From NCBI GenBank assembly GCA_039636865.1, contig CP144172.1:434001-498000 (forward strand): 64,000 nt of DNA, in the 5' to 3' direction. Numbering within the stretch: the first letter of the stretch is position 1; every line of letters begins with the position of its first letter. The notes beneath the pieces were generated by a model. The model worked only from the letters and a program-made list of their open reading frames with translations, was not told the DNA's origin and ran no database searches. Of the stretch, positions 1 through 64,000 are shown piece after piece. The DNA comes from Dermatophilaceae bacterium Sec6.4 (lineage in GTDB: Bacteria; Actinomycetota; Actinomycetes; Actinomycetales; Dermatophilaceae). The translations under genes and the position numbers were made by a program.

Positions 1-954
1 CCCGGTGGCGCCGCAGCCGGGATGGGCGCACCCGCCGTCGCGGTCTTCGATCAGGCGTCGGGTGCGGGCGGGCACGATGCGTTGGGCGCGTCCGACGTTG
101 ACCGGTGGCCCGCTCGTTTCCCACACGGGGTTGACCAGCCCGTTGCAGGTCCATTGACGCAGTAGGTGCGGGGGTAGCGCGCCACTGTTGGTGATCCACC
201 CGTGTCCGCTGGTGTCCAGGTGCAGGTAGATGCGGAACGTGTTCGATCGGCCGGTGGACAGGTCAGTCCCTTGTTGCAGTGATCGGGTCGCGACTTCCAG
301 TAGCGCCTCACCCATGGTGACGTGTGGGTGGCCGGCCAGGAACAGGGCGTCTTTGGCCTCTACTACTGCCTGGTGGACCAGGGCCCCGATGTCGGCGGGC
401 GCGTCGTAGGTCAGGTGGAATCGTCCGTCCTGGGTGTGCATGTGTACCTGGGCCCGCTGCACGGTCGGGTCGAACTCATCCAACCGTTCGACCGTCGCGG
501 CGGTGGTGGCGGCAGTAGCGGCGGCGGCGGGCGTGGGGCTGAATTCGTATTTGCTCAGTGCCCGGCGTAGTTGGGGCACGCTCGCGTGTCGGGCCAGTTC
601 AACGACGTCGGTGTCGAAGTTGTCGGGGGTGTAACGGGCGATGACCGAGGCTTGTCCGATCGACAGGTCACCACCGGTCAGGCCCTGCGCCAGCGCGGGC
701 AGGGCCCCAGACCTTTCCGCGATCCGGACAATGTCAGTCGCGACCGCGTGCGAGAGGCCCGCGTAACACGTCAACCAGTGTTGCGGTGAGCGGATCCCCC
801 CGATCACCCATGACTGATCCGCGAGCACCTGCGTCACGAGCGTGACCAGTTCGGCGTGTGCCGCGTTGAGCCGACCCACCACGTGCGACAGCGCCGTCCG
901 CGGATCCGGTGGTGTCAGGGCCGGGGTATCAACCCAGGCGGTGTTCGAACTCAT
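1..954 (-). CDS. DUF222/HNH endonuclease domain protein (C-terminus beyond left edge)
   Basis: An open frame of 318 codons runs from an ATG at 954 to the window edge with no stop. The N-terminal 250 residues are helical and fit the DUF222 domain found in many Micrococcales HNH proteins. The last visible residues, DGGCAHPGCGATG, are the start of the HNH zinc/nuclease core, so the catalytic histidines lie outside the window. Proteins of this family often occur in many copies per genome and are presumed DNA endonucleases, but their biological role is not established. A run of about a dozen Ala/Thr residues near 140-155 is a linker. It diverges from the SNF2 gene, with 146 bp between them. The family call is firm; the function is not. 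Confidence 0.85.
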   Translation of the reverse strand, partial: MSSNTAWVDTPALTPPDPRTALSHVVGRLNAAHAELVTLVTQVLADQSWVIGGIRSPQHWLTCYAGLSHAVATDIVRIAERSGALPALAQGLTGGDLSIGQASVIARYTPDNFDTDVVELARHASVPQLRRALSKYEFSPTPAAAATAATTAATVERLDEFDPTVQRAQVHMHTQDGRFHLTYDAPADIGALVHQAVVEAKDALFLAGHPHVTMGEALLEVATRSLQQGTDLSTGRSNTFRIYLHLDTSGHGWITNSGALPPHLLRQWTCNGLVNPVWETSGPPVNVGRAQRIVPARTRRLIEDRDGGCAHPGCGATG

Positions 955-1100
955 GTCTTCATACAAGCACCGACCACCGACAGCCCCCCTTGAACAGAGC
1001 ATCAGCCCCGGGAAGGAAGAAGGTGCTTCGTTGGCAACCCGGATCAGCAGCGACGAGGTCGGTAGAATTCCCGGCATCGCACGCACGACGTTGGAGGCTC

Positions 1101-4176
<3,076 letters not shown>

Positions 4177-4184
<8 letters not shown>

Positions 4185-4983
4185 CTGGTTTCCGCCACCT
4201 TCGCGCCCGCGCACCGTGGAAGGGGGCATCAAGGCGCGTAGTCGGCGTGGCGTGATCGGTCAACAATGGTGGTCGGCGCGGTTCATCGAGGTGCTGGAGG
4301 GTCTGGGCCTGGGCAGCCGGATGCAGCGTGGCCGCAACTACGCCCGCAGAGGGCAGGTCCTCACGCTCGACGTCGGCCCGGGCTCGGTGACCGCCTCGGT
4401 GCAGGGCAGTCGGGCGCGCCCCTACCGGGTGCGGATCGGCGTCACCGCCTTCGGCAAGCAGGACTGGGCTCAGGTGGAGACGGCACTCGCGGGAAGTGCC
4501 TGGTACGCGGCGAAATTGCTTGCTGGAGAGATGCCCGAAGACATCGAGGAGGTCTTCACCGGGCTCGGCCTCTCGTTGTTCCCCAAGAACGCCCGGCAGC
4601 TGTCGATGGATTGCTCGTGCCCTGACAGCGCCGTGCCGTGCAAACACCTCGCTGCCGCGTTCTACCTGTTGGCCGAATCCTTCGACGACGACCCGTTCGC
4701 GATCCTGGCCTGGCGTGGACGCGAGCGCGAGGACCTGCTGGCCAACCTGCAGGCCGCCCGCACCGACGGGCCACCCGCCGCCGACATCGAACACGCTACG
4801 GACCGGCCGCTCGCGGACTGTCTCGATTCTTTTTTCGCGCGACCGGGCACCAAGCATGCGCCCAGCCCGTCGGGTAGGTCCACCTCCTCCTTGATCGACC
4901 AACTGCCCGCGACCGGCGTCGTGGTGCGCGGGCGTCCGCTGGAGGAGGTCCTACGACCTGCGTACGAGGTGCTCGCACACTGA
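4177..4983 (+). CDS. SWIM zinc-finger protein, SNF2 partner
   Basis: A 268-residue protein with a SWIM zinc finger of the form CxCx(n)CxH: C146, C148, C155 and H157 (sequence CSCPDSAVPCKH). SWIM fingers bind DNA or protein and are repeatedly found beside SNF2 ATPases in bacteria, so it probably acts as the substrate-binding partner of the upstream protein. The start ATG overlaps the SNF2 stop by 8 nt. The N-terminus contains a WWSARFIEVL segment conserved in this family. No enzymatic domain is visible. The gene converges with the alcohol dehydrogenase, leaving 126 bp between the stops. Confidence 0.85.
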
Positions 4984-5109
4984 CCTCGGGCCCAGACTGC
5001 AGGAGTTGCCTGACGCGGGTCAAGCACTCGTCGTCGATGAACTGCATCGAGACCGCACTTCCGCACCGGGGTTGGGAGCAGGCGCTGTGGGAACAGGCCC
5101 CGCGCACCC

Positions 5110-6150
5110 TCAGAAAACGACGACCGTGACACCGGTCGGTGGCCGCTCACCCATGACTGCGAGCGCCCCGCGTGGACCAGCCAACTGCTCCAACCCGACC
5201 GTGGCAGTCACCAGGGACTGCGGGCGCAGAGCTCCGGTCGCGATCTCGGCGAGCATGGCCGGATAGTCGGCAGCCGCCATCCCGTGGCTGCCGTAAATCT
5301 CCAGTTCATGGGCAATGACCCGATCCATCGGCACGCTGCCGTGCGCATCATCGCCGAACAACAGCCCCACCTGTATGTGCCGACCGCGTCTGGCCAGGGT
5401 TTCGATCGCGGCGCGGCAGGTGAGCCGGCTGCCCAACGCGTCGATCGACGCGCGGGCCCCGCCATTGGTCAGTTCGCGCACCCGTTCGACCACGTGCGGC
5501 TCGGTGGCGTCGATCAGGACCTCCGCGCCGAACCGACCCGCCAGCTCACGAGCAGGTGCCGCACTGTCGACCGCAATCACCCGACCGCCACGCGACGCAG
5601 CGATCATCGTCGCTGAGAGTCCGACCCCTCCGCACCCGAAGATGACCACCCAGTCACCGGGCAGGACCCGGGCATGCGCGGTGACGGCCCGGTACGCCGT
5701 GGCGAAGCGGCATCCGAGCGCTGCTGCCGTAGCAAAGTCCAGATCCGCCGGTATCTCCACCAGATTCAGGTCGGCATGCGGCAGCGCAACCAGTTCGGCG
5801 AACGAGCCCCATCCGGTGAACCCCGGTTGGAACTGGTTCTCGCACACCTGTGGTGCACCGGCCAGACAGGTGCGACAGACACCACAACCGCAGACGAAGG
5901 GCGAGGTCACCCGTTGGCCGACGAGCGCACCGGTTTCGGGGCCGGCCTCGACGACGACACCGGCGAACTCGTGACCCGGCACGTGCGGCAGCACGATGTC
6001 GCGATCGTGACCGGCCCACCCGTGCCAATCGCTGCGGCACAGCCCTGTGGCACGCACCTCGATGACGACGCCATCGCGGGGGCAGATCGGGTCTGCGACG
6101 TTTCGGACCGTCGGCGGCATCCCGAACTCTTCGTAGAGCAGCGCCTTCAC
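5110..6150 (-). CDS. Zinc-dependent alcohol dehydrogenase (MDR superfamily)
   Basis: A 346-residue medium-chain dehydrogenase that oxidises an alcohol with NAD(P)+. Catalytic zinc ligands are C38 and the HE pair at 60-61. The structural zinc lobe is C89, C92, C95 and C103 with the usual 2-2-7 spacing. The Rossmann motif GCGGVGLSA follows. The GTG at 6150 is chosen because the ATG further upstream (6300) lies inside the perfect hairpin that terminates tRNA-Leu and would add about 50 residues with no family similarity. No strong ribosome site is visible before the GTG. The neighbours give no pathway clue, so the substrate is unknown. Confidence 0.85.
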   Translation of the reverse strand: MKALLYEEFGMPPTVRNVADPICPRDGVVIEVRATGLCRSDWHGWAGHDRDIVLPHVPGHEFAGVVVEAGPETGALVGQRVTSPFVCGCGVCRTCLAGAPQVCENQFQPGFTGWGSFAELVALPHADLNLVEIPADLDFATAAALGCRFATAYRAVTAHARVLPGDWVVIFGCGGVGLSATMIAASRGGRVIAVDSAAPARELAGRFGAEVLIDATEPHVVERVRELTNGGARASIDALGSRLTCRAAIETLARRGRHIQVGLLFGDDAHGSVPMDRVIAHELEIYGSHGMAAADYPAMLAEIATGALRPQSLVTATVGLEQLAGPRGALAVMGERPPTGVTVVVF

Positions 6151-6267
6151 TGCGGGTGCACCCGACAACTCATGACGTCCCCGACGGGTGTTGCAGAGCA
6201 CCTGTGATTCACGAAGCAAGACCTTATCGACTGGGATCCACGGCCACCGGCAACTGAGGTGACAGCA

Positions 6268-6301
6268 AATGGCCCGCATCGGATGTCCGATGCGGGCCAT
6301 T
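6268..6301 (-). terminator. Terminator of tRNA-Leu
   Basis: Perfect inverted repeat with 16-bp arms (6268-6283 and 6286-6301) and a 2-nt loop, placed 23 bp downstream of the tRNA-Leu 3' end on the minus strand. A short T-rich stretch follows in that direction. It is a very stable rho-independent-type hairpin. Confidence 0.75.
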
Positions 6302-6324
6302 CAGGCCGGTGAACCAGCCTGTCG

Positions 6325-6411
6325 TGGTGCGCGAGGGGGGAGTTGAACCCCCACACCCTTTCGAGTACACGGACCTGAACCGTGCGCGTCTGCCTATTCC
6401 GCCACTCGCGC
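6325..6411 (-). tRNA. tRNA-Leu (anticodon CAG)
   Basis: The reverse strand folds into a class II tRNA. The acceptor stem GCGCGAG pairs with CTCGCGC, the anticodon loop is TTCAGGT (CAG, reading CUG), a long variable arm is present, the T-loop is GTTCAACTC, and the 3' CCA is encoded at 6325-6327. A tRNA-Leu at this position next to fhaA is conserved in Actinobacteria. Confidence 0.95.
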
Positions 6412-6420
6412 GAGTGCCGC

Positions 6421-6459
6421 CTCAGTTTGCCCTGTACAGACCAGGATCGCCAAACTGAG
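6421..6459. promoter_or_regulatory. Inverted repeat between tRNA-Leu and fhaA
   Basis: Perfect 9-bp arms CTCAGTTTG (6421-6429) and CAAACTGAG (6451-6459) are separated by 21 bp in the 183-bp region that must hold both the tRNA-Leu and the fhaA promoters. The spacing of about three helical turns would suit a protein-binding site on one DNA face. No function is demonstrated. Confidence 0.35.
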
Positions 6460-6594
6460 CCCTCCCGACGCCACTGGGAACACCACGGGCCGGGCGTCGT
6501 TTCGGCTCTAGCATGGGGCGCCCCGTTACGATCGGGAACGCCTGCGGCGCATGTCGCGGCGACCGAGACCACGACCGGGAGCAGGGAGGCAGCG

Positions 6595-7488
6595 ATGGGT
6601 TTGTTCTCCAACCTCGAACGTCGGCTGTCCGAAGGCGTCAACGGTGCGTTCGCCAAGGCGTTCCGCTCCGAGGTCCAGCCCGTGGAGATCGCGGCCGAGA
6701 TGCGCGGCGCGATGGATGACCGTGCGGCGCACACCAAGAAGGGCCAGCGCGCGGTCGTACCCAACCTCTTCACCGTCGACCTCAGCCCCGGCGATTTCGA
6801 ACGCCTGGACCGCGCCCGCGATGAGGTCGGCGACGAGCTGATCGCGAGCGCGACCGAGCATGCCGACGTGCAGCGGTACCTTCCCGGCGGCCCGATCGTC
6901 GTGGAATTCGCCGAGGACCCCGACCTGGAGACGGGCGTCTTCCGCCTGCGCCCCTCCATCGCCCGGCAGGTCGACAACGACCGGCGGCCGGCCCGACCAC
7001 AGCCGCGTGAGTACGACGAGTTCCAACCCTCCTCGGCACGGCAGGAGCCCCAGCACGAGCCGGCCCCGCAACCGTATTTCCATGACGATTACGACCAGCA
7101 GGATTACCAACAGCAGGACTACCAACAGCCTTACGCCGAGCCCGCACCGACGCCGCGCACCCCGAGCCCGGCCGCTCCACGTCGTTTCAAGCAGCGGCCG
7201 TCGCTGGTCATCGACGGCGACCGCTATCCCCTCCTGGGTGCGATCACCGTCATCGGCCGCGACGACGACGCGGACATCATGCTGGACGACCCGGGGATCT
7301 CCCGCCGACACAGCGAGATCCGGGTGACCAACGACGGTCCGCACCTGGTGATGACGGTGCGCGATCTCGGCTCCACCAACGGCACCTTCCTGAACGGCGA
7401 CGCCATCGACCGGGCGCACCTGCACGACGGAGACCGGATCACCGTGGGCCGCACCCATCTGCTGTTCGAGGAAGGTGGCCGTAAGTGA
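6595..7488 (+). CDS. fhaA: FHA-domain protein FhaA (DUF3662 + FHA)
   Basis: A 297-residue cytoplasmic phosphothreonine-reading protein. Residues 1-125 are the conserved DUF3662 domain (begins MGLFSNLERRL). A Gln/Pro/Asp-rich linker follows, with repeated DYQQQ-like units near 165-180. The C-terminal FHA domain spans about 205-290, with IGRDDDADIMLDDPGISRRH and the LGSTNGTFLNG loop. In mycobacteria FhaA binds phosphorylated PknB/MviN and restrains peptidoglycan synthesis. The ATG at 6595 is preceded by GGGAGG. It is the first gene of the seven-gene operon ending with pknB, and its stop overlaps the fhaB start. Confidence 0.95.
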   Translation: MGLFSNLERRLSEGVNGAFAKAFRSEVQPVEIAAEMRGAMDDRAAHTKKGQRAVVPNLFTVDLSPGDFERLDRARDEVGDELIASATEHADVQRYLPGGPIVVEFAEDPDLETGVFRLRPSIARQVDNDRRPARPQPREYDEFQPSSARQEPQHEPAPQPYFHDDYDQQDYQQQDYQQPYAEPAPTPRTPSPAAPRRFKQRPSLVIDGDRYPLLGAITVIGRDDDADIMLDDPGISRRHSEIRVTNDGPHLVMTVRDLGSTNGTFLNGDAIDRAHLHDGDRITVGRTHLLFEEGGRK

Positions 7489-7958
7489 GCGAGCTGACCA
7501 TCACGGTCATCCGCATCGGTCTGCTGGTGCTGTTGTGGGCGTTCATCTTCAGCATCGTCGGTGTACTACGTGGGGACCTCTACGGACTGCGCGCTCCGCG
7601 TACCGAGGGCCGTCGCGCCCCCGCCCGCGCAGAAGCGGACCGTCGTCCGCCACGCGCTGTCCGCCGAGGCCCGACCCACCTGGCCGTCATCGAAGGCTCG
7701 ATGCGCGGGATCAGCGTGCCGCTGTCCGAGGGCGGCGTGCTGATCGGCCGCAACCCCGAGTGCGTCCTGGTGCTGTCCGACGATTTCGCCTCCGGTCGCC
7801 ACGCGCGGGTGTACCGCGACGGCGACGGCTGGTTCGTCGACGACCTCGGCTCCACCAACGGAACGTTCATCGGCGATCAGCCCATCGGCCAGCATGTGCC
7901 GCTGCGCGAAGGCAGCCGTATCCGGATCGGGCAGACCGTCCTCGAGGTCAGGAAGTAG
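7485..7958 (+). CDS. fhaB: Membrane-anchored FHA protein FhaB (FipA)
   Basis: A 157-residue protein with one N-terminal transmembrane segment (about residues 5-27, IRIGLLVLLWAFIFSIVGVL) and a basic Pro/Arg linker. The C-terminal FHA domain has LIGRNPECVLVLSDDFASGRH and LGSTNGTFIG. It reads phosphothreonine marks laid down by PknA/PknB and links them to the division machinery in mycobacteria. The GTG start shares four bases with the fhaA stop, and pstP follows 3 bp after its stop. Confidence 0.95.
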   Translation: MSELTITVIRIGLLVLLWAFIFSIVGVLRGDLYGLRAPRTEGRRAPARAEADRRPPRAVRRGPTHLAVIEGSMRGISVPLSEGGVLIGRNPECVLVLSDDFASGRHARVYRDGDGWFVDDLGSTNGTFIGDQPIGQHVPLREGSRIRIGQTVLEVRK

Positions 7959-7961
7959 GCC

Positions 7962-9242
7962 ATGTCGATCGCTCTGCGCTACGCCGCCCGCACCGATCTC
8001 GGGCTCGGCTCCAAGACCCGCAACGAGGATTCCGGATATGCCGGCCCGGACCTGCTCGTGCTGGCCGACGGCATGGGCGGGCACGCCGCCGGCGACACCG
8101 CCAGCTCCACCGTCGTCGCAGAGTTGGTGCACCTGGACGGGGAATCCCACGGTGCCGACGACGCGCTGGCGCTGCTACGCGAAGCCGTCATCCGGGCCAA
8201 CGAGCGGTTGCGCGATGAGATGGACGATGAGCCGGACCTGGAGGGGATGGGCACCACGCTCATCGCCTTCCTGCGCACCGGGAACAAGCTGGCAATAGCG
8301 AATATCGGTGACTCCCGGGCCTACCTCGTGCGGGACGGCACATTCACCCAGATCACCAAGGACCACTCCCTGGTGCAGACGTTGCTCGACGAGGGCCGCA
8401 TCACCCCCGAAGAGGCCGAGCACCACCCGCAGCGGTCCTTCGTGACCCGGGTACTGACCGGTCGCGCCGACGACGAGCCGGACCTTTCGCTCCGTGAAGC
8501 GCGGATCGGCGACCGCTACCTGATCTGCTCGGACGGATTGTCCGACTATGTCGCCGGCTCCACCATCGAGGACATCGTCACCTCCGAGGGGATGCCCGGG
8601 GAGATTGCCGACCGACTGATCGCCATCGCTCTCAAGGCCTCTGCACGGGACAACGTCACGGTCGTCATCGCCGACATCGTCGACTCCCTGGACCCGACGT
8701 CCTCCACCCCGCAGATCGTCGGTGCAGCCGGCGCACCCGCGACCTCCACCGAGCACGACGTGCCCAGTTCACCGACCACACCGGCCGAGAAAGCCGCTGC
8801 CCTCAGTCGGGAGGCCAACGCACCTGCAGCCGGCAACGCTGACGACGAGGCCGGTGACGAGGCCGAACCGCCGGTGTTGGCCGAGGAGGGCCCGTCCCGG
8901 TTGCGCCGGTTCCGCTGGCTCGGTCTGGGCGTCCTGGTCGTCGCGGTGCTTGCCGTGGGCGGGTGGGTCTCCTACTCCTGGACCCAGTCCCAGTTCTACG
9001 TGGCCGACAGCAACGGCTCGGTCGCCATTTACCGGGGCCTGCACGACACCATCGGACCGCTGCACCTGAACTCGATCGACCAACGCACCGACATCCGCCT
9101 GCAGGACCTGCCCCCGTACTACCAGACCCGCGTGCGCGCCTCTATCACCGCGACCGACCTGGCCGACGCCCGCCGGGTCGTGCAGACCCTGACCGCCCAG
9201 GCAGCCAGCTGTGCGGCGCAACCCGGCGGGTGCAGTCCGTGA
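7962..9242 (+). CDS. pstP: PP2C-type Ser/Thr protein phosphatase PstP
   Basis: A 426-residue membrane phosphatase that reverses PknA/PknB phosphorylation. The PP2C domain (about 1-240) shows RNEDSG, ADGMGGH, GMGTTLIAF, IGDSRAYLVRDG and SARDNVTVV, which include the metal-binding aspartates. An acidic Ala/Pro linker leads to one transmembrane helix (about 318-342), then a short extracytoplasmic tail of about 85 residues with two cysteines near the end. The stop overlaps the rodA GTG (GTGA). Confidence 0.95.
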   Translation: MSIALRYAARTDLGLGSKTRNEDSGYAGPDLLVLADGMGGHAAGDTASSTVVAELVHLDGESHGADDALALLREAVIRANERLRDEMDDEPDLEGMGTTLIAFLRTGNKLAIANIGDSRAYLVRDGTFTQITKDHSLVQTLLDEGRITPEEAEHHPQRSFVTRVLTGRADDEPDLSLREARIGDRYLICSDGLSDYVAGSTIEDIVTSEGMPGEIADRLIAIALKASARDNVTVVIADIVDSLDPTSSTPQIVGAAGAPATSTEHDVPSSPTTPAEKAAALSREANAPAAGNADDEAGDEAEPPVLAEEGPSRLRRFRWLGLGVLVVAVLAVGGWVSYSWTQSQFYVADSNGSVAIYRGLHDTIGPLHLNSIDQRTDIRLQDLPPYYQTRVRASITATDLADARRVVQTLTAQAASCAAQPGGCSP

Positions 9243-10621
9243 GTCCGGTGACCGCGATCCGGACCGGTGCGCCCCGTACCCGGCGCGGGGTGGAGCTGCT
9301 CCTACTCATCTTCGCGATCGCCATCGTGCTGCTGGCGTACGCCGACGTCGGACTCGCCGTCAACGACACCCTGCCGCCGGACCTGCTCGTGCTCGGCGTG
9401 GGTTTCGCAGGGGTCGCGCTGGCCCTGCATCTGGTGGTGCGGTGGCAGGCTGCGTATGCCGATCCCGTCCTGCTACCCGTCGCCACCCTGCTCAACGGCC
9501 TCGGTCTGGTGATGATCCACCGGTTGGATCTGGCAAAGGGCACCAGCATCGGGCAGGGAGTGGCCCTCCGGCAGCTGATCTGGACCGGCCTCGCCGTGCT
9601 GGTGGCCGCGATCCTGCTCATCGTCCTGCGTGATCATCGACGACTGGGTCAGTACACCTTCACCTTCGGTCTGGCCGGGGTCGTGCTGCTCCTGCTGCCC
9701 CTCACGCCGATCCTGGGACGCAACATCAACGGCAACCGCATCTGGATCGGCCTGGGCCCGCTGTCGTTCCAGCCGAGCGAAGTCGCCAAGATCTGCTTCG
9801 TCATCTTCTTCGCGGGTTACCTCGTGCAGAAACGCGATGCGTTGTCGCTCGTCGGCCGACGGGTACTCGGCTTCCCCCTGCCGCGTGCGCGCGACCTCGG
9901 CCCGATCATCCTGTCCTGGTTGGCCAGCCTGGCGGTCCTCGTCTTCGAAAAAGACCTCGGCACGTCGCTGCTGTTCTTCGGGCTGTTCGTCGCGATGCTC
10001 TACGTCGCGACCGAGCGCCGTTCATGGATCATCATCGGGCTCGGCCTGTTCCTCGCCGGGTGCTACGTGGCCTACCTGCTGTTCGCCCACTTCCAGGTGC
10101 GGGTGGACCTGTGGATCAACCCGTTCAACCCGGGTCTGTCCGACCAGCTCGGGCTCGGGCTGATGGGGATGGCCAGCGGTGGCATGCTCGGCACCGGCCT
10201 CGGCAAGGGCCGCCCCGACCTCACCTACTTCGCCAACTCCGACTTCATCATCCCCTCCTTCGGTGAAGAGCTCGGCCTGGTCGGCCTGGTCGCGATCATC
10301 GTGCTGTTCGCGGTTCTGGTCGAGCGCGGGCTACGCGCGGGGATTGCGGCCCGCGACGGCTTCGGCAAGCTACTGGCCACCGGGTTGGGTTTCGCGGTGG
10401 CCATGCAGGTCTTCGTCGTCATCGGCGGCGTGACCCGCGTGATCCCCCTCACCGGCCTCACCACGCCGTTCATGTCGGCCGGCGGCAGCTCCCTACTCGC
10501 GAACTGGATCATCGTCGTACTCCTGCTGCGCATCAGCGATCAAGCCCGTCGTCCGGCACCGGAAGAACTCGGCAGCGCCCCGATCGGGGCGGCCGACACC
10601 CAGGCGGTGAAGATTCGATGA
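9239..10621 (+). CDS. rodA: SEDS peptidoglycan polymerase RodA (FtsW/RodA family)
   Basis: A 460-residue polytopic membrane protein of the SEDS family, the glycosyltransferase that polymerises lipid II with a class B PBP. Family motifs include NGNRIWIGLGPLSFQPSE, EKDLGTSLLFFG, ANSDFIIPSFGEELGL and the C-terminal PLTGLTTPFMSAGGSS. About ten hydrophobic segments are visible. The GTG at 9239 overlaps the pstP stop, and longer upstream starts would lie inside pstP. The stop overlaps the ATG of pbpA, its likely partner. Confidence 0.95.
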   Translation: MSPVTAIRTGAPRTRRGVELLLLIFAIAIVLLAYADVGLAVNDTLPPDLLVLGVGFAGVALALHLVVRWQAAYADPVLLPVATLLNGLGLVMIHRLDLAKGTSIGQGVALRQLIWTGLAVLVAAILLIVLRDHRRLGQYTFTFGLAGVVLLLLPLTPILGRNINGNRIWIGLGPLSFQPSEVAKICFVIFFAGYLVQKRDALSLVGRRVLGFPLPRARDLGPIILSWLASLAVLVFEKDLGTSLLFFGLFVAMLYVATERRSWIIIGLGLFLAGCYVAYLLFAHFQVRVDLWINPFNPGLSDQLGLGLMGMASGGMLGTGLGKGRPDLTYFANSDFIIPSFGEELGLVGLVAIIVLFAVLVERGLRAGIAARDGFGKLLATGLGFAVAMQVFVVIGGVTRVIPLTGLTTPFMSAGGSSLLANWIIVVLLLRISDQARRPAPEELGSAPIGAADTQAVKIR

Positions 10622-12069
10622 ATGCCCCGATCCGACGCCTGGGCCTCGTCGTGGCAGCGATGTTCTGCGCGCTGCTGATTGCCGCGACCAGCATCCAGTT
10701 CTTCCAGGCCAAGGCCCTGGACAACCGCCCCGGCAACCGACGCACACTGTTGGAGTCGTATGCCCGACAGCGTGGTTCGATCCTGGTCGACGGAACGGCC
10801 GTTGCCGTGTCCAAACCCAGCAAAGACGAATACAAGTGGCTGCGTACCTACCCCCAGGGCAGCACCTACGCCGCGGCAACGGGGTACTTCTCCTTCATCT
10901 ACGGCTCCTCGGGCATCGAATCGCGCTACAACGCGCTGTTGTCGGGTACGTCCGACCAGTTGTTCTACCGCCGCTTCAGCGACATCATCACCGGACGCCA
11001 ACCGCAAGGCGCCAATGTCGACCTGACGCTGAACGCGAAGATGCAGAAGGCAGCAACCAGTGCCCTGGGCTCGAAGGTCGGCGCGGTGGTCGCGCTGGAT
11101 CCCAAGACCGGCGCCATCCTGGCGATGGTCACCAGCCCGACGTTCGACCCCAACAAGCTCGCCGGCCACGACATGTCCCAGGTCCAGCGCAACTGGAAGG
11201 GCCTGATCAACAACTCGGGTCAGCCGTTGCTGGACCGCGCCATCTCCGAGCTCTACCCGCCCGGGTCGACCTTCAAGCTGATTGTCGGCGCGGCTGCGCT
11301 GTCCTCGGGCAAGTACACCCCGTCGTCCTCGGTTCCCGGGCCGGCCCGGTTGAAGTTGCCGCAGACGAGCACCACGTTGCCCAACGACTTCCCGGGAGCC
11401 TGTGGACCTGGGGACCGTACGACGCTCACCAACGCGCTGGCAATCAGCTGCAACACGGCGTTCGCGAGCCTGGGGCTGACGCTGGGCCAGGACGCCATTG
11501 CCGCGCAGGCGAAGCGCTTCGGTTTCGGTCAGCCGCTCACCATTCCGATGCCGGTCGTCGCGAGTCAATTCCCGACGGGCCTCAACCCGCCGCAGTTGGC
11601 GCAGTCCTCGATCGGCCAGTTCGACGTGAAGTCCACCCCCCTGCAAATGGCGATGGTCGCTGCGGGGATCGCCAACGGAGGCAAGGTGATGACGCCCTAC
11701 CTGGTCAAGGACGTGCGTGATGGCGACCTGTCGGTGATCTCCTCGACCGACCCGAAACTGTTCTCCACTGCCGTGACCTCGCAGGTGGCCGCCGAGCTGA
11801 CGACCATGATGCGCGCCGTGGTCGACACCGGCACCGGCACCAAGGCCCAGATCCCCGGGGTCCAGGTCGCCGGCAAGACCGGCACCGCGCAGCACGGCAA
11901 CAACCAGCCCGCCCACGCGTGGTTCACGGCGTTCGCGCCGGCCAACGACCCGAAGATCGCGATCGCCGTGCTCGTCGAGGACGGCGGCAAGTACGGCGCC
12001 GAAGCCGGTGGCGGCTCGATCGCCGCGCCGATCGCAAAACAGGTCATCGAAGCGGGGCTGCAGCGGTGA
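10618..12069 (+). CDS. pbpA: Class B penicillin-binding protein PbpA
   Basis: A 483-residue peptidoglycan transpeptidase. An N-terminal membrane anchor (about 8-27) precedes the dimerisation region and the transpeptidase domain. Active-site motifs are SxxK at 217-220 (GSTFK, nucleophile S217), SxN at 277-279 (SCN) and KTG at 420-422. It sits directly after rodA with a 4-nt ATGA overlap, as expected for a SEDS-PBP pair, and it overlaps pknA. The relatively small size matches actinobacterial PbpA rather than FtsI. Confidence 0.95.
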   Translation: MNAPIRRLGLVVAAMFCALLIAATSIQFFQAKALDNRPGNRRTLLESYARQRGSILVDGTAVAVSKPSKDEYKWLRTYPQGSTYAAATGYFSFIYGSSGIESRYNALLSGTSDQLFYRRFSDIITGRQPQGANVDLTLNAKMQKAATSALGSKVGAVVALDPKTGAILAMVTSPTFDPNKLAGHDMSQVQRNWKGLINNSGQPLLDRAISELYPPGSTFKLIVGAAALSSGKYTPSSSVPGPARLKLPQTSTTLPNDFPGACGPGDRTTLTNALAISCNTAFASLGLTLGQDAIAAQAKRFGFGQPLTIPMPVVASQFPTGLNPPQLAQSSIGQFDVKSTPLQMAMVAAGIANGGKVMTPYLVKDVRDGDLSVISSTDPKLFSTAVTSQVAAELTTMMRAVVDTGTGTKAQIPGVQVAGKTGTAQHGNNQPAHAWFTAFAPANDPKIAIAVLVEDGGKYGAEAGGGSIAAPIAKQVIEAGLQR

Positions 12070-13256
12070 ATGTCGGGAAAGGCGACACCCTGGGCGGCCG
12101 CTACCGGTTGGACGACCGGATCGCAGCCGGCGGGATGGGCGTGGTCTGGACCGCCACCGACGCCATCCTGGGGCGTACCGTCGCGGTCAAAGTACTGACC
12201 GGCGGACTCACCGACGATATCGGCTTCGAACACCGCTTCCGCACCGAGGCGCGGCTGGCTGCAGCGTTGACGCACGCCAATATCGCGGCCGTTCACGACT
12301 ACGGCGAGGACGAGGGCTCCGCCTACCTGGTGATGGAGTACGTCCCCGGCCTGCCGCTGTCGCGCATCATCGCGGACCGCTCCCCGATGCCCGCGGCCGA
12401 CACGGTCGGCCTGATCTCGCAGACCGCAACCGCCCTGCAGACCGCGCACCGCAGCGGTCTCGTGCATCGTGACGTCAAGCCCGCCAACGTGCTCGTAACC
12501 CCCGACGGGATCGTCAAACTCACCGATTTCGGTATCGCGCGTGCCGTTGGGTCGGCAGCGATGACCAAGACCGGTGAGGTGATGGGCACCGCACAGTACC
12601 TCGCTCCCGAGGCCGCACTCGGGCTCGAGACGACCCCGCTCAGCGATGTGTATGCATTGGGCGTCGTGACATACGAGATGCTCTGTGGATTCAGACCGTT
12701 CGTGGCTGACAGCCCCGTCGCGCTGGCCATGGCCCATGTCAACGAACTCCCGCCCCCGATGCCGGACTTCGTGCCCCCACCGGTGCGTGCGGTCGTCCTG
12801 GCTGCGCTGGAGAAGGACCCGAACCTACGTCCGGATTCAGCCGCCGAATTCGGCCGAGCATTGCGTCAGGCAATCGACGACAGCGCCCGGATGGGATTTG
12901 ATCCGTACCGCGAACCGCCCCGCCACCCGTCCGCAGCCGGCGGACGCCGGGTGCCCCCGCCCGCGGCGACACCCACCCCCACCCGCACGGCCCGGGCCAC
13001 TGCGGTGCCCCGCACCGCAGTGCACCATCGCGAGCAGGCAACCGGCAGTTCATCTGCGGACCCGAATGGCGGCCGGGGCCGGTCACGCCGCTTCATGCTG
13101 CTCGCTGTCGTCGCCCTGGTCATCGTGATCGGGGTCGTGGTGGCGATCGTGCTCACCCAGGGCTCCTCGCCCTCGCAACCGACGGAAAACTTCACCAAGC
13201 CCATCCAGATTGTGACGCTCGGCCACCCCGGCGCGTCGCCGAAGGAGTTCCGGTGA
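12066..13256 (+). CDS. pknA: Ser/Thr protein kinase PknA
   Basis: A 396-residue receptor-type kinase. The kinase domain (about 10-275) has the glycine-rich loop IAAGGMGVV, K42 (VAVKV), HRD at 134-136 (catalytic D136) and DFG at 154-156. A Pro/Thr/Arg-rich juxtamembrane segment is followed by one transmembrane helix (about 345-366) and only about 30 outside residues without PASTA repeats, as is usual for PknA. The GTG at 12066 overlaps the pbpA stop. The family phosphorylates cell-division and wall-synthesis proteins. Confidence 0.95.
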   Translation: MNVGKGDTLGGRYRLDDRIAAGGMGVVWTATDAILGRTVAVKVLTGGLTDDIGFEHRFRTEARLAAALTHANIAAVHDYGEDEGSAYLVMEYVPGLPLSRIIADRSPMPAADTVGLISQTATALQTAHRSGLVHRDVKPANVLVTPDGIVKLTDFGIARAVGSAAMTKTGEVMGTAQYLAPEAALGLETTPLSDVYALGVVTYEMLCGFRPFVADSPVALAMAHVNELPPPMPDFVPPPVRAVVLAALEKDPNLRPDSAAEFGRALRQAIDDSARMGFDPYREPPRHPSAAGGRRVPPPAATPTPTRTARATAVPRTAVHHREQATGSSSADPNGGRGRSRRFMLLAVVALVIVIGVVVAIVLTQGSSPSQPTENFTKPIQIVTLGHPGASPKEFR

Positions 13257-15106
13257 CCGACACCCCCCGCATCCTCGGCGGTCGTTACGAGGTCGGTGAG
13301 CTCATCGGTCGTGGCGGTATGGCCGAGGTCCACCTCGGCCACGACACGCGTCTGGGACGCACCGTTGCCATCAAGATGCTGCGCTCGGACCTGGCCCGCG
13401 ACTCTTCGTTCATCACCCGGTTCCGCCGTGAGGCGCAGTCCGCCGCTGGCCTGAACCACCACGCGATCGTGGCCGTCTACGACTCCGGTGAGGATGTCTT
13501 CCTGGAGACCGGCGGGGCCCGCATCGACGTGCCCTACATCGTCATGGAGTACATCGAAGGCGAGACGTTGCGCGAAATCCTCGACGAGGAGGGCAAACTG
13601 GCCCCCGACGAGGCCGCGCGGATCGCGATGGGCATCCTGTCGGCACTGGACTACTCCCACGAAAAGGGCATCGTCCACCGTGACATCAAACCAGCCAACG
13701 TGATGCTGACCCGGGGCGGCAGCGTCAAGGTGATGGACTTCGGCATCGCCCGCGCGATGGCCGACACCGGCGCGACCATGACCTCGGCGCAGGCCGTCGT
13801 CGGGACGGCGCGTTACCTGTCACCGGAGCAGGCACAGGGCGAAACCGTCGACGCCCGCTCCGATCTGTACTCCGCCGGGTGCGTCCTGTTCGAGCTGCTG
13901 AGCGGTCGTACGCCGTTCGTCGGCGAGCCGGTCAGCCTGGTCTACCAGCACATCACCGATCCACCGAAGGCTCCATCGGTGTACGAGCCGTCGGTGCCGC
14001 CCTCGATGGACGCGGTGACCCTGCACTCCCTGGAGAAGCCGCGTGAGGGCCGCTACCAACAGGCGGCGGATTTCCGGGCGGACCTGCAGCGGGCACGCAC
14101 GGGCGAACCGCTCAGTGCGGCGGCGGCAGCAACGCTCAGCAACCGTGACGTCGGCGACCGTCAGCCGCAGGCAGTCCCGGCAACGCAGCGACACGACCAC
14201 ACGGCTGAGTACGACGGATCGCAGTCACCACCTCGGCGGACCGCCATCTGGATCGCTGCGATCGTGGCGCTGTTGCTCGCCATCCTCGGCATCGGATACG
14301 TGGTGTCGCAGAATTCACCCGGCACCAAGTCGGTGAAGGTGACCAGTGTCCTCTACCTGCAGCAGGGGGCCGCCGAGTCGGCGTTGCGGGCCGACAATTT
14401 CGGGGTCCTGGTCCGCAACGTCACCAATGACGCCACCGTCGGCGAGGTCGTGAAGCAGACTCCCGTCGCAGGTGCGGACGCGCCATCTGGCAGCACGGTG
14501 ACCATCGACGTGTCCAGTGGTCCGGACTCCCGGCAGATACCCAGCGTCGCCGGACAGAGCGTGGCGGATGCCACCCAGATGCTGAAGAACGCCGGCTTCC
14601 TCAACGTCGTTCCCAGCCCGCAGAAGGTCTCAGACACCCAGTACGCCGATGGGCAGGTCGCCAGCACCACGCCGGCGGCGACCAATTCCACCGCACCGAA
14701 AACGCAGATCGTGCTCAACGTCAGCGACGGTCAGGTCACCGTGCCGACCGATCTCAAGGGCAAGACCAGCGCCGCTGCGCAGACCGAGCTACGCGCAAAA
14801 TTCCTGTACTCCTCGATCCAGAACGTCGAAACATCCGACTCCAGCCTGGTGGGCAAGGTCGTCAAGGTCGACAACGCCGGGCAGAAGGTCGCGGTGAACT
14901 CGGTGATCACCCTCTCGATCGGCACACTCAAGCCCACGACCGCGACGGTGACGTCGACGTTCACGCAGCCACCGCCGACTTCCACGTCCAGCAGCCCGCC
15001 ACCGAGCAGCCCGCCACCGAGCAGCACGCCACCCAGCTCCACGAAGCCCTCCGGCTCCTCGACGTCATCCAAATCGGCGAGTCCGCCGACCGCGAACTCC
15101 GGCTGA
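13253..15106 (+). CDS. pknB: Ser/Thr protein kinase PknB with PASTA repeats
   Basis: A 617-residue receptor kinase that senses muropeptides or lipid II. The kinase domain has K41, HRD at 142-144 and DFG at 162-164, and the activation loop carries TGATMTSAQ. The transmembrane helix is at about 331-351. Three PASTA repeats follow (about 358-424, 425-493 and 494-560), one fewer than the four common in mycobacteria. A Ser/Pro/Thr-rich tail of about 55 residues closes the protein and may span the wall. The GTG shares four bases with the pknA stop. It is the last gene of the operon and converges with the DUF429 fusion, with 8 bp between stops. Confidence 0.95.
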   Translation: MTDTPRILGGRYEVGELIGRGGMAEVHLGHDTRLGRTVAIKMLRSDLARDSSFITRFRREAQSAAGLNHHAIVAVYDSGEDVFLETGGARIDVPYIVMEYIEGETLREILDEEGKLAPDEAARIAMGILSALDYSHEKGIVHRDIKPANVMLTRGGSVKVMDFGIARAMADTGATMTSAQAVVGTARYLSPEQAQGETVDARSDLYSAGCVLFELLSGRTPFVGEPVSLVYQHITDPPKAPSVYEPSVPPSMDAVTLHSLEKPREGRYQQAADFRADLQRARTGEPLSAAAAATLSNRDVGDRQPQAVPATQRHDHTAEYDGSQSPPRRTAIWIAAIVALLLAILGIGYVVSQNSPGTKSVKVTSVLYLQQGAAESALRADNFGVLVRNVTNDATVGEVVKQTPVAGADAPSGSTVTIDVSSGPDSRQIPSVAGQSVADATQMLKNAGFLNVVPSPQKVSDTQYADGQVASTTPAATNSTAPKTQIVLNVSDGQVTVPTDLKGKTSAAAQTELRAKFLYSSIQNVETSDSSLVGKVVKVDNAGQKVAVNSVITLSIGTLKPTTATVTSTFTQPPPTSTSSSPPPSSPPPSSTPPSSTKPSGSSTSSKSASPPTANSG

Positions 15107-15114
15107 AGCAGCAG

Positions 15115-16884
15115 TCAGCTCGGCACGCTGATCTTGGCCAGGCGTCGTTGCAGTCGATCGACGCGATGCTCGTTGCCGTGCAGCCGCACATACCGCTCGC
15201 CGCGGGTGAGCAGTAGCGCGTCGTCCAGGCGGCGTACGGCGCCCGCCGGATTGCGGTAGTCCATCCGGGCGTCGATTGTCGTCGCGTCGACCGCGCGGAT
15301 GGTCTCGGCCAGCTCGGCCAGCGAGGTGATGCCCAGCTCGAGCACCAGGCCGGCGATCCAGGCGTACTGCTCCGGGCGTGACCAGCTGGCGTCGGCGTAC
15401 TCCCCCGCCAGGAACGCCGCGAGTTCCTGCGGGCTGATCCGGGGATCATCGTCGGCCGTGCGCGCATCGGTCTCGCGGACACCCTCCTGCAACCGCTGGC
15501 GGATTGTGGAGAACTCCTGGTCGGCCAGCTCCAGCAGCCCGGCTGCCAGGGTAAATCGGCGGTCGAGGTCGGCTCGCTGTTCCTGCGGGATGGTGCCTTT
15601 GTAGCGGATGTCGTGCTCGAACTCCGCCCAGGCGTGCTGCAGCACTGTGCGGATCTGTACCTGGATCTGCCGATCTCCGATGCTGGGGTGAGCCGCCCGC
15701 TCATCCGGGTCCAGCAGGATCTGCAGGTGCCGACTGGAGTACCCGAAACCGCCTTCGCGGGCGGTCACTTCGCCCATGTCCCGGTCCTCGATGACCACGG
15801 CTTCAGTGGCCAGCAGTTCCGCCACCGACGCGACGTCGCTGTGTACGTAGGTGATGACCCGTAGTCCGATGACATCGCCGATCTGGGCTGTCGGGTCGGT
15901 GAAGAGTGGAACCTCGCCATTGGAACGACCGGCCTTCTCGGCGAACGACGCGATGCTCTTGGCCCGTCCGGTGACGCTCAGGTAGTTCAGCCCGGCGTCG
16001 TCCAGCACACCGACGACGATGGCCATCGCCTCCACGGCTGCACGCTGCAACTGCGGGAACACCTTGGCGTACTGCTGGGTTGCGCGACGCACCATCTCCA
16101 CCCGCGCGTCCACTGTGGCCTCGATGGTCGGGATCCGCTGCGAAGGTCGTAACCCGACCGGCAGGGTGGGCGTGACGATGTACCCGTTCGCGAAGTCGCC
16201 GTACGTGGTCGTCGCATCCGGCCGACGTTCGCGAAAGAGTGCGACGTAGGCGCAGACGACCGCGTCGACCTGATCCTCAGCCACCCGCAGCGCAGCTTTG
16301 GTGCCGGCCTGCTCGACATGGGTCACCAGCGCGCTCCATCCAGGATGCGAGACCAGGTGCAGCACGGGGCTACTGGCCGAGAGCGATTCCAACCGGCGCA
16401 TCAGGATCAGTAGCTGCTCGCGTAGCTGGGCCATCGAACGGCCCTGCTTGTTCTTGTACTTCAGGGTCCGGCCGAGCTCGAAGAGCGCCACGGTTGCTGG
16501 GTGCGGGTAGACCTCGATCCCACGATCTGCGGCGCGGGAGTCAGGGTCCATGTCCAGGCCGAGCAGGGCACATACCCGGGCTGCCCGGGTGCCGTTCGCG
16601 AACGCCGGGTTCGCCAGATTCGCCGGGTGGGCACCGGCCTGGAACGGGGCGAAGTCCCGGTTGAGGTCGCGTTCGGCAGGTCGGTTGCCCCCCTCGTTCA
16701 CCACGATCAGCGGGGCGTCGATTCCGACGAGGATGCCGCCGTCGAGGTACGGGGTGAGCGCCGCGACGATCTCCTCGTCGGTACGCACCGCGGACAGGTG
16801 CAGCAGGGAGCCGGCGTCGTCCAGGACGGCGACCCCGGTCGGACTCCTGGTGCCCCAAGCGAGGTCTAGGCCGGCGTAGTGCAT
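15115..16884 (-). CDS. DUF429 (RNase H-like) - RelA/SpoT-like fusion protein
   Basis: A 589-residue two-domain protein. Residues 1-238 match DUF429, a predicted RNase H-fold nuclease family: candidate acidic residues are D7 (AGLDLAWG), D56 (GIDAPL), E124 (IEVYPHP) and D207 (DQVDAVV). Residues 265-430 match the RelA/SpoT (p)ppGpp synthetase fold: VTGRAKS at 304-310, D337 in GDVIGLRV, GYSSRH at 381-386 and HAWAEFEHDIRYK at 417-429. A helical C-terminal part begins with AAGLLELADQEF, which belongs to the same synthetase subfamily. The usual glutamate of ExQIRT is glutamine (Q408). The ATG lies 4 nt after the pabA stop, so it is translated with pabA. Neither nuclease nor synthetase activity is proven; it could equally be a nucleotide sensor. 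Confidence 0.8.
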   Translation of the reverse strand: MHYAGLDLAWGTRSPTGVAVLDDAGSLLHLSAVRTDEEIVAALTPYLDGGILVGIDAPLIVVNEGGNRPAERDLNRDFAPFQAGAHPANLANPAFANGTRAARVCALLGLDMDPDSRAADRGIEVYPHPATVALFELGRTLKYKNKQGRSMAQLREQLLILMRRLESLSASSPVLHLVSHPGWSALVTHVEQAGTKAALRVAEDQVDAVVCAYVALFRERRPDATTTYGDFANGYIVTPTLPVGLRPSQRIPTIEATVDARVEMVRRATQQYAKVFPQLQRAAVEAMAIVVGVLDDAGLNYLSVTGRAKSIASFAEKAGRSNGEVPLFTDPTAQIGDVIGLRVITYVHSDVASVAELLATEAVVIEDRDMGEVTAREGGFGYSSRHLQILLDPDERAAHPSIGDRQIQVQIRTVLQHAWAEFEHDIRYKGTIPQEQRADLDRRFTLAAGLLELADQEFSTIRQRLQEGVRETDARTADDDPRISPQELAAFLAGEYADASWSRPEQYAWIAGLVLELGITSLAELAETIRAVDATTIDARMDYRNPAGAVRRLDDALLLTRGERYVRLHGNEHRVDRLQRRLAKISVPS

Positions 16885-16888
16885 CCGG

Positions 16889-17548
16889 TCAGCATGCCCC
16901 ACCCGCGGCTTCCTCCAGTCCGCGCACCAACGGGGCCATGCCGGCGCTACGGGCGACCGCGTCCGGCATCCCGGTGATCTCCAACCAGTTGGCCAACATC
17001 CGGTGGCCACCTTGGGTCAGCACCGATTCGGGATGGAACTGGATCCCGTGCAGCGGCAGGGTTCTGTGTCGCAGGGCCATCACGACGCCGGTATCGGTGC
17101 GGCCGTTGACGACCAGGTCGTCCGGAATCGTGCTGGGTACGACGGTCAGCGAGTGGTATCTCGTCGCACGCAGCGGCGAGGGCAGTCCGGCCATCACCCC
17201 GCTCGCGTCGTGCTGCACCTGGGAGGTCTTGCCATGCAGCAACTCCGGTGCCCGATCGACCGTGGCTCCGAAGACCACGCCCAATGCCTGGTGGCCCAGA
17301 CACACCCCGAGCATCGGTTGCGCGCGTTGGGCGCAGGCCTCGATCATCGCCATGGAGATCCCGGCTCCCTGCGGGGTGCCGGGCCCGGGAGAGATCAACA
17401 CCCCGTCGTACTGTGCGCCCTGGGCGACATCGATGCGGTCGTTGCGCACGACGGTGCACTGCGCACCGAGCTGTTCCAGATAACCGACGATCGTGAAGAC
17501 GAAACTGTCGTAGTTGTCGATCACCAGGATCCGGGTCTCGGCTGTCAT
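16889..17548 (-). CDS. pabA: Aminodeoxychorismate/anthranilate synthase glutamine amidotransferase
   Basis: A 219-residue class I glutamine amidotransferase that releases ammonia from glutamine for chorismate amination (folate or tryptophan pathway). Visible motifs are LISPGPGTPQGAG, the nucleophile loop GVCLGHQALG, and the His-Glu pair in GIQFHPES. No partner chorismate-binding subunit is nearby, so folate versus tryptophan use cannot be decided. The position beside the DUF881 gene and the pknB operon is the conserved actinobacterial one. Its start overlaps the DUF881 stop by 4 nt. Confidence 0.92.
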   Translation of the reverse strand: MTAETRILVIDNYDSFVFTIVGYLEQLGAQCTVVRNDRIDVAQGAQYDGVLISPGPGTPQGAGISMAMIEACAQRAQPMLGVCLGHQALGVVFGATVDRAPELLHGKTSQVQHDASGVMAGLPSPLRATRYHSLTVVPSTIPDDLVVNGRTDTGVVMALRHRTLPLHGIQFHPESVLTQGGHRMLANWLEITGMPDAVARSAGMAPLVRGLEEAAGGAC

Positions 17549-18333
17549 CGCGCATCCTCATAGCTCGTTGCGTATCGCAGTTGGGTACTGCCGTCGTAGG
17601 CCGGAAAACTCTTGGCATCCAGGTCGCGCACCGCGTAGCCGAGCCCGACCAGCGATACGTAATCGCGGAAGTTGCTCACCGCATCGTCCTGGGTCAGGGC
17701 ACTGCGCAGCCTGCTTTGGTCGCCCATGGCGGTGATGGTGAAGGGCGGGGAGTAGACCCGGCCCTGCAGCAGCAGAGTGTTGCCCACGCACCGCACCGCT
17801 GAGGTGGAGATCACCCGCTGGTCCATGATCGTCATCGCGGTTGCGCCACCGCGCCAGAGTGCGTTGACGACGCCCTGCACGTCCTGCTGATGCACGAGCA
17901 GCCAGTTGGGGTCGGTATCGGCGGGCAGGGTGGACGGGTCGCGGTGCGAGTCGTCCAGCGTCACCGATACTGCCGAACCCCTGACTGTTGTCATCCCGGC
18001 TCTGGCGGCGATCGCGTCGCCCTGACGTCGCAGGGCCGCGATCCTCGCGGAACCGGGCGCGCGTGCGGCGCTCAGTGCATTGACCGACGCCTGCAGGGCC
18101 TTGACCTCGGCGGCCTTCTCCTGCACCGTCCGGTCGCCGTTGCGCACGACCTGTACCAGGTTGCGCGTCGCCGGCCGCAGGTCGGTGCCCTGCGAGGTGG
18201 CCGCGCTGATTCCGAAGATCGCCCCCGCGCCTACTGCCGCGACCGGAACGGCGACGGCCCAGCGGGTACGTCGCCGACGTGGCGCCGATCGTCCGCGCCG
18301 CAGCGTGTGGCGGACACGGGCCAGACCGGACAT
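17545..18333 (-). CDS. DUF881 membrane-anchored protein
   Basis: A 262-residue protein. A basic N-terminus leads to one transmembrane segment (about 25-45), then a coiled-coil stretch rich in Ala/Glu/Lys (about 60-105) and the DUF881 domain with SHRDP and NWLLVHQQDVQGVVNALW. DUF881 proteins neighbour crgA and the division genes in Actinobacteria; their role is unknown. The ATG at 18333 is preferred over one 27 nt upstream because AGGAG lies 8 nt before it. It is divergent from crgA. Confidence 0.88.
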   Translation of the reverse strand: MSGLARVRHTLRRGRSAPRRRRTRWAVAVPVAAVGAGAIFGISAATSQGTDLRPATRNLVQVVRNGDRTVQEKAAEVKALQASVNALSAARAPGSARIAALRRQGDAIAARAGMTTVRGSAVSVTLDDSHRDPSTLPADTDPNWLLVHQQDVQGVVNALWRGGATAMTIMDQRVISTSAVRCVGNTLLLQGRVYSPPFTITAMGDQSRLRSALTQDDAVSNFRDYVSLVGLGYAVRDLDAKSFPAYDGSTQLRYATSYEDAR

Positions 18334-18432
18334 CCCCACACTCCTGCTGTTGCCCACCATTTCGACATCGTGCCGGTGGTCACCGGTGATCTACTCTCTA
18401 GCTTAGCGATGCCCGACCTAGGAGATTTCCCC

Positions 18433-18816
18433 GTGAGTAAGTCCAGCAAGGACCCGTCGACCTCGTCCGCCGACCCGAAGTCCGCATCTTCGACTGCAGC
18501 GTCATCAACTGCAGCGTCATCGACTTCGAAGGCCGCGAAGAAGTCCAAGTCCTCGGGTTCAGTGTCCCGTTCGGCAGCCGCCGATGAGCTGACCCGCCGA
18601 ACGACGGCGCAGAAGGTGCGGGTGACCACCGGGGACAACCCGCAGTACTGGGTGCCGACGATGGTCACCTTGATGGTGCTCGGGTTGCTGTGGCTCGTCG
18701 TGACCTACCTGGCCCAGGGCGAATACCCGGCACCCGGGATCGGGGTCGTCTGGAACCTGGGCATCGGTTTCGCCCTGGTGATGGCCGGCTTCCTGATGAC
18801 CACCCGCTGGAAGTAG
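18433..18816 (+). CDS. crgA: Cell division protein CrgA
   Basis: A 127-residue membrane protein of the divisome that recruits or stabilises FtsZ-ring and PBP partners. The C-terminal part holds the conserved NPQYWVP motif and two transmembrane helices (about 72-92 and 104-122), ending MTTRWK. The N-terminal 60 residues are a Ser/Lys/Ala-rich cytoplasmic tail with a short DNA-level duplication. The GTG at 18433 has AGGAG about 8 nt upstream. An ATG at 18409 is in frame but has no ribosome site. Confidence 0.93.
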   Translation: MSKSSKDPSTSSADPKSASSTAASSTAASSTSKAAKKSKSSGSVSRSAAADELTRRTTAQKVRVTTGDNPQYWVPTMVTLMVLGLLWLVVTYLAQGEYPAPGIGVVWNLGIGFALVMAGFLMTTRWK

Positions 18817-18850
18817 CACCGCTCCGGGCGCCTGGCGACCTGCCACTACG

Positions 18851-18882
18851 TTGTCCACAGTGTTATCCCCAGTTGGGGATAA
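18851..18882. promoter_or_regulatory. Cluster of three DnaA-box-like sequences
   Basis: TTGTCCACA (18851-18859) matches the actinobacterial DnaA box exactly. TTATCCCCA (18863-18871) and its mirror TGGGGATAA (18874-18882) form an inverted pair 2 bp apart; the same TTATCCCCA variant occurs in oriC at 49079. The cluster sits in the 127-bp space between the stops of crgA and the rhomboid gene, about 30 kb from oriC. Confidence 0.55.
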
Positions 18883-18943
18883 CCACACGCGTGTAACTTC
18901 GTACGCCCGTTCGGGTGGTGGCAGGTCATGCTCCAGCACTGCC

Positions 18944-19831
18944 TCACCCGCCGCCGAGCGCCGCGGTCAGCATCGGAACGCTGGAGAACCGCACGGCGGC
19001 CAGCACGATCAGCACCACGACCACCGCGCCGTACGCGGGCCATTGCAGGTTGCGGTACCTACTGCCGAGCAACGTTGCGATCGCGCCGCAGACCAGGCCC
19101 ACGACGGCCCCGCCCAGGTGTGCCTGCCACGCGATGCCGGGCACCACGAAGCCGATACCGATGTTGATCGCGACGATCGTGGCAAGACCGCCGATCGGCA
19201 CCCCGAGCCGCTTGTTGGCCACGATCGCCGCGCCGAACAGGCCCATGATCGCGCCGGAGGCGCCAAGGGTAGGTGTGTACCAGCCGAACGACCCGTTGAC
19301 GGTGTTCACGGTCGGCGCACTGGCGAGCAACTCATACCCGACCGAGCCGCCCAACCCGCAGATCAGGTAGATCGCCAGGAAGCGTGCCCGGCCGAGGGCC
19401 GGCTCGAGGAACTGCCCGCCGATCCAGAGCGCGAACATGTTGAAGAGCAGGTGCGTGGGGGTGCCCTGAGCGTGCAGGAAGGTCGCGGTCATCAGCCGAT
19501 ACGGCTGGTCGCCGGTCTCGAACGGGGCGTAGAAGAAGCTCGCGGTGATCGAGGAGTCGACCTGCTGAAGCAACCAGACGACCGAGCAGATGGCAATCAG
19601 CGAGATGGTGACGACCGGACGCCCGCCCGCCAGCCGTCCACCGAAAACCGTCATCGGGCTGCGCTGGGACTTTGCGGATTCACGCAGGCAGTCGACACAG
19701 TGGATGCCGACGGGGGCGGGGTGTTGGCAGTCCGGGCAGGTGGGCCGTCCGCACACCTGGCAGCGCACGTACGCCACCCGGTCGGGGTGCCTGGGGCAGA
19801 CGGGCGCCGTCTGTTGCGGTGGGGTGCTCAC
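18944..19831 (-). CDS. Rhomboid-family intramembrane serine protease with N-terminal zinc finger
   Basis: A 295-residue protein. Residues 12-48 form a B-box-like zinc finger with Cys/His pairs (C12, H15, C24, C27, C32, C35, H44, C45, C48). At least six transmembrane helices follow. The catalytic dyad is S192 in GASGAIMG and H238 in QAHLGG; HLLFNMFALW is the conserved rhomboid helix. Rhomboids cut membrane proteins within the bilayer; the substrate here is unknown. A rhomboid beside the cyclophilin is common near actinobacterial origins. Confidence 0.9.
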   Translation of the reverse strand: MSTPPQQTAPVCPRHPDRVAYVRCQVCGRPTCPDCQHPAPVGIHCVDCLRESAKSQRSPMTVFGGRLAGGRPVVTISLIAICSVVWLLQQVDSSITASFFYAPFETGDQPYRLMTATFLHAQGTPTHLLFNMFALWIGGQFLEPALGRARFLAIYLICGLGGSVGYELLASAPTVNTVNGSFGWYTPTLGASGAIMGLFGAAIVANKRLGVPIGGLATIVAINIGIGFVVPGIAWQAHLGGAVVGLVCGAIATLLGSRYRNLQWPAYGAVVVVLIVLAAVRFSSVPMLTAALGGG

Positions 19832-19849
19832 TGGTTCCTCAACGACCGA

Positions 19850-19890
19850 CGCCGGTGAATTAGTGCCTCAAGGCGACGAATTCACCGGCG
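19850..19890 (-). terminator. Hairpin after the cyclophilin gene
   Basis: Perfect 12-bp arms (19850-19861 and 19879-19890) flank a 17-nt loop that itself contains a small GCC/GGC stem. It lies between the cyclophilin stop and the rhomboid start, both on the minus strand, and could terminate the upstream transcript or act in the rhomboid leader. No long T run follows. Confidence 0.5.
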
Positions 19891-19905
19891 TACCGAATCA
19901 AGAGA

Positions 19906-20412
19906 TCAGTCGGTGATCTCGACGGACTCGATGACGACATCTTCGACGGGCTTGTCCGAGCCACCGGTACGCACGGCGCCGATCTTGTCCACGACATCGC
20001 GGCTGGCCTGGTCGGCGACCTCGCCGAAGATGGTGTGCTTGCCCTGCAACCAGGTGGTCGGGGCCACGGTGATGAAGAACTGCGAGCCGTTGGTGCCCTT
20101 GCCGGCGTTGGCCATCGCGAGCATGTACGGAGCGCGGAAGTCCTTGTCGGGGGAGATCTCGTCGTCGAACTTGTAGCCGGGGCCACCGACGCCCTTACCC
20201 AGCGGGCAGCCGGCTTGCAGCATGAAGCCGGAGATCACGCGGTGGAAGATCAGTCCGTCGTAGAACGGCGTAGGGCTGGTACGACCGGCGTCATCCTTGT
20301 ATTCCTTGGTGCCACGAGCGAGGCCGGCGAAGTTCTCCACCGTCTTCGGGGCGGCATCGGGGAAGAGGACGATATTGATGTCGCCGTGGTTGGTGTGCAG
20401 CGTTGCATTCAT
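19906..20412 (-). CDS. ppiA: Cyclophilin-type peptidyl-prolyl isomerase
   Basis: A 168-residue cytoplasmic cyclophilin that catalyses cis/trans isomerisation of prolyl bonds. Motifs are FHRVISGFMLQAG (catalytic Arg), GTNGSQFFIT and HTIFGEV. It has no signal peptide. The length is normal. The location between the gyrase block and crgA is conserved in relatives. It is divergent from the histone-like gene. Confidence 0.92.
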   Translation of the reverse strand: MNATLHTNHGDINIVLFPDAAPKTVENFAGLARGTKEYKDDAGRTSPTPFYDGLIFHRVISGFMLQAGCPLGKGVGGPGYKFDDEISPDKDFRAPYMLAMANAGKGTNGSQFFITVAPTTWLQGKHTIFGEVADQASRDVVDKIGAVRTGGSDKPVEDVVIESVEITD

Positions 20413-20502
20413 GGCCAGAAGTTTGCCACGGCGGCGCCTATTGGCCGACTCCGGTGCAACAAGGCAGGATAGGTGTCGAACTCATACCTCTGGAGGACGC
20501 TC

Positions 20503-21477
20503 TTGCTCACCACGAAATCACGCTCCGATGTCGCCAAGGACAAGGCCGACCAGTTGATGGCCGCAGCATCTGACACGCTCTCGAGCGTGAAGGAGAAGGC
20601 TGCTCCCGCAGTGGAGCAGGCCATCGACAAGGCAACCCCGGTCCTCGAGGCAGGTCTTCAAAAGGCCGGTCACGCTGCTGACGTTGCGCGCGAGAGAATC
20701 GCCGACGCTGCGACGGACGCAGGCGCGACTGTGGCGGACAAGACCTCCGATGCGAAGAAGTCGGCGCGCAAATCAGCACAAAAGGCCGGTAAGTCCACGG
20801 GTCGTAAGGGCAAGAAGGCCCAGAAGAAGGCGGTGAAGCGCACCGCCACCGTGCAGAAGAAGGCCGCGAAGAGCACCGCCCGCGCGCAGAAGAAGGCCGG
20901 CAAAGTCGCACAGAGCGTGCAGAGCAAGACCTCCGACCTGGGTGACTCGATCGCCGCAGCGCCGGTGACCAAGAAGGTGCGCGAGGCCGTCGGCCCGCAG
21001 TTCGCGAAGCTCAACGACGCAACCGCGACGCAGCAGGAAAAGGTCACCGAGGCGGTGTCCGCCGCTAGGGGACAGACCTCGGACGCTGCAGCGGAATGGG
21101 CCGAACGACTGCACCACGCGCTGTTGGCGGCTTCCGGGGCAGCTACCGCAGCGGGCGCCAATGCTTACACCTCGCTACCCGGTGGCGCTCAGCAGCAGAT
21201 CGAGCGGGTGGCCCCCCAGGCGGCCAAACTTCGCAAGAAGAGGGGCACCGTCCTGATCGTTATCGGCGTCGTAGCCGTGGTCGGCGCGGGAGCGCTCATC
21301 TTCGCCGGTCGCCGCGCCAAGACGCAGGCTGCCCAGCAGAAGTCGACCGCAGCACCGCTGACGACCCAGCGAGCGGACGAGATCGCCACCCCCACCGACG
21401 ATCTGGTCGGCTCGGTGGAGAACAAGACCGACGCGGCTCTGTCCGGTGAGGCCAGGGGCAAACACAGCGCCAACTAG
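20503..21477 (+). CDS. Lys/Ala-rich histone H1-like protein with transmembrane tail
   Basis: A protein of about 324 residues with no recognised enzyme domain. Residues 1-95 are amphipathic Ala/Asp/Lys repeats resembling LEA or apolipoprotein helices. Residues 75-135 are strongly basic, with repeated KKA and RKSAQKAGKSTGRKGKKAQ-type units like histone H1. One transmembrane segment (about 247-267, LIVIGVVAVVGAGALIFAG) and an acidic tail follow. The TTG at 20503 has GGAGG 6 nt upstream; an in-frame GTG at 20473 is the alternative. The basic region could bind DNA or RNA near the membrane, but this is inference. Confidence 0.7.
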   Translation: MLTTKSRSDVAKDKADQLMAAASDTLSSVKEKAAPAVEQAIDKATPVLEAGLQKAGHAADVARERIADAATDAGATVADKTSDAKKSARKSAQKAGKSTGRKGKKAQKKAVKRTATVQKKAAKSTARAQKKAGKVAQSVQSKTSDLGDSIAAAPVTKKVREAVGPQFAKLNDATATQQEKVTEAVSAARGQTSDAAAEWAERLHHALLAASGAATAAGANAYTSLPGGAQQQIERVAPQAAKLRKKRGTVLIVIGVVAVVGAGALIFAGRRAKTQAAQQKSTAAPLTTQRADEIATPTDDLVGSVENKTDAALSGEARGKHSAN

Positions 21478-21507
21478 CCCACACTCCGGTAACCCACCAC
21501 CCCGGTT

Positions 21508-21583
21508 TCCCGACACTCGACCGGCGAGTCGTCAGCCGCATCCCGACTTCGGGTCTGTATCCCGACACTCGACCGGTGAGTCG
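21508..21583. repeat. Pair of 24-bp direct repeats before ilvA
   Basis: Two copies (21508-21531 and 21560-21583) differ at one base (c/t). Each contains a palindromic core CTCGACCGGCGAG or CTCGACCGGTGAG. A shorter relative, TCCCGACTTCGGG, lies between them at 21541-21553. They occupy the 131-bp gap before ilvA and could be operators or a dispersed short repeat. Confidence 0.6.
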
Positions 21584-21608
21584 CCGGGGGCGTGTGTAAC
21601 GTGGCCGG

Positions 21609-22859
21609 GTGATGACGCAGGTGCCCAACGCAGATGACGTAGCTGCTGCTGCACAGCGGCTGAGTGACGTGGCGTCGCATACGTTGCTGGAGCCCACCAC
21701 TCGGCTTTCGGCGTTGACCGGTGCCCGGGTCTTCCTCAAGCGTGAGGATCTGCAGCCGGTGCGGTCCTACAAGATCCGTGGCGCGTACAACCTGATCGCC
21801 CAGCTGGACGATCAGCAGCGAGCGCGCGGCGTCGTATGCGCGAGCGCAGGCAACCACGCGCAGGGCGTCGCGCTCGCCTGCGCCCAGCTCGGGGTGGACG
21901 CCCGCATCCACCTGCCGCGTACGACGCCACGGCAGAAGCGTGACCGGGTGATTGCCCTCGGCCTGGGCCGGGTCGAGCTGGTTGTGGCGGGCGAGACCTA
22001 CGACGACGCCGCAGCCGAGGTGTACGCCGAAGCGCGCCGGACCGGCGCGACAATAGTGCCGGCTTTCGATGATCCGCGCACCATCGCCGGGCAGGGCACC
22101 GTGGCGGCCGAGATCGTGCGGCAGTTGGGCCGCGCACCCGACGTGCTGGTGGTCCCGGTGGGTGGCGGCGGCTTGTTGGCGGGATCGATCGCCGCACTTG
22201 GCGCCGACTACCCGCATACCCGCATCGTCGGCGTCGAACCGGAGGGCGCGGCCAGCATGACCGCAGCCCTCGATGCCGGCGGACCGGTCACACTCGAGAC
22301 GATCGACGGATTCGCGGACGGCACTGCAGTGCGCCGGGTCGGTGACTTCACTTTCCCGATCGTGCGCGATTCCGGATGCGAGGTGCGCACCATCTCCGAG
22401 GGTGCGATCTGCATCGAGATGCTCGCGCTCTACCAGAGCGACGGCATCATCGCCGAGCCGTCGGGGGCCATCGCGTCCGCGGCGGTGCTCGAGCTGGATC
22501 TGGAACCAGATTCCACGGTGGTCGCCATCGTTTCCGGCGGTAACAACGACGTCAGCCGGTACGGAGAGGTCGTCGAGCGGGCGCTCATCCACGAGGGCCG
22601 CAAGCACTATTTTCTGGTGGAGTTCCCGCAGGAACCTGGTGCATTGCGCAAGTTCCTGGACGAAGTTCTCGGCCCTGACGACGACATCGCGCTCTTCGAA
22701 TACGTCAAGCGCAACAGTAGGGAATACGGCCCGGCGCTGGTCGGGGTCGAACTGGGCAACGTGGCTGACCTGCAACCGCTACTGGACCGGATGCAGGCCA
22801 GCCCGCTGGTCATCGAGCGGGTACCGAACGACAGTCCGATGTTCCGCTTCCTGCTCTGA
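21609..22859 (+). CDS. ilvA: Threonine ammonia-lyase
   Basis: A 416-residue PLP enzyme that deaminates threonine to 2-oxobutyrate, the first step of isoleucine synthesis, or acts catabolically. The PLP lysine is in RSYKIRGAYN (near residue 55), and the phosphate-binding glycine loop is VGGGGLLAGS. A C-terminal ACT-like regulatory region (about 330-416) suggests allosteric control. The GTG at 21609 is immediately followed by an ATG at 21612, and either may be used. It converges with the first Liv cassette and is followed by a small hairpin (22864-22876). Confidence 0.9.
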   Translation: MMTQVPNADDVAAAAQRLSDVASHTLLEPTTRLSALTGARVFLKREDLQPVRSYKIRGAYNLIAQLDDQQRARGVVCASAGNHAQGVALACAQLGVDARIHLPRTTPRQKRDRVIALGLGRVELVVAGETYDDAAAEVYAEARRTGATIVPAFDDPRTIAGQGTVAAEIVRQLGRAPDVLVVPVGGGGLLAGSIAALGADYPHTRIVGVEPEGAASMTAALDAGGPVTLETIDGFADGTAVRRVGDFTFPIVRDSGCEVRTISEGAICIEMLALYQSDGIIAEPSGAIASAAVLELDLEPDSTVVAIVSGGNNDVSRYGEVVERALIHEGRKHYFLVEFPQEPGALRKFLDEVLGPDDDIALFEYVKRNSREYGPALVGVELGNVADLQPLLDRMQASPLVIERVPNDSPMFRFLL

Positions 22860-22882
22860 CTGACGGGCGCAGCCCGCCCCGC

Positions 22883-23647
22883 TCAGGTAGGAGTGCCCTC
22901 CAGTCCGAAGAAGGCCCTGCGCAGCGAATCGTCGGCCTGCAGTTGCTCCACACTCCCGCAGAACTGGGTCCGGCCGCCTTCCAGCACCACCACCTGCTCG
23001 GCGAGGTCCAGGAATGCGATGTTCTGCTCGGCGATCAGCATCGACACGCCGGACTGGTCGACGTTGCGAAGCCCGTCGATGACCTCTTGGACGGCGATCG
23101 GCGAAAGACCGGACGACGGCTCATCCATCACGATGAGCTGCGGGTCGCCCATCAGCACTTTCGCGACACCGACCAGCTTGCGCTGCCCGCCGCTCAAACT
23201 ACCGGCTGGACGCTTGCGATGCGCTGAGACCACAGGGAACAGGTCGTAGGCGCGTTCGAGGTTCTTCTTACCCGTCTTCGCATCGAGCCGGAAAGCCCCC
23301 AGCAGGAGGTTTTCACGCACCGATAGTTCCGGGAAGATACCGGTCTCGGTCATGTATCCGATTCCACACGCGATCCGTCGGTCGGTCCGCATCGTGGTGA
23401 TCGGTTCACCGCGCAGCCGGACCGATCCGCCGGTGGTCGGCAGCAGCCCCAGTATCGCTCGCAGCAGCGTGCTCTTGCCGGCACCGTTGGCGCCGAGTAG
23501 GACAACACGTTGCTGGATGGCGACGGACAGATCGACGCCCCACAGCACCTGCATGACTCCGTACCCTGCCTCGATCCCCTCAACCGCGAGCAGGGGCTCC
23601 TGCGAGATCGGCGCCGTTTCGGATGTGACTGTTCGTGATTCATCCAC
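22883..23647 (-). CDS. livF: Branched-chain-type amino-acid ABC transporter ATPase (LivF, copy 1)
   Basis: A 254-residue ATPase of the high-affinity hydrophobic amino-acid uptake family. It has Walker A GANGAGKST, signature LSGGQRKLVGVAKVL, Walker B LIVMDEPSSGLSP and the switch histidine region replaced by AEQN as in other LivF proteins. All canonical motifs are intact. The start overlaps the livG stop by 8 nt. It is the distal gene of the cassette read from the substrate-binding protein at 27540. Confidence 0.88.
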   Translation of the reverse strand: MDESRTVTSETAPISQEPLLAVEGIEAGYGVMQVLWGVDLSVAIQQRVVLLGANGAGKSTLLRAILGLLPTTGGSVRLRGEPITTMRTDRRIACGIGYMTETGIFPELSVRENLLLGAFRLDAKTGKKNLERAYDLFPVVSAHRKRPAGSLSGGQRKLVGVAKVLMGDPQLIVMDEPSSGLSPIAVQEVIDGLRNVDQSGVSMLIAEQNIAFLDLAEQVVVLEGGRTQFCGSVEQLQADDSLRRAFFGLEGTPT

Positions 23648-24374
23648 CGATGAACACCCTCACTACTTCGTCGTCGGAGATCGCATCGGCCAGCGATCCG
23701 GAGAAGATGACCTGACCGGCGTTGAGAACTACGACCCGGTCGGTGACCTTGCCGAGGAAACCGAGCAGGTGCTCGACGACCAGCAGCGAGATACCGCGCT
23801 CCTGCACCAGGCGACGGAGCACCGCCGCGAGGTCGTCGAGCTCGGACACCGACAATCCGGCCCCGAGTTCGTCCACGAGCAGCAGTCGCGGGTTCGTGGC
23901 GAGTGCTCGGGCCAGGTCGAGACGTTTCTGATCGGCGGCCGTCAAGGTGGCCGCTAACCGCTGCTGGACACCGACCAACCCCACGAGCTCCAACGTGTCC
24001 TCGATCGAGACGTCCGTACCGGAACGAATGGCAACCTGCAGATTCTCCTGGACCGTCAGGGTCCCGAACGGCTTCGGTATCTGGAACGTGCGATTGATCC
24101 CGCGCCGCGCAATCCGGTACGAGGAGTGACCCGATACCGTCGCGTGCTCGAAATCGACCTGACCCGAGGTGGGTTTCAGCAGGCCGGAGATCACGTTGAT
24201 CAAGGTGGTCTTGCCGGACCCGTTCGGTCCCACCAGCCCGAGAACCTCGCCGGGAGCGAGCGTGAGATCGACACCGTCGAGCGCCCGGAAGGCACCGAAG
24301 ACCTTCACGATCGAGTCGACGACCAGCAGGTCCTTCTGGGTGGTGGACACGGTCTTGTTCGGCGGTGTCATCAC
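23640..24374 (-). CDS. livG: Branched-chain-type amino-acid ABC transporter ATPase (LivG, copy 1)
   Basis: A 244-residue ATPase pairing with LivF. Walker A is GPNGSGKTT, Walker B is LLLVDELGAGLS, and the switch His is in VVEHLLGFL. The signature is LTAADQKRLDLARAL rather than LSxGQ, a divergence shared in kind with the second copy. The GTG at 24374 (AGGAG 7 nt upstream) is followed one codon later by an ATG at 24371. It overlaps the livM stop by one base. Confidence 0.87.
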   Translation of the reverse strand: MMTPPNKTVSTTQKDLLVVDSIVKVFGAFRALDGVDLTLAPGEVLGLVGPNGSGKTTLINVISGLLKPTSGQVDFEHATVSGHSSYRIARRGINRTFQIPKPFGTLTVQENLQVAIRSGTDVSIEDTLELVGLVGVQQRLAATLTAADQKRLDLARALATNPRLLLVDELGAGLSVSELDDLAAVLRRLVQERGISLLVVEHLLGFLGKVTDRVVVLNAGQVIFSGSLADAISDDEVVRVFIGG

Positions 24375-25357
24375 TACACATCTCCTGCCGGTAGCGGCTC
24401 ACCAGGGTTGCGTCCGAATCGCTTCGTGACCCACTGCCGCCATCGCGGTCCGACCAGGGAGGCCAGCCCCCCGGGCAGGAACATCGCCACGGCGACGATC
24501 AGTGCCCCGTAGATCAGCTGGAAATACTGCGGCTGGGAGACGCCGATGGAGTTGTAGACCTCGTAGAGGACCACCGCACCGATGACCGGGCCCAGCGTGG
24601 AGCCGACCCCGCCGAACAATGCGAAGACGATCGCAAACAATGAAATCGTCGTGGCGAATACCGCGTCGGGATAGAAGACCGACAATGCCCACGCGTAGAC
24701 CGCACCGGCGAAGCCGGCGATCGCCGCGCTGAGCAGCCAGGCAATCGAACGCATCAGCACCACGTTGATACCCGCCATGCTCGCGCTGGTCTGATCGGCC
24801 CGGATGGCCCGCAATGACAGTCCGAACCGGGATCGTTGCAGGAAGACGACCACTATCAGAGCGAATGCAACAAGGACCACGCCTGCGTAGTAGCTGCCGT
24901 TGACGCTGTATATCTTGCTGAGGTCGGCGCCGTACGGACCATTGGTGATCGACTTCAGATCGGGGTTACCGATCAGCGCACTGAGAACCAATGCCGCCGC
25001 GAGGCTGGCAATGGCGAAATACGCACCCTGCAGACGTAACAGTGGGATCAGAATGATCGCCACCACGACAGAGAAGAGTCCACCCAGTATTACCGCGACC
25101 AAAGCACCGACGTGCAGGTGTGCCACCGCAATGTACGTGCCGTACGCGCCGGCGCCGAAGAATCCGACATACCCGAACGGCAGATATCCGGTGAATCCGT
25201 AGATCACGTTGACACCCTGTGCCAAGGCGACGTAGACCATCATGTTCACCAGGAGCAGAGTGTTGCCCTCGAAGCTCGGCGCGAAGGCAAAGATCAGCGT
25301 CGGAACGGCGATGGCCGCCAGATCGCCGGCGCGGCGCAGCCAGATTCTGTTAGGCAT
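24374..25357 (-). CDS. livM: Branched-chain-type amino-acid ABC permease (LivM, copy 1)
   Basis: A 327-residue polytopic membrane protein with about nine hydrophobic helices. The family loop GYLPFGYVGFFGAGAYG and the EAA-like cytoplasmic stretch SRFGLSLRAIRADQTSASMAGI contact the ATPases. The start overlaps livH by 8 nt. It forms the translocation pore with LivH. The substrate cannot be read from the sequence. Confidence 0.88.
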   Translation of the reverse strand: MPNRIWLRRAGDLAAIAVPTLIFAFAPSFEGNTLLLVNMMVYVALAQGVNVIYGFTGYLPFGYVGFFGAGAYGTYIAVAHLHVGALVAVILGGLFSVVVAIILIPLLRLQGAYFAIASLAAALVLSALIGNPDLKSITNGPYGADLSKIYSVNGSYYAGVVLVAFALIVVVFLQRSRFGLSLRAIRADQTSASMAGINVVLMRSIAWLLSAAIAGFAGAVYAWALSVFYPDAVFATTISLFAIVFALFGGVGSTLGPVIGAVVLYEVYNSIGVSQPQYFQLIYGALIVAVAMFLPGGLASLVGPRWRQWVTKRFGRNPGEPLPAGDV

Positions 25358-26225
25358 ATCGAACTCGCTTTCCGACCAGGCCGGTGGGTTTGACCAGCAT
25401 CACGATCAACAACAGCAGGTAGGGCACGAGGTTCGCCCATGACGGTGCGTAGGTCTGGGCGAACTGGAACGTCAGCCCGTAGACAAGCCCACCGACCAGG
25501 GTTCCGGCAGGACTGCCGAGCGCGCCGATGATGATCACGGCGAACGCGGTGGTGGTGATGTCCACCCCCTGGGTGGGGTTGGTACCGCCGAGGATGAAGT
25601 TACTGAGCGCGCCGGCGGATGCGGCCAGACCGAGCGCGATCCCGAACGAGATCGCGCTGGTGCGTCCGACGTTGATACCGACCGCCATCGCATCGTCCCG
25701 GCTGCTCATCAGAGCCCGGGTGGCGAGGCCGAGGCGGCTTCGGTACAGGTAGTAGAAGACCAGGGCGATGACGGGAATCGAGACAAGGGCTGCCAGGACG
25801 TATTCGCGGGGAATTGCCTGACCCAGGATGTGCACCGGTCCGCTACCGAACGAGCTCGCGGAGATCGTTTTCTGGTTGTTGCCGAAGACGACTGTCTCCA
25901 GGGCCTCGATCACCTGCGAGATCCCGAAGAACAAGATCAGCGAGAGCATCTCCGGATCTGCTGACTTCCCGAGGGCGGGTGCGATCGCGTAATAGATCAA
26001 CAGACCCAGAATCACTGCCGGAGGAACCGCGAGCAGCATCCCGAGGAGCGGATTGAGATGCGCCTTGGATGAGAGCTCGTAGGCGATATACGCCCCGAGC
26101 ACGACAATGTCACCATGCGCAATGTTGACGACCTGTAGGACGCCGAAGCCGAGGTTCAGACCGAGTGACATGAGCGCGTAGAAGAAGCCGAGCAGGATTC
26201 CGGCAATCAGCGCGTAGAGAAACAT
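25350..26225 (-). CDS. livH: Branched-chain-type amino-acid ABC permease (LivH, copy 1)
   Basis: A 291-residue permease with about eight transmembrane helices and the family motifs LGFGVLQVVNIAHGDIVVLGA and RALMSSRDDAMAVGINV. The ATG at 26225 is used. A TTG at 26237 is in frame, but it would sit directly on the GGGAG ribosome site. It lies 43 bp after the substrate-binding protein gene. Confidence 0.87.
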   Translation of the reverse strand: MFLYALIAGILLGFFYALMSLGLNLGFGVLQVVNIAHGDIVVLGAYIAYELSSKAHLNPLLGMLLAVPPAVILGLLIYYAIAPALGKSADPEMLSLILFFGISQVIEALETVVFGNNQKTISASSFGSGPVHILGQAIPREYVLAALVSIPVIALVFYYLYRSRLGLATRALMSSRDDAMAVGINVGRTSAISFGIALGLAASAGALSNFILGGTNPTQGVDITTTAFAVIIIGALGSPAGTLVGGLVYGLTFQFAQTYAPSWANLVPYLLLLIVMLVKPTGLVGKRVRYA

Positions 26226-26268
26226 TATCCGGGGCAACTCCCGTCTTTTCGAAGCCGGTTTTCAGCGA

Positions 26269-27540
26269 TCACGGCGCCGGGTACTTGGCCTGGAAGTTCG
26301 CCGCAGAGGCCGGGTAGACCACCTTGATCTGAGTGCCGCCCCCGCCGGGGATCATCTGTGACAGCGGGAAGAACTCGCCGGTCTGAGCACCGGTCTTGTC
26401 GATCTGGAACTGGCCGAGAATTGTGCTCAACTTTCCCGACTGCGCGGTCAGCGCGTCCCGCATGTCCAGCTGGGTGAACTTCGTCGCGTTGGCCAGCGCC
26501 GACTGGACGACCAGGCCCGTGGCATAACCGGAGGTGTTCAGGAAGTTGATGTCACCGCCGTACGCCTTGGCGAACTGCGCCGTCGTCATGCCGAGGGTCA
26601 CCTTGTTGTGCTCGACCTGGGGCGGGAAGCCGTAGGAATAGGTGTATTCCAGAGCCTTGGTGCCGACGTTGCTTTGCAGCAGAGTGTGCAACTGGCCGGG
26701 GAAGGCGGTGAAGACCATCTTGTATTTCTGCCCCGACGCCGACAACGCCTTCAGGAAGGCGATGTCGTTGTTCTGGTATCCGAGCTCGACAACAGCATCG
26801 GGGTGTTGAGCGGAGATGGAGTTCAGCAGCGTGCCGTACGTCGTGGTGTCGGTGGGTGTGGACTGGTAGTAGACGGGTGTGACGCCGTTCTTGGCGAGGC
26901 CCGCCTTGATGGTGGCTGCCTGGGCGCCGTCGAAGTCGTTCGCGCCGTAAACGATCGCGACCCGCTTGATTTTCTTGCTGACCATGAAGTTCGTCAGCGG
27001 GTCGGGCCACAGACTGGAGGAACGGATCCCGGACATCACGATGTACGGGTTGTCGGCGGTGAACAGTGAGGTCCCGCTGGCGGTTGCGTCGAAGAGCAGT
27101 TGCTTGTGCTCCTTCGCGATGGAGACAGCCGCGGCGGTGAGCACCGAACCGAAGTCGGGCACCATCACGTCGACGTGGTCCTGGGTGATGAGCTGGTTGT
27201 AGAGGGTTCCAGCGGTGCTTGCCGAGCTCTCGTCGTTGTAGGAGACCAGCTTCACCGGGATCTTCTTGTTGTACGCCTTGACGAAGACGCCACCGTCGGC
27301 GTTGACCTGCTTGATCCAGAACTTCAGCCCGTCGTACTGCGGTATCGACGATGCAGCGAACTGACCCGAGGACGCGTACAACGTTCCGACGGTGATCTGC
27401 TTCGGCGCTGTTTTGGCGCCGCCCGTCGGCGACGTACTCGATGATCCGGACACTCCGCACGCAGTCAGACCGAGCGCTGCCGCACCCATTACTGCGATTC
27501 CGGCGCTCCGGCGAACGCGATGCACTTGACGCCAACTCAT
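26269..27540 (-). CDS. ABC transporter substrate-binding lipoprotein (Liv type, copy 1)
   Basis: A 423-residue periplasmic-type binding protein. A basic N-terminus and hydrophobic stretch end in the lipobox LTAC, so it is a membrane-tethered lipoprotein. The mature part starts near ITVGTLYASSGQF, the peptide-binding fold of the LivK family. It is clearly paralogous to the protein at 31733-33043, sharing TLYASSGQF/TLYAGSGQF and DHVDVMVPDFGSVLTA-like segments. GAGGAG stands 6 nt before the ATG at 27540. It is divergent from gntR with a palindromic operator candidate between them. Confidence 0.88.
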   Translation of the reverse strand: MSWRQVHRVRRSAGIAVMGAAALGLTACGVSGSSSTSPTGGAKTAPKQITVGTLYASSGQFAASSIPQYDGLKFWIKQVNADGGVFVKAYNKKIPVKLVSYNDESSASTAGTLYNQLITQDHVDVMVPDFGSVLTAAAVSIAKEHKQLLFDATASGTSLFTADNPYIVMSGIRSSSLWPDPLTNFMVSKKIKRVAIVYGANDFDGAQAATIKAGLAKNGVTPVYYQSTPTDTTTYGTLLNSISAQHPDAVVELGYQNNDIAFLKALSASGQKYKMVFTAFPGQLHTLLQSNVGTKALEYTYSYGFPPQVEHNKVTLGMTTAQFAKAYGGDINFLNTSGYATGLVVQSALANATKFTQLDMRDALTAQSGKLSTILGQFQIDKTGAQTGEFFPLSQMIPGGGGTQIKVVYPASAANFQAKYPAP

Positions 27541-27606
27541 AACGACTCCTCGGGATCCTGCACTGTGACCTTGGTTACACAAGGCTGACCGGATTCACCG
27601 TAGCGT

Positions 27607-27616
27607 GTGTATACAC
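27607..27616. promoter_or_regulatory. Candidate GntR operator
   Basis: The perfect 10-bp palindrome GTGTATACAC sits in the 129-bp divergent region between the binding-protein gene and the GntR gene. FCD-type GntR regulators commonly bind TGTATACA-centred palindromes, so it would suit autoregulation and control of the leftward cassette. Confidence 0.5.
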
Positions 27617-27669
27617 CTTCTACAAGAGCTACTAGTTATCTGCCACCATGTGGGGAATACACTCCTGAG

Positions 27670-28371
27670 GTGCCCACCAACTTGCGCCCCGATCAGTTGG
27701 TCACTCTGCTGCGCCGAGCGATCCGGGAGCGGATGCTGGTGCCGGGTCAGTCGCTGAACCAGGACGAGCTGGCTCGCCGGTTCGGCGTGAGCCGGATCCC
27801 GTTACGCGAGGCGTTACGCACCCTGACCGGAGAAGGCCTGGTGGTCATGCGCCCGGGAATCGGGGCAGTGGTCACAGAGCTGCATGCCCAGGAACTGACC
27901 GAATTGTTCGATCTACGGATGCAGATAGAACCAGCGCTGACCGCAGCCACCGTCGGACGCGTCAGCGCCACCGAACTGGCGGAGCTTCGACTGCTCGCGG
28001 CCCGGATCGACCAGTTGGCAGCCAGCGGCAGTGATGTCGACGCATGGTCCACCCAGCACTACGCCTTCCACCGCCGGTTGTTCGAGCTCGCCGGGCGGCG
28101 ACACGCATTACGGCTGGTGATGCAGGTCGTGAACCTGATGGAGCCGTATGCGCGACTGAGCATGTCCCTGGACCAGGGGCAGGACCACGCCCACCAGGAA
28201 CACAGCACGTTGCTGGACGCCATCGAGGCAGGCGACCCGGACCTGGTGGCCGACGTGGTCACGAAGACGATAGGAATGTCCCGACAACGGCTCTCAATCG
28301 CAGTGGAGTCCGATGCGGCGGCGGCGGATCCACTTGCTGCTCTGCTGGTGGACCTGCAGGACGAACGGTAA
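27670..28371 (+). CDS. GntR-family transcriptional regulator (FCD subfamily)
   Basis: A 233-residue repressor type. The N-terminal winged helix carries NQDELARRFGVSRIPLREAL and LTGEGLVVMRPGIGAVV. The C-terminal FCD effector domain (about 85-215) shows metal-binding type histidines in HYAFHRRLFELAGR and QEHSTLLDAI. The GTG at 27670 is chosen since the earlier GTG (27607) would place the palindromic operator in the coding region. Its place between two transporter cassettes suggests it senses their substrate. Confidence 0.85.
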   Translation: MPTNLRPDQLVTLLRRAIRERMLVPGQSLNQDELARRFGVSRIPLREALRTLTGEGLVVMRPGIGAVVTELHAQELTELFDLRMQIEPALTAATVGRVSATELAELRLLAARIDQLAASGSDVDAWSTQHYAFHRRLFELAGRRHALRLVMQVVNLMEPYARLSMSLDQGQDHAHQEHSTLLDAIEAGDPDLVADVVTKTIGMSRQRLSIAVESDAAAADPLAALLVDLQDER

Positions 28372-28434
28372 CGACCTCATGCACGCGGGCAGCCGCAGGC
28401 GGCGCAGGATCTTCGCCCGTTTCGGTTATCCGCT

Positions 28435-29316
28435 GTGATCGCCTCGGTGCTGAGCGGTCTGCTCACCGGCGGGCTACTCGGGCTCGCGGCTGCCGGATTC
28501 ACCCTGCTCTGGCGGATCACTGGTCTGCTGAACCTGGCACAGGGCGCGATGATCCTGCTCGGCGCATATGTAGCGTGGTTTGTTGCCGTTCCCCTTGGCG
28601 CCGGGCTGGTGGCAGCAGTACTCGTAGCAATCCTGTGCGGGTTGGCGCTGGGGTACGTCGTACAGCGCTTCCTACTGAATCTGCTGGTGGGCGGACCGTC
28701 GTACCTGGCGGTGCTCGCCGCATACGGCGTCGGGTTGGCGATCGACGAAGCGTTGGCACTGCTGTTCACCGACAACTACCGCACCATCCCCTCAGTACTT
28801 GCCGACACTGACCTTGCGCTCGGTCCGCTGCGGGTGCTGTGGGCGGACGCGCTGGCCCTCGCTGTATCCGTGCTGGGCGTCGTCATCCTCGGACTGGTCC
28901 TGACACGTACCCGGCTCGGCCTCGGTCTGCGCGCGATCAGCATGGACCGCGACGCCGGCCGGTTGATCGGACTGCCCGCGGCCACGTTGTTCGCACGGGC
29001 AGCAGCGCTGAGTGGGGCCGCTGCCGCAGCAGCCGGCTCAGTCATCGCCATCGGGTCCCCGTTCACGGCAACCCAGGGCAATCACCTGCTGGTTCTGGTC
29101 TCCACCGCGGCCGTCATAGGCCGGTTGGGCAACCTCTGGGGTGCCTTCGCGGGCGGAATGGCATTGGGCGGCCTGCAGAGCCTCGTGACGTTGTATGCAC
29201 CCTTGCAGCTCACCGATGTCGTGGCGCTGCTCGTGCTACTCGGCCTGCTCGCTATCCGCCCCGTCCGTGCTCCGATGATGGTTCGTGGCCGCTCACAGCA
29301 TCAGGCACGCGGATGA
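28435..29316 (+). CDS. livH: Branched-chain-type amino-acid ABC permease (LivH, copy 2)
   Basis: A 293-residue polytopic permease with the LivH motif WRITGLLNLAQGAMILLGAYV and the cytoplasmic loop TRLGLGLRAISMDRDAGRLIGL. It starts at a GTG 63 bp after gntR without a clear ribosome site. The stop overlaps livM (ATGA). It has similar architecture to copy 1 but low residue identity, so the duplication is old or the cassette was acquired separately. Confidence 0.85.
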   Translation: MIASVLSGLLTGGLLGLAAAGFTLLWRITGLLNLAQGAMILLGAYVAWFVAVPLGAGLVAAVLVAILCGLALGYVVQRFLLNLLVGGPSYLAVLAAYGVGLAIDEALALLFTDNYRTIPSVLADTDLALGPLRVLWADALALAVSVLGVVILGLVLTRTRLGLGLRAISMDRDAGRLIGLPAATLFARAAALSGAAAAAAGSVIAIGSPFTATQGNHLLVLVSTAAVIGRLGNLWGAFAGGMALGGLQSLVTLYAPLQLTDVVALLVLLGLLAIRPVRAPMMVRGRSQHQARG

Positions 29317-30272
29317 CCGCCCGGCTGCGGATCGGGGTGTGCCTCGGCTCGGTGGCCGCGTTGGCGATCGGTTGGGCACTCGCGCCGTCGTCGGCGATCA
29401 CTACTTTGTGCCTCTATATCGTGGTGGCACAGTCCTGGAATTTGATCGGCGGCCTGACGGGATACGCCAGTTTCGGTCAGGTCGTCTTCTTCGGTGTCGG
29501 TGGTTACGCCGTGGGCCTACTGATGGTCGAGGGCGGGTTGAGCTTCTGGTTGGCGCTGCCCCTGGGCGCATTCGTTGCGGCGCTCTACGCAGTAGTGCTG
29601 GGTCTACCGCTGCTGCGCCTGCGGGGCGACTATTTCGCAGTTGCGACGCTTGTGGCTGCCGAAGCCACTCAGGCACTGGCCGCCTGGCAACCGGCGATCC
29701 TGGGCCAAGGTGCCGGACTGACGATCACCACAGTCGGGGAACACCGCAACACCCACTACCTCGGCAGCGCAGGTTTCGCCGCGCTGTCCGCAGTGTTGGC
29801 GCTGGTGACCGTCGTGGTCGTGGCCGGGGTTCGGCGCAGCCGATTCGGCGCCGGACTGCGAGTCATTCGGGACGACGAGCAACTGGCGGGGGCCCTCGGT
29901 GTCAAAGCGGGCCGCAGCAAGCTGCTCGTTTTCGCACTGTCCGGCCTGCTCGCCGGCCTCGCGGGTGGTGTCGAGGCGTTTCGCGCCGTCGTCCTGACCC
30001 CAGGGCAGATGTTCGACCCGAAAATCACGGTCCTCACCATCGCGATGGTGGTGGTGGGTGGTGTCGGCACCACTTTCGGACCGGTCGTGGGCGCCGTCGT
30101 CCTGACGCTGCTCTCCGCCGCGATCGGCGCCGTGCTGCCATCGGCCGGTGACTTCGTCCTGGCAGTGATCATCGTCGCAACGGTCGTGGTGACCCCGCGC
30201 GGCCTGCTCGGTAACGGGCTTGCATTCCGTGCGCTCTGGTCGCCGAATCGAACTGATGGGGCGACGCCGTGA
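29313..30272 (+). CDS. livM: Branched-chain-type amino-acid ABC permease (LivM, copy 2)
   Basis: A 319-residue permease with about nine helices. It shows GGLTGYASFGQVVFFGVGGY and RRSRFGAGLRVIRDDEQLAG, the family loop that contacts the ATPase. The ATG at 29313 overlaps the livH stop by four bases; longer upstream starts would run through livH. The stop overlaps the next ATPase gene by four bases, giving a tightly coupled operon. Confidence 0.86.
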   Translation: MTARLRIGVCLGSVAALAIGWALAPSSAITTLCLYIVVAQSWNLIGGLTGYASFGQVVFFGVGGYAVGLLMVEGGLSFWLALPLGAFVAALYAVVLGLPLLRLRGDYFAVATLVAAEATQALAAWQPAILGQGAGLTITTVGEHRNTHYLGSAGFAALSAVLALVTVVVVAGVRRSRFGAGLRVIRDDEQLAGALGVKAGRSKLLVFALSGLLAGLAGGVEAFRAVVLTPGQMFDPKITVLTIAMVVVGGVGTTFGPVVGAVVLTLLSAAIGAVLPSAGDFVLAVIIVATVVVTPRGLLGNGLAFRALWSPNRTDGATP

Positions 30273-31051
30273 CAATCGGTGCAACCCAGGTGCGACGGGA
30301 GCGCCCCAAGGCCATGCTGCAGGTCACCGACCTCTCATGCGAACTCGCTGGTCACCTGGTCCTGGAGGGAGTGTCCCTCACGGTCCTACCCGGCCAGATC
30401 ACGGTGCTACTGGGTCCCAACGGCGCCGGTAAAAGCACTCTGGTCGACGTGATCGGGGGCCAGCTCCGCGCAACCAGCGGCACCGTCGTGTTCGACGGAC
30501 GGGATGTCACCGCATTACCCAGCAGCGTGCTGACACATGCCGGCCTGGCCCGGACCTTCCAGGTTCCACGACCTTTGCGGCACTGCACGGTCTGGGACAA
30601 CGTCTTCGTCGCCGCTACCCACGGCCGTAGCCCGAGCCGACACCGCCGACGGATGGCGGCCCGCGCCACCGATGCGGTCCTGGCCCGGGCTGGGCTGACC
30701 ACGAGCGCCCGGCAGCTGGCGGGTCGATTGCCACCGGCGCAGCTGCGCCGGCTGGATCTGGCCCGCGCCATGGCGTTGGATCCGCTTGTACTCGTCGTAG
30801 ATGAGCCGATGGCCGGCCTGGACGATCTCCAGATCGACCAGACGGTGCAGCTGCTGCTGCACCTGCGCGAGGAAGGGGTGAGCATCCTCGCCGTCGAGCA
30901 CGTCATGCACGCAGTCCTGGCAGTAGCGGATACCGCGGTCTTCCTGCACTGCGGCACTGTCCTCAAACACGGACGCCCCGACCAGGTGCTGGCCGACGCC
31001 GATGTGATGGACGCCTACCTCGGCGCGCCACCCGGCTGGGGACCTCGCTGA
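30269..31051 (+). CDS. livG: Branched-chain-type amino-acid ABC ATPase (LivG, copy 2)
   Basis: A 260-residue ATPase. Walker A is GPNGAGKST, Walker B is VLVVDEPMAGLDD and the switch His is in VEHVMHAV. The signature is LPPAQLRRLDLARAMA, lacking the usual Ser-Gly of LSGGQ. It starts at a GTG overlapping livM by four bases; an internal ATG would remove about 15 residues. Whether the altered signature still supports ATP turnover is open. Confidence 0.84.
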   Translation: MTIGATQVRRERPKAMLQVTDLSCELAGHLVLEGVSLTVLPGQITVLLGPNGAGKSTLVDVIGGQLRATSGTVVFDGRDVTALPSSVLTHAGLARTFQVPRPLRHCTVWDNVFVAATHGRSPSRHRRRMAARATDAVLARAGLTTSARQLAGRLPPAQLRRLDLARAMALDPLVLVVDEPMAGLDDLQIDQTVQLLLHLREEGVSILAVEHVMHAVLAVADTAVFLHCGTVLKHGRPDQVLADADVMDAYLGAPPGWGPR

Positions 31052-31749
31052 TGGTGCTCTCAGTACAAGCCCTGTCGGTACGACGGGGTGGATCGACGGT
31101 GTTGGACAACATCGATCTGGAGCTGCGACCTGCCGAACTCGTGGCGCTCATCGGCGCCAACGGTTCGGGCAAAACCACCCTGCTGCGAGCGCTGTCGGGC
31201 ACCATCGACCCCAGCGGCGGCGCGGTGGTGCTGCTCGGCCAGGACGTCACACACGCCGCCGCCGAAGCTGCCGTCCGAGGTGGCCTCGCACACGTCCCCG
31301 AGGGCCGTCGACTCTTCGAAGGACTCACGGTCCGGGAGAATCTGATCCTGGGTGGTTGGCGAACCCGGACAGACGATATCGAACCGGCGTTGAGCATCCT
31401 GCCCGAGTTGATTCCACTGTTGGGACAGCGGGCGGGCACCCTCAGCGGCGCGCACGCGCAACTATGCGCGGTGGGCCGCGCGTTGGTCGCCGACCCTGCC
31501 GTCCTGCTCATCGACGAGATATCCCTCGGGTTGGCGCCACAAGCCATCGCGCGCCTGCTGATGCTCCTTCCCGATCTGGCGTCGCTGGGTGTCTCTGTGC
31601 TCTTCATCGAGCAGGACGTCGGACGGGCGCTGTCGATCGCGGATCGCGTCTACCTGCTGGATCGGGGGCACGTCGCTCGGAGCGGGCAACCGGGTGAGCT
31701 GCTCGCCGACCCCGATTTCGTCCGATTGCACGTCAACGGCTTGTTCTGA
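31051..31749 (+). CDS. livF: Branched-chain-type amino-acid ABC ATPase (LivF, copy 2)
   Basis: A 232-residue ATPase with Walker A GANGSGKTT, signature LSGAHAQLCAVGRAL, Walker B VLLIDEISLGLAP and the AEQD-type switch replaced by IEQD. The signature keeps LSG but not the GQ. It shares one base with the livG stop. The last 17 bp overlap the 3' end of the convergent binding-protein gene. Confidence 0.84.
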   Translation: MVLSVQALSVRRGGSTVLDNIDLELRPAELVALIGANGSGKTTLLRALSGTIDPSGGAVVLLGQDVTHAAAEAAVRGGLAHVPEGRRLFEGLTVRENLILGGWRTRTDDIEPALSILPELIPLLGQRAGTLSGAHAQLCAVGRALVADPAVLLIDEISLGLAPQAIARLLMLLPDLASLGVSVLFIEQDVGRALSIADRVYLLDRGHVARSGQPGELLADPDFVRLHVNGLF

Positions 31750-33043
31750 CGTCGGGTAGTGCGGCCGGATTCAGCGCGGCTGCGGCCTGGGCGCGGTCCC
31801 CTTCGACGGCTTTCGGGGGTGTAACGATGCGCAGCGTCGTTGACTCGGGTCCATTCGGCACGATCTGCGCGACGGGTAGAGCCTCCCCGATCTGCGCGCC
31901 CTGAGCGTCGATACGGAAGGTTCCCTCCAGGGTCTGCAGGTGACCCGACAACCGCGAGAGGGCCGTACGTAGACCCAGTTGGCCGGTGGTCCGCGCCCCG
32001 GCGAGCGCAGCCTGGACAATCAGGCCGGTGTTGTATCCGGCGACGTCCAGGAAGCTGACGGTATCCGGATACTGCGGATTCAGCGCCTGCGCGAACGCGG
32101 CTGCGGTGAGTCCGGCGTTGACCACCGAGTGCTGGACGTACGGCGGGAAGCCATACGTAAATGTCCCGGTGAGCGCCGCGCTTCCCACGGACTGCTCCAG
32201 CAGTTTGTGCAGCTGGCCCGGGAAGGCGGTGAATACGAACGGCGGGTGCCCGCCGCCTTTGACGTGCAGTTGACGCAGGAACGCGACGTCGTTGGCCTGA
32301 TACCCCAATTCGATCACTGCGTCGGCGCGCGACGCGGTGACCGCGTGCAACACCCCGGAGTAGTCGCTGCTCTCGGTCGGAACCACCACATTCAGCACCG
32401 GCGCCGTGCCAACTCGGGTCAGAGCCGCAGCGATTGTCTGGTCCTGAGAAGCATCGAAATAGTTGTCGCCGTAGACGAGCGCGACACGACGTAGCTTCTG
32501 CTGGATCAGGAAGCTCGTGAGCGGGATCGGCCATACCGCCGACGTGGGCACGTCGCACAACACGATGTAGGGGTTCTGACCGTTGAAGAACTGTGCGCCC
32601 GAGCCAGTTTGGTCGAAGAGCAGCACCTTGTCCCGTTGGGCGACCTGGATAGCGGGCGCCGTGAGCACCGAGCCGAAGTCCGACACCAGAATGTCGACGT
32701 GGTCCTGCTCCACCAGGCGGTGGTACAGCACCCCCGCCTGCGCGGCCGAGCTGTGGTCGTCGTAGGCGACCACTTCGACTCGTTTCCTGCGATGCAGCGC
32801 CGTTACCCACAGTCCGCCCTGGGCATTGGCGTGCGCTGCCCAGAACTGCAGGCCGGCGTACTCGGGACCCGATGAGTCAGCGAACTGACCGGACCCGGCG
32901 TACAGGGTGCCGACCTTGATCGGCCCATCCGCACTCATCCGGCTTCCAGGCGCCGCCGCGCAGCTCGTCAGGCCGGTCGTCAGAGTCAACCCGACCAGCA
33001 GGGCGCCCCGTCGAGCGCGTCGTCCTGCCGTCGTCGCAGCCAT
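31733..33043 (-). CDS. ABC transporter substrate-binding lipoprotein (Liv type, copy 2)
   Basis: A 436-residue lipoprotein with an N-terminal signal ending in GLTSC. The mature start IKVGTLYAGSGQF and the stretch DHVDILVSDFGSVLTA are shared with copy 1. It is on the opposite strand from its presumed transporter genes. On the minus strand it is only 6 bp downstream of the aldo-keto reductase, so it may be transcribed with the ocd-ctlX group. GGAG is 12 nt before the ATG. Confidence 0.85.
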   Translation of the reverse strand: MAATTAGRRARRGALLVGLTLTTGLTSCAAAPGSRMSADGPIKVGTLYAGSGQFADSSGPEYAGLQFWAAHANAQGGLWVTALHRRKRVEVVAYDDHSSAAQAGVLYHRLVEQDHVDILVSDFGSVLTAPAIQVAQRDKVLLFDQTGSGAQFFNGQNPYIVLCDVPTSAVWPIPLTSFLIQQKLRRVALVYGDNYFDASQDQTIAAALTRVGTAPVLNVVVPTESSDYSGVLHAVTASRADAVIELGYQANDVAFLRQLHVKGGGHPPFVFTAFPGQLHKLLEQSVGSAALTGTFTYGFPPYVQHSVVNAGLTAAAFAQALNPQYPDTVSFLDVAGYNTGLIVQAALAGARTTGQLGLRTALSRLSGHLQTLEGTFRIDAQGAQIGEALPVAQIVPNGPESTTLRIVTPPKAVEGDRAQAAAALNPAALPDVRTSR

Positions 33044-33049
33044 GCTGGT

Positions 33050-33892
33050 CTACATCTCCTCGTGACTGTCCGGGTCGCCGCCGAAAAGCCGCCCGTCCGG
33101 TCGTCCCAGTGCCGTAATCGCAGTCACTTCCGCGTCGGTGAGCTCGAAGCCGAAAATATCCAGATTGTCGCGCTGCCGCTGTGGGGTGGCTGATTTCGGG
33201 ATCGGCAGGCTGCCGAGCTGGAGGTGCCAGCGCAGGATCACCTGACCCGGGCTCACGTCGTACTTCTGTGCCGGCCCACGCACCGAATCTTCGGCGAACG
33301 GCGCCTGTCTCTTGCCCATCGGGCTCCAGGCCTGTGTCCGGATACCGAGCTCGGCGTTGACCGCGCGCATGCCTTCCTGCGGGAAGTAAGGGTGCATCTC
33401 GATCTGGTTGACCGCCGGGGTGACGCCGGAGTCGTCGATGACCGCGCGCAGGTGCTCGGCCGTGAAGTTGGAGACCCCGATCGATTTCACCAGGCCCTCC
33501 CGCTGTGCATCGACCAGTGCCCGCCACGCCTCGACATACTTGCCGACACTGGGATTGGGCCAGTGGATCAGGTGCAGATCGATGTAGTCGACCGCGAGCG
33601 TTTGCAGGGACGTGCGGATCGAGGCCCGTGCGTCGTCATACCCATGGTGGCGCCCGGGGATCTTGGTGGTGACCTGTTGCTGCTCGCGCGGGACGCCGGA
33701 GCGCCGAACCGCTTCGCCGACCTCGGTCTCGTTCTCATAATTCACTGCGCTGTCGAGCAACCGGTATCCCGATTCGATCGCCGCCAACATGGCTTCGAGG
33801 CCCTCCTCATCCCTGAGAGGGTAGGTGCCGAAACCGATCACCGGCAGGGTGTTGCCGTCGTTGAGGGTGTAGGTCGGGATGTCTGCAGGCAT
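33050..33892 (-). CDS. Aldo-keto reductase
   Basis: A 280-residue NADPH-dependent oxidoreductase with a TIM barrel. The catalytic tetrad is visible: Asp and Tyr in DSAVNYENE, Lys in TTKIPG and His in LHLIHWPNPS. The C-terminal cofactor loop IPKSATPQR is present. The ATG at 33892 gives the normal family length and starts just before the conserved NDGNTLPVIGFGTY; upstream in-frame codons overlap the glycosyltransferase. The substrate is unknown. Confidence 0.9.
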   Translation of the reverse strand: MPADIPTYTLNDGNTLPVIGFGTYPLRDEEGLEAMLAAIESGYRLLDSAVNYENETEVGEAVRRSGVPREQQQVTTKIPGRHHGYDDARASIRTSLQTLAVDYIDLHLIHWPNPSVGKYVEAWRALVDAQREGLVKSIGVSNFTAEHLRAVIDDSGVTPAVNQIEMHPYFPQEGMRAVNAELGIRTQAWSPMGKRQAPFAEDSVRGPAQKYDVSPGQVILRWHLQLGSLPIPKSATPQRQRDNLDIFGFELTDAEVTAITALGRPDGRLFGGDPDSHEEM

Positions 33893-33912
33893 GCCCCTCA
33901 CGCTACGCGCGC

Positions 33913-34824
33913 TCAATGCAGCGACGCAGCGCCCGCCGCTTCGATGAGCAGAGCAGCCACCTTGCGACCGGCCTTCGGGGGAAGGTGGTTCACCGCGTAA
34001 TCCGCGGGAGTACCCCACCGATGGACTGCCCGCTGCGATCGCATCGTCCCGGCAACAGTGCGCACGGCTACGTTCCAGGGTGAGCCCGTCGGCGCAGAGT
34101 CCGACAGGACCCCGGAACCATGTTTTTCCGAGAACACCGCACGGGACTCGCCTGATGCGAACGCCTTGGATGCGCGCAAGGAGGCGGTCGGTGCCGGATT
34201 GAGATGCTCGACCTCCAACTCCGGACGGAGAACGACCGGTACCCCGGCCAGGTGCAGCCGGTAGCCGTAGTCGATGTCCTCCCAGCCGTACTGGGTGAAA
34301 CGTAGATCGTAGGGACCTATCTGCGACCAGAGATCCTGGGTAATGGAAACGTTGGCGCCCCATCGACGCCACATGCCCTGCTCCGGCATCGAATAGGTCA
34401 GCTGCCGCATCGAGTCGCGCGCCGTGCGGCCGTACGCGAGCGCGAAGGCCGTGTCCTCGAAGACATCCAGACACATGCCCACCGCGCCGACGGACCTGCC
34501 CTCGTGCGTCGCCACATGCTCGGCGATGAACTGGGGTGGCGGGCGAAGGTCGTCATCGCACCTGATGAGTACGGTGCCGTGGGCGGCTTCGTGCCCGGCA
34601 TTGAGCGCTGCAGATCGGCCCCGGTTCTCTTCGAAGACCACTGCTCGCACTGGGATGCGGTCACTCCAGGCCTGCACAACAGCTGCTGATCCGTCCAGGT
34701 CGCCGTCAATGGCGACAATGCACTCGTAGGAGGTGTTGGTCTGTTTCTCCAGCGCCGCGAACAGTCGGGGAAGCCGCATGGCGCCGCGGAAACTGGGCAC
34801 CACGATCGACGCGTCAAGTGTCAT
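33913..34824 (-). CDS. Family 2 glycosyltransferase
   Basis: A 303-residue GT-A glycosyltransferase. SIVVPSFRG is the nucleotide-binding start, CDDDLRPPP is the DxD metal site, and WEDIDYGYRL resembles the ED acceptor motif of galactosyl/chondroitin-type enzymes. No transmembrane helix is seen. No other cell-surface sugar genes are nearby. It lies 20 bp upstream of the aldo-keto reductase and 15 bp after ctlX. Acceptor and donor are unknown. Confidence 0.87.
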   Translation of the reverse strand: MTLDASIVVPSFRGAMRLPRLFAALEKQTNTSYECIVAIDGDLDGSAAVVQAWSDRIPVRAVVFEENRGRSAALNAGHEAAHGTVLIRCDDDLRPPPQFIAEHVATHEGRSVGAVGMCLDVFEDTAFALAYGRTARDSMRQLTYSMPEQGMWRRWGANVSITQDLWSQIGPYDLRFTQYGWEDIDYGYRLHLAGVPVVLRPELEVEHLNPAPTASLRASKAFASGESRAVFSEKHGSGVLSDSAPTGSPWNVAVRTVAGTMRSQRAVHRWGTPADYAVNHLPPKAGRKVAALLIEAAGAASLH

Positions 34825-34839
34825 GGCGGAAGGCTAGCC

Positions 34840-35817
34840 TCAGCCCGCCGATCGCTTCGGCAGGTGGATCCCGGCGATCATGCAGCGCACCGACCCACCG
34901 GACAGTTCAATGGTGGGCACCGGCACCGGCAGCAGCGTCACGTGCAGTTCGATCACGTCGCGCTGCGCCTGTTGCAGGCTGTCGTAGGCCCGCTGCGACA
35001 GGGCAAGCATTGGACCTTCAGCACCTTGTAACTCGATGACGTTCCCGGCGAAGTTGTCGATCTGCTCGTGCGTCAGCTCGATCACGGTCCGCCCACTCGC
35101 CGTCAGACGTCGATGGACAGTGGCGCGCTCAGCCGCGTCGGTGACGGCGTCCAGGCCGACCATCGCGATGTCGGTACCCACCGACATCATCACGTTAGTG
35201 TGATAAATCGGTATCCCACGGACGTCGGCGGTGCTGAAGACAATGGGCTCATAGCCGAGGTCCTGGCAGAACCGTCGAGCGGTGTCCTCGTCGGCCCGGT
35301 TCGACCGCGCGATGTACGCCGTGCGCTCCAGGTGGTCCAGCACCATCGCGCCCGTCCCCTCCAGAAAGGCGCCCTGGCTCTCCAGCCCCGAATAGTCGAC
35401 GACGTCCGTTACCTCGTAGGTATCGCGCAGCTGGTCCATGACGTCGGATCTACGCTCGCCCCGCCGGTTCGGGCAGTACATCGGGTAGAGCACGACGCGC
35501 CCGTCGTGGTGGGTGGAGAACCAGTTGTTCGGGAAGACACTGTCGGGAAAATCCTCGCTGCTGTCCTCGAACAGCCGAACAGTCACCCCATGGGACCGCA
35601 GGGCCTGTACGAGGTCGGTCACCTCGCGGTACGCCGAGGCGGCGACCTCGCGCGGATCGCGGTCCAGCACGCGGGCCTGAAAGGGGTTGTCATCGGCGGA
35701 GAGCGGGTTGACGTGGAATGCAACGGGCCGCACCATCACCACATCCGACGGCGCCTGACGCGATCGCAGCGCCGTCGCGCCGTCCGTCAACTCAAGCATT
35801 GCTCCCGGATCAAGCAT
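34840..35817 (-). CDS. ctlX: CtlX-type citrulline/arginine-modifying hydrolase
   Basis: A 325-residue amidinotransferase/deiminase-superfamily protein. It shows MVRPVAFHVNP at the start, EDFPDSVFPNNWFSTH, the Glu in GTGAMVLDH, YHTNVMMSVG (His) and the C-terminal nucleophile Cys in GGSVRCMIAG. CtlX members release ornithine from citrulline or act on arginine. The ATG at 35817 overlaps the ocd stop region by 8 nt; an ATG at 35799 is also possible. With ocd next door, the pair would convert citrulline or arginine through ornithine to proline. Confidence 0.84.
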   Translation of the reverse strand: MLDPGAMLELTDGATALRSRQAPSDVVMVRPVAFHVNPLSADDNPFQARVLDRDPREVAASAYREVTDLVQALRSHGVTVRLFEDSSEDFPDSVFPNNWFSTHHDGRVVLYPMYCPNRRGERRSDVMDQLRDTYEVTDVVDYSGLESQGAFLEGTGAMVLDHLERTAYIARSNRADEDTARRFCQDLGYEPIVFSTADVRGIPIYHTNVMMSVGTDIAMVGLDAVTDAAERATVHRRLTASGRTVIELTHEQIDNFAGNVIELQGAEGPMLALSQRAYDSLQQAQRDVIELHVTLLPVPVPTIELSGGSVRCMIAGIHLPKRSAG

Positions 35818-36850
35818 CGACCGTGCGGTTCGCCGGAGCCACCATCCCGAACAGGTTCTTCGGGTCGGCAGGCTCGGCGACCAGGTCGAGGTAACTGACG
35901 TAGTCACTGCCCTTGACGGCCTCGTAAGCAAAACACAACGCCGTGAAGTCCTCGATCGCGAAACCGACGGAATCGAATACCGTAATCTGCTCGGCCGAAT
36001 CGCGACCAGCGCTGGCCCCGGTGATGACCTGCCACAACTCGGTCACGGGGAAGGACGGATCGCACTGCTGGATCTCACCCTCGATGCGGGTCTGTTCTGG
36101 GTACTCCACAAAGACCTTCGCCCGGTCCAGGATCCGGCGATCCAATTCGGTCTTGCCGGGGCAGTCGCCGCCGATCGCGTTCAGGTGCATGCCGCTGCGG
36201 ACCATGTCGTCGCTCAGCACTGTGGCATTCGCCTTGTCCGCCGTGCAGGTGGTGACGATGTCGGCACCGGTGACGGCCTCGGAGGCGCTGCTGCAGACGG
36301 TGACGTCGAAGCCGAGCGCGCGGGCGTTGCGGGAAAACTTGTCCATCGCGCCAGCGTCGGTGTCCCAGACCCGCAGCGTGTTGATCCCGAGGACAGCCCG
36401 GAAACCGAGCGACTGGAATTCAGCCTGAGATCCGGCGCCGATCAAGGCCATCACGCTGGCGTCGGGTCGAGCAAGGTAGCGGGCCGCGAGCGCAGAGGTG
36501 GCCGCGGTACGTAGGGCCGTGAGGATGGTCATCTCGGTGACGAAGACCGGATAACCGTTGTGCACCTGCGACAGCACGCCGAAGGCTGTGACCGTCTGAA
36601 AGCCGTTTGTGGGATTGGCCGGATGCCCGTTGACGTACTTGAAACCGTAGGTGACCCCGTCACTGGTCGGCATGAGTTCGATGACGCCGTCCCGGGAGTG
36701 GGCAGCGACCCGGGGTGTCTTGTCGAACGAGGGCCAACGGGCAAAATCCCGCTCGACTGCACCGGTCATCCCCTGGATGAGCTGCTCGGCACCGCGATCG
36801 GAAACCCAGCGGATCATGCGGGGCACGTCCAGGAAGGCGACAGCACTCAT
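35810..36850 (-). CDS. Ornithine cyclodeaminase
   Basis: A 346-residue enzyme of the Ocd/mu-crystallin family that converts ornithine to proline with loss of ammonia, using bound NAD. It shows GFKYVNGHP, the nucleotide loop ALIGAGSQAEFQ, ADIVTTCTADK and the conserved catalytic Asp in AIGGDCPGKTEL. The ATG at 36850 is preceded by AGAGGA. It is divergent from an AsnC regulator and the first gene of the ocd-ctlX-glycosyltransferase-aldo-keto reductase run. Confidence 0.9.
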   Translation of the reverse strand: MSAVAFLDVPRMIRWVSDRGAEQLIQGMTGAVERDFARWPSFDKTPRVAAHSRDGVIELMPTSDGVTYGFKYVNGHPANPTNGFQTVTAFGVLSQVHNGYPVFVTEMTILTALRTAATSALAARYLARPDASVMALIGAGSQAEFQSLGFRAVLGINTLRVWDTDAGAMDKFSRNARALGFDVTVCSSASEAVTGADIVTTCTADKANATVLSDDMVRSGMHLNAIGGDCPGKTELDRRILDRAKVFVEYPEQTRIEGEIQQCDPSFPVTELWQVITGASAGRDSAEQITVFDSVGFAIEDFTALCFAYEAVKGSDYVSYLDLVAEPADPKNLFGMVAPANRTVDA

Positions 36851-36990
36851 GATCAGATCCTCTTCGCGAGGCGAATGCAATAAGTGGCGGTGACGGGGGT
36901 CTCTCGGTCCACAACGGGTGTTCTCATCTACGTCCTCCTGAAATTAACGCGTACCCCATCAACATATCCACCGATAGAGTGCCCTTCAAT

Positions 36991-37004
36991 CGCAATTCGT
37001 TGCG
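36991..37004. promoter_or_regulatory. Candidate AsnC/Lrp operator
   Basis: CGCAATTCGTTGCG is an inverted repeat with 5-bp arms and a 4-bp spacer. It is located in the 213-bp divergent region between ocd and the AsnC gene, where an Lrp/AsnC protein would bind. The arms resemble half-sites with an A/T-rich centre. Not proven. Confidence 0.4.
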
Positions 37005-37063
37005 GAGAAGGCGCCAATTCGTTCGATATCTTCGCTATCACCATCGAAACCACCAGGAGTGCC

Positions 37064-37501
37064 GTGGACGCTGTCAACCGAGAGATCGTCGGGCATCTTC
37101 TCAAAGACGGCCGGGCGACCTACCACGACATCGGAGCGAAGGTCGGCCTGTCCGCACCGGCGGTCAAGAGGCGCGTGGATCAGATGATCGCGCGCAAGGA
37201 AATCGCCGGCTTCACGGTGCTGATCGACCCTGCATCGCTGGGGTGGGACACCGAGGCGTACGTCGAGATCTACTACCAGGGCAACGTATCGACCGATCGA
37301 CTCAGGAAAGACCTGGAGTCCATTCCCCAGGTCATCGGTGTCTGGACGGTCTCCGGGGACGCCGACGCGCTCGTGCACGTCATGGCATCGAACATGGCCG
37401 AGGTCGAACACACCGTCAAACTGATGCGTGCGAGTGCCAACGTCGATCGCACCCGCAGCGCCATCGTGATGTCACGCGTGCTGCAGCGACCCAGGTCCTG
37501 A
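37064..37501 (+). CDS. AsnC/Lrp-family transcriptional regulator
   Basis: A 145-residue protein. The N-terminal helix-turn-helix has VNREIVGHLLKDGRATYHDI and VGLSAPAVKRRVDQM, and the C-terminal RAM domain has VIGVWTVSGDADALVHV. It probably senses an amino acid such as arginine or ornithine and controls the divergent ocd-ctlX genes. The GTG at 37064 has GGAG about 6 nt upstream; longer frames upstream run through the operator region. Confidence 0.88.
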   Translation: MDAVNREIVGHLLKDGRATYHDIGAKVGLSAPAVKRRVDQMIARKEIAGFTVLIDPASLGWDTEAYVEIYYQGNVSTDRLRKDLESIPQVIGVWTVSGDADALVHVMASNMAEVEHTVKLMRASANVDRTRSAIVMSRVLQRPRS

Positions 37502-37513
37502 GGCGAAGAGAGC

Positions 37514-37578
37514 GCTGACGCGAAGAGCACGCTGACGCGAAGAGCACGCTGACGCGAAGAGCACGCTGACGCGAAGAG
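37514..37578. repeat. 17-bp tandem repeat array
   Basis: The unit gctgacgcgaagagcac is repeated head to tail three times exactly (37514-37530, 37531-37547, 37548-37564) plus a fourth truncated copy to 37578. A degenerate half-unit precedes it from 37501. The unit length is not a multiple of three and the array starts just after the AsnC stop, so it is non-coding. Confidence 0.85.
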
Positions 37579-37601
37579 GCCCCGAGTCAGAGACTCAGGG
37601 C
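37579..37601. terminator. Hairpin between the AsnC gene and tRNA-Ala
   Basis: Arms GCCCCGAGTC and GACTCAGGGC pair over nine of ten positions around a 3-nt loop AGA. It lies at the 3' ends of both the plus-strand AsnC gene and the minus-strand tRNA-Ala, so it may act as a bidirectional terminator. A short TTCTAT follows on the plus strand. Confidence 0.55.
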
Positions 37602-37635
37602 TTCTATCGCCGAGGATGAGGCGAGTCATCTCGAG

Positions 37636-37708
37636 TGGAGCATAGCGGGTTCGAACCGCTGACCCCCGCCTTGCAAAGGCGGTGCTCTACCAGCTGAGCT
37701 AATGCCCC
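37636..37708 (-). tRNA. tRNA-Ala (anticodon TGC)
   Basis: The reverse strand folds as a standard cloverleaf: GGGGCAT acceptor, D-arm GCTCAGCTGGTAGAGC, anticodon loop TTTGCAA (TGC) and T-loop GGTTCGAACCC. The discriminator is A and the 3' CCA is not encoded. The pair tRNA-Ile/tRNA-Ala next to gyrA is conserved in Actinobacteria. Confidence 0.95.
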
Positions 37709-37723
37709 GTGTTCAGTTGTCGA

Positions 37724-37849
37724 TCAGGCGGTCGGCTTGTCGGCCGCCTGGGCCCACAGGTCCTTACCGGCCTGGTCCTGGTCACGCTTCTTCTTCACGA
37801 AGGCAACCACGGCAGCTACACCGGCCAGTACGACGATCTTCTTCAGCAT
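37724..37849 (-). CDS. DLW-39 family micro-protein
   Basis: A 41-residue protein. It starts MLKKIVVLAGVAAVVAFVKK, a short hydrophobic helix followed by a basic cluster, and ends with a polar tail containing GKDLWAQ, the DLW signature of the actinobacterial DLW-39 family found beside gyrA and tRNA-Ile. AGGAGGA lies just upstream of the ATG. The helix is long enough to sit in the membrane. Its function is not known. Confidence 0.88.
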   Translation of the reverse strand: MLKKIVVLAGVAAVVAFVKKKRDQDQAGKDLWAQAADKPTA

Positions 37850-37906
37850 CGGTCCTCCTGGACATGTGAAATTCGGGTGAGCCAGTCACCGTCGGACGAT
37901 GGCTGG

Positions 37907-37983
37907 TGGTGGGCCTAACAGGACTTGAACCTGTGGCCTCTTCCTTATCAGGGAAGCGCTCTAACCGACTGAGCTATAGGCCC
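37907..37983 (-). tRNA. tRNA-Ile (anticodon GAT)
   Basis: The reverse strand folds as a cloverleaf with GGGCCTA/TAGGCCC acceptor stem, anticodon loop CTGATAA (GAT), T-loop GGTTCAAGTCC and an encoded 3' CCA (37907-37909). Confidence 0.95.
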
Positions 37984-38097
37984 TTATCACCGCAACGCGC
38001 CCACCCGCGATTTCGCGAGACGAGCGCGTGCTGAGATTACCTCAACCTACGGCGGGCAGCCAAAACGTCGCAGCTACGGGGCCGCCCGACCGCAGGG

Positions 38098-38679
38098 TCA
38101 CTCGTCGGTCAGGGTCAGGTGCACGCCGCCGACCAGCGAGGAGCAGATGTTGTAGAGGAACGCGCCCAGCGTGGCGATGGCGGTCATCAGGAAAATGTCG
38201 ATCACCCCGATCACCACTGACAGGGACATCACCCGACCGAAGCCGATGTAGCTCATCAGATCGAAACTGGAGCCCTTGCGGTCCATTGAGCGCAGCAGGT
38301 CGTTCAAATTGGAGAAGACCCCCATCCCCGACAGCACAGTCCACAGCACGCCGACCATCACAACCAGCGCGATGGCAATCGCCACCGACAGCAGGAAGGA
38401 GATCTTGAATACCGACCATGGGTCCATCCGGGACAGCGACAATCGCACCCGACGCGGCGTGGCGCGCCCTGGACGAGCAGGCCTTGCCGTCCGCGCGGCA
38501 GCACCGGACGTCGGCCCATTGGGACGCACAGCAGTGGCAGAACTTCCGCTGGGACGCTGACCCCCGCTTGCGCCGGCGGATTTCGACGTCCTGGGTAGCT
38601 TCGCCGCCGGACTCTCGGCGACGGGACGTGCTTGGCCGGTTTCAGACCGCGTCGTGTCGTTGGGCGTATCAGTGCTCAC
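38098..38679 (-). CDS. DUF3566 transmembrane protein
   Basis: A 193-residue protein. The first 80 residues are Ala/Pro/Arg-rich and disordered. Two transmembrane helices follow (about 92-118 and 152-180) with the conserved [11 protein letters not shown] entrance, then a short C-terminal HLTLTDE. DUF3566 always sits directly after gyrA in Actinobacteria; the function is unknown. The GTG overlaps the gyrA stop by four bases. Confidence 0.9.
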
Positions 38680-41258
38680 TCAGGATCTCCAGACTCCTGC
38701 GGATCTGTAAACACAGTCCCGCCGGGCTCACTGCTTCCATGAGTCGACGCTACGGCATCATCGGCCAATTCTTCGACCTCAGCCTCCGCATTTCGGGCAA
38801 CTGCCACGATCGAGTCACCCTTACCGGGGGTCGCGAACTGCACACCCTGGGTGGATCGTCCGGTGCGCCGTACTTCACCGACCCGCGAGCGCACGATCTT
38901 GCCCTTCTCCATCACCACGAGCACTTCGTCGTTCTCGGTGGTGATCAACGCGCCGACCAGGTCGCCGCCGCGTTCGGAGATGTTGGCGACCTTCACCCCG
39001 AGCGTCGCGCGACCCTTGGTGGGGTAGTCCGAGGCGAGCGTCCGCTTGGCCAGGCCGTTCTCGAAGACCACGAATACGTCCAGCGTTTCGTCCTCGCCGT
39101 TCGGGACGACATTCATCGCGAGCAGCTCATCGCCGGTGCGGAACTTCATGCCGGTGACACCCGAGGTCCCGCGCCCCATCGGTCGCAGACTCTCATCGGT
39201 GGCGCGGAACCGCACCGCCTGGCCCTTGCGCGACACCAGCAGCACGTCGTCCTGCGCTGACGCCAGCCCGGCTGCCACCAACTCGTCTCCGTCCCGCAGG
39301 TTGACCGCGATCAGACCGCCGGAACGGGGCGAGTCGTACTCCGTGAGCCGGGTCTTCTTGACCAGGCCGCGCCGCGTGGCGAGCAGGAGATAGGGGTCGG
39401 TGGTGTAGTCGCGCAGCGCCAACACCTGGGCGATCTGCTCACCGGGTTGGAAGGCGAGCAGGTTCGCCACATGCTGGCCCTTCGCCTCCCGAGAGCTTTC
39501 CGGCAACTCGTACGCCTTGATGCGGTAGACCCGACCGGTGTTGGTGAAGAAGAGCAGCCAGTGGTGCGTGGAGGTGGTGAAGAAGTGCGAGACCACGTCA
39601 TCACCGCGCAACTGCGCACCGCGCACGCCCTTGCCACCGCGGTGCTGGGAGCGGTACTCCACCATCTTGACCCGCTTGGCGTAGCCGCCGCGGGTGACGG
39701 TGACGACCACGTCCTCCTCGGGAATCAGGTCCTCCATCGACATGTCGCCGTCGAAGGGCACGATCTGGGTACGCCGCTCGTCGCCGTACTTCTCGACCAG
39801 CTCGGTCAGCTCGGCGCTGACGATGTCGCGCTGCCGACCGGGCTTGGCCAGGATGTCCTGGAAGTCCTCGATCTGACGTTGCAGCTCGTCGTGGTCGTCG
39901 GTGATCTTCTGTCGCTCCAACGCCGCGAGACGCCGCAGCTGCAGGTCCAGGATCGCCTTCGCCTGCAGTTCATCGACGTCCAGCAACTCCATCAGGCCGC
40001 TGCGGGCCTCTTCGGCGGACGGGCTGCGCCGGATGAGCGCGATGACGTCGTCCAGCGCATCGAGCGCCTTCAGGTAGCCGCGCAGCAGGTGGATCTGCTC
40101 CTCGGCCTTGCGCAACCGGTATTCGGTGCGGCGACGGATGACCTCGACCTGGTGGTCCACCCAGTGCCGGATGAACGCGTTGACCGGCAGGGTGCGCGGC
40201 ACTCCGTCCACCAGCGCGAGCATGTTCGCGCCGAAGTTCTGCTGCAGCTGGGTGTGTTTGAAGAGGTTGTTCAGCACCACCTTCGCTACCGCGTCACGCT
40301 TCAGGACAACGACCAGGCGCTGGCCGGTACGCCCTGAGCTCTCGTCGCGCAGGTCAGCGATGCCGGCGATCTTGCCGTCCTTGACCTGGCTGGCGATCTT
40401 CTCAGCGAGCGCGTCGCGGTTGACCTGGTACGGCAGTTCGGTCACGACCAGGCACTGACGACCCTGGATCTCCTCCACCTCCACGACAGCGCGCATAGCG
40501 ATCGACCCGCGACCGGTGCGGTAGGCGTCCTCGATGCCGCGGTGGCCCAGGATCAGACCGCCGGTCGGGAAGTCGGGGCCGGTGATGCGTTGCAAGCACT
40601 CCGCCAGCAACTCCTCGCGGGTCGCGTCGGGGTGCTCCAGCAGCCAGAGTGCAGCGGAGGAGACCTCACGCAGGTTGTGCGGTGGGATCTGCGTCGCCAT
40701 CCCGACTGCGATACCGGCCGATCCGTTGACCAGCAGGTTCGGGAAACGCGCGGGCAGCACGACCGGCTGCATCGTCTTACCGTCGTAGTTCGGCTCGAAG
40801 TCGACGGTGTCCTCATGGATGTCGCGTACGAGCTCCATCGACAGCGGGGTCATGCGGCACTCGGTGTACCGCGGCGCGGCAGCGCCGTCGTTCCCCGGCG
40901 AGCCGAAGTTGCCCTGGCCGTCGACCAGTGGGTAACGCATCGACCACGGCTGCACCAGGCGCACCATGGCGTCGTAGATAGCGGTGTCGCCATGCGGGTG
41001 GTACTGACCCATCACGTCACCGACGACGCGGCTGCACTTGTTGTAGCCGCGGTCGGGCCGGTAACCACCGTCGTACATCGCGTAGACGATGCGGCGGTGC
41101 ACCGGCTTCAACCCGTCCCGCACGTCGGGCAGCGCGCGGCTGACGATCACGCTCATCGCGTACTCGATGTAGCTGCGCTGCATCTCCGCGTTGAGATCGA
41201 TCGGTTCGATACCGATATGGCCCTCGGGGCCATCCGGTGGCAACGTCACGTCAGACAT
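38676..41258 (-). CDS. gyrA: DNA gyrase subunit A
   Basis: An 860-residue type II topoisomerase cleavage subunit that introduces negative supercoils with GyrB. The catalytic tyrosine is Y131 (PRYTECRM). The quinolone-resistance region reads [11 protein letters not shown], with T92 and A93 where M. tuberculosis has Ala-Ser. The C-terminal beta-pinwheel has the GyrA-box segment [10 protein letters not shown]. The acidic tail ends in a Glu/Ser-rich stretch. It follows gyrB by 109 bp, a gap that contains a perfect hairpin. Confidence 0.97.
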
Positions 41259-41304
41259 GAATTCCCTTGATTCTCAGTGGTTCGTTCTACGTCAGTGGCT
41301 GACT

Positions 41305-41354
41305 CGGTTGTCCGCGTTTTCGTGCGTACGGGTGCACGAAAACGCGGACAACCG
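41305..41354. repeat. Perfect 21-bp inverted repeat between gyrB and gyrA
   Basis: Left arm 41305-41325 and right arm 41334-41354 are exact reverse complements with an 8-nt loop (gtacgggt). In the gyrB-gyrA transcript it would form a very stable hairpin between the two cistrons. There is no T run after it, so a simple intrinsic terminator is doubtful; an attenuator, an RNA-processing stem or a REP-like element are alternatives. Confidence 0.85.
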
Positions 41355-41367
41355 GATGGAAAGTGAC

Positions 41368-43602
<2,235 letters not shown>

Positions 43603-43739
43603 TTAGTCTACCCTCCGCGGGGCCCGGATGACGCCCTCCACAGCTATTAAAACGGCATTTGCGGACACATTCGTCCAGCAGATGACCACCCGTACAGCTC
43701 AGGGTGGCTGAAGCCGTGCTGACGCCGTTGGGCGTACGT

Positions 43740-44420
43740 CTACTTCCGCATCACATAGATGTAGGTCGGCGTCGAGCCGTTGGCTCCCGGGAGGGAACAT
43801 TCGAGGTAGGCCGCGACCGTGCAGCGCACGTCGTAGCTCTTCTTGGTCGCGGCGCTCACGACCGTTATCTGGAATGCGTCGCCCGTGGCGTTACCGGCCT
43901 GCTGGGCCGCCTTGGTGGCCACATCCGCCACGAAGGGACACGTCGTACCCGAGCCCGTGACCTTGTAACCGGTGTCGGTGCCCGCGCACTGGACAAAACC
44001 CGGTGGCGGGGCGGTGGCGGGTGGCGGGGCGGACGCCGAACTACTCGAGGAGGACGGACTGGATGGCGTGCTCGACGATGAACCAGACGACGTGCTCGGG
44101 GCTGGATCGGTACTGGCGGAAACAGTCGTCACCGGCTGACTGGCGGCAGTATTGGGCTTGGTTCGCTGCCCGCGCAACAACATGAAACTGACGACCGCGA
44201 TCGCCAGGACCGATGCCGCGATGATGACCCAGGGCAATAGCAAGCCGGCTCGCCGCGGTGGAGGAGGCGAGCCGACATATCCCATGCTCGCCCCGTCAGT
44301 GGCCGCCGCGCGGGGCTCAGGCGCCGCTTGGCGCGCTCGCGATCCGCCGTCGGCGGGAAAGAGTTCGTCGAAGGTGTCGTCGCCGAGAGCTGGTTTACGT
44401 CGATCGTCGTTGTCTGGCAC
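43740..44420 (-). CDS. Membrane-anchored protein with four-cysteine extracellular domain
   Basis: A 226-residue protein. An acidic cytoplasmic N-terminus with DDTFDELFPADGG leads to a transmembrane helix at 58-82, a Ser/Pro/Thr linker of about 50 residues, and an extracellular domain of about 85 residues with cysteines at 145, 161, 200 and 208. The TTCPFVADV and YDVRCTV segments resemble a secreted actinobacterial domain seen in other membrane proteins of unknown function. The two cysteine pairs suggest disulfides. The GTG start has only a weak ribosome site. Function not recognised. Confidence 0.75.
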   Translation of the reverse strand: MPDNDDRRKPALGDDTFDELFPADGGSRARQAAPEPRAAATDGASMGYVGSPPPPRRAGLLLPWVIIAASVLAIAVVSFMLLRGQRTKPNTAASQPVTTVSASTDPAPSTSSGSSSSTPSSPSSSSSSASAPPPATAPPPGFVQCAGTDTGYKVTGSGTTCPFVADVATKAAQQAGNATGDAFQITVVSAATKKSYDVRCTVAAYLECSLPGANGSTPTYIYVMRK

Positions 44421-44486
44421 GGTGCAAACAATCCTGCCGTCGCGTACGGGTGGCTCTACAAGGTAAACGGATCACACCGGACCAGG

Positions 44487-45059
44487 TCAACCGTAGGTAT
44501 CGCGCGGGCCGCGTCCCGGCGCCCGGCGGAATCCATGCGACCACGACGGTGCACCCGGTCCGGTAACCCGTAGTTCCAGGACGACGTCAGCACCGACGAG
44601 CTGCTCCATCCTGCCCAACATGGTGGATGACAACAGTCGCAACTGGGTAGCCCAGGCAGTCGAATCGGCCTTGACCGTCAGGACCCCGTCGGCGTAGGTC
44701 ACCGGTTCACTGTGCGCGGCGACCTCCGGCCCGACGATCTCGCGCCAGCGCCCCATCACGGTGCCTGCTGCAACATCCAGCTGCCACCCGCGCTCGGCGA
44801 GCAACCGGTCGAACTGGGCGCCGAGAAGCCCGGGATCCCTGCCGCCGTCCCGGAAATGACCGCGACCGATGTCGCCGGCCTTGGGTCGTCGTTTCGGCAG
44901 CGGTGCACCTGGCCGGAAGCCTTGTTGAGCTGCTCCGGCGCGCGCTCGCGCCAGGGCGTCGCGCGCGGCGTCGATCCGATCGATCGGGTCTGCTGACCAG
45001 CCCTCGGTGTTCTCCTGCCCACCCTCGGGCGGAAGGTCGCCCGTTGCGTCTTCGGTCAT
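44487..45059 (-). CDS. dciA: DciA family protein (DUF721)
   Basis: A 190-residue protein of the DUF721/DciA family, the ancestral loader or operator of the replicative helicase DnaB. The KH-like core (about 80-165) has LLAERGWQLDVAAGTVMGRW, IVGPEVAAHSEP and ADSTAWATQLRLLSS. The N-terminal 75 residues are a disordered extension with an Ala/Arg-rich helix. The ATG overlaps the recF stop by four bases, placing it in the dnaN-gnd-recF-dciA run. Confidence 0.9.
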   Translation of the reverse strand: MTEDATGDLPPEGGQENTEGWSADPIDRIDAARDALARARAGAAQQGFRPGAPLPKRRPKAGDIGRGHFRDGGRDPGLLGAQFDRLLAERGWQLDVAAGTVMGRWREIVGPEVAAHSEPVTYADGVLTVKADSTAWATQLRLLSSTMLGRMEQLVGADVVLELRVTGPGAPSWSHGFRRAPGRGPRDTYG

Positions 45060-46240
45060 GATGTAGCGACTTTCCCTTCCGGTATCACGACGGCTCCGCG
45101 AGTGACCTCGTACACCCTGCCCGCGAGTCGGCCCGGTACGTCATCGCGCACTGCCGCCGTGATCAGAACCTGTTCGCAGTCCTCGATCAGCGCCGCCAAC
45201 CGTGACCTGCGACCCGCGTCGAGTTCGGCGAAGACGTCGTCCAGCACCAGCACCGGATCCGTCGCCACATCGGCGCGCAGCAGCTGAAAGGCCGCCAGCC
45301 GCAGCGCCAGAGCGAACGACCAGGACTCGCCGTGGCTGGCATACCCTTTCGCGGGCAGTTCACCCAGCATCAGGCTGAGGTCATCTCGATGTGGCCCCAC
45401 CAGGGTGATTCCACGTTCTCGTTCCCTGGACCGCAGCTGCGCGAAACCGGCGTACATCGCCGCAGTGATCTGATCGACGTCAGGCACCTGCGCAGTGCAA
45501 TTCGCATCGACAGCTATTCCCTCCAGCGCCGACTCGTAGCCGATGCGTGCACCGGACACGCTGTCGCTGACCTGGTCATAAGCCTGCTGCACGTAGGGGG
45601 CCAGATCACCCAACAACCGCAGCCTCGCGTACACCAGGTTGGCGCCAGTTGCAGCGAGGTGGGTGTCCCACACCGGTAGTGAGTCAGCGACAGCCGCATC
45701 GGCGGCTGCAGATCCGCCGGCCCGCCCGGACTTCATCCCGGACTTCAGCAGCGCATTGCGCTGCTTGAGGATCTTGTCGTAGTCCGCTCGAGCCGCCGAC
45801 CAACGAGGTTGCCGCGCCACCAGCAGATCATCCAGGAAGCGTCGACGCCCCGCAGGATCACCTTTGACGAGGGCGAGATCCTCCGGCGCGAAGAGCACCG
45901 TACGCAGGCTGCCCAGAACATCCCTGGGTCGCACCGGCGAACCCCTCCCGAGACGTGCCCGGTTGGCGCGACTGGGGTTGATCTCCAGCTCGATGCCCTG
46001 ATCGCGACCATCGCGCACGACGATCGCGCGGATGACCGCCTGCTCGGTGCCGGCCCGCACCAGCGGGTGATCGGTCGCGACGCGGTGCGACCCAAGACTC
46101 GCCAGATAACCCACGGCCTCGACAAGGTTCGTCTTGCCTTGCCCATTACGTCCGACCAGAGTGGTGATGCCCGGCTCGAAATCGAGCTCGACCTGCTCGT
46201 ACGACCGGAAGTCGCTCAAGGTCAGCCGCCGCAGGTACAC
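45056..46240 (-). CDS. recF: DNA replication/repair protein RecF
   Basis: A 394-residue SMC-like ATPase that loads RecA at gaps via RecOR. Walker A is VGRNGQGKTNLVEAV, the signature region is in LRLAAFQLLRAD, and Walker B is VLVLDDVFAELD. It starts at a GTG (46240) directly at the conserved MYLRRLTLSDFRSY. It lies between gnd and dciA. Confidence 0.94.
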   Translation of the reverse strand: MYLRRLTLSDFRSYEQVELDFEPGITTLVGRNGQGKTNLVEAVGYLASLGSHRVATDHPLVRAGTEQAVIRAIVVRDGRDQGIELEINPSRANRARLGRGSPVRPRDVLGSLRTVLFAPEDLALVKGDPAGRRRFLDDLLVARQPRWSAARADYDKILKQRNALLKSGMKSGRAGGSAAADAAVADSLPVWDTHLAATGANLVYARLRLLGDLAPYVQQAYDQVSDSVSGARIGYESALEGIAVDANCTAQVPDVDQITAAMYAGFAQLRSRERERGITLVGPHRDDLSLMLGELPAKGYASHGESWSFALALRLAAFQLLRADVATDPVLVLDDVFAELDAGRRSRLAALIEDCEQVLITAAVRDDVPGRLAGRVYEVTRGAVVIPEGKVATS

Positions 46241-46277
46241 CAGGGAAGTCTAGGGAGCACCGAAGCCGTCTGAACCC

Positions 46278-47186
46278 TCAGTGGTCGGTGACAATGCCCT
46301 TCTCGCCCTTTTTGGTGACGGCGTGACCGCCGAACTCATTACGCATCGCCGCGACTGCTCGCATGGCGGGGGAGTCATCCTGACGCGACACGAAACGCGC
46401 GAAGAGCGACGCTGAGATGACTGGCATCGCCACGCCGTACTCGACCGCTTCCTGCACAGTCCAACGGCCCTCACCGGAGTCGTTGACGAAACCGGAGATG
46501 TCGTCGAACCCCGGGTCCTTTTCCAGCGCACTGGCCATCAGTTCCTGCAGCCAGGAACGCACGACGGTGCCGCGGGTCCACGCCTTGAATGCGGCGGGGA
46601 CGTCGGTCACGATCTCTTTGGCGGCCAGCAGCTCGTAACCCTCGGCGTAGGCCTGCATCATTCCGTACTCGATGCCGTTGTGGACCATCTTGACGTAGTG
46701 ACCAGAGCCGACATCGCCGGCGTGCACCCAGCCCTCGTCGCGCGGTCCCTCGGGTCGTAGCGCGTCGAAGATCGGCAGGACGCGCTCGATGTCCTCGTCG
46801 CTGCCCCCGCACATCAGGCCGTACCCCTCTTCTTTGCCCCACACCCCACCGGAGACGCCGCAGTCCACAAAGGCGATTCCCTTCTCATGCAGCTCTGCCG
46901 CATGCCGCTGGTCGTCGGTGAACTTGCTGTTGCCGCCATCCACGATCAGGTCACCCTCGGCGAGCAGCTCGGACAGATCGTTGATCACTGCATCGGTGAC
47001 CCGGCCGGCCGGCACCATGACCCAGACGGCTCGCGGAGCGTCAAGTTTGGCGACCAGGTCTGCCAGATCCTTGGTGTCGCTGACCTTCTGGTCGGTGTCG
47101 TAGCCAACAACCTCATGGCCGGCAGCGTGCATCCTGTCGCGCATGTTGCCGCCCATTTTGCCCAGCCCGATCAAACCAATCTGCAT
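46278..47186 (-). CDS. gnd: 6-phosphogluconate dehydrogenase, short (NAD-type) form
   Basis: A 302-residue decarboxylating dehydrogenase of the pentose phosphate pathway: 6-phosphogluconate to ribulose 5-phosphate and CO2. It shows GLGKMGGNM (Rossmann), GGNSKFTDD, CGVSGGVWGKEEGYGLMCGG and KMVHNGIEYGMMQ. The length fits the short class with one C-terminal domain, usually NAD-linked. GAGGAG lies before the ATG. The position between dnaN and recF is conserved in many actinomycetes. Confidence 0.93.
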   Translation of the reverse strand: MQIGLIGLGKMGGNMRDRMHAAGHEVVGYDTDQKVSDTKDLADLVAKLDAPRAVWVMVPAGRVTDAVINDLSELLAEGDLIVDGGNSKFTDDQRHAAELHEKGIAFVDCGVSGGVWGKEEGYGLMCGGSDEDIERVLPIFDALRPEGPRDEGWVHAGDVGSGHYVKMVHNGIEYGMMQAYAEGYELLAAKEIVTDVPAAFKAWTRGTVVRSWLQELMASALEKDPGFDDISGFVNDSGEGRWTVQEAVEYGVAMPVISASLFARFVSRQDDSPAMRAVAAMRNEFGGHAVTKKGEKGIVTDH

Positions 47187-47373
47187 GCGAACTCCTCAAA
47201 CATCGTGACGTTAGCGGGTGCTTCAGGCACCCGCAGATTCTTCTCCCGACGCTACTCCCGTGCGCAGCTGCGCTGTACATCACTCAGTTCGCTGCACTTT
47301 CGTTCGCTACCTTCGATCGACTTCGCTGCGGGCGCACCTCGCTGCGCTCAGCACACCCTGCGCGCCGTCTCTC

Positions 47374-48504
47374 TCAGTTCGCGAAGCGAACGGGCATCAG
47401 GACGTAGCGGTAACTTTCGTCCGCGTCGCTGTCCTCCTGCGCCTGCCCTGACAACACTGCGGGCCGACTCGGCTGGGTGAAAGACAGGCGTGCGTAAGGC
47501 GTACCGATGGCTCCCAGTCCGTCCAACAGGAACTGCGGATTGAACGCGATTTCCAGCTCCGGTCCGGTCAGGTTGCACTCCACAGCCTCACTGGCCTGGG
47601 CGTCGTCGCCCTGACCGGCCTCGATACCTACCTGACCCTCGCTGAACCGCAGCCGGACGGCGGCGTTGCGCTCGGCAACCAGCGCTACCCGCTTGACGGC
47701 CTCGGCCAGGGTCGCTGTCGACAACACCGCGACCGAATCGACGCTGGTCGGGAAGATCGCCGTCACCTTCGGGTACTCCCCGTCCAGTAGCCGACTCGTA
47801 CTGCGACGCCGGCCCGCCTCAAAACCTACGAGTCCCTCACCACCGGCAGCGTGACCCAGCGCGATATCGACGGTTCCGGACGCTCCCAAGGCCTTCGCGG
47901 TGTCGGACAACGTGCGGGCCGGGATGAGAGCGACATGTGCTGCATCGGAGGTCGCCGGGTTCCAGGTCAGTTCCCGCAAAGCGAGGCGGTAGCGGTCAGT
48001 GGCCAGCAGGCTGAGCTTGTCGCCGTCGATCTCCATCCGCACACCGGTCAGGATCGGCAGGGTGTCGCCCTTGTCCGCAGCGATAGCAACCTGGGCAACG
48101 GCCTGGGTGAACACATCACCCTGCACCGAACCGCTGGGTTCGGGGGAGATCGGCAGGGTGGGGTAGTCAGCTGTCGGCATCTGCTGCAGAGCGAACCTGC
48201 TGGATCCACACGTCACCGTCAGTTTGGTGCCGTCAAGTGCGAGGTTGACCGGCTTGGAGGGCAACGAACGGGAGATCTCCGACAACAACCGACCCATTAC
48301 CAGCGTCTTGCCCGGTTCTTCCACCTGTGCCGCGATGGTGATACGCGCCGATACCTCGTAATCGAAGGCGCTCAAGGTCAGCGAGTCTTCCGAGGCTTCG
48401 AGCAGCACACCGGCCAACACCGGTACCGGCGGACGGGTGGACAGGCCACGGACCGCCCAGGTCACAGCTTCGGCAAGCACATCGCGTTCGACCTGGAGTT
48501 TCAC
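47374..48504 (-). CDS. dnaN: DNA polymerase III sliding clamp (beta)
   Basis: A 376-residue clamp made of three similar domains. It starts MKLQVERDVLAEAVTWAV and ends in MPVRFAN. The GTG at 48504 gives the normal family length; the frame is open for 27 more codons upstream into the origin but without similarity. Its 3' codons contain a short palindrome (47377-47391). It is the first gene left of oriC, in the standard dnaA-oriC-dnaN order. Confidence 0.95.
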   Translation of the reverse strand: MKLQVERDVLAEAVTWAVRGLSTRPPVPVLAGVLLEASEDSLTLSAFDYEVSARITIAAQVEEPGKTLVMGRLLSEISRSLPSKPVNLALDGTKLTVTCGSSRFALQQMPTADYPTLPISPEPSGSVQGDVFTQAVAQVAIAADKGDTLPILTGVRMEIDGDKLSLLATDRYRLALRELTWNPATSDAAHVALIPARTLSDTAKALGASGTVDIALGHAAGGEGLVGFEAGRRRSTSRLLDGEYPKVTAIFPTSVDSVAVLSTATLAEAVKRVALVAERNAAVRLRFSEGQVGIEAGQGDDAQASEAVECNLTGPELEIAFNPQFLLDGLGAIGTPYARLSFTQPSRPAVLSGQAQEDSDADESYRYVLMPVRFAN

Positions 48505-49118
48505 GACACGGACCGTCCTTGATGGCGATTTGTGATGGGTGGTTGATTGTGAGGGAGAGCAACTGCCCGTTCTAATGCTCGACAAGTCTGTCGTGCTGGG
48601 CGCAGAACGACCCTAGTCGGCGACGGCGCGACCGCCAACCACTTCGAAAGTTGTCGTTCTCCCCAGGCTGTCGGGGCTGACCTGAATTCTAGGAGACGTT
48701 CGTAGTAGTAGTAGGGGCTGTGGATTCTGTGGACAACTGACCCGATCGCCCGGATCGGCGGCCTCTCGCGCGGGATCCGGATGTGGACCAGTTGTGGTCA
48801 ACGGCTGGGGACCGATTGCTCCACCGGTGGACAAACTAATCGTCCCCACAGGTTGTGCACCGGCGAGGGTGCCGCAACAGCCGGTTGTCCACCGTTTCGG
48901 TGGATCTGTGCACAGCTCGGTGGATAGTTTTTCGCGCCGGACCTGATCGCAGCAGGGAATCTTCGAACGTAGTTACCCACAGACTTGTCCACCGATTGTG
49001 GATAACTACTCGGCAGGAAGATGCCCAAATGTCCGCTGAGCGCGTTGAGTCGACGGATTCAGGGTTCTGGACGGCCGGTTATCCCCAGAATCTGTGGACA
49101 ACCATGTGGATAACCGAC
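48505..49118. other. Chromosomal replication origin oriC
   Basis: The 614-bp dnaN-dnaA intergenic region. DnaA boxes that match TT(A/G)TCCACA exactly: 48728-48736, 48997-49005, 49093-49101 and 49105-49113. Near matches: 48826-48834, 48885-48893, 48985-48993, 48973-48981 and 49079-49087. An unwinding element with TAG triplets lies at 48703-48714 on the dnaN side. No credible gene is present. The promoter of dnaN should lie within the left 100 bp. Confidence 0.95.
48703..48736. promoter_or_regulatory. DnaA-trio origin unwinding element
   Basis: Four consecutive TAG triplets (48703-48714), then GGG, a DnaA-box-like TGTGGATTC (48719-48727) and a perfect box TGTGGACAA (48728-48736). Read on the minus strand this is box, GC-rich spacer, then trio, the order of the bacterial basal unwinding system in which DnaA binds single-stranded trios to open the duplex. 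Confidence 0.7.
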
Positions 49119-50546
49119 TCAGTTGGTGGCGCGTCGAATCTGCAGCGTGAGTTCGCTGATCTGGTCGTACAAGTGACGACGATCGCCCATCTGGGTGCGA
49201 ATCTTGCGGTCCGCGTGCATGACGGTCGTGTGGTCGCGACCGCCGAACTGCTGACCGATCTTCGGCAGCGACAGGTCGGTCAGCTCACGGCACAGGTACA
49301 TGGCGATCTGGCGGGCATTGACCAGGGTGCGACTACGCGAGGACCCGCACAGATCGTCGATGGTGAGATCGAAATATGCCGCCGTCGTGGTCATGATCGT
49401 GGACACACTGATCTGACCGGCGTTGGCCCCGGGCATCAGATCCTTCAGGACATGCGAGGCAAGGTCCATCGTGAGGGGCTGACCCGACACGGACGCGTAA
49501 GCCGTCACCCGAATGAGCGCGCCCTCGAGCTCACGGATGTTGCTGGGCGCTTTGCTCGCAATCAGGCTCAGGACCTCATCCGGAATGGCCATCCGGTCGG
49601 CCACTGCCTTCTTACGAAGAATCGCGATACGCGTCTCCAGATCCGGCGGGGTGACATCGGTGGTCAGTCCCCACTCGAAGCGCGACCGCATCCGGTCCTC
49701 GAGCCCGCTGAGCATCTTGGGCGGCTGATCGCTGGTCAGCACGATCTGCTTCTCGCTGTTGTGCAGAGAGTTGAAGGTATGGAAGAACTCCTCCTGGGTA
49801 CTCTCTTTACCTTGCAGGAACTGCACATCGTCGATCAGTAGAACGTCGACGTCATCGCGATAGCGCTTTTGGAAGCGGCTGGCATTGTCGTCGCGGATGG
49901 AGTTGATGAAGTCATTGGTGAACTCCTCGGAGTTCACATAGAGCACGCGAAGATGTGGATAGTAGCTGCGCACATAGTGACCGACCGCGTGCAGCAAATG
50001 GGTCTTTCCCAGACCCGAGTCGCCGTAGATGAACAGCGGGTTGTAAGACCTGGCCGGCGTCTCGGCAACTGCCTGAGCGGCCGCGCAGGCGAATCGATTG
50101 CCGGCGCCGATCACGAACGTGTCGAAGGTGTATTTCGGGTTCAGCCGCGGATCGTTTGTCGCGACCGGGCTGGCGACCGTTGAGCGCGGTGCGGGCGGGA
50201 GGTGTCCGATCTGCGGTCCGCCCGGCTCGAGCGCTTCGACAGGAAAGAGTTCTGCAGCCTCGGCGCTCTGGTCCGGTGGCTGCAGGGACTCATCGACCGT
50301 CACCGCCAGCGTGACGGTTCGATTCAGCTGCTCACTGAGCGCAGCTGACACCGAACCGATCAGATCGGTCTCGACGATCCGTTTGGTGTGCTCGAACGGT
50401 ACGGCCAGTACCGCGGTCTCACCGACGATCCCGATCAGCCTCGCCAACCGCAGATAACCGCGGTCACGTTGGGCGATTCCCGAATCTTCCAGGGTGAGGA
50501 GCGTGGAGTGCCACACGAAAGCAAGGTCGTGTTCGGAGTCACTCAC
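49119..50546 (-). CDS. dnaA: Chromosomal replication initiator DnaA
   Basis: A 475-residue AAA+ initiator. Domain I is at 1-85, followed by a short linker. Walker A is GDSGLGKT at 175-182 and Walker B is LLIDD at 236-240. The C-terminal helix-turn-helix has LCRELTDLSLPKIGQQFGG and the DHTTVMHA signature that reads DnaA boxes. The GTG at 50546 has AAGGAG 10 nt upstream. Domain II is short compared with Streptomyces. Confidence 0.97.
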   Translation of the reverse strand: MSDSEHDLAFVWHSTLLTLEDSGIAQRDRGYLRLARLIGIVGETAVLAVPFEHTKRIVETDLIGSVSAALSEQLNRTVTLAVTVDESLQPPDQSAEAAELFPVEALEPGGPQIGHLPPAPRSTVASPVATNDPRLNPKYTFDTFVIGAGNRFACAAAQAVAETPARSYNPLFIYGDSGLGKTHLLHAVGHYVRSYYPHLRVLYVNSEEFTNDFINSIRDDNASRFQKRYRDDVDVLLIDDVQFLQGKESTQEEFFHTFNSLHNSEKQIVLTSDQPPKMLSGLEDRMRSRFEWGLTTDVTPPDLETRIAILRKKAVADRMAIPDEVLSLIASKAPSNIRELEGALIRVTAYASVSGQPLTMDLASHVLKDLMPGANAGQISVSTIMTTTAAYFDLTIDDLCGSSRSRTLVNARQIAMYLCRELTDLSLPKIGQQFGGRDHTTVMHADRKIRTQMGDRRHLYDQISELTLQIRRATN

Positions 50547-50644
50547 AGTTGGCCCACTCCTTGTTGCCTGGTCAGCTGCACGGTGCTGGACCGGAGCAGT
50601 GTCGATGAGGGGCGATGAGATGTCACAGGGCAGCGTATCGGCGT

Positions 50645-50677
50645 TCGTCCACAGGTTTCTCCACAGGCTGTGAATAA
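50645..50677. promoter_or_regulatory. DnaA boxes upstream of dnaA
   Basis: TCGTCCACA (50645-50653), TTCTCCACA (50657-50665) and TGTGAATAA (50669-50677) each differ from the consensus by one base and lie about 100-130 bp before the dnaA start, a typical place for DnaA autoregulation. Confidence 0.55.
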
Positions 50678-50853
50678 GATGCACCTCGGAGCGGTGACGA
50701 CCGTAACAAGCCCTATTGCGATGAAGCAACCTCACAGCCGAACAAACTTGGTAACGCTGCGGCGTGTCGGCTGGAATACCGGTGAAAAATCAGATCAAGT
50801 GAGCGGCTGGCGTATTGCCGCTGGCGCCGGTGTACACACCCCACGTGGTGAGT

Positions 50854-50883
50854 TTGACCGGCATTACCGTCCGAACGTAAGCT
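50854..50883 (+). promoter_or_regulatory. Likely rpmH promoter
   Basis: TTGACC (50854-50859) and TAAGCT (50878-50883) separated by 18 bp resemble a housekeeping -35/-10 pair, about 118 bp before the rpmH start. Confidence 0.45.
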
Positions 50884-51000
50884 CTCCAGTGTCTCGTGCC
50901 CTGCGGCTGCCGATGGGTGGCGCGCACTGGAGACCATCCGACCAGGTAACACCACGCACTATCTGGGCCATCCGGCTCAGGCATCCGACCGGAGTGACAC

Positions 51001-51138
51001 GTGAGCAAGCGCACCTTCCAGCCGAACACCCGCCGACGGTCCAAGACGCACGGCTTTCGCCTGCGCATGCGCACCCGCGCTGGCCGCTCGATCATCGCCT
51101 CTCGCCGCCGCAAGGGCCGCGAGAAGCTGACGGCCTGA
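51001..51138 (+). CDS. rpmH: 50S ribosomal protein L34
   Basis: A 45-residue ribosomal protein, highly basic ([37 protein letters not shown]). It starts at a GTG with GGAG upstream. It is the first gene of the rpmH-rnpA-yidD-yidC-jag-rsmG run. Confidence 0.97.
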
Positions 51139-51159
51139 TTAGGCTCGTATCCGCAGCTC

Positions 51160-51522
51160 ATGTTGCCGGTGGCGCATCGGCTGCGCCGACCGGCGCAGTT
51201 CACTGCAGTGCTTCGCAACCGGCGTGCCGGTCGCAGTGGCAGTGACCTGCTTGTGGTGCATGCCGCGCACGTTCCCCGCCCGGCTGGCATTTCGCCAGTA
51301 CCCAGGGTGGGTTTCGTTGTTTCCAAAGCAGTCGGCAACTCGGTCATCCGGTCGCGGACTGCTCGGGTCCTGCGCCACCTTGTCGCACAGGAGTTACCCG
51401 TCATTCCCGTCGACGTCGATGTCGTGGTCCGTGCCGGGCCTGCTCTCCCGGCGGCGACGAGCCAGCGGGTACGAGTTGCCCTCCACGCGCAGTTGCGTGA
51501 TGCCATCTCGCGGGCCCGGTGA
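51160..51522 (+). CDS. rnpA: Ribonuclease P protein component
   Basis: A 120-residue protein cofactor of RNase P, which matures the 5' ends of tRNAs. The signature [18 protein letters not shown] is the RNA-binding RNR-type motif. It starts 21 bp after rpmH, and the stop overlaps the yidD start. Confidence 0.95.
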
Positions 51523-51809
51523 CTTCGATGAGGTCAGTACCCGCGAGGTCACTGAACCAGTGGTTGGCATGGCCGCTGGTCACGCTGGTGCGGCTCTACC
51601 AACGCTTCATCTCCCCGCTGTTCCCGCCGTCCTGCCGGTTCACGCCGTCCTGCTCGGCGTACGCACTGACAGCACTGCAACGCTTTGGTCTTCTCAAAGG
51701 CACCTGGCTGGCCGGCCGTCGACTGCTGCGCTGCAACCCCTGGAACGACGGGGGCGTGGACCACGTTCCACAGAAGAGACCATCGGACGACCTTCGCCAC
51801 GCGGCGTAG
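51519..51809 (+). CDS. yidD: Membrane protein insertion efficiency factor YidD
   Basis: A 96-residue protein with the YidD core [34 protein letters not shown] and [11 protein letters not shown]. It assists YidC-dependent membrane insertion. The GTG at 51519 overlaps rnpA by four bases; an ATG at 51528 is an alternative start. Confidence 0.93.
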
Positions 51810-51856
51810 TCGCCCGGCTGCACTGACCAGCTCACCCGAGACACACCGAGGACATC

Positions 51857-53011
51857 ATGTTGGACACCCTGCTCTTCCCGCTCGAGTGGTTCGTTGCTCT
51901 GGTGATGGTGGGCTTCCACGACGGGCTCACCGCGATCGGTCTGAGCGCGACCTCAGGGCTGACCTGGGCTCTCGCGGTCGTGGGCCTGGTCGTGGTGCTA
52001 CGGATTCTGTTGATTCCGCTGTTCGTCAAGCAGATCAAGACATCACGGCGGATGCAGTTGATCCAGCCGCAGATGCAGGCGATCCAGAAGAAGTACAAGG
52101 GCAAGAAGGACGCCGAATCCCGTCAGAAGATGACGGAAGAGACCATGGAGCTCTACAAGCGGACGGGCACCAACCCGTTCAGCTCGTGCTTGCCGATCCT
52201 GCTGCAGGCACCGTTCTTCTACGCGTTGTTCCGGGTGCTGAATCACCTGGGGGACATTGCAAACCTCAAGAAGGACCCCGTCGGTCTGATGACTCAGGCC
52301 GCGGCACGGCAGGCTGAGCAGTCGTCTCTGTTCGGCACCCGGCTGTCGGACTCGTTCCTGCACACGAACGGATCGGGTTCGGCGAAAGTCGTGGCCATGG
52401 TCCTGATCGTGGCGATGGCCGGAACGATGTTCCTCACGCAGCGTCAGCTGATGCGCAAGAACATGCCTGCTGCGGCCTTGGACAACCCGATGGCCAAGCA
52501 GCAAAAAATCATCATGTACATCATGCCGCTGTTCTTCTTCGTCACCGGCCCGAGCTTCCCCATCGGTGTGCTGCTCTACTGGCTGACCACAAACGTATGG
52601 ACCATGGGACAGCAGTTCTATGTCATCCGTCGGATGCCCGCACCCGGCTCGGAGGCCGAAAAGGCCTTGGAGGAGCGCCGTCGTGCCAAGGGCAAGTCAC
52701 CCCTGGGTGAGGCCGTGAGTCTTGACAAAACGGCCGCGATCGCGGCGGCCGACCTTGGAAATGACAGTGAATCGGACACCAAGCAGAGCCGCCAGCGGGT
52801 GCAGCCCAAGAAGGGTCAGCGTCGATCCCCAGCAGCGTCATCGCTGGTCGATGACCTGAACGGCGTGGCGACGAGCGGTATCGACCTGAACAGGTCATCG
52901 CCGGCTTCAAGGGCTCCGGGAGCCCCCGTCAAGAAGAACGGTGCCGCTAAGAACGGCGTCGCTGCTGGGAACCTCTCGCCCTCTGCAGCCAAGAACAAGC
53001 GCAAGCGGTGA
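51857..53011 (+). CDS. yidC: Membrane protein insertase YidC
   Basis: A 384-residue Oxa1/YidC insertase. It shows a transmembrane helix near the N-terminus (about 30-60), LYKRTGTNPFSSCLPILLQAPFF, TKxR-type hydrophilic segments and about five helices in total. The C-terminal 110 residues are Lys/Ala/Ser-rich and hydrophilic, ideal for ribosome contact. No signal peptide or large periplasmic domain, as in Gram-positive YidC. Confidence 0.95.
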   Translation: MLDTLLFPLEWFVALVMVGFHDGLTAIGLSATSGLTWALAVVGLVVVLRILLIPLFVKQIKTSRRMQLIQPQMQAIQKKYKGKKDAESRQKMTEETMELYKRTGTNPFSSCLPILLQAPFFYALFRVLNHLGDIANLKKDPVGLMTQAAARQAEQSSLFGTRLSDSFLHTNGSGSAKVVAMVLIVAMAGTMFLTQRQLMRKNMPAAALDNPMAKQQKIIMYIMPLFFFVTGPSFPIGVLLYWLTTNVWTMGQQFYVIRRMPAPGSEAEKALEERRRAKGKSPLGEAVSLDKTAAIAAADLGNDSESDTKQSRQRVQPKKGQRRSPAASSLVDDLNGVATSGIDLNRSSPASRAPGAPVKKNGAAKNGVAAGNLSPSAAKNKRKR

Positions 53012-53054
53012 TGCCGACCGTGTGCGACCACCTCGCAGTAGATCTGGAGTTTTG

Positions 53055-53609
53055 ATGACCCACGACACCACCCAGCCTGAGGCGCTCATCGAGGACGTCG
53101 CGGAGGCGTCCGACGAGGCACCTTCGACCACCAGCAGGGCATCCGGACTGGACCGTGAGGGGGAGATTGCGGCCGACTTCCTGGAAACGCTGCTGGACAT
53201 TGCAGATCTCGATGGCGACATCGATGTAGACGTCGACGGTGGTCGCGCAGCAGTTGCCATTGTGGACTCTGAAGAGGGGCGGGTGCCACGCCGCCTGGTG
53301 GGCCAGGACGGCAAGGTGCTGGAGGCGTTGCAGGAACTCACCCGGCTCGCCGTGCAGGCGCAGACCGGCGAGCGCAGCCGGTTGATGCTGGATGTGGCGG
53401 GACATCGTGCCGCTCGTCGGGTAGAGCTGACGGTCATTGCCAAGGAGGCAGCCCAGACTGCGCAGCAGACCGGCGAGCCGCAGCCGCTGGATCCGATGAG
53501 CGCCTTTGAGCGCAAGGTCGTGCATGACGCGGTGCTGGCTGAGGGCCTCGGTTCAGAATCTGCTGGAGTGGAGCCGCGGCGTTACGTCGTGGTGTTACCG
53601 AAGGCTTAG
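53055..53609 (+). CDS. jag: Jag/KhpB RNA-binding protein (KH and R3H)
   Basis: A 184-residue protein. An acidic N-terminus (about 1-40) precedes a KH domain with LVGQDGKVLEALQELTRLAVQ and an R3H domain with the RxxxH pair in FERKVVHD. It binds RNA, and in other Gram-positive bacteria affects division. The ATG at 53055 lies 6 nt after GGAG; upstream in-frame sequence overlaps yidC. Confidence 0.92.
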   Translation: MTHDTTQPEALIEDVAEASDEAPSTTSRASGLDREGEIAADFLETLLDIADLDGDIDVDVDGGRAAVAIVDSEEGRVPRRLVGQDGKVLEALQELTRLAVQAQTGERSRLMLDVAGHRAARRVELTVIAKEAAQTAQQTGEPQPLDPMSAFERKVVHDAVLAEGLGSESAGVEPRRYVVVLPKA

Positions 53610-53614
53610 GTTCC

Positions 53615-53628
53615 GTTTCACGTGGAAC
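53615..53628. other. Degenerate parS site at the rsmG start
   Basis: GTTTCACGTGGAAC matches the 14-bp parS palindrome at 13 positions. The GTG start of rsmG (53622) lies inside it. Confidence 0.7.
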
Positions 53629-54266
53629 CGTCCGCACGGAGTGAGCTACCTGCACCGCCACTGGTAGCCGAGTCGCTCTTCGGTGATCGTCTCCCAGCTG
53701 CGGAGCACTACGCGTACCTGTTAGCCACCACGGGTGTGGACCACGGACTCGTGGGTCCGCGCGAAGTGCCGATCCTGTGGGATCGGCATATTCTCAACTG
53801 TGCCGTCCTCGGCGAGGTGATCGCGCCCGACGCCAGAGTTGCTGATGTGGGTAGTGGCGCGGGCTTGCCCGGGTTGGTCCTGGCGGTACTTCGCCCCGAC
53901 CTGGATCTGGTCCTCGTTGAGCCGCTGCAGCGACGGGTTACCTGGTTGGAGAATGCCATCCACGAGCTTCGGCTGCCGAACGTGCAGGTGCGCCGGGCTC
54001 GTGCACAGCAGGTGGTCGGACTCGAAGCTGACGTCGTGTGTTCACGTGCGGTAGCAAGGTTGTCGAAATTGCTGGGTTGGAACCTCCCACTACTTCGGCC
54101 CGGTGGCCAGATCCTGGCTCTCAAGGGTGCTTCCGCACAGGAGGAGCTCGATGAAGCCAGTGCGCAACTTCGACGCGCACGCGTTGTATCGAGCGATGTC
54201 CTGCGGTGTGGCGTGGGCGTTGTCGATCCGCCCGCAACAGTGATCCGGGTCGTCACTGCCGGGTAA
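53622..54266 (+). CDS. rsmG: 16S rRNA 7-methylguanosine methyltransferase RsmG
   Basis: A 214-residue SAM-dependent methyltransferase that modifies G527 of 16S rRNA. It shows LWDRHILNCAVL, the SAM loop VADVGSGAGLPGLVLA and SRAVARLSKLL. Size and position between jag and parA are standard. The GTG at 53622 falls inside a parS-like palindrome; ribosome-binding sequence is weak (AGGTTCCG). Confidence 0.93.
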   Translation: MEPSARSELPAPPLVAESLFGDRLPAAEHYAYLLATTGVDHGLVGPREVPILWDRHILNCAVLGEVIAPDARVADVGSGAGLPGLVLAVLRPDLDLVLVEPLQRRVTWLENAIHELRLPNVQVRRARAQQVVGLEADVVCSRAVARLSKLLGWNLPLLRPGGQILALKGASAQEELDEASAQLRRARVVSSDVLRCGVGVVDPPATVIRVVTAG

Positions 54267-54314
54267 TCGAGCACGTGCATCCAACGACGACGGCACACCA
54301 CAAGGAGAGATGCA

Positions 54315-55466
54315 GTGACCGAGACCGGCCACGACACATTGGCGTCCCCCACCTTCGAAGCTCCTACCGGCTGGCCCCTGCGGACGACGTCGAGCGGGGT
54401 GAATGAGCCAACTACTCACTGCCCCACTGCAGTTGGCTGGCATGGATTAGTGCACACAGTCGCAGACCCGCCTGCCGCCAGCATCCTGGTGAGCGCTCAT
54501 GCTGTAGATGTTGGTGACGCTGCACCGGTTGATTCTGCGCCGACATCGGAGTTTTCACTGGACGAACTGAAACTGATGAACAGTCCGATCGCGGCCTCCC
54601 TGGCGAGCACCACGCGTCGGCGCGATGTCGTGGATGCAATGGCCGTTCGTCGGCCGGCGAAAACGCGCATTTTTACGGTCGCGAACCAAAAAGGTGGTGT
54701 CGGGAAGACGACGACGACGGTCAACGTGGCAGCTGCATTGGCTCAGTCGGGCCTGCGCGTTCTGGTGATCGACATCGACCCGCAGGGAAACGCCTCGACT
54801 GCGCTCGGCATACCGCATCACTCCGAGATTCAAGGCACCTACGAGATGGTCGTGGATGGGCTCGCGCTGAGCGAGGTCCTCCAGCCGTGTCCCGATGTCG
54901 AGAACCTGTGGTGCGTGCCGGCCACCATTGATCTGGCAGGCGCGGAGATCGAACTGGTCTCGATGCCGTCACGTGAACATCGCCTACGAGCGGTGCTCCA
55001 GGACTACTTCGACAACTGCACGCCCGATGAGGTGTTCGACTACGTACTGATCGACTGCCCGCCGAGTCTCGGGCTACTCACGGTCAATGCATTCGTGGCG
55101 GCGAATGAAGTCTTCATCCCGATCCAGTCTGAGTATTACGCGCTGGAAGGTCTGTCGCAGCTCGTCCACAACGTCGAACTCATCAAGGAGCACCTCAACC
55201 CGTCATTGCAACTGAGCACGATTCTGCTCACAATGTACGACGCGCGCACCCGACTGTCGGCCCAGGTCGCCCAGGAAGTACGCAACCACTTCCCCGACCA
55301 GGTACTGAAGGTATGGATCCCGCGATCGGTGCGTATTTCAGAGGCTCCAAGCCATAGTCAGACAGTGATGACGTATGAGCCATCCTGCACCGGCGCTCTG
55401 TCCTATCTGGAAGCCGCCAAGGAATTGGCCGGTCGCGCTGACGGGTACCGTTCTGTCCATGACTGA
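54315..55466 (+). CDS. parA: Chromosome partitioning ATPase ParA (Soj)
   Basis: A 383-residue Walker ATPase that drives segregation of the parS/ParB complex. The deviant Walker A is KGGVGKT at 126-132 and the following block is VIDIDPQGN, with LIDCPPSLG later. The N-terminal 115 residues precede the ATPase core, longer than in ParA of about 260 residues, and show no recognisable domain beyond a Ser/Ala-rich stretch. GTG with AAGGAG upstream. The stop overlaps parB by 8 nt. Confidence 0.95.
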   Translation: MTETGHDTLASPTFEAPTGWPLRTTSSGVNEPTTHCPTAVGWHGLVHTVADPPAASILVSAHAVDVGDAAPVDSAPTSEFSLDELKLMNSPIAASLASTTRRRDVVDAMAVRRPAKTRIFTVANQKGGVGKTTTTVNVAAALAQSGLRVLVIDIDPQGNASTALGIPHHSEIQGTYEMVVDGLALSEVLQPCPDVENLWCVPATIDLAGAEIELVSMPSREHRLRAVLQDYFDNCTPDEVFDYVLIDCPPSLGLLTVNAFVAANEVFIPIQSEYYALEGLSQLVHNVELIKEHLNPSLQLSTILLTMYDARTRLSAQVAQEVRNHFPDQVLKVWIPRSVRISEAPSHSQTVMTYEPSCTGALSYLEAAKELAGRADGYRSVHD

Positions 55467-56466
55467 CAAGCGACGTGGCCTAGGCCGGGGTCTGGGCGCG
55501 TTGATTCCACCGGCTCCCAGCGACACCGCCATCGGGCGGCCCTCCGATGTTTTCTTTGCGCAGCGCACCGAAGGTTTCACGGGAAACACTGGACTGGACA
55601 ACGCGGTCGATGCGGACACCACGATGTTACGAGCGGTGCCTGGTGCGCAGTTCGCTTTTTTGAACGTCGCAGAGATCACCCCCAATTCGCGTCAGCCCCG
55701 CCAGGTGTTCGACGACGATGACCTCGCCGAGCTGACGCACAGCATTGCTGAGATCGGTGTGCTGCAACCCATCGTGGTTCGCGAGATTGCGGCCCAGGAT
55801 CGCGTCGAGGGTGGACCAGCATATGAACTGATCATGGGCGAGCGGCGGCTCCGCGCGAGTAAGGCTGCCGGCAATGAGGCAATCCCATCCATTATCCGCA
55901 GCACAGCGGATGATGACATGTTGCGCGACGCTCTCTTGGAGAACCTGCATCGCGCCGCACTGAACCCCCTCGAGGAAGCGGCGGCGTACCAGCAACTACT
56001 CGATGATTTTGCGTGTACGCATGAACAACTCGCCGCAAAAATCGGACGATCCCGCCCGCAGATCTCGAACACGATCCGACTGTTGCGATTGCCTCCCCTC
56101 GTCGCACGTCGCGTTGCGGCGGGAGTGCTCAGTGCGGGTCACGCGCGCGCGCTGCTGTCCCTACCGGATCAGAGTGCGATGGAAAGCCTGGCACAGCGCA
56201 TCGTTGCCGAAGGCCTGTCGGTGCGCTCAACAGAGGAGGTAGTCGCGCTCGGTGTCAGTGACACCGTCGGTATCCGATCCACGCCGACGGCTGGGAACCG
56301 TCATCCGGCCCTCGATGACATTGCATCGAGCTTGTCGGATCATTTGGACACTCGAGTCACAGTTCAGCTGGGTAAACGTAAAGGCCGCATGGTGGTGGAA
56401 TTCGCGAGCATGCAGGATCTTCAGCGCATCATGCAGACGTTGGGCGTAGCCGCTTCTGACCAGTAA
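55459..56466 (+). CDS. parB: Chromosome partitioning protein ParB
   Basis: A 335-residue CTP-dependent clamp that loads at parS. The N-terminus is KRRGLGRGLGALIP (ParA-stimulating). The CTPase motif GERRLRAS is at 127-134, ENLHR at 161-165 and a helix-turn-helix at about 186-210. The C-terminal dimerisation part is LGKRKGRMVVEFAS. The ATG at 55459 sits within the parA stop region. The first parS lies 32 bp downstream. Confidence 0.95.
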   Translation: MTDKRRGLGRGLGALIPPAPSDTAIGRPSDVFFAQRTEGFTGNTGLDNAVDADTTMLRAVPGAQFAFLNVAEITPNSRQPRQVFDDDDLAELTHSIAEIGVLQPIVVREIAAQDRVEGGPAYELIMGERRLRASKAAGNEAIPSIIRSTADDDMLRDALLENLHRAALNPLEEAAAYQQLLDDFACTHEQLAAKIGRSRPQISNTIRLLRLPPLVARRVAAGVLSAGHARALLSLPDQSAMESLAQRIVAEGLSVRSTEEVVALGVSDTVGIRSTPTAGNRHPALDDIASSLSDHLDTRVTVQLGKRKGRMVVEFASMQDLQRIMQTLGVAASDQ

Positions 56467-56497
56467 TCGAATATGGTGAACGACCGGCTACCTCGCC

Positions 56498-56511
56498 GTT
56501 TCACGTGAAAC
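56498..56511. other. parS site 1
   Basis: Perfect 14-bp palindrome GTTTCACGTGAAAC, 31 bp after parB. Confidence 0.95.
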
Positions 56512-57192
56512 ATATCGTCGGCCAGTTTGCTGCCGGAATGGTACCCAGGGGCGAGAGCTTCGAGGCTGGGATCGGGCGTGAGGTGGCCCAGTCGTTGACG
56601 CCGAGGCTCCCCCGAGGTGTGTCTGTGGGCCAGTGACTTCTAACTTGACGGGTTTCAGGTCGGGCTGCGCTTCGCCCAGCCGCGTTCGCCGCTCACTGAA
56701 AGAATTGTGCCCAGATGCCGCCCACGGTCATGGTCAAGCAGGTGGAATGGTCGGGTTCGAGGGACGTTAGCCACCAGTCGTCGACAACTCAAAGTTCACA
56801 ACCGTGCGTCCAAGTGCATGGCCGAGCGCGCCGACTACTACCTTGAAATGTCGTTCAAGGCGGGGTGGCGCTCACAGCGATCTTTGGATGGTCAGGTCGT
56901 TTCGATGCTGCCTGGGCGACCTGCACATGTCCGATAGTGCGGCGGAGCTCAGGTGGCCTTCGATCGCTGCCGCTGGTTTGTTGGACAGCGGGGTCTGACG
57001 GCTGGGTGACCGCCTGGTCAATCCATGCGCGATCGGACAAATGGTGCAGCTGAATCCGACCTCGAATACGCCAGGATCACACGCCAGCGCCGCCTCACCG
57101 ACGTCACGTTTCACGTGAAACGTCGAGCCGCTCCTGCAGTGCTGACGCGGCTGCTCTTGTTGCGTTCGCTGATCGGCGACTTGGGGGCCGGA
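56512..57192. other. Gene-poor region left of the IS element
   Basis: About 680 bp between parS 1 and the insertion with one further parS (57108). Frames are broken by stops on both strands. A short coding-like stretch near 56818-56930 (MAERADYYLEMSFKAGWR) has no start context and ends soon after, and may be a remnant of a lost gene. Nothing else is recognised. Confidence 0.5.
57108..57121. other. parS site 2
   Basis: Perfect 14-bp palindrome GTTTCACGTGAAAC. Confidence 0.95.
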
Positions 57193-57201
57193 TTCCGGTA
57201 G
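57193..57201. repeat. Target-site duplication, left copy
   Basis: TTCCGGTAG immediately before the left terminal repeat of the IS256-family element; the same 9 bp follow the right end. Confidence 0.85.
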
Positions 57202-58605
57202 GGTGACGCCCCGCTGAGTGGTGGGGTTTCGTCACACCGTGCGGGTTAGTGGGTTCAGGTTATGCGGCGTTGATTTCTGGGGCGGTGGTGGCCTCCTTGT
57301 CGGGGTGGCGTGGGGCGGTCAGTTCGGTCATTGAGGCGGCGGAGAAATAGCGGCGGTCGGCGGCTTCCCATTCGTCGTGTTGCTCGACCAGAACAGCGCC
57401 AGCCAGGCGTAGTAGGGCGGCGGGGTTGGGGAAGACACCGACGACGTCGGTGCGGCGTTTGATCTCTTTGTTGACTCGTTCCAACGGGTTGGTGGACCAG
57501 ATTTGGCGCCAGTGTTTCATCGGGAAATCGGTGAATGCGAGCAGATCGTCTTTCGCGTCGGTGAGCATCACGGCGACCTGGGGGTGAGACCGGGCCAGCA
57601 TCCGGGTGACTTCTTCGAACTGGGCCAGCACGTGCTTGGCGTCCGGTTGAGCGAAGATCGTTCGGATAATCGAGGCGACCATGTCCTGGTTATTCCTGGG
57701 CACGACGGCGAGCACGTTGCGCATGAAATGGACCCGGCACCGTTGCCACGCCGTTCCCTGCATGACCGTGGAGATGGCCTTCTTCAACCCGGTGTGAGCA
57801 TCAGAGATGACCAGCTGCGCCCCGTGCAGCCCTCGGGCTTTCAGCGACCGAAGGAACGCGGCCCAGAACGGCTCGGACTCGGTGTCCCCGACGTCGAACC
57901 CCAGTACTTCGCGGCGCCCGTCCGCCGCGACACCGATCGCTACGACGATCGCTTGGGACACCACACGGTGGTTGACCCGGGCCTTGCAATAGGTCGCGTC
58001 CAAGAACACGTAGGGAAAGGCCATCGCGGACAGGTCCCGGCCGGTGAACGCACCAACTTCCAGATCCAAGTCAGCGCAAATCCGTGACACCTCGGACTTG
58101 GATATCCCGGTATCGGCGCCGAGAGCTTTGACGAGGTCATCAACTTTCCGGGTCGAAACCCCGTGTAGGTAGGCCTCCATCACCACCGCGAACAACGCCT
58201 GATCCACTCGGCGCCGTCGTTCCAGTAGCGAGGGAAAGAAGCTCCCACGTCGCAGTTTCGGGATCCGCAGTTCCAGGTCACCGGCCGTGGTCGACAACGT
58301 CCTGGGCCGGGTCCCATTGCGTTGGGTCGTGCGCTCATCGCTGCGTTCATACCTGCCCGCGCCGATCACGGCCGCGGCCTCGGTATCGATCAGCTCCTGG
58401 TAGAGCGCTTCGGTGATCGAACGGATCCGATCCGAGACATCCGTCAGTTTCAGTTGGGCCAACAGGTCAAGCAGGGCAGACTGGTCAAGAGCCATCGTGC
58501 GTGTGTCCTCTCGTGAGATTCCTAGACAGTTCTCACTGACCATCGCACGATGGCTCACCTCATTCAGGACAAGCCCGGAACTACACCACTCGACGGGACG
58601 TCACC
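57202..58605 (-). mobile_element. IS256-family insertion sequence (1404 bp)
   Basis: Imperfect terminal inverted repeats: the left end GGTGACGCCCCGCTGAGTGG (57202 on) and the complement of the right end GGTGACGTCCCGTCGAGTGG (58605 back) agree at 24 of 30 positions. A single intact transposase fills the element. The 9-bp direct repeat TTCCGGTAG on both sides (57193-57201, 58606-58614) shows an authentic and recent transposition event. It inserted between parS sites, not into a recognisable gene. Confidence 0.92.
57260..58495 (-). CDS. IS256-family (Mutator-type) transposase
   Basis: A 411-residue DDE transposase that appears full length. The catalytic residues fit FLDATYCKAR (first Asp), VISDAHTGLKKA (second Asp) and STNPLERVNKEIKRR (Glu). 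The family signature CRVHFMRNVL is present. The ATG at 58495 begins MALDQSALLDLLAQLK; an upstream in-frame ATG at 58558 is closer to the terminal repeat and would add 21 residues. No frameshift, so it is probably active. Confidence 0.92.
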   Translation of the reverse strand: MALDQSALLDLLAQLKLTDVSDRIRSITEALYQELIDTEAAAVIGAGRYERSDERTTQRNGTRPRTLSTTAGDLELRIPKLRRGSFFPSLLERRRRVDQALFAVVMEAYLHGVSTRKVDDLVKALGADTGISKSEVSRICADLDLEVGAFTGRDLSAMAFPYVFLDATYCKARVNHRVVSQAIVVAIGVAADGRREVLGFDVGDTESEPFWAAFLRSLKARGLHGAQLVISDAHTGLKKAISTVMQGTAWQRCRVHFMRNVLAVVPRNNQDMVASIIRTIFAQPDAKHVLAQFEEVTRMLARSHPQVAVMLTDAKDDLLAFTDFPMKHWRQIWSTNPLERVNKEIKRRTDVVGVFPNPAALLRLAGAVLVEQHDEWEAADRRYFSAASMTELTAPRHPDKEATTAPEINAA

Positions 58606-58614
58606 TTCCGGTAG
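58606..58614. repeat. Target-site duplication, right copy
   Basis: TTCCGGTAG, identical to 57193-57201. Confidence 0.85.
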
Positions 58615-59582
58615 ATGACCCACTGCGGTGGCAGTCGTGCTCCAGGAGCAAGCGGAGCTTTTGATTCGCACCACCGTCGAAGCGCTGGTGGGGCCAGCTT
58701 TAGCGCTGGTCAAAGGGGTGTTGTCCGGCTGAATGACAGGCCCCGGGCGCGCGTTCGGTCAGTTTGCGAGAGGTTGCGCCCGAAGTACGTCGGGATGGCG
58801 CGGTATGGCTGAGCTGCGCACTGATGGCGATGGCGGACAGCACGTTGTATGTCGAAGCCGAAGGCGAGCACGCGTTGCGGGAGGTGGGGTTCCCCAAAGA
58901 GCGCCGTGTGCACTGACGAGTCGTGGTCAGGCTGCTCGTCAGCCGGCACGGGGCCCCCTCAAAAATAGGGTGCATCGAACGTAACAAAGTTTAGAAGCGG
59001 GCGAGGGTGCCGATCGCGACCCAGGTCATTTACCGGCATAACCTGGCAGACCGGGTTTGATGCGGACGCGCACGCAGAGATGGTCTCTACAACCGGAAAG
59101 CGTTGGGCCAAGGGAACCTGCGGCATGGTGTCGGATCCCGGAGCACGAGGCACCGATTGACCTTGGGTCCTATGTGCGGTGGTACGGCGACGCCTTCGAC
59201 GATGGCTCCGAACCTTCGCCTCGCTCCGTAGCGTGGCTCCAGTGGGATCGACACGGTGACGCCGAAGTTCGGACGTCACCGGGGGGACAACACCAACTCG
59301 AGGCCGAGCCGATGTAGGACCCGACGAAGCATGAGGTGTCCCAGCGGGCGGTGTGGGCGTACTGGCACATGGGCCCGGTTCGCGACTACAGAATCCTGGG
59401 GTTGCAGGAGGAGAAGGGACGGGGTGGTCGTCGCGGGCAAAAGGGCCGCACAAGCCGAGATCCGTCACAACCGCGGCCAGGCACGTGTGCTGGACGAGGC
59501 ATCTATGGCTGGGGCGACCGGCTGGTCGGGTTGAGCAGATACGTCATCACCATGCCCGCCGAGTGCGCGTCATCGATGTGTC
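58615..59582. other. Gene-poor region right of the IS element
   Basis: About 970 bp up to parS 3 with only short frames. Two stretches look coding-like: ADSTLYVEAEGEHALREVG (near 58830-58890) and the small frame at 59060-59317. In M. tuberculosis the genes between trxC and parB are cwlM and a hypothetical gene. Neither is visible here, so decay is likely. Confidence 0.5.
59060..59317 (+). CDS. Small orphan frame, possible gene remnant
   Basis: An 85-residue frame from ATG 59060 without a clear ribosome site. The middle part DLGSYVRWYGDAFDDG and PRSVAWLQWDRHGD has natural protein composition, while the first and last 20 residues do not. No family is recognised. It may be a piece of a degraded gene or chance. 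Confidence 0.2.
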   Translation: MRTRTQRWSLQPESVGPREPAAWCRIPEHEAPIDLGSYVRWYGDAFDDGSEPSPRSVAWLQWDRHGDAEVRTSPGGQHQLEAEPM

Positions 59583-59596
59583 GTTTCACGTGAAAC
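59583..59596. other. parS site 3
   Basis: Perfect 14-bp palindrome GTTTCACGTGAAAC. Confidence 0.95.
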
Positions 59597-59747
59597 ATGG
59601 AGTGGCTGCCACAGTTCCGATGCGGACGCGCTCCGCAAGTTTGCCGATCAAAACCCCAAGCCCGCCCGTTGGCGGACACTCCATCCCTGGGGCGTTAGCG
59701 CTACCGCAAGGGTGCGCACAATTTCGACTAGTCGACGAGCACACGCA

Positions 59748-59783
59748 AAACGGCCGCTCCATCTGACGATGGGGCGGCCGTTT
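59748..59783 (-). terminator. trxA terminator
   Basis: Arms AAACGGCCGCTCCATC (59748-59763) and GATGGGGCGGCCGTTT (59768-59783) pair over 15 of 16 positions around a 4-nt loop. On the minus strand it lies 20 bp after the trxA stop and is followed by TTTT, a classic intrinsic terminator. Its outer arm overlaps parS 4 by four bases. Confidence 0.85.
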
Positions 59784-59793
59784 CACGTGAAAC
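59780..59793. other. parS site 4
   Basis: Perfect 14-bp palindrome GTTTCACGTGAAAC, overlapping the trxA terminator arm. Confidence 0.95.
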
Positions 59794-59803
59794 ATGACTG
59801 ACG

Positions 59804-60130
59804 TCAGTTGAGGAACGGCTCCAACTCACGCAACAGCTTGGGCTTGGGAAGTGCGCCCACAAGGGACTTCACAACTTCGCCGTTGACGTAGACGTTCAGC
59901 GTCGGGATCCCGGTGATGCCGTACTTTGCGGCGATCTTCGGGTTCTCGTCGGTGTTGAGCTTCACGACGTCGATCTTGTCGGCATGGGCAGCAGCGACCT
60001 CTTCGAGGATGGGAGCCACGGCTTTGCACGGCCCGCACCAGGGTGCCCAGAAGTCGACGAGAACTGGTTTGGTGTTCTGTAGGACGTCGGCCTCGAACGA
60101 AGCGTCGTTGGTTTCCTTGGTTGCACTCAT
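59804..60130 (-). CDS. trxA: Thioredoxin
   Basis: A 108-residue disulfide reductant. The active site WCGPCK is at 31-36 (C32, C35), and the cis-proline segment is GIPTLNVYVNG. Typical cytosolic size, no signal. It follows trxB by 111 bp, a conserved neighbourhood with sigM. Confidence 0.96.
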   Translation of the reverse strand: MSATKETNDASFEADVLQNTKPVLVDFWAPWCGPCKAVAPILEEVAAAHADKIDVVKLNTDENPKIAAKYGITGIPTLNVYVNGEVVKSLVGALPKPKLLRELEPFLN

Positions 60131-60241
60131 GTGTTCAGCCTTTCTGTGGGTGCTGACGAAGGCGACACCGGCAGGTGCCGGTCGCCATTGATTCAGCGAG
60201 ATCGTTGGTAGGTAGTGAAATCGACGATCCGATGAGATTCA

Positions 60242-61213
60242 CTACGCTGTGGCCAGCTGTGCACCCTGCGACGCAGCATCGTGGTCGGCGAGGAAGCGTT
60301 CGGCGTCCAGACTGGCAGCGCAGCCGGAACCCGCAGCGGTGATCGCCTGCCGATAGGTGTGGTCCACCAGATCGCCGCAGGCAAAGACACCCTCCACGTT
60401 GGTAGCGGTCGAACCGTCCTGGGTGAGCACGTAGCCTTCATCGTCGGTATCGACAACCCCGAGCACGAGCTCGTTGCGCGGTAGATGACCGATGGCCACG
60501 AAGATGCCAGTGACCGCTAGTTCCCGCTCGGTGCCGTTGACGGTGTCGCGCAACGTCACGCCGGATACCTTGGCATCGCCGTGAATTGCGACGACCTCAC
60601 TGTTCCATGCATAACGAATCTTGGGGTTGGCAGCTGCCCGATCAGCCATGATCCGGGAGGCTCGCAGTTCGCCGCGTCGATGGATCAGGGTGACGGTTGA
60701 CCCGAAACGGGTCAGGAAGGTGGCCTCTTCGATGGCTGAGTCTCCGCCGCCCACTACAGCAATGTCCTGCTCGCGGAAGAATGCCCCATCACACGTCGCG
60801 CACCAGGAGACTCCGTGTCCGGATAGTCGCTGTTCATCGGCCAACCCCAGCTGACGGTAGGCAGACCCCATGGCGAGGATGACGGAATGGGCTCGATGCA
60901 CCACTCCCTCGCCATCGGTCACAGATTTGACGGCGCCGCCCAGGTCGACGGCAGTGACGTCGTCGCGGATGAGTTGCGCGCCGAACCGCTCGGCTTGTGC
61001 GCGCATGGACTCCATTAGATCCGGGCCCATCACACCGTCGGTGAACCCAGGGAAATTCTCGACCTCGGTGGTGTTCATCAAGGCGCCACCCGCTGTCACA
61101 GAACCCTCAAAGATAACGGGGGCCAGGTTGGCTCGTGCGGCATAAATAGCTGCGGTGTAACCGGCTGGGCCGGACCCGATGATGATGACATTGTGGACGG
61201 TTTCAGCGGTCAC
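60242..61213 (-). CDS. trxB: Thioredoxin reductase
   Basis: A 323-residue FAD/NADPH flavoenzyme that reduces TrxA. The FAD loop is [12 protein letters not shown], the redox dithiol is C138/C141 (CATCDG), the NADPH loop is [12 protein letters not shown] and the C-terminal FAD motif is [23 protein letters not shown] start with GAGGA upstream. Confidence 0.96.
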
Positions 61214-61328
61214 AGAACGAGGTCCTCGCAGCAGGGGAGCGCCCGGTCGGGTCGCTTCATAGTCTCAACCGATACTAGATGAGGCTTGTTCCCCTGCGGT
61301 CTGGATCGTGGTGCTCGCCGACGCGAAC

Positions 61329-62075
61329 TCAGGTGGTGACGCTGGCGGGGCCGGCCAACGGTGTGGACGTACTACTGCAACTACGGCTGACTACCCAGGC
61401 CGTGTTCGTGGTGCCTTTGGTGAGCACGACGGCTACTGCCGGCGACCCGTTGTACCGGGCGAAGTCGACGACGATGCGATCCGGGTTGCCCGCAAGTGCC
61501 GAACCCAGGGACCCCAGACAACCGATGATGCCTTCCGAGGTGGCCATTGCACCGTACTGCTGTACGACGCGAGGAGGTACGTTCGTTCGCAGTGGACTGT
61601 TGAGTAAGGTCACCGCCTGAGTGGGTAACCCGGCGCGCGTGTAGTCCTGTCCGGTCTGGGCTACCGATATCCGGTTTGCGAGATTGCCGACCTGCACCGG
61701 GGCTTGGGCAACCGGCGCGTGCGGGGTGTCCAATGCGGCGTAGCCGACCGCACCTGCGCCCAGCAGCACCACGGCCGCAGATGCAGCAATCACCATTACT
61801 CGCAGCGGATTTCGCGATTTTCTGCGGCGAGCTCGATGCGCGGCGAGCTCGTCGACATGTCCCGGGGCGCGGCGACGCTGTTCATCAGCCAGTACAGCCT
61901 GAATGCGGTCCGCTACGGACGTAGGCATCGGACCCGGATCGTCCACCCGTGCCAATAGGGCGCGGATACGCTCTTGCTCCTGCTTCGTGCTCGTCCGGTC
62001 CTGACCGTGCTGATCGGCCGATTCGTCGCCGTCGTGGGAGTCACCGGTAGACCCCTGCGCATCATGAAGCGTCAT
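61329..62075 (-). CDS. Anti-sigma-like membrane protein downstream of the ECF sigma factor
   Basis: A 248-residue protein. The cytoplasmic N-terminus (1-90) is acidic and then basic (RARRRKSRN). One transmembrane helix is at 91-114, and an extracellular part of about 130 residues has two cysteines. It occupies the position of RsmA, the anti-SigM factor of M. tuberculosis, and AGGAGG precedes its ATG. A zinc anti-sigma (HxxxCxxC) motif is not visible, so the anti-sigma role rests on position. Confidence 0.65.
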   Translation of the reverse strand: MTLHDAQGSTGDSHDGDESADQHGQDRTSTKQEQERIRALLARVDDPGPMPTSVADRIQAVLADEQRRRAPGHVDELAAHRARRRKSRNPLRVMVIAASAAVVLLGAGAVGYAALDTPHAPVAQAPVQVGNLANRISVAQTGQDYTRAGLPTQAVTLLNSPLRTNVPPRVVQQYGAMATSEGIIGCLGSLGSALAGNPDRIVVDFARYNGSPAVAVVLTKGTTNTAWVVSRSCSSTSTPLAGPASVTT

Positions 62076-62162
62076 CGGGCCCTCCTGTCATTTCAGTTAT
62101 GACGTTCCCCGACGTGACGCGGTTCCCTGAACCTGACAATGAATCGAGAGGGCAGGCCGATG

Positions 62163-62738
62163 TCAACGCCGCGCCCCGTACCCGTTGTTGTAGCCGCCGT
62201 CATTGCGGTCACGCAGCAACTCGGCCAGTGCGCTGCGGCCACGCGCACAACGGGACTTCACAGTTCCCTCTGCCACTCCCAGTAGCTGCGCGGTTTCACT
62301 TACCGACATGCCTTCCATGTCCACCAACGTCAGGGCCAGCCGCTGACCCTCCGGTATCGCACCCAGGGCCTGCTGCACATCGAGCTGTACCTCCAGGCTT
62401 GAGTGGCGATCGTGCCGATCGACCAACTCGTACTCGGGCAGCTCGCTGGTCGGTTTGATACGGCGCAGCCGGTCCAGGCAGGCGTTGACAACGATCCGAT
62501 GCAACCAGGTGGTGACTTTCGCATCGCCGCGGAACGACTCAGCGCGCCGGAACGCCGAGATAAAACCATCTTGGACCGCATCTGCGGCCATTTCCGGATC
62601 ACGGGTGGTGCGCAGCGCCACGGCCCACATCCGGTCCCTGTGTCGTCGGAACAACTCGCCGAAGGCGTCGACGTCACCGCGCACATGGGCGGCCAGCAGC
62701 TGCTCATCGCTGACGGTGTCGTCGTCGGAGACGCTCAC
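62163..62738 (-). CDS. sigM: ECF RNA polymerase sigma factor, SigM type
   Basis: A 191-residue ECF sigma factor. Region 2 (about 24-92) has DAFGELFRRHRDRMWAVAL, DAVQDGFISAF and TWLHRIVVNACLDRLRR. Region 4 (about 120-175) has IPEGQRLALTLVDMEGMSV and LLGVAEGTVKSRCARGR. The GTG overlaps the preceding gene's stop by four bases. Gene order kinase-like, sigM, anti-sigma, trxB, trxA matches M. tuberculosis Rv3910-Rv3914, so the SigM name is by synteny. Confidence 0.88.
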   Translation of the reverse strand: MSVSDDDTVSDEQLLAAHVRGDVDAFGELFRRHRDRMWAVALRTTRDPEMAADAVQDGFISAFRRAESFRGDAKVTTWLHRIVVNACLDRLRRIKPTSELPEYELVDRHDRHSSLEVQLDVQQALGAIPEGQRLALTLVDMEGMSVSETAQLLGVAEGTVKSRCARGRSALAELLRDRNDGGYNNGYGARR

Positions 62739-64000
62739 GACGTGACCTTGACCTGCGCGATCTGATCGCGGTACCCGTTGGTCAGGAACTGGCTCAGCGA
62801 CGTGATCCAGACGATCACGTAGCGCCCGGTGGTCGGCGTGCCGGTCACCTTCTGATTTCCGGAACCGTTGTTCAGCGTGCCGAACGGGGTGGCCCCGGTG
62901 ATGCTCTTCTTGTCCGTGACGAAGACCTGCAGCGTGGTCGGGTTGCCGACGACGTTGATTTCGACGCTTCCGACCTGTTTGCTGGCGCCGAGGTCGAGCA
63001 GTAGTCCGGCGCCCTTCTTGATCCCGCTGAACTGGGCGGTCCGGTAGATGTGGGTCACCCACATGGTGCTGTCGTTGCCGTCGATCACCAGCGGGGCGAG
63101 CTCGTTGTGCTCGTTGTTGTTGCCCTCAGGATCGAAGCCGGTGGCCGAGACCACCTTGATCGGGGTCCCTGCGGGCGTCGTACTGCTGGTGGCTGCGGCG
63201 GATGACGCGGGCGCCTTCTTCGACGAAGTGACGGCAGAGGTGCTGGACGTAGGCCCAGCTGTGGGCGAGCTGCCGCCGCCGAGGCCGCGCAGCCCGTAGA
63301 AGGCCGCAACCACCGTCAGTACCAGCAGTAGAGCGACGATTCCCAACGCCAATCCGCTGGTACGACGATCAGGCTCGTCCAGCCCGGAGGGTAGGTAGGG
63401 AGCCGGTGGTTCCAGCGCTACATCGCTGGGGTCACGTTGTGAGCGCAGGATGGGCACGTCGCCTGCGTCGTGGAACTGGGTCTCGTCGCCATCGGAGTCC
63501 ACCAGTCCTGCTGATGCGCCCGCACTCTCGAAGTACCGCACTGTCGACGTGGTGGGGACGGGTTCGGCCTGCTTCTCCCCATGACCGGTGGCCCCGATAT
63601 CGCGCCCACCGGCACCGTGCACCCGCTCGGCGGACCACGGCGACAGCAACCTCGCCAGATCACCGGGCGTGCTCGGTCCGGAACCGTCGATGAGTACCTG
63701 GCGGCAGACGGTGTCCAGGTCGGACGGGACCCGGGTAACGACGGCGGCAGGGGCGGCCAGGACACCCTTGGCATCCCTCGTGGCCGCGGGTAGGTCAGGC
63801 ACTGCGTCAGGACCTGGCCACCGTCCGGTGAGGGCGGTGTAGAGAATCTGGACCAGTGCCTCGGCATCCGTACGCGACGCCTGCCCGGCCGGGACGTCGT
63901 CGAGGCCGGTCAGGGCACTGTCGGTAGCCACTCCGAGGACGGTGACCGAGCCGTCGCGTGAGCGCACGATGTCGTGTGGGGTCAGGCACAGATGATGCAG
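62735..64000 (-). CDS. Kinase-like membrane protein (MviN-associated), N-terminus beyond right edge
   Basis: A 421-residue C-terminal portion with the reading frame open to the window edge. The first visible residues (HHLCLTPHDIVRSRDGSVTVLG) and the following DAEALVQILYTALTGRWPG fit the C-lobe of a protein-kinase fold, as in the pseudokinase half of mycobacterial MviN. A linker, a transmembrane helix (about 225-248) and a Ser/Thr/Ala-rich stretch follow. The extracellular C-terminal domain of about 140 residues has the look of a carbohydrate-binding F5/8-type (discoidin) fold: NDGNDSTMWVTHIYRT, VGSVEINVVG and RYVIVWIT. In mycobacteria it recruits FhaA. Confidence 0.72.
   Translation of the reverse strand: MHHLCLTPHDIVRSRDGSVTVLGVATDSALTGLDDVPAGQASRTDAEALVQILYTALTGRWPGPDAVPDLPAATRDAKGVLAAPAAVVTRVPSDLDTVCRQVLIDGSGPSTPGDLARLLSPWSAERVHGAGGRDIGATGHGEKQAEPVPTTSTVRYFESAGASAGLVDSDGDETQFHDAGDVPILRSQRDPSDVALEPPAPYLPSGLDEPDRRTSGLALGIVALLLVLTVVAAFYGLRGLGGGSSPTAGPTSSTSAVTSSKKAPASSAAATSSTTPAGTPIKVVSATGFDPEGNNNEHNELAPLVIDGNDSTMWVTHIYRTAQFSGIKKGAGLLLDLGASKQVGSVEINVVGNPTTLQVFVTDKKSITGATPFGTLNNGSGNQKVTGTPTTGRYVIVWITSLSQFLTNGYRDQIAQVKVTS

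Follow-up and report, generated by a model that had tools for sequence, protein, structure and literature searches.

Organization of the locus

The DNA analysed here (the window) is a stretch of 64,000 nucleotides from Dermatophilaceae bacterium Sec6.4. Its genome is placed in Allobranchiibius (Dermacoccaceae), since another genome of its genus shares the sequence found in Allobranchiibius sp. CTAmp26. The gene of interest lies at 15115-16884, where the minus strand is open over 589 codons, while the plus-strand reading is interrupted by stops. An earlier reading of this DNA, made from the sequence alone (hereafter, the sequence-only reading), had described a single 589-residue frame in this interval, and its coordinates are right; the strand is minus. 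The features of the locus, in the order of the window, are the following:

13253..15106, plus strand: pknB (Pkinase + PASTA), convergent with the fusion gene; adjoins the fusion only in Allobranchiibius among the loci searched
15115..16884, minus strand: relZ-like gene, 589 aa, with DUF429 (RNase H-like), RelA/SpoT synthetase and C-terminal domains (from the open reading frame and Pfam)
15130..15447, minus strand: C-terminal domain, residues 480-585 (VRRLDD...LL; from sequence comparison)
15475..16014, minus strand: RelA/SpoT (SAS) synthetase domain, residues 291-470 (from Pfam, structure matches and invariance)
15661..15663, minus strand: codon of Q408, which replaces the Syn4 (ExQIRT) glutamate (from alignments)
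16015..16155, minus strand: variable linker, residues 244-290 (from dN by segment)
16156..16884, minus strand: DUF429 domain, residues 1-243, with the acidic residues D7, D56, E124 and D207 (from Pfam, PADLOC and invariance)
16885..16898, minus strand: conserved upstream element at a fixed distance from the ATG, with G at -14, A at -11 and T at -7 (from 140 upstream regions)
16889..17548, minus strand: pabA/trpG (GATase); adjoins the fusion only in Allobranchiibius among the loci searched

As for the domain make-up, the N-terminal half matched Pfam DUF429 (PF04250) over residues 5-218 with 87.2 bits, against a cut-off of 23, and the following part matched RelA_SpoT over residues 306-430 with 58 bits, against a cut-off of 27, in agreement with the two domains proposed previously. 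The four acidic residues that the sequence-only reading judged to be well placed in the first domain (D7, D56, E124 and D207) are invariant in 141 aligned fusions, one row of which is without residue 7. That reading had also allowed for an assembly join of two genes; this is ruled out, because the same single frame occurs in relatives of many genera. When dN was compared between four segments, it peaked in the linker (residues 244-290) for 5 of 6 pairs; the C-terminal domain is common in part to distant stand-alone synthetases. Regarding the synthetase, its best matches among solved structures were the RelP/RelQ (YwaC/YjbM) small alarmone synthetases, with E of about 1e-14 to 1e-15, which differ from the window protein in having no nuclease half; the long Rel is the sole other RelA_SpoT match in this genome.

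PADLOC assigned the DUF429 half (16156-16884) to the phage-defence candidate PDC-S44, at 1.7e-76; this is a computational defence candidate, and its likeness to the window protein consists of the DUF429 profile match alone. A second PADLOC candidate, PDC-S33, matched the synthetase half at 9.8e-9.

Relation to RelZ

The DUF429-RelA/SpoT fusion is a known architecture, that of RelZ (MS_RHII-RSD, MSMEG_5849) of M. smegmatis. Proteins of the actRel group with an N-terminal DUF429 were reported in three mycobacteria, including M. smegmatis (Atkinson 2011, PMC3153485); a survey of the RNase H superfamily described DUF429 as RNase H-like and found it with RelA/SpoT in Actinobacteria (PMC3985635), and the RNase HII activity of MSMEG5849 was assigned to DUF429 (PMC4429107). 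No mention of DUF429 was found in PMC8285248. According to a review (PMC7591505), M. smegmatis RelZ (64.5 kDa) is a UV-induced hexamer, described as a stress enzyme, that hydrolyses RNA:DNA hybrids and R-loops and is inhibited by ssRNA and pppGpp; its halves, once separated, are reported to be non-functional. It is also reported to synthesize (pp)pGpp, with GMP as the preferred substrate (PMC7591505, PMC11345224, PMC10112252), and its activities are restated elsewhere (PMC8622095, PMC10434055, PMC11345224, PMC10112252). The earlier proposal, in which a nuclease is combined with a module for (p)ppGpp synthesis, is borne out by the domain content, and was already published as RelZ/MS_RHII-RSD; the accompanying premise, that DUF429 normally stands alone and that small alarmone synthetases usually have no such domain, misses this published group, and the fusion, which the sequence-only reading had granted might prove to be already characterised, is so, as RelZ.

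The window protein has the same domain order as RelZ and a similar size, and shares 48-56% identity over the full length with fusions of the M. smegmatis genus (including those at loci L093 and L108); kinship was measured on 62 fusions from this genus, and M. smegmatis RelZ itself is known here by its published description. In the synthetase tree, the window protein is grouped with the mycobacterial fusions. RelS of C. glutamicum was placed in the same SAS group (actRel) as the fusions by Atkinson 2011 (PMC3153485), a grouping doubted by Ruwe 2017 (PMC5566576), and, unlike the window protein, it is without the nuclease half. The window gene is very probably the Allobranchiibius member of the RelZ family (DUF429-type actRel), with a synthetase that would work without the Syn4 glutamate.

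Distribution of the fusion and of its separate halves

The sequence-only reading had called for a survey of the fusion by taxon. At full length, it was found in 13 of 58 relatives and, at E <= 1e-60, in 16 of 246 genomes of the class Actinomycetes, own genome counted in both cases; in the Mycobacterium genus (that to which Mycolicibacterium hodleri belongs), the matches listed show it for 62 of 198 genomes, one further copy is broken off by a contig end, and at least 161 of the 198 genomes have some match. All 80 loci of a biased sample, the best 80 of 440, have the full-length architecture; they come mostly from Nocardioides, and the other hosts include Flexivirga, Klenkia, Modestobacter, Georgenia, Ornithinimicrobium, Cellulomonas and Mycolicibacterium. 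Spread by mobile elements was considered and rejected: of the 16 phage and 34 plasmid records that matched, none covered 80% of the query, and the viral contigs yielded no close relative.

The halves also occur alone. Among the 246 class genomes, the best matches spanning one half were synthetase only in 7 cases and DUF429 only in 8. The stand-alone synthetases are placed among the fusions in the synthetase tree, and their union in a single clade was not rejected (AU p 0.186). The stand-alone DUF429s of the Mycobacterium genus nest among the fusions in their tree, and their placement together in a clade separate from the fusions was rejected with p 2e-5, the bootstrap being not settled. These placements suggest repeated splitting or joining of the halves, with splitting the likelier of the two; the counts do not decide the direction. 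Natural stand-alone halves sit awkwardly with the report that the isolated halves of RelZ are inactive. Genomes of the Mycobacterium genus often have the DUF429 half alone (L176-L189, L191-L195), with 49-60% identity to that of the window.

The Syn4 position of the synthetase

The Syn4 motif of RSH synthetases is ExQIRT (PMC5566576). In S. aureus RelP, Asp107 and Glu174 are the ligands of the ATP-bound Mg2+ (PMC5794853), and Glu174 is probably the Syn4 Glu, since the Asp and the Glu lie 67 residues apart both in RelP and in the aligned YjbM. E. coli RelA has the motif as VEIQIRT, with its Glu at residue 335, and RelA' E335Q has been used as a catalytically inactive control (PMC12421884, PMC4432633). 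Alignment of the window protein puts Gln408 at the place of this Glu, and the residues of the RSH ATP/GTP site (R/K/S/K, D, R, Y-x-S-x-H, QxRT, EH) are all present.

The same position is devoid of Glu in every family member read: column 408 holds 65 Q, 71 S, 4 A and 1 T in the 141 aligned fusions and Q in 8 of 8 further non-duplicate ones, which gives 73 Q, 71 S, 4 A, 1 T and no Glu over all 149 distinct fusions. The fusions of the RelZ genus have Ser in 62 of 62 cases, where the window protein has Gln, and the close stand-alone synthetases have Ser in 12 of 12. Outside the family, the Syn4 Glu is present in 45 of 45 homologues (36/36 from viral contigs, 5/5 from plasmids or phages, 4/4 distant chromosomal ones), in the long Rel of the window's own genome, and in all five RelP/RelQ-type structures aligned (2be3, three YjbM entries and 3l9d), in contrast to Gln408 of the window protein.

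Seventeen other active-site columns (4 in DUF429, 13 in the synthetase) are invariant in the 141 fusions, one gap apart; those of the synthetase are R307, K309, S313, K317, D337, R342, Y382, S384, H386, Q410, R412, E423 and H424. The synthetase domain is under purifying selection and is not decaying, as its dN/dS was 0.05-0.20 over six pairs; its dN was the lowest of the four segments in 5 of these pairs. The missing Glu lowers the claim of canonical chemistry and leaves that of kinship intact, since its absence is common to the whole family read; apart from this family-wide oddity of the active site, the window gene is an ordinary family member.

Possible chemistry without the Syn4 glutamate

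RelZ activity is cited as Mg2+-independent by Ruwe 2017 (PMC5566576), and we propose that the loss of the Syn4 Mg2+ ligand would explain it. A RelZ-family synthetase would work without the Glu that takes part in Mg2+ binding in RelP and on which RelA depends, and ATP would be kept in place by the conserved R/K/S/D set. The RelZ family, fused and stand-alone, may then be a RelA/SpoT-fold lineage free of the Syn4 Glu, in which such an active site would imply a metal-independent or re-arranged mechanism, or a different nucleotide made or bound; this proposal is tentative, with a chance that we put slightly below even. Counting against it, RelA' E335Q, the same Glu-to-Gln change as Q408 of the window, is inactive (PMC12421884, PMC4432633). 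C. glutamicum RelS, also an actRel, had its highest activity at 50 mM Mg2+, a value that does not suggest Mg2+-independence of all actRel proteins; this enzyme has all the synthetase motifs with a slight deviation in Syn4, also found in its Rel (PMC5566576). Beyond this remark on C. glutamicum, no account of Syn4 loss in RelZ was found in the literature passages, titles and abstract openings covered; the primary RelZ papers may contain one.

The alternative that survives best, itself unlikely, is that of a pseudo-enzyme: the synthetase half would bind ATP or alarmones and act as a gate on the RNase H-like half, and the alarmone synthesis reported for RelZ would be weak or an artefact. Such a role would agree with a Syn4 Glu missing in all 149 fusions, given that the Glu-to-Gln change abolishes RelA activity (PMC12421884, PMC4432633), with the tolerance of Q, S, A and T at 408, as if the role of the position were lost, and with the statement that the alarmone pool of M. 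smegmatis is mostly Rel's pppGpp (PMC10112252). However, the 13 other synthetase positions are invariant in the 141 fusions, dN is lower there than in the three other segments of the protein in 5 of 6 pairs, stand-alone synthetases with the same active site persist, and activity with a preference for GMP is reported for RelZ (PMC7591505, PMC11345224, PMC10112252).

At three loci, a RelQ-like synthetase with an intact Syn4 Glu (ELQIRT) lies tail to tail with the fusion (L045:6780-7469, L051:6752-7411 and L085:6754-7527, all on the minus strand); a second alarmone gene adjoins the fusion in just these 3 of 80 loci. The fusion and the convergent RelQ-like synthetase could possibly form an inactive/active pair.

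Genomic neighbourhood and upstream region

In the window, the end of pabA is 4 nt upstream of the fusion gene and pknB is convergent downstream, as the sequence-only reading had noted. These two genes flank the fusion in each of the three Allobranchiibius genomes (L001 and L002, which are the window's locus itself, plus L003, L004 and L032) and nowhere else among 111 loci, searched with flanks of 1.5 kb for loci from the genome search and up to 5 kb for the others. Translational coupling to pabA had been proposed from the 4-nt gap; the gap stands for the window, but it is not kept in the genus, where L032 has 174 nt and L004 has 939 nt, and the apparent coupling is thus a local arrangement and not a conserved operon. 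Between pabA and the fusion, L004:562-1500 contains an apparent extra ORF and repeated GC-rich segments, and L032 has a similar segment. A conserved partner gene was also sought and rejected, because clusters of ORFs of at least 80 aa reach at most 21 of the 80 loci, shadow ORFs included.

Regarding the region before the start codon, the upstream element reads CATGCT at -12 to -7 in the window, where it shares nucleotides with the stop codon of pabA. The combination of A at -11 and T at -7 is present in 104 of 140 fusion upstream regions (the window and 103 of 139 relatives), in counts that ignore kinship, and the next best offset for this pair from -60 on gave 26 of 140; an SD-like string was found upstream in 1 of 140 by a strict definition and in 11 of 140 by a looser one. 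These counts suggest a leaderless-promoter element. Against this reading, the element is CANNNT, with T at -12 in 1 of 140, and the canonical -10 TANNNT is not enriched at that spacing (2 of 140, against 1.74 in shuffles). A DNA-damage promoter motif of the PafBC type was found in 0 of 140 upstream regions.

The neighbours had led the sequence-only reading to tie the gene to wall growth or folate metabolism. That the fusion is a regulator linked to folate synthesis or to the cell-wall locus of pknB is very improbable: its place between pabA and pknB in the three Allobranchiibius genomes and the changed cell surface of M. smegmatis after deletion of relZ (review PMC7591505) would fit, but the same neighbours are absent from every other locus of the 111, the distance to pabA can be anything between 4 and 939 nt in this genus, and the fusion has a conserved upstream element of its own. 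The other suggestion made there, a toxSAS-type enzyme that pyrophosphorylates tRNA and is restrained either by a partner or by its own DUF429 domain, is scarcely credible in spite of the shared synthetase fold and of related SAS domains on phage, plasmid and viral-contig records, for no neighbour family of the size searched (smaller antitoxins would be missed) provides the conserved adjacent antitoxin gene of toxSAS loci, the phage, plasmid and viral-contig searches gave no near full-length or close relative, the match to CapRel is weak (E 0.01 by profile, 0.25 by single sequence), and RelZ is described as a stress enzyme (PMC7591505).

Implications for the RelZ family

In conclusion, the fusion is already explained and there is no case for a new architecture; the unexpected point is the Syn4 oddity, which is family-wide. 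If the reading of RelZ-family proteins as synthetases active without the Syn4 Glu is true, the Glu-to-Gln substitution by which RelA is deliberately inactivated exists in enzymes from nature, and the puzzle is that RelZ makes alarmones, reportedly without Mg2+, although the same change inactivates RelA. The reported dependence of the two RelZ halves on each other should be seen beside the natural occurrence of both as separate proteins. If RelZ synthesis is real, the accepted RSH mechanism would not be the sole one; if it is not, signalling by RelZ-derived pGpp would need re-examination.
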